NCBI GenBank assembly: GCA_947487745.1
Contig: CANKXQ010000013.1
Location: forward strand, 1-14,838
Reading direction: 5' to 3'
DNA length: 14,838 nt
DNA from: Spartobacteria bacterium
GTDB lineage: Bacteria; Verrucomicrobiota; Verrucomicrobiia; Chthoniobacterales; Terrimicrobiaceae
Below the pieces are notes generated by a model. The model saw only the letters and a program-made list of their open reading frames with translations, did no database searches and was not told where the DNA came from. Position 1 is the first letter of the stretch. Each line of letters starts with the position of its first letter. This document shows positions 1-14,838 of this stretch, in pieces. The translations under genes and the position numbers were made by a program.

Positions 1-31
1 GTGGGACATGAGCATTATTTATTTGAGCGAA
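1..31 (-). mobile_element. Start of integron gene cassette 3 (partial)
   Basis: The segment left of the cassette 2 recombination point begins, on the minus strand, with TTCGCTCAAATAAATAATG. The preceding G lies in attC 2, which gives the core GTTCGC. In-frame ATG codons at 13-15 and 7-9 start an ORF that leaves the window after at most five codons, so nothing can be said about its product. The AT-rich leader resembles the starts of cassettes 1 and 2. Confidence 0.6.
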
Positions 32-139
32 CGTCCCCAGTCACCTGCCCCGGACCGTCGGCGCGACGGATGCCGGGAGCGAAGCGACCAAGCATCCGGC
101 GTGACGACGGGTAGGGGTTAGGTGGACTGGATGGTTCGC
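27..139 (-). other. attC recombination site of cassette 2
   Basis: Read on the minus strand, it runs R'' GCGAAC (139-134), L'' CCAGTCCACCT (130-120), an imperfect central inverted repeat (about 53-114), L' AGGTGACTGG (46-37) and R' GTTCGC (32-27). L'' pairs with L' except for one unpaired C in L''. On the folded bottom strand this gives the extrahelical G used by integrases to choose the recombining strand. The crossover falls between 32 and 31. Confidence 0.82.
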
Positions 140-727
140 ATGTTTTTCATGGTATTATGTGCAAAGGATTTTCACAAGCATCTGGGCAAGCCCCCCTATT
201 TGGCTTTTGGTAAACATCGCGTTGGTGCGGATAAGTGTTGCGCGGGGAGCGGACTTTGATGCAGGGTAAAGAGCAATCTGAAGCTCCGTTACTCCATCAG
301 ACCGAATTAAGCTTCTCCAGTGCAGAATTAGTGACAGATCAACCAGTCCAATATTGCTCCCTTGTGTTCCGGAATTATCTGTCCCATCGACAGTTCTAGC
401 TTCGATGGCCAAGAGGTTTCCTCCAGCATAATCAACTCCAAAATGATACTCTTTCAGCAAAGCGATCATTTCGGGGTCTGTTTGATTGGCTAATTTGTTC
501 TTCCACTGGGATGCGGTCCGCTTCTTCCATGTCAACACCGAGTCTTGGTCTCCAAGCAACGCGAATACCTTTGCGGTCGCCGTTTCGAATATGGGCAGCG
601 ATGCTGTAATTGTTTTGACTATCGACTCAGAAAGCTGACTGGTTGTCTGGGTGCGAAGCACGTCGCTTGCAGTTTCGGTGAGTGATTTAAATATGTCGAA
701 TGGGTCAGTCATGATATTATTTGCGAA
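32..727 (-). mobile_element. Integron gene cassette 2 (696 bp)
   Basis: The cassette is bounded by two core sites, GTTCGC on the minus strand at 723-728 and at 27-32, cut between G and TT. It begins TTCGCAAATAATATC and ends with its attC. The R'' box of that attC, GCGAAC at 134-139, is the exact complement of the cassette's own first bases plus G. This match is what an excised, circular cassette requires, and it supports the boundaries. It carries one ORF (155-712) that nearly fills it. Confidence 0.85.
155..712 (-). CDS. Cassette-borne hypothetical protein (185 aa)
   Basis: I do not recognise this protein. The ATG at 712 (MTDPFDIF) was chosen over the one at 763 because the latter lies inside the preceding attC; the cassette itself starts at 727, giving a leader of only about 15 bases. 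The product looks soluble, with no signal peptide or clear membrane segment. The first 60 residues look helical and Ser/Thr-rich. The middle (about 65-90) is charged with a Trp-Lys-Lys-Arg patch, and the C-terminal half (about 100-185) looks alpha/beta. The stop is 16 bases before the attC R'' box, the tight packing normal for cassettes. Expression probably depends on a promoter in or near attI. Function is unknown; stress, defence or surface roles are common for cassette genes but nothing here points to one. Confidence 0.75.
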   Translation of the reverse strand: MTDPFDIFKSLTETASDVLRTQTTSQLSESIVKTITASLPIFETATAKVFALLGDQDSVLTWKKRTASQWKNKLANQTDPEMIALLKEYHFGVDYAGGNLLAIEARTVDGTDNSGTQGSNIGLVDLSLILHWRSLIRSDGVTELQIALYPASKSAPRATLIRTNAMFTKSQIGGLAQMLVKILCT

Positions 728-846
728 CGTCCCCAGTGACCTATCCCTGCTTGCTTTCGGCACTGTTCCTGCCCGCGAAGCGGATCAGCAGGAACTGTGC
801 CGAAAGTCCCGAAGGGACAGGGATTAGGTCGACTGGCTCGTTAGCT
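723..846 (-). other. attC recombination site of cassette 1
   Basis: Read on the minus strand, it runs R'' GCTAAC (845-840), L'' CCAGTCGACCT (837-827), a long central stem, L' AGGTCACTGG (742-733) and R' GTTCGC (728-723). L'' again has one unpaired C relative to L'. The central arms, 754-772 and 788-806, are 19 bases each with one mismatch and a 15-base loop. The L and R boxes match those of the cassette 2 attC closely, while the central stem differs in sequence, as expected for sites recognised by shape. Confidence 0.85.
754..806. repeat. Inverted repeat forming the central stem of attC 1
   Basis: The arms CTTTCGGCACTGTTCCTGC (754-772) and the complement of 788-806 agree at 18 of 19 positions. 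The loop is 773-787. With the flanking L and R boxes this would fold the whole attC into one long hairpin. There is no T-run beside it, so I read it as the recombination hairpin rather than a terminator. Confidence 0.85.
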
Positions 847-899
847 ATTTTGTTTCCATGGCGATCTAAAAAAGAAGACGCAATGCCATAAATCTCATT

Positions 900-1256
900 T
901 CACTCAATTTTGTTTTGATTTTCAAAATACTCTATAAGTGAATCGCCAAGAATTTCTATGACGACAGCAGCAATTGGTGCTTTGACTGCCCAGCCTGCAA
1001 AAGGAACAAAATTGAGAGCTTCAAGCGCAGCAAGCTTTCCAAGAACAGCGGCCAATCCAACTCGTTTTGCAACCTCAATTGCATCCTCCATTGTGAATAG
1101 GCCTTTGTATATCTGACCAATATGATAGGCCATAGTGGTTTCCAGTGCCATCAATGCTACTGATGTTGTTCCCGGAATAACGGCTGCAATCACTATCCCC
1201 GTGCCAACAGCGGTATATCCGTGAACCCAGTTCTTTGCTTCCTCTCGTTTACTCAT
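900..1256 (-). CDS. Cassette-borne small hydrophobic protein, DUF697-like (118 aa)
   Basis: The only ORF of cassette 1 runs from an ATG at 1256 to a TGA at 900. A short polar N-terminus (MSKREEAKNWVHGY) precedes a hydrophobic Gly/Ala-rich stretch at about 15-40 that contains IPGTTSVAL. An amphipathic part with IGQIYKGLFTMEDAIEVAKR (about 46-65) and a second hydrophobic region at about 67-100 follow, then an acidic end. The order 'small-residue helix, IPG, helix with M..hIg.iYg, then G..G helix' recalls DUF697/YcjF-type membrane domains. This resemblance is by eye and no family is certain. It probably sits in or on the inner membrane. No good Shine-Dalgarno sequence is visible. Small hydrophobic cassette proteins are common and mostly uncharacterised. 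Confidence 0.7.
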   Translation of the reverse strand: MSKREEAKNWVHGYTAVGTGIVIAAVIPGTTSVALMALETTMAYHIGQIYKGLFTMEDAIEVAKRVGLAAVLGKLAALEALNFVPFAGWAVKAPIAAVVIEILGDSLIEYFENQNKIE

Positions 1257-1296
1257 AGTGTGTAGTGTTTTTTAATGTCGACGATGTAGTGTGGTT

Positions 1297-1340
1297 ATTA
1301 TTTGCTAACGTTGTTTGGTCACACAAATTTCCAATTTAAC
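1297..1340 (-). other. attI-like integration site next to intI
   Basis: On the minus strand the sequence ACCAAACAACGTTAGC (1319-1304) leads into cassette 1. It resembles the end of class 1 attI (AAACAAAGTTAGGC). Its R' box is GTTAGC, and the crossover between G and TT is at 1309/1308. There is no long inverted repeat on the intI side, which separates attI from attC. Further integrase-binding repeats probably lie between here and 1385, but I could not define them. The cassette promoter and the intI promoter must both lie in this 76-base gap or within the start of intI; I see no convincing -35/-10 pair. Confidence 0.72.
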
Positions 1341-1385
1341 CATCAAGGCGAGAAAAAAGTGGACAATTCGGGCGGGCTTTGAATT

Positions 1386-2882
1386 ATGGGAGGTATGAGC
1401 GAGGGGAAAGAGAGAATTGTTGCGGAGCATCCGAAGGCGTGGGTGGTGCGGATGGTGGAGGGGCGAGGGTTGAGGGTGGCGGAGAAGACGCTGTATTGGT
1501 GGAGCGTGCATTTGGAGCGGTTTTTGAAGTTCTGTCGGAGCGCAGGGGCGGAGTCAAGCGAAATTCCCGAGGTGGCGGCAAGGTTGTTTTTGGAGTCGTT
1601 GCCAGTCGGCGGTTCGGCGCAGGATTTCGCGCGCGAGCAGGCGCGGATGGCGTTGGATGTTTTTTTGTCGGAAATAGAGGGGTGGACGTGGGGCGAAGAT
1701 CGGTATGGTCGGGTGGGGCCGAAATTTCGGTTGAAGACGAATTCGGCAGGGTTGACCACAGAGGACACCGGGGGCACGGAGGGTTGGGAATCCACAAATC
1801 GAAGAGAGAGCTCGGATGAGGTTTCATTTTTGTCTGAAAAGGGCGTTTTGGCGCCGCGGGCAGAGTCTCTGGGCGCAGGAGGTTCTGCGTTGAAACTTAC
1901 GGAGGTTGGGCACAGAGCTGGGCAGAATCGCGAGAGTTGGGAGGCGATGCGGCGGGCGTTGCGGGTGCGGCATTACGCGTTGCGCACGGAGGAGTCGTAT
2001 CTGCATTGGGTGGGGCGGTTTTTGAATTGGTTGGACCGGCGTGGCGGGGACTTGGAGGCAGTCGGCGAGAGAGAAGTGCGGGCTTTTTTGGAGGAATTGG
2101 CAGTTGGGCGAGGGGTGGCGGCTGCGACGCAGAATCAGGCGTTTTCGGCGCTGTTGTTTTTCTTTGGCGAGGTGTTGAAGCGTCCGCTGGAAAAAGTGGA
2201 TGCGCTGCGGGCGAAGCGGACGACGCGGCTGCCGGTGGTGCTGTCGCGCGAGGAGGTGCGAAGGTTGCTGGGCGGGTTGGAGGGCACGATGTCGCTGATC
2301 GGGAGGCTGCTCTACGGGACAGGTATGCGGATGATGGAAGCGATCCGGCTGCGGGTAAAGGATGTGGATTTTGACCGCCAGCAGGTCATCGTGCGCGAGG
2401 GAAAGGGGTCGAAAGACAGGGTGGTGATGTTGCCGGAGACGCTGCGGGAGCCGCTGAGGGAACATCTGGAACGGGTGAGGATTCTTTTCCATGAGGATCG
2501 TGCGGCGGGCTTGCCGGGCGTGTGGTTGCCCGGTGCGTATGGGGTGAAGGACCCGAAGGCTGGTGAGCGCTGGGAGTGGCAGTGGGTTTTTCCCTCCAAG
2601 AGCGTGGGCAAGGATCCGCGCAGCGAGTTGCGGCGGCGGCACCATGTGCATGACAACGGAGTTGGGAAGGCATTGGGCGTGGCGGTGCGGCGGGCGGGGA
2701 TCGCAAAAAAAATCACGGCGCACACGTTGCGGCATTCATTTGCCACGCATTTGCTGGAGGGCGGGGCGGATATCCGCACGGTGCAAGAACTGCTGGGCCA
2801 CAGCGATGTGAGCACGACGATGATCTACACGCATGTGCTGAACCGACCCGGCGTCTCGGTGCGGAGTCCATTGGACGCGTAG
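1386..2882 (+). CDS. intI: Integron integrase (IntI family tyrosine recombinase) with duplicated core-binding domain
   Basis: IntI cuts and rejoins attC and attI sites to insert and excise gene cassettes. The C-terminal catalytic domain (about 282-490) carries the tyrosine recombinase residues R315 (GTGMRMME), K340/K343 region (EGKGSKDR), H446 and R449 (HTLRHSF), H472 (LLGHSD) and nucleophile Y481 (MIYTHV). An insertion at about 370-420 (WLPGAYGVKDP, WEWQWVFPS, RRRHH) matches the extra patch that separates IntI from XerC/D. The usual core-binding domain is at about 183-265. A second copy occupies about 17-100, joined by a low-complexity linker (about 115-182), so the protein is 498 residues instead of the usual 320-350. 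Start: ATG 1386, with an alternative ATG at 1395. The coding strand is very G-rich. The gene is divergent from the cassettes and ends 173 bases before the next gene. All catalytic residues are present, so it may be active. Confidence 0.93.
   Translation: MGGMSEGKERIVAEHPKAWVVRMVEGRGLRVAEKTLYWWSVHLERFLKFCRSAGAESSEIPEVAARLFLESLPVGGSAQDFAREQARMALDVFLSEIEGWTWGEDRYGRVGPKFRLKTNSAGLTTEDTGGTEGWESTNRRESSDEVSFLSEKGVLAPRAESLGAGGSALKLTEVGHRAGQNRESWEAMRRALRVRHYALRTEESYLHWVGRFLNWLDRRGGDLEAVGEREVRAFLEELAVGRGVAAATQNQAFSALLFFFGEVLKRPLEKVDALRAKRTTRLPVVLSREEVRRLLGGLEGTMSLIGRLLYGTGMRMMEAIRLRVKDVDFDRQQVIVREGKGSKDRVVMLPETLREPLREHLERVRILFHEDRAAGLPGVWLPGAYGVKDPKAGERWEWQWVFPSKSVGKDPRSELRRRHHVHDNGVGKALGVAVRRAGIAKKITAHTLRHSFATHLLEGGADIRTVQELLGHSDVSTTMIYTHVLNRPGVSVRSPLDA
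1753..1785 (+). repeat. ACCACAGAGG-type short periodic repeat inside intI linker
   Basis: The stretch has roughly 10-base periodicity: ACCACAGAGG, ACACCGGGGG, CACGGAGG. It resembles a short repeat that, from memory, is scattered in many Verrucomicrobia and Planctomycetes genomes. It lies exactly in the low-complexity linker between the two core-binding domains of the integrase, which suggests the linker grew from inserted repeat DNA. Only this one copy was seen in the window. Confidence 0.4.
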
Positions 2883-2903
2883 CGTGCGACGCTTTCGCGA
2901 GGC

Positions 2904-2940
2904 GAGCCCGGCAGCGGGCGCAGCTTGAGGCTCTTTTTTT
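2904..2940 (+). terminator. Possible rho-independent terminator after intI
   Basis: GAGCC (2904-2908) can pair with GGCTC (2929-2933), directly followed by seven Ts (2934-2940). The loop is long (20 bases) and part of the left arm could instead pair in a CCCG/CGGG hairpin at 2907-2918, so the call is weak. It lies 22 bases after the intI stop. Confidence 0.35.
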
Positions 2941-3051
2941 CAAGCCGCCTTTGCTTTGAATCGGAAGCCGGGCTTGCCCTCAAAGCGGGCATCCTGAGTC
3001 CACAGGAAGGCGTCAAGCGGAGATGCGAGACCTCTGCCTGCCACCGAGAAG
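2940..3051 (-). pseudogene. Probable 3' remnant of a PIN-domain (VapC-like) toxin gene
   Basis: On the minus strand a frame ending in TGA at 2940 reads ASPLDAFLWTQDARFEGKPG and then a short basic tail. The core LWTQD.RFEG.PG resembles the C-terminal end of PIN-domain ribonuclease toxins, in which the Asp after LWTQ is part of the metal site. No start codon, upstream PIN core or antitoxin gene remains: the frame runs straight into the end of the DUF3108 gene in another reading frame. I read it as debris of a toxin-antitoxin pair beside the integron. The match is by eye over about 20 residues, so a chance reading frame cannot be excluded. Confidence 0.42.
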
Positions 3052-3054
3052 GCG

Positions 3055-3903
3055 CTACTGCGGAGGAGCGTTGCTGATTTGGTGGAATGCGGCCAGCTCC
3101 GCAAACACATAGCCAACGAAGACCTGCACCTCCGCCCGGAGAAGAATGCGGTCGGGGTCGTTGCTGAGCCAGAGGGTGCCTGAGCGGAATTTGCGATGGG
3201 GTTCGAGCGCGTTGCCTTTTTTGGTGTTCACGCTTTGGATTTTGATGTCGAGGCGCAGGGCGTCGCGCGGGGTGCCGGCGATGGCGATTAGCTCGGAGCC
3301 GAGGGATTCGATATCGACCAGAAATGGCGATCCGCCCGGGAAGACGAGAGTGCGGACTTTATCGCCTTTGGCCAGAGGCTGGCTGCGAATGAAGAGGGAA
3401 GCGGCGAAGAGGTCGCGGATGGGAGCGATTTTGACTGGCTTCCACTTGGAGGGCTTGGCATCGGGCGCGATCCATTCGCGGAGGCTGGTGAGGTTGCCGT
3501 TGTTACCCTCGATGCGCGTGGACAGGGTGCGGGTGGCGTATTTTTCGAGTTGGGCGGATTGGATCGTTTGGAGGCCATCGCGGGTGGCTCGGGCATCGAG
3601 GCTGGCGTCGAGCTGGTAGAGCGTGCGGGCGAAGCCTGTCGTGCCGCCGGAGCTGGTGAGAAGGGCATTTCTCCCCTGGTAGGAAATCGCGGCGAGGGCT
3701 TTTGCGGCGGATATCTCCGCCCAGCCGAGGCGGTATTCGGCCTGGAAGGGTCGGATCTCGGGGAACGGCCCGGCGACATCTGGAGAGAGTGTGGACTGCC
3801 AAGCGCCAGCGATCGGGAGTGCGAAAAAAAAAGCGACGAGGAGGGCCGGCACGGGAATCAGGGTGCGGAGCCAAACCAGCCGAGCGGCTGCGGATTGATG
3901 CAA
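3055..3903 (-). CDS. DUF3108 domain-containing exported protein
   Basis: The family is exported and of unknown biochemical role. The frame is open to 4029, but upstream codons overlap the dehydrogenase and look like shadow. A TTG at 3903 gives a 282-residue protein with a good signal peptide: a basic start (MHQSAAARLVWLR), a hydrophobic core (LLVAFFFALPIAG) and a cut near AGA-W. After it come the family features in order: FQAEYRLGWAEI near 55; DGLQTIQSAQLEKYATR near 110; IRDLFAASLFIRSQPLAKGD, the conserved D..A.L..lR..pl..Gd block; and near the C-terminus TLWLSNDPDRILLRAEVQV, the W.S.D...lP.r block. It overlaps the 3' end of the dehydrogenase by 46 bases, so it is co-transcribed. The start codon is uncertain; GTG/TTG choices nearby would only alter the signal peptide. 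Confidence 0.78.
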   Translation of the reverse strand: MHQSAAARLVWLRTLIPVPALLVAFFFALPIAGAWQSTLSPDVAGPFPEIRPFQAEYRLGWAEISAAKALAAISYQGRNALLTSSGGTTGFARTLYQLDASLDARATRDGLQTIQSAQLEKYATRTLSTRIEGNNGNLTSLREWIAPDAKPSKWKPVKIAPIRDLFAASLFIRSQPLAKGDKVRTLVFPGGSPFLVDIESLGSELIAIAGTPRDALRLDIKIQSVNTKKGNALEPHRKFRSGTLWLSNDPDRILLRAEVQVFVGYVFAELAAFHQISNAPPQ

Positions 3904-5333
3904 TGGTTGATCTGCTTCACCTCGGTGTAGGCTTCGTAGCCGTAGGTGCCGAGTTCGCGTCCCATGCCACTTTGTTTGTAGCCGCCCCATGGTGCCTCGT
4001 TGAAGGTGGGGTGGTAGGTATTGATCCAAGTGATGCCGGCGCGGAGGCGGCGAACAACGCGCTGGGCTTTCGCACCATCCCTCGTGAAGACGCCGGCGGC
4101 GAGGCCGTAGATGGTGTCGTTGGCGATACGGATGGCCTCTTCCTCGGTGTCAAAAACCTGGACAGCGAGCACCGGGCCGAAGACCTCCTCCCGCACGATG
4201 CGCATGGAAGGTTTCACATTGGTGAAAATCGTGGGCTGCACAAAATTTCCCGCGCTGCGGTGGTCGTTGTAGGTGGAGCCTCCCGTGAGGAGCTGAGCCC
4301 CTTCGCAGCAGGCGCTCTGAATGTGCTCGAGGACTTTCTTCTGGTGGGCGCGGGAGATGAGCGGGCCCATTTCGGTGGATTCCTCCATCCCGGAGCCGAC
4401 GACGATTTTTTCGGCAGCGGCGGCGAGTCGTGGAAGGAAAGACTCGGCAAGACACCGCTCCAGGAGCAATCGGGAACCGGCGCTGCAAACCTCGCCTTGA
4501 CCTGCGAAAATCGCAAAGAGCGTATATTCCAAAGCGCGGTCGTGGTCGGAGTCGGCGAAGACAATATTCGGACTCTTGCCACCGAGTTCGAGCGAGACTT
4601 TTTTGAAATTCGAAGCGGCGGCGGCAAGGATTTTGCGACCGGTCTCGCCACCACCGGTGAAGGCGATTTTATCGACCAGCGGACTCTCGGCGAGTCGGGC
4701 CCCGACGGGCGCACCGGGCCCGTAGAGCAACTGTGCGACGCCCGGAGGAAATCCAAGCTCGTCGATGAGTTCGAAAAGCAGCGAGGCGGAGAGTGGTGTG
4801 AGTTCGGAAGGTTTCAGGATGCAGCAATTCCCCGCCGCAAGGCCGGGAGCGAGCTTCCATGCGGCCATGAGAAGCGGGTAATTCCACGGAATGATCTGCC
4901 CGCAGACGCCGATCGGCTCGCGCACAGTCTGGCAGACGATGCCGGGATCACCCACCTCAAAGGTCTGCCCCTGCGGCTTCGTGGCCAGCCCGGCGTAGTA
5001 GCGGAAACAGGCGGCAGCATCCGCGACATCGAAGCGGGATTCACGGAGTGGCTTGCCACAGTTGCGCGTCTCCATTTCTGCAAATTCCGCCGCACGCGAC
5101 TCGATGAGATCGGCGAGTCTGAAAAGACGACTGGCCCGCTCTGGAGCCGGAGTGCGGGGCCATGGACCGTTGTCAAAGGCCTCGCGGGCGGCTCGCACCG
5201 CTTTGTCCACATCCTCAATCGAGGAGTCCGCCGCCTCGCCGAGTTGCGAATTGTCGGCGGGATTGTGAAACGAACGCACTTTTCCGTTCCACGCGGGAAC
5301 GAATGCGCCGTTCACATAGTTTTTTAGAGTCAT
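3858..5333 (-). CDS. Aldehyde dehydrogenase, betaine-aldehyde dehydrogenase type
   Basis: An NAD(P)-dependent cytosolic enzyme of 491 residues, the normal family length. It oxidises an aldehyde to the acid. Seen in the sequence: PWNYP (149-153, N151 in the oxyanion hole), the cofactor-binding FTGGGETG (226-233), the general base E249 in LELGGK, the catalytic C283 in GQGEVCSAG, EEVFGPV (382-388) and the C-terminal block FNEAPWGGYKQSGMGRELG. That last block and EVKQIN near the end are like GbsA/BetB, which convert betaine aldehyde to glycine betaine. No choline oxidase or dehydrogenase gene is nearby, so the substrate remains open (other aminoaldehydes are possible). Start: the ATG at 5333 overlaps the TGA of the preceding small gene (TGATG) and has GGGAGG five bases upstream. 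It overlaps the following DUF3108 gene. Confidence 0.9.
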   Translation of the reverse strand: MTLKNYVNGAFVPAWNGKVRSFHNPADNSQLGEAADSSIEDVDKAVRAAREAFDNGPWPRTPAPERASRLFRLADLIESRAAEFAEMETRNCGKPLRESRFDVADAAACFRYYAGLATKPQGQTFEVGDPGIVCQTVREPIGVCGQIIPWNYPLLMAAWKLAPGLAAGNCCILKPSELTPLSASLLFELIDELGFPPGVAQLLYGPGAPVGARLAESPLVDKIAFTGGGETGRKILAAAASNFKKVSLELGGKSPNIVFADSDHDRALEYTLFAIFAGQGEVCSAGSRLLLERCLAESFLPRLAAAAEKIVVGSGMEESTEMGPLISRAHQKKVLEHIQSACCEGAQLLTGGSTYNDHRSAGNFVQPTIFTNVKPSMRIVREEVFGPVLAVQVFDTEEEAIRIANDTIYGLAAGVFTRDGAKAQRVVRRLRAGITWINTYHPTFNEAPWGGYKQSGMGRELGTYGYEAYTEVKQINHCINPQPLGWFGSAP

Positions 5334-5344
5334 CACATCCTCCC
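5331..5344 (-). promoter_or_regulatory. Ribosome binding site and coupled start of the aldehyde dehydrogenase
   Basis: GGGAGG (5344-5339) lies five bases before the ATG at 5333. It sits inside the last codons of the upstream small ORF, whose stop TGA shares its A with the ATG. This arrangement implies translational coupling and fixes the start of the dehydrogenase. Confidence 0.8.
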
Positions 5345-5551
5345 GGGGTTCCAGAGTGCGGCGTTGATGCAGGACCAAATGTGGATCATCCAACCCAGCA
5401 TGCCAAAGCTGATGAACCAAACGACGCCCGCGCCAACAAAGAAGAGCAAGGCCGCAAGCACACGACCTTGAACCAATTGCCCAAGACCTGGAAAAAAGAA
5501 GCTGCAAACAGCCGCGATCACATTGCCCGCCGATCCCTGATTTTCATTCAT
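5333..5551 (-). CDS. Small two-helix membrane protein (72 aa)
   Basis: After the polar start MNENQGSAGN comes a first hydrophobic helix with CSFFFPGLGQLVQGR (about 16-30). The helix ALLFFVGAGVVWFISFGM (about 34-51) follows, then GWMIHIWSCINAALW. The PGLGQ..qGr..AallFf pattern is typical of small TM2/YqaE-like inner-membrane proteins of unknown role. It is the first gene of the leftward unit and is translationally coupled to the dehydrogenase. It starts at ATG 5551, a short distance from the divergent TMTC-like gene, so the promoter should lie within 5552-5690. No clear Shine-Dalgarno sequence is visible. Confidence 0.78.
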   Translation of the reverse strand: MNENQGSAGNVIAAVCSFFFPGLGQLVQGRVLAALLFFVGAGVVWFISFGMLGWMIHIWSCINAALWNPGRM

Positions 5552-5685
5552 GGAAAAAATATCCTGCCTCCAAGCGGGTTTCGCAAGCGATTCCCGAGCT
5601 ACGGGACATCAGGTTTTTCCATGACATGCCCCTATGTTTTTGGGAGTGCTTGCGGGTGCCCCGGACTGCAACAACGACTCAGTGG

Positions 5686-7350
5686 ATGATGCCGCTTCTG
5701 AAAGTGGTTGTCATTTTCGTGGCCTGCTTTTGGATTTACTCGCCCGTTTACGATGGCGAATGGCTCTGGGACGACGACTACCTGCTGACCAACAACGCGG
5801 ATGTGCAGGCTGCCGATGGACTTGGCAGGTTGTGGTTCGCACCCGCGACGGCGGATTATCTGCCACTCACCATGAGCGCGCTCTGGCTGCAGTGGCGGTT
5901 CTTTGGACTCGATTCCACGGGCTACCACATCGTCTCCATCCTCCTCCACGCGCTTGCATCCTGCCTGCTTTGGGTGCTCTTGCGACAAATGCGCCTCCGG
6001 GCGGCCTGGTTCGCCGGCCTGATCTTTGCCGTGCATCCGCTGGGCGTGGAATCCGTCGCTTGGATTTCCGAGTTGAAAAATACCCTGTCGCTCCCGTTTT
6101 TTCTGGCGGCGGCTTGGTGTGTCGTCCGCTTTGAACAGGGATCCGGCCACCGGTTTTACTTCGCCGCGCTCGGGCTGTTTCTTGCAGCGATGCTGAGTAA
6201 GAGCTCGGTCGTCATGTTCCCGTGCGTGATGCTCCTGCATGTCTGGTGGCTGCGGGGTCGAATCTCTTGGCACGACATAGTGCGCAGCGCGCCGTTTTTT
6301 CTCATTTCGCTCTTGCTGGGTCTGATCACTCTGCACTTCCAATTGAATCGCGCCATCGGCGATGAACCGATTCCGATCGGCGGGTTTGACTCGCGACTGG
6401 CTATAGCCGGGATGGCCTTGCTTTTTTATCTGACGAAGATTTTTTGGCCGCTCACGCTGCTGCCGGTCTACCCGCAATGGAAGGCGAACCCGCCGGAAGC
6501 CTACCAGTTTCTCCCTTGGCTGCTCATCATTGGAGCTTTCGTTTTTTTCTGGATGCGGCGCAAAACCTGGGGCCGCCACGCGCTGATGGCTTTTGGATTT
6601 TATTTCATCACCATCCTGCCGGTGCTGGGGTTTGTGGCGATGTCCTATATGCGAGTCGGCTGGGTGGCAGATCATTTCCTCTACATCCCGATGATTGGAA
6701 TCATCGCGTTGGCGGCGGCGGCAACCGGCTCGGCATTTGCGAGGGCGAGCGATGCGGGGAAACAAATCCTCTTCAGCGGCGGCATTCTTGTCGCTGGAGG
6801 GCTCACCCTTTTGAGCTACAATTATGCCGCTATCTGGGAAAACGAGGACAAACTGTGGAGCTACACGCTCCTGCACAACTGGGACTGCTGGCAAGCGCAC
6901 AACCGGCTTGGCGCACGGGAATTCAATCGAGGAAAAATCGATGTCGCGTTACCGCATTTCCGCGAGGCGGTGAGGCTGCGTCCGGACCTCGCGGAAACCC
7001 GCAACAACCTCGGCTCCGGCGTGCTGGCGACCAAAGACACCAAGGCGGCCATTGCAGAATTTCGGGAAGCCATGCGCTTGTCGCCCACCATCATAGCCAT
7101 TCAAGCCAACCTCGCCCGCGCGCTTTGGCTCGATGGACAATACCGCGAGGCATCGGAGATTTACGCCGATCTGGTTAGGAGATTTCCCGAAAATCCTACT
7201 TTTCTTTGCAATTTCGGAGTGAGCCTTTTCCAAGAAAACCGAATTCCAGAATCCGTGAAATGCTTTGAGAGGGCTCTCCAGATCAACCCCGACCTGCAAG
7301 ACGCCAAAATAAATCTCGAAGCAGCGCGTAAGAGATTATTGGAGAATTAA
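5686..7350 (+). CDS. TMTC-like multi-pass membrane protein with C-terminal TPR repeats
   Basis: The 554-residue protein has about ten hydrophobic segments from residue 4 to about 395, followed by TPR repeats (about 400-550, for example NNLGSGVLATKDTKAAIAEF and FGVSLFQENRIPESVKCFER). The first periplasmic loop contains WLWDDDYLL (27-34). This layout matches the TMTC/ArnT-like GT-C fold, in which such acidic residues serve the active site and the donor is a polyprenyl-phosphate sugar. In eukaryotes TMTC proteins O-mannosylate proteins; for bacterial members substrates are mostly unknown, so the function is inferred from fold only. Two adjacent ATGs (5686, 5689) sit right before the first helix; an upstream ATG at 5626 would add 20 residues with no better ribosome site. 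The 3' end overlaps the convergent transferase gene by 15 bases. Confidence 0.82.
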   Translation: MMPLLKVVVIFVACFWIYSPVYDGEWLWDDDYLLTNNADVQAADGLGRLWFAPATADYLPLTMSALWLQWRFFGLDSTGYHIVSILLHALASCLLWVLLRQMRLRAAWFAGLIFAVHPLGVESVAWISELKNTLSLPFFLAAAWCVVRFEQGSGHRFYFAALGLFLAAMLSKSSVVMFPCVMLLHVWWLRGRISWHDIVRSAPFFLISLLLGLITLHFQLNRAIGDEPIPIGGFDSRLAIAGMALLFYLTKIFWPLTLLPVYPQWKANPPEAYQFLPWLLIIGAFVFFWMRRKTWGRHALMAFGFYFITILPVLGFVAMSYMRVGWVADHFLYIPMIGIIALAAAATGSAFARASDAGKQILFSGGILVAGGLTLLSYNYAAIWENEDKLWSYTLLHNWDCWQAHNRLGAREFNRGKIDVALPHFREAVRLRPDLAETRNNLGSGVLATKDTKAAIAEFREAMRLSPTIIAIQANLARALWLDGQYREASEIYADLVRRFPENPTFLCNFGVSLFQENRIPESVKCFERALQINPDLQDAKINLEAARKRLLEN

Positions 7351-8007
7351 CTCCCTCGTTCTTACTGCGACTGGCTTTTCAAATGAGGCCAGTTTGCCAA
7401 TCAAGCCAGGCCACTCGATGCGGTGCAGGTAAACGCGCCGTCCGTCCAAGTCGCCTTCCGATTCGCTCAGAATCCGCGCGCGATCAAGCCCGCCAGAAAT
7501 CCCTGTTCCTTCCAACTTTAAAATCGCTTCCTTAGCTGTCCAAAGCTCCAAAAAGCTTGAGCCGGAATCCATGCCGGCGGCCACTATGCCAGCCAATTCG
7601 GCCGCCGTAAAAAATCGCTTGGCCAGAGTAAGGAAGTCGGTGCGACGGTCGGATTTTTCCATATCAAATCCCACTGGCGACCGCGAAAAGACAAGCGCCA
7701 CTTCACTTCCCGTGTGGCTTAAACTGAAGTGCAAGTCCGGCAAATTAATTAAAAACGGCTTGCCTCCGGGGTGCGTATGAACCTCAGAGATAAAATCGCA
7801 TTTTTTTGTATAATATTTTACAATCGATATAATTGCACATCTACTTAAAAGAAATGTTTGACGCGCATTTTGACTGGAGATCGCATGAAGTCGGTCCAGT
7901 TCCTCCCGACTTAAAAGATTGCTATCAGGATTTCCCTTAGCCCGCCATACATCAAACTGCCCATAATCAAGTATGTTGGGTTCTATTTTAAAATTTCCCG
8001 CTGGCAT
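7336..8007 (-). CDS. 4'-phosphopantetheinyl transferase (Sfp type)
   Basis: The enzyme moves the phosphopantetheine arm of coenzyme A onto a serine of acyl or peptidyl carrier proteins. With the ATG at 8007 it has 223 residues, the usual size for the Sfp/Gsp group. Family motifs in order: GGKPFL (81-86), HFSLSHTG (93-100), VGFDMEK with the Mg-binding D115 and E117, and FLELWTAKEAILKLEGTG (about 153-170), the W..KEA..K signature. GTG codons at 8025 and 8031 are alternative starts. No polyketide, peptide-synthetase or carrier-protein gene is in the window, so it may serve fatty-acid ACP or a distant cluster. It is divergent from the small basic protein gene, with only about 47 bases between them. 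Confidence 0.88.
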   Translation of the reverse strand: MPAGNFKIEPNILDYGQFDVWRAKGNPDSNLLSREELDRLHAISSQNARQTFLLSRCAIISIVKYYTKKCDFISEVHTHPGGKPFLINLPDLHFSLSHTGSEVALVFSRSPVGFDMEKSDRRTDFLTLAKRFFTAAELAGIVAAGMDSGSSFLELWTAKEAILKLEGTGISGGLDRARILSESEGDLDGRRVYLHRIEWPGLIGKLASFEKPVAVRTRELILQ

Positions 8008-8054
8008 ACTTTTTTCTTGCAGCACACTCACATTCCTTGTTTTTTAGAATCCTA

Positions 8055-8474
8055 ATGAAAGTAACAGATATCAACACACAAACTTTGACGGCACTTCTTT
8101 CTCTTACCAAGAAAAAAGAAACCCTGCTGGCCAAGGTGGCACAAGTGGAAAAAGAAATCGCGGGACTCGCCTCAGGAGAAGTCCTTGCGGCAACCCGTAT
8201 CCTCCGCGCAAAATCCATCAAAAAACGCCGTGGAGGAGCCAAGGGCCCAAAAAAACCACGCTCGCCCAAAGGCTTTATGCAAGAGCAAATCATCAAAATT
8301 CTGCAAGCCGCCGGTGAAGTGGGCGCCGGGGTCAAGGAACTTGCTCAAAAAGTCGAAAAACCGGTTGCACAAGTTCATGTATGGTTCAGCACCACAGGCA
8401 AAAAGCTTGGCCAGTTCCAAAAACTGGAAAGCGGCAACTGGAGGATTCTTTCCGGCACAAACCACCAAGGGTAA
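8055..8474 (+). CDS. Small basic protein, coiled coil plus winged-helix-like end (139 aa)
   Basis: No named family is recognised. Residues about 10-45 (LTALLSLTKKKETLLAKVAQ and onward) form a heptad-like helix suited to coiled-coil pairing. A lysine/arginine-rich linker follows (SIKKRRGGAKGPKKPRSPKG, about 54-73). The last 60 residues (QEQIIKILQAAGEVGAGVKE, then VHVWFSTTGKKLGQF and W-R-I-L near the end) look like a winged helix-turn-helix. I infer a nucleic-acid-binding, perhaps nucleoid-associated or regulatory protein. The ATG at 8055 is preferred over a TTG at 8037; TAGAAT just upstream (8045-8050) resembles a -10 box and would give a very short leader. A strong terminator follows 22 bases after the stop, so the gene is probably a single-gene transcript. 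Confidence 0.75.
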   Translation: MKVTDINTQTLTALLSLTKKKETLLAKVAQVEKEIAGLASGEVLAATRILRAKSIKKRRGGAKGPKKPRSPKGFMQEQIIKILQAAGEVGAGVKELAQKVEKPVAQVHVWFSTTGKKLGQFQKLESGNWRILSGTNHQG

Positions 8475-8496
8475 CACTTACTCAACTCAACAAAAA

Positions 8497-8531
8497 GGCG
8501 TTTCGCAGCATATGCGAAACGCCATTTTTTT
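8497..8531. terminator. Strong bidirectional rho-independent terminator
   Basis: A perfect 11-base stem, GGCGTTTCGCA (8497-8507) with TGCGAAACGCC (8513-8523), has a five-base loop. It is followed by ATTTTTTT (8524-8531) and preceded by AAAAA (8492-8496), so it works for both strands. It lies between the convergent small basic protein gene and avtA. Confidence 0.92.
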
Positions 8532-8537
8532 GGTGAC

Positions 8538-9794
8538 TCAGAAAGCTTGCGCGACTTCCTCGCCGATGATTTTGAGCCCCGCACGCACATCCGCATCACT
8601 CATGGCGAATGAGATGCGGAGGCATTCCCGGCGGTGGCGCCAATCCTCGTCCGGCAATCCGAAAAAGAAATAATCTCCCGGCACGATAAGGACTCCGCGT
8701 TTCTTTAGGTTTTCATAGAGCTCGCGCGAGGTCTTTTTTGCTCCATCCAGCCAAAGCCAAAGGAAGAGGGCGCCTTCACTTTCATGGAGGGCATAGGGGG
8801 CATCCGCCGGGAAAAATTCCGCGATCGCCTCCAGAGCGGCGTTCCGTTTTCGAAGATAGAAGGGCCGAATGATCTCGCGGCTGAGGCGAACGATTTCGCC
8901 ACTGGCAATGAGCGGACCCGCGATCGCCTGACCGAAGTTTCCATTCGCGAGACCGGTCACCGCCATCATGGACGAAACGGCGGCAGCCACCTCGGGCGGA
9001 GCCACAACAAAAGCGGTGCGCGTGCCGGGCAGTCCGAATTTCGACAGGCTCATCACATGCACAGTCTGCCCGGTCCAAAGCGGCTTGGCCTCGCCAAAAA
9101 CGATACCGGGAAATGGCCACCCATAGGCATTGTCGATGATGAGCGGGATGTCACGCTGCGCAGCGATATCCGCGAGATGCCGAAGCTCGGCATCCGAGAT
9201 CAGGTTCCCGCTGGGATTCGTAGGCCTCGAGACACACATGGCGGCAATATCGACACCCGGATCGAGATTTTGAAAATCCACATGGTATTTGAAGCGGTGC
9301 GGGCTGGTGTGCGAAATGCCGGGCTGGACTCCTGTGAACATTCCCGGCTCGAGCGCCTGGTTTGCATAGCCGATGTATTCCGGCATGAGCGGGAAAAGAA
9401 TGCGACCGGGCGTTCCATCGGCACGGCAACCGCCGAAAAGATTGAAAAGAAAGTAAAATGCCGTCTGCCCACCGGGCGTCACCGCAATGTTCTCCGGGCC
9501 TACCGGCCACCCGAATTCCTTGCGAAGCAAATCGGCGAGGGATTCCAGCACGCCCGCATTGCCGCGGGGCGGATCGTAGATCGCCAGCGTGCGCCGCAGC
9601 ACGGCAGGGTCGGCTGTGATTTGTTCCATGCGCGCTTTCCACACGGTCTCCATTTCCCGGATGTGCGCGGGATTCCCCCCTCCCAGCATAAGCGGAGCGG
9701 GACCGACTCCTGAAAGCGCTTTGCCCAAATCGTCCATGAGGCTCTCGATACCGCTGCCGCCGGAGAGATTCTGACCGAGTGCTGAAAATTTCAT
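8538..9794 (-). CDS. avtA: Valine-pyruvate aminotransferase (transaminase C)
   Basis: A PLP enzyme exchanging amino groups between valine and pyruvate (alanine and 2-oxoisovalerate) in branched-chain amino acid and alanine metabolism. The protein has 418 residues, like E. coli AvtA, and aligns by memory along its length: LMLGGGNPAHI near 35, VTPGGQTAFYFLFNLF near 105, RADGTPGRILFPLMPEYIGY near 124, FKYHVDF near 168, CVSRPTNPSGN (N193), IDNAYGWPFPG (D221, Y224 contact PLP), SLSKFGLPGTR (Schiff-base K252, R259) and EGALFLWLW. It starts at ATG 9794 (MKFSALG); an upstream frame extension to 9866 is not family-like. The gene is divergent from the DUF4410 gene and stops six bases after the terminator T-run. 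No other valine-pathway gene is adjacent. Confidence 0.9.
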   Translation of the reverse strand: MKFSALGQNLSGGSGIESLMDDLGKALSGVGPAPLMLGGGNPAHIREMETVWKARMEQITADPAVLRRTLAIYDPPRGNAGVLESLADLLRKEFGWPVGPENIAVTPGGQTAFYFLFNLFGGCRADGTPGRILFPLMPEYIGYANQALEPGMFTGVQPGISHTSPHRFKYHVDFQNLDPGVDIAAMCVSRPTNPSGNLISDAELRHLADIAAQRDIPLIIDNAYGWPFPGIVFGEAKPLWTGQTVHVMSLSKFGLPGTRTAFVVAPPEVAAAVSSMMAVTGLANGNFGQAIAGPLIASGEIVRLSREIIRPFYLRKRNAALEAIAEFFPADAPYALHESEGALFLWLWLDGAKKTSRELYENLKKRGVLIVPGDYFFFGLPDEDWRHRRECLRISFAMSDADVRAGLKIIGEEVAQAF

Positions 9795-9886
9795 GTGCGC
9801 CACGATGCGTGATGATCGCCTGCGGTTCAACCTCTGGCTTTTGAGTCTTGAGGACGGCTGCCTCATCTGATTCCCTCACCCGCTTG

Positions 9887-10684
9887 TTGAATTTCGACGC
9901 CATTCCAATCCGCATAAAATCCTCCCTCTTTCGGTCTGCCAGGCTCATCTTGGCAGGATTGTCCTTCTGCCTCGCTTCCTGCGCCTCCGTGAGCGTGGAC
10001 AATATCCGCCAAACGAGTGCCAATCCGCCCGTCGCAGCTCCTGACGAAATCCTCATCCTTCCCTTCGCTTGGAATGAAGATGGCCTGCGCGTGGATAGAA
10101 AGGGGAAGGATTTTGAAACCTTCCGGGCTGAACTCCAGACCCGCCTCAACAGGCACCTGATCAAAAAACTCGGCACCCATGTCGCTCCGGCGCGGGTGAT
10201 TTCCACAGAGGACGGTCTGCCTCGCGGGAACTACTGGCTCCTCACCGGCCGCTTCGCGCGGATCAACCAAGGCAGCCGACTCCTCCGAAGCACGCTGGGC
10301 CTTGGCGCAGGCGGCACAAAAATGGAAACCATCGTCGTCGTGCAGGATCTGTCAGGGAAGGTTCCCAACAAATTTCTCGCCTTCGAAACCACAGGCGGAT
10401 CGAACATCTCCCAAGGCATAGGAGGCATTGCCACGCTGCCGGTGAGCGGCCCGATGGCTCTGACTTCGTTATTCAATGCGGTGGATGGCATACGCAGTGG
10501 AGTCAGTTTCGACACGATGCGCACGGCCCATGAAATCTCAGCCACGCTGTCGAACTACCTCCACGAGCGTGACGCGCTCGGCAAAAAGCCCCACATCAAA
10601 CCCAAACGACTCGGAGAAGTTCCCATTCACCTGCCGTTTGCAAAGGCGAAGAAAAAACCTGCCGAACAAAGCAGCACGCCCTGA
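9887..10684 (+). CDS. DUF4410 domain-containing lipoprotein
   Basis: The N-terminus has a signal with lipobox: ARLILAGLSFCLASC followed by AS, so the cysteine is probably lipidated and the protein anchored in an envelope membrane. The domain follows: EILILPFAWNEDGLRV, then LNRHLIKKLGTHVAP, NYWLLTGRFARINQGSRLLR and LGLGAGGTKMETIVVVQDL, then FETTGGSN. The blocks 'l.G.f..i..GsrllR...GlGaG.t' and 'v.v.d' are the DUF4410 core. Function is unknown. The C-terminus is lysine-rich (PHIKPKRLGE, KAKKKPAEQ). The start is uncertain: no ATG precedes the signal peptide in frame, and TTG codons at 9884, 9887 and 9848 are the candidates. It converges with the HAD phosphatase gene, with only two bases between the two stops. 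Confidence 0.75.
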   Translation: MNFDAIPIRIKSSLFRSARLILAGLSFCLASCASVSVDNIRQTSANPPVAAPDEILILPFAWNEDGLRVDRKGKDFETFRAELQTRLNRHLIKKLGTHVAPARVISTEDGLPRGNYWLLTGRFARINQGSRLLRSTLGLGAGGTKMETIVVVQDLSGKVPNKFLAFETTGGSNISQGIGGIATLPVSGPMALTSLFNAVDGIRSGVSFDTMRTAHEISATLSNYLHERDALGKKPHIKPKRLGEVPIHLPFAKAKKKPAEQSSTP

Positions 10685-10686
10685 GA

Positions 10687-11379
10687 TCAATCCCCGAGCA
10701 GACAGTCCAAGACTCGCTCGGTATCCGAGAAATCCTCGAAAAGAAAATCCGGCGCATGCTCTTCCAATTCGGCGAGCGAGTAATGCCCGGTCGCTATGGC
10801 CACGGTCTTCGCACCGATCGCACGCCCGCACTCGATATCCCGGGGCGTGTCACCGATCACATAAATCCGCTCGGGTGGAAACTCGATGCCATGCCGCTCC
10901 AGCGCCCTTGCCTGCGCGAATTTTCCCAGCTCGTTGCGGTCGTGGTGATCATCCGCAAAGGCACCGAACTCGAAAAAATTCCACACACCATAGTGCGTGA
11001 GCTTGATCTCCGCGCCGCGTGTGAGATTTCCCGTGAGCAAGGCCAAAACAGCTTCCGGATGGGTTTCAAGAGCCTTGAGGACGGGCACAATTCCTGGCAG
11101 TAGCCGACCGTCATGCCGAGGCATGCGGCCTGCAAGGTGGTGCAAATATTCATCCAAAAGAGCCGCCACATTTTCAGCACTCACTTCGATGCCGTGCTTA
11201 GCCAAAAGCTCGCGTGCGATTTTCGCATCCGTGGCACCAGCCAGAAGAATCCCCTGTAAATCCTCTTCCACGCCGAAACGCCCCTTCATCGCATCCTTCA
11301 AAGCCCCCTCACCCGCTCCACCGGATGTGATCAGAGTGCCATCGATATCGAAAAGCAGGAGACGGCGCTCAGTTTCCAT
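10687..11379 (-). CDS. HAD-superfamily hydrolase, phosphoglycolate-phosphatase-like
   Basis: A cytosolic Mg-dependent phosphatase of 230 residues. Motif I is LLLFDIDGTLITSGG near the N-terminus, with nucleophile D11 and acid D13. A helical cap domain (about 20-95) follows. Motif II is ALLTGNL (Thr), then a lysine near GKFAQAR, and motif IV is IYVIGDTPRDIECGRAIGAK with acidic metal ligands. The layout fits subfamily IA enzymes such as Gph; the true substrate cannot be told. The ATG at 11379 overlaps the infC stop by 11 bases and has GAGG just upstream inside infC, so the pair is one operon. A longer start at 11412 would run further into infC and lacks this site. Confidence 0.85.
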   Translation of the reverse strand: METERRLLLFDIDGTLITSGGAGEGALKDAMKGRFGVEEDLQGILLAGATDAKIARELLAKHGIEVSAENVAALLDEYLHHLAGRMPRHDGRLLPGIVPVLKALETHPEAVLALLTGNLTRGAEIKLTHYGVWNFFEFGAFADDHHDRNELGKFAQARALERHGIEFPPERIYVIGDTPRDIECGRAIGAKTVAIATGHYSLAELEEHAPDFLFEDFSDTERVLDCLLGD

Positions 11380-11995
11380 CCCTCGCAGGTGCTTCGTCCT
11401 CGTGGTCGTCATCCTCGTGCGGAGCCTCTTCGGGCTCGGGTTCGAGAATTTCGCCGTGTTTGGTGAATTTGCGGTGACGCTTGTTGGCAGGAAGCGGACT
11501 GAGCGTCATGCCGACAGCACGTCCCACAAGCTTGGGCTCCATATCGACATGGGCCATTCCTGCCAAGTCATCCCGCACACGCTGAACAACGAGCAAACCA
11601 AGATTCTGGTGGGCCATTTCGCGGCCACGGAACTGGAGTTGGATTTTCACCTTGTTGCCCTTGTCGAGAAAGTCCTCCGCATGCCTGATCTTGGTGAGGT
11701 AGTCATGGGCGTCGATGTTAACCCGGAACTTGATTTCCTTCACCTTGCTGACCGCGTGTTTCTTTTCCTTTTCCTGCTTCGCCAAGTCGTAGCGGAATTT
11801 CCCGAAATCCACGATACGGCAGACTGGCGGCTGGGCATTGGGAGCGATCTCGACGAGATCCAGTCCGAGAGCACGGGCTCGCCGGATCGCCTCGTCCAGG
11901 CGCATGACGCCGAGCTGTTCATTGGTTGCGGCAAGAATCACGCGCACCTCGCGGGCGCGGATTCGTTCATTGATACGGATGTCCTTGATATTAAT
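11369..11995 (-). CDS. infC: Translation initiation factor IF-3, with non-standard ATT start
   Basis: IF-3 binds the 30S subunit, keeps it free of 50S and checks the start codon and initiator tRNA. The first GTG in frame (11947) would cut off the conserved INERIRAREVRVI block. Upstream in frame the sequence reads INIKDIRINERIRAREV, beginning at ATT 11995, with AGAGGAG (12007-12001) five bases before it. No ATG, GTG or TTG lies between that point and the in-frame stop at 12023-12025. The product is 208 residues. The N-domain (about 7-75) includes EQLGVMRLDEA and PPVCRIVDFGKF; a Lys/Glu linker helix follows, then the C-domain (about 85-175) with VKEIKFR, HDY, KGNKVK and FRGREMAH. The acidic tail (about 184-208) is unusual. 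The HAD gene follows by overlap; rpmI and rplT do not follow. Confidence 0.9.
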   Translation of the reverse strand: MNIKDIRINERIRAREVRVILAATNEQLGVMRLDEAIRRARALGLDLVEIAPNAQPPVCRIVDFGKFRYDLAKQEKEKKHAVSKVKEIKFRVNIDAHDYLTKIRHAEDFLDKGNKVKIQLQFRGREMAHQNLGLLVVQRVRDDLAGMAHVDMEPKLVGRAVGMTLSPLPANKRHRKFTKHGEILEPEPEEAPHEDDDHEDEAPARDGN

Positions 11996-12007
11996 AGAAG
12001 CTCCTCT
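11993..12007 (-). promoter_or_regulatory. Shine-Dalgarno sequence and ATT start codon of infC
   Basis: AGAGGAG (12007-12001), the spacer CTTCT and then ATT (11995-11993). In E. coli the rare AUU start lets IF-3 repress its own translation by rejecting non-standard initiation codons. The same logic is likely here, inferred from the conserved placement. Confidence 0.75.
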
Positions 12008-12283
12008 GTGAGGGGTGTGAATTCAGCGCACGAATCAAATTCATCGTGCCACAGCGTGGGTGAAAAACGAGCGCATGCCGCGCATTGAAAGAAGAGAAAT
12101 CAAGCGCCGCATGCAGACGAAACAAAAACAGAAAAATGGCAAATCTCCTTACGAGGTATCATTTGTGCAAAGAGGTAGATAGCAAACCACGCTCCTCGGC
12201 AAGGGGATTTTCGAATTTTTTTTCGATTTATCGCATTGGCGGACACCACGCACTCGGGTGCAATCTGCACAGATTTGCAAAAA
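11996..12283. other. Intergenic gap upstream of infC
   Basis: About 290 bases between the start of infC and the stop of the cupin-like gene. The infC promoter is expected here on the minus strand. I see a short A/T-rich patch (12206-12231) and an imperfect hairpin near 12259-12281, AAATCTGTGCAGATT on the minus strand without a T-run. There is one 35-codon ORF on the plus strand (listed separately). No tRNA or recognisable riboswitch was found. Confidence 0.5.
12075..12182 (+). CDS. Candidate small basic protein (35 aa), unconfirmed
   Basis: From ATG 12075 to TAG 12182 the frame encodes a 35-residue protein starting MPRIERREIKRRMQTKQKQK and ending SFVQRGR. About 13 residues are Lys or Arg, and there are no hydrophobic stretches. 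The composition is like small ribosomal or nucleic-acid-binding proteins, but I do not recognise a family. It is divergent from infC and fills an otherwise empty gap. A convincing Shine-Dalgarno sequence is lacking (GGGTG at 12058-12062 is distant). It could be a chance frame. Confidence 0.25.
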   Translation: MPRIERREIKRRMQTKQKQKNGKSPYEVSFVQRGR

Positions 12284-13507
12284 TCAGGTGTCATTTTCCC
12301 CGACCAAAAGCCCCAAACTTGATTCGGCCAAAGCACTCCTGACTGGCTCCAGCGCATCTTCCGGAAAACCCATCGGCACTTTAAAATCCGCATCCAGAAT
12401 TTTCCTCAACGCGGCAAGAAACACTCCCGGTTGATCGTCAAAATCGATATCCAACTCCTGTGGAAAAACCGCATCCAAAATGGCGACACCGCAATCCGTC
12501 TCCTCCAGAAGTTCTTCACTCCAGCGGATGATGACATCAATCGCCGACTCTTCCGGAAAGCGCTGGGCAACGAGCGAGAAAAGATCGCCCCGCGTGCGGA
12601 CATTCAGCAGCAGCGCTAGAAAAAAACGATGCTCGGGGTCTGAAATGCGGGCCCGCATGGCCTTGATCCGATCCCGCCGTCCGCACTCGTCCAAAGTGGA
12701 TTCGATACCCAGAGCAAGCGCGCCGTGTTTTTTTTGAAAAGCCGCATAGACACTCTCCCACACCCCCGAATCCCGCAGGTGTCCCATGCAGTTTTGGAGA
12801 ATGTGGAAGCCGCGCTCGAAGTCCAACTCCTGGATCATCTCCAGCACCAAATCCAAATACGCGGGGTCCTGGATTTGCTCGAGCACATCAAGCACCTGGC
12901 GCCGCCTCAGCGTGAGCGGATCACTGAAAACGGGATCATAAGCGACATGCGGAGGGAGATAGTTGAATTGCGGTCCAGTGCCCGGATCATGCTGCGTGCG
13001 CACGACCGCTGTGATCGATGGCGTATCCAAATGAAAAAGGGAGTGGATACAGGAGCGACCCGAAATAATCGGCACCGTGCACCCCGTCTCGAGCAGGGAA
13101 ATTTCCCTCATCCGCAAATCACCCACGCGGAAATGCGGCGTGATCGCGGTGTCTTTTTCGAACTCGAATTGCGCATGAATGCTCGATCCAGACATCACAT
13201 GAAACGCACCGGAGAATTCGTGCTGATGAATCGCCGTCGTGCCATCCATCCAAAAAAGCAACTGGATGTAAAAACGAGGGTTCTCGTAAACAATGATCTC
13301 AGGCTCGCCGAATCCAGACTCCGTCTGCGAAGGCTGTGAATCGTCGAGCAGGAAGGCCCGCAGAAATTTCTCCAAATCCACATGGCTGGCCGGCGGGTTG
13401 TTCCGCAACTCGTCCATCGCGATGCCGGGAAATTTTTCCAGTGAGAAATTCTCCTGTTTCCACCGCATCAGAACGGCATTTCCGAGCTTTTGAAAAAATG
13501 AATCCAT
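12284..13507 (-). CDS. Cupin-like protein with C-terminal helical region (407 aa), function unknown
   Basis: The ATG at 13507 has GGGAGA seven bases upstream (13520-13515). Residues about 75-190 look like a cupin beta-barrel: YIQLLFWMDGTTAIHQHEFS and GAFHVMSGSSIHAQFEF give a HQHE metal-type motif. TGCTVPIISGRSCIHSLFHL gives the second cupin motif with a further His. This suggests a metal-dependent dioxygenase-like fold, similar in style to cysteine dioxygenase, but the substrate is unknown. From about 200 to 407 the protein is mostly helical and acidic (for example LDVLEQIQDPAYLDLVLEMI, ILQNCMGHLRDSGVW, LLEETDCGVAILDAVFP) and resembles a helical-repeat domain. It probably follows thiC and the DUF4256 gene in one transcript, with 75 bases to the latter. 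Confidence 0.72.
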   Translation of the reverse strand: MDSFFQKLGNAVLMRWKQENFSLEKFPGIAMDELRNNPPASHVDLEKFLRAFLLDDSQPSQTESGFGEPEIIVYENPRFYIQLLFWMDGTTAIHQHEFSGAFHVMSGSSIHAQFEFEKDTAITPHFRVGDLRMREISLLETGCTVPIISGRSCIHSLFHLDTPSITAVVRTQHDPGTGPQFNYLPPHVAYDPVFSDPLTLRRRQVLDVLEQIQDPAYLDLVLEMIQELDFERGFHILQNCMGHLRDSGVWESVYAAFQKKHGALALGIESTLDECGRRDRIKAMRARISDPEHRFFLALLLNVRTRGDLFSLVAQRFPEESAIDVIIRWSEELLEETDCGVAILDAVFPQELDIDFDDQPGVFLAALRKILDADFKVPMGFPEDALEPVRSALAESSLGLLVGENDT

Positions 13508-13582
13508 GCAGCAATCTCCCACCGACTGTGAGGCTCCGACAAGGAGGAACTCCGAAGGCGAAAACAAAACCTCTGCGCGATT

Positions 13583-14152
13583 TTAGATCCTGAGAGATCC
13601 TCTAAACGCCCGGACTGCGAAGTAAGACTGCGGGCCGTTATGATAGGTGAAGACACGACCGAATCGACGATCGCAAAAAATCGCGCCCCCGAGGCTTCGA
13701 ACACTTTCGGGCGTTTTCACCCAACTCGATGTCTTCGTATCGAACTCACCGAGTTGTTGCAATTCGCGGTATTCCTCCTCGGTCAAAATCTCGATTCCCA
13801 TCTCTGCAGCCATGTCGATGGCGTTATTGTGCGGTTTGGCTTCCTTGCGTGATTCGAGACCCTTCCTGTCGTAGCAGAGGGACGCTCGCCCCTTCGGAGC
13901 TTGTTCGGAGCAATCAACGAAAATGAGCTCTCCAGTCACTCGATCTTGGCCAACCACATCGGGCTCTCTTCCGGTGCGCTCCATTCCATAAAGGGACCAA
14001 AGCTTTCCGGCGTTCGCCTCCAGCCTCGCTTGGACTTGAGGCCAGGCCACGTCCGCATGCCGCCGCATATTCGACTCAAAGCGCGTTTTCAAGACCTCAA
14101 GAAAATCGCTGCACAACTCCGGCGGGAGTGCTTTTGCGGGCGCGGGGGTCAT
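13583..14152 (-). CDS. DUF4256 domain-containing protein (189 aa)
   Basis: The whole protein matches the DUF4256 pattern: RFESNMRRHADVAWPQVQARL near 25, LWSLYGMERTGREPDVVGQD (about 52-71), TGELIFVDCSEQAPKGRASL, CYDRKGLESRKEAKP, AAEMGIEILTEEEYRELQQL, FDTKTSSWVKTPESVRSLGG, DRRFGRVFTYHNGPQSYF and FRGSLR at the end. The family is widespread, cytosolic and of unknown role. It starts at ATG 14152, seven bases after the thiC stop, so the two are in one operon; a longer frame to 14197 would overlap thiC without family support. No signal peptide. The pairing with thiC may be only positional. Confidence 0.87.
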   Translation of the reverse strand: MTPAPAKALPPELCSDFLEVLKTRFESNMRRHADVAWPQVQARLEANAGKLWSLYGMERTGREPDVVGQDRVTGELIFVDCSEQAPKGRASLCYDRKGLESRKEAKPHNNAIDMAAEMGIEILTEEEYRELQQLGEFDTKTSSWVKTPESVRSLGGAIFCDRRFGRVFTYHNGPQSYFAVRAFRGSLRI

Positions 14153-14159
14153 CTTAAAA

Positions 14160-14838
<679 letters not shown>

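Follow-up and report, generated by a model that had tools for sequence, protein, structure and literature searches.

An integron integrase with an extra core-binding-type domain in front of the usual one

The gene intI in the window (the whole stretch of 14,838 nucleotides analysed, contig C13 of a 1.5-Mb source genome that is 64% complete) encodes an integron integrase (IntI) that departs from the "simple" architecture of one core-binding (CB) plus one catalytic domain in having a second CB-type domain, here called N-CB, ahead of the main CB; this anatomy is near certain. Integron integrases rearrange gene cassettes. Tandem IntI of this kind are a real and widespread variant, common to many environmental bacteria and apparently undescribed in the literature searched, and N-CB likely has an accessory role rather than that of a second clamp.

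The integrase and its integron

Regarding the identity of the protein, TIGR02249, the NCBIfam integron integrase model, matches it with 419 bits (curated cut-off 265), and R315, K340, H446, R449, H472 and Y481, which we take to be the catalytic residues of tyrosine recombinases, are all present. The R-to-H span between the catalytic boxes is 134 residues; the medians are 134 in tandem IntI (53/93 measured), 134 in other IntI (77/145) and 98 in Xer proteins (n=7), for a motif search that misses or mis-hits some rows and gives ranges down to -15 and -196. The IntI-specific insertion is thus kept, and judged from its residues the product looks like an intact integron integrase. ATG 1395 is an alternative start of the gene, at the position where many homologues begin.

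As for the surroundings of intI, a candidate attI and cassettes with attC-like sites adjoin the gene, with the cassette ORFs on the opposite strand (Table 1); on this basis, the integron looks canonical in layout, and the host element looks like a sedentary chromosomal integron. The conservation of the attI candidate begins abruptly at AACG/TTG; the cassette-side DNA beyond it is present in four of the five loci and different in each, as expected for an attI with different first cassettes, and the contig of the remaining one, L028, ends there. Both attC-like hairpins fold far better than shuffled sequences on the bottom strand: for 720-845 the energies are -44.8 kcal/mol (z -9.7) on the bottom strand, here the + strand, and -43.7 kcal/mol on the other, and for 12-133 they are -34.3 (z -4.9) and -26.6 kcal/mol, respectively, a bottom-strand preference that is clear for the 27-139 site and barely present for the 723-845 site. 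The two sites share 25 nt (88%).

Table 1. Features of the integron and domains of its integrase, in window coordinates
Feature	Position	Strand	Residues	Description
attC-like site, second cassette	27..139	-		from folding
cassette ORF	155..763	-		up to 202 aa, no clear family
attC-like site, first cassette	723..845	-		from folding
cassette ORF	900..1256	-		118 aa, DUF697-like (E 1.7e-6)
attI candidate	1307..1370			~64 bp largely conserved in five loci
intI	1386..2882	+		498-aa integron integrase, tandem core-binding-type domains
N-CB	1437..1679	+	18-98	extra N-terminal core-binding-type domain, from profiles and structure model
predicted beta-hairpin	1680..1739	+	99-118	follows N-CB helix 4
linker	1740..1931	+	119-182	variable, predicted disordered
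main CB domain	1932..2228	+	183-281	Pfam Phage_int_SAM_4 at 186-269
catalytic domain	2229..2876	+	282-497	Pfam Phage_integrase at 286-485

Homology of N-CB to core-binding domains

The first-pass annotation had aligned residues 19-94 to 185-260 without gaps, at a constant offset of 166; its ORF coordinates and its 21 identities in 76 positions are exact, at the positions originally listed. Among shuffles of the N-terminal 165 residues, 1 of 1000 equalled this identity count, 1 of 500 equalled the best score of an ungapped segment, and none of 2000 reached the Smith-Waterman score of 79 between the N-terminal region and the main CB. The strongest ungapped stretch pairs 45-97 with 211-263; since the gapped alignment has a 4-residue gap in helix B, the constant offset is sure only from about residue 45.

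With hmmscan, no Pfam or NCBIfam domain was found in residues 1-180, in the whole protein or in this part alone, so it is profiles of relatives that carry the claim for N-CB; the HMM check proposed in the first-pass annotation was accordingly blank with Pfam and positive with these profiles. A search with residues 1-180 gave 39 homologous proteins, and 35 of them were aligned with the query (36 rows), an alignment across which the N-terminal extension is conserved. The profile of the relatives' N-terminal region matches the main CB of the query (199-273, E 3.2e-4), and the profile of their main CBs matches its N-terminal region (30-98, E 1.1e-4). When the query and its five nearest relatives were left out, the N-CB profile found N-CB with 35.4 bits (E 5.8e-11), its remaining rows having been chosen in rounds that included the left-out ones, a problem of which the first survey round (main CBs only, see below) is free; the main-CB profile with the same sequences left out gave 12.0 bits (E 0.0012). 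None of 2000 shuffles reached the real scores with either profile, the best being 9.9 bits (N-CB) and 5.7 bits (main CB).

Pfam itself recognizes the domain in one relative: its SAM_4 model scores 34 bits in the extension of L044, above the curated cut-off of 27, and of 88 extensions 34 have a SAM_4 match at E<=1. Against PDB sequences, the N-CB family profile (60 of the 93 domains of the survey) has the CB of IntI4 as its top match (2a3v, residues 11-87, E 2.1e-5) and the XerA CB as the second (E 0.0038), the other 11 rows having E > 0.2. At the level of sequence profiles, N-CB was thereby shown to be homologous to IntI-type CB domains, and the earlier proposal of a tandem CB-type domain in an integron integrase was borne out, by the held-out profile for the domain and by TIGR02249 for the enzyme.

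As for the predicted structure, N-CB has four helices (18-26, 33-53, 61-71 and 77-96) as in the main CB, with a pLDDT of 81-93 over residues 21-100 (10-residue means) in the full-length model, and a mean pLDDT of 87.9 and pTM of 0.80 when modelled alone. The full-length model has a pTM of 0.40 and no confident domain packing; pLDDT falls to 22-39 over residues 121-180, in the linker. The VIA rows for N-CB had IntI4 and XerA at the top, and the full-length structural searches probed mainly residues 178-491. Foldseek with the N-CB model alone returned nothing significant, and its best 50 rows listed include IHF, PerR and RQC domains and no recombinase; the structural check suggested earlier thus gave the four helices, the fold search being uninformative.

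Constraint on N-CB, the hairpin and the linker

In comparisons of the query with L005, L006 and L007, dN/dS is 0.18, 0.18 and 0.12 over residues 17-98, and 0.17, 0.30 and 0.19 in the main CB; it is 0.30, 0.16 and 0.33 in the hairpin (20 codons), 0.54, 0.19 and 0.49 in the linker (L006 being near synonymous saturation), and 0.02-0.03 in the catalytic domain of the three pairs. As the values of N-CB are near those of the main CB, N-CB is translated and constrained about as much; it was thus shown to be conserved and under purifying selection. The extension is coding sequence, as first proposed: a start near residue 180 is opposed by the dN/dS of 0.12-0.18 and by the conservation in the 36 rows, and a wrong start codon was rejected on the same two grounds.

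The hairpin motif W.W......R.GP.FRLK is kept in the lineage of the query; its W.W and F are present also in L093, and the motif expression matches only 5 of the 93 tandem proteins. The linker, measured from the end of the N-CB profile match to the CB, varies from 1 to 117 residues. In the query it holds, at 1756-1768, CCACAGAGGACAC, a word with 10 occurrences in the 1.5-Mb genome and none in the backwards control, and the linkers of homologues show TTEDTxxTE-like stretches of varying lengths; a dispersed repeat may therefore have lengthened the linker.

Distribution among integron integrases

The TIGR02249 search of 387 Verrucomicrobiota genomes gave 108 with a match above the cut-off, and 110 loci taken from among the matches listed form the sample of this phylum; four further genomes each contributed a smaller sample from their phylum (140, 149, 299 and 150 genomes; 24-30 loci each). 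Duplicates and incomplete matches (profile start >15, end <280, or score <150) were left out and 238 IntI kept; IntI whose CB is preceded by 84 residues or more, counted from the first possible start codon, were called long. Among the 108 distinct IntI of Verrucomicrobiota, 75 are long, 6 have 40-83 residues and 27 fewer; long IntI number 14/22 in the phylum sample of G389, 2/29 in that of G388 (a Gammaproteobacteria record), 4/28 in that of G394 (a Deltaproteobacteria record), 4/28 in that of G392 (a Gemmatimonadetes record), and 12/22 among the loci of named records.

A profile made from main CBs only picks up the extension in 41 of the 112 long IntI (E<0.01); when it is rebuilt from these first matches, the number rises to 83 after one more round and levels off at 93. 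Reversed sequences, shuffled sequences and catalytic-domain pieces gave 0/118 each at E<0.01, with two reversed sequences under E 0.1 in one round. The 93 carriers are the query, 11 of the 12 named loci, 73 of the 75 long Verrucomicrobiota IntI, 7/14 in the phylum of G389 and 1/2 in that of G388; the long IntI of the G394 and G392 phylum samples gave 0/4 each, and the extensions of these eight (L146, L151, L161, L165, L234, L240, L248 and L249; 87-279 residues) are open frames that arose by chance or else N-terminal domains of another kind. The survey of related IntI that had been proposed thus found the same extension in 93/112, with the variable linker described above, and a duplicated clamp unique to one protein was rejected. 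That a typical IntI has one such domain, as the first-pass annotation had it, does not hold for the sampled Verrucomicrobiota, where the tandem form makes up 73 of 108 distinct IntI.

Outside Verrucomicrobiota, the relatives with N-CB include Chromatiaceae and Mariprofundus. The protein of plasmid pTs485 of Candidatus Thiodictyon syntrophicum (454 aa, annotated as "integron integrase") shows two SAM_4 stretches; Thiorhodococcus minor has a carrier of 432 aa, and Mariprofundus ferrooxydans one of 329 aa with the C-terminus cut short. Regarding the catalytic motifs, a simple test for HxLR, LGH and YTH is passed by 75 of the 93 tandem proteins; the 18 that fail it (L034-L143, from all samples) may be partial sequences, variant motifs or decayed copies.

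Among the best 5000 plasmid records of PLSDB, mostly enterobacterial, not one reaches 80% coverage of the query, a test that is blind to diverged N-CBs, since the Thiodictyon plasmid, the first record, covers 63% and yet has N-CB; the N-CB of L209 has a match in one PLSDB plasmid record. The N-CB query had no match in 50,697 phage records, and a phage origin of the domain was rejected. In 12,136 ORFs of the sampled loci, the only matches of the N-CB profile that lay outside IntI frames were copies shifted in frame or broken (L088, L142, L196, L194 and L033) and one weak match (L046, E 0.0022), and N-CB as a separate protein elsewhere was likewise set aside.

Origin of the tandem arrangement

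A FastTree phylogeny of the 238 IntI, built from the CB and catalytic parts without the extension, has a single group of 106 tips (support 96) that takes in all 93 tandem IntI; to explain the presence or absence of N-CB, this tree requires 11 changes or more. The other 13 members of the group comprise 3 with N-CB off frame, 5 at contig edges and 5 apparently without N-CB. In the first three (L088, L142 and L196), N-CB lies in a different frame that overlaps the IntI frame, through either a genomic frame shift or an assembly error; the next five (L117b, L090, L076, L020 and L009) run off their contigs. The last five (L193, L128, L108, L068 and L189) would be natural deletions for comparison, and L068 starts 41 bases from the end of its contig.

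Two trees of 70 rows that include six Xer outgroups have their root within the tandem side. In the second, the best split leaves 26 of the 30 tandem rows on the side of Xer and 4 together with the 34 others; tandem rows held together are not rejected (AU p 0.476). The single tree group and the rooted trees suggest that the tandem arrangement likely arose once. A further-reaching scenario, which we regard as unlikely, is that the tandem form is old and possibly the starting state of IntI, the short form, including the clinical class 1 enzyme, having come about through loss of the front domain, which would be an independent, CB-derived equivalent of an arm-binding domain and give attI specificity.

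As for the source of N-CB, hhalign relates it to the CBs of non-tandem IntI with 97.3% and to a Xer CB profile, for which 7 of 20 Xer proteins passed the cut, with 86%; over the 93 N-CBs, the best of three profiles is other IntI in 58, Xer in 22 and tandem IntI in 13. A Xer-type domain was tentatively rejected as the less similar, the Xer profile yet being the best for those 22. The N-CB and CB of the same protein have a mean Smith-Waterman score of 37.8, and random pairs from different proteins one of 34.8, so that in general N-CB is no recent copy of its own CB, and a recent duplication was rejected to that extent. The pair of the query (1437-2228) scores 79, far above the 37.8 average; its lineage may have diverged more slowly or undergone gene conversion.

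Residue signature and possible role of N-CB

N-CB and main CB were compared column by column within the 93 tandem proteins, the alignment of the first helices being less certain than that of the last. N-CB mostly keeps the hydrophobic frame (F/Y 46, F/Y 68, L69, L72, A89 and L90) and Q85-A86, and it has lost the near-invariant polar RTE and TQNQ motifs of the main CB. R/K occurs at position 200 in 83% of main CBs and at the matching position 34 in 36% of N-CBs; T201, found in 91/93, has no conserved counterpart; T248 (84/93) is matched by Q in 55/85, and Q249 (93/93) by V/L/I in 58/84. Position 81, at the start of helix 4, is W in 61/75 and F in the query, basic residues are newly common on this helix (K/R 47% at 87, 55% at 91), and the net charge is lower. 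In the query, K34-T35 retain the character of R200-T201, and K34 is invariant in the 36 aligned sequences (query and relatives), where the main CB has R200.

Because they are near-invariant, the polar residues of the main CB presumably contact DNA in IntI; N-CB would then have the core of the fold and lack the att-core signature. A second attC clamp is, on these columns, doubtful, and the "two DNA-binding clamps" of the first-pass annotation are not borne out in that form.

The proposal that we consider narrowly probable is that N-CB would be a tethered accessory module in front of a normal CB and catalytic domain. The C-terminal half (CB plus catalytic domain) would grip and recombine attI and folded attC as Vibrio IntI4 does, with N-CB sitting on a flexible, fast-evolving linker; it would not be a second att-core clamp, because the near-invariant polar residues of the main CB are lost. 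Its contact would be with something beside the core, most likely attI-flanking DNA (arm-type) or a neighbouring subunit, and would help to position the synaptic complex or to control it; of the two kinds of contact, with DNA in the arm-type manner or with a subunit, neither fits much better than the other.

Clearly less probable, and still to be taken seriously, is a protein-protein or autoregulatory module that makes no DNA contact, packs on the main CB or a neighbouring subunit, and limits activity or sets the geometry of the tetramer. The lost polar signature with V/L/I in place of the invariant Q249, the W at the start of helix 4, the lower net charge and a linker that varies in length, as suits a tether, would all agree with it, whereas the basic residues of helix 4, the invariant K34 opposite R200 and the full-length model, with its lack of confident packing, speak against it. 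A genuine second clamp, with N-CB gripping the att core or the attC stem, is improbable: although N-CB belongs to the same domain family as the CB, has K34-T35 (in the query) at the place of R200-T201 and has Q85-A86 and A89-L90 in common with it, the 93 tandem proteins taken together do not keep R/K34 (36%), T35 or TQNQ. That N-CB is a helical or winged-helix DNA-binding domain with no kinship to CBs and only a chance likeness to them is very improbable, since several sequence profiles point to IntI/SAM_4, with controls empty where run, against the four helices followed by a beta-hairpin (whose motif is in only 5/93) and the IHF, PerR and RQC rows of Foldseek. Hardly credible is a wrong start or roleless remnant, with a working protein that begins near residue 180, as the blank Pfam result for the query and the few group members with N-CB lacking or off frame (L088, L142, L196) are outweighed by a dN/dS similar to that of the main CB, the conserved 36 rows and N-CB in 93/112 long IntI.

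The accessory module thus preferred can be set against known systems. IntI1 and VchIntIA (IntI4, PDB 2a3v) are without the extra CB-type domain and linker, about 180 residues, seen here. In Smyshlyaev et al. 2021 (PMC8138268), the integron-like subgroup is classed among simple recombinases, with one CB and one catalytic domain, and two sequential CB domains are stated to be absent from all tyrosine recombinases except RitA, which resembles the present protein in having them ahead of the catalytic domain. Two proteins of pHG1, which we infer to be RitA from their place in the trios described in PMC2864759, show two Pfam SAM_1 stretches each and served as the positive control. RitA differs in lying in a trio with RitB and RitC and in its weak IntI profile scores; in the source genome, as far as it is complete, the other recombinase matches lie on contigs C26 and C36, with no trio at intI. 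RitA as the source of N-CB has no support, as the N-CB profiles reach it only at E 0.06 and worse, and hhalign at 27%.

Arm-binding ("complex") recombinases of the lambda integrase type are alike in that one more domain stands N-terminal to the CB; PMC8138268 describes it as a domain for arm sites whose structure varies greatly, and here the extra domain is of the CB type, and a search for arm sites near attI found no direct repeats of at least 10 nt in 1256-1400. Finally, IntI of the deltaproteobacterial clade 15 are about 120 residues longer on average, which Nemergut 2008 (PMC2426708) credits to one gene fusion; they are known here by the added length and not by the end extended or the domain, and N-CB was found in 0/4 long IntI of the phylum sample of the Deltaproteobacteria record G394, so that the clade 15 extension and N-CB may be the same thing or another. 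In the open-access literature searched (titles and starts of abstracts), a second CB domain in IntI is not described.

Significance

In conclusion, IntI are treated as enzymes made of a CB and a catalytic domain, and a large group of them has two CB-type domains, in a phylum whose sample of 108 IntI includes 75 long ones. How one enzyme recognizes both double-stranded attI and folded single-stranded attC is still debated. With a constrained accessory domain beside the clamp, and relatives in named Chromatiaceae, part of the question of attI and attC recognition becomes testable.
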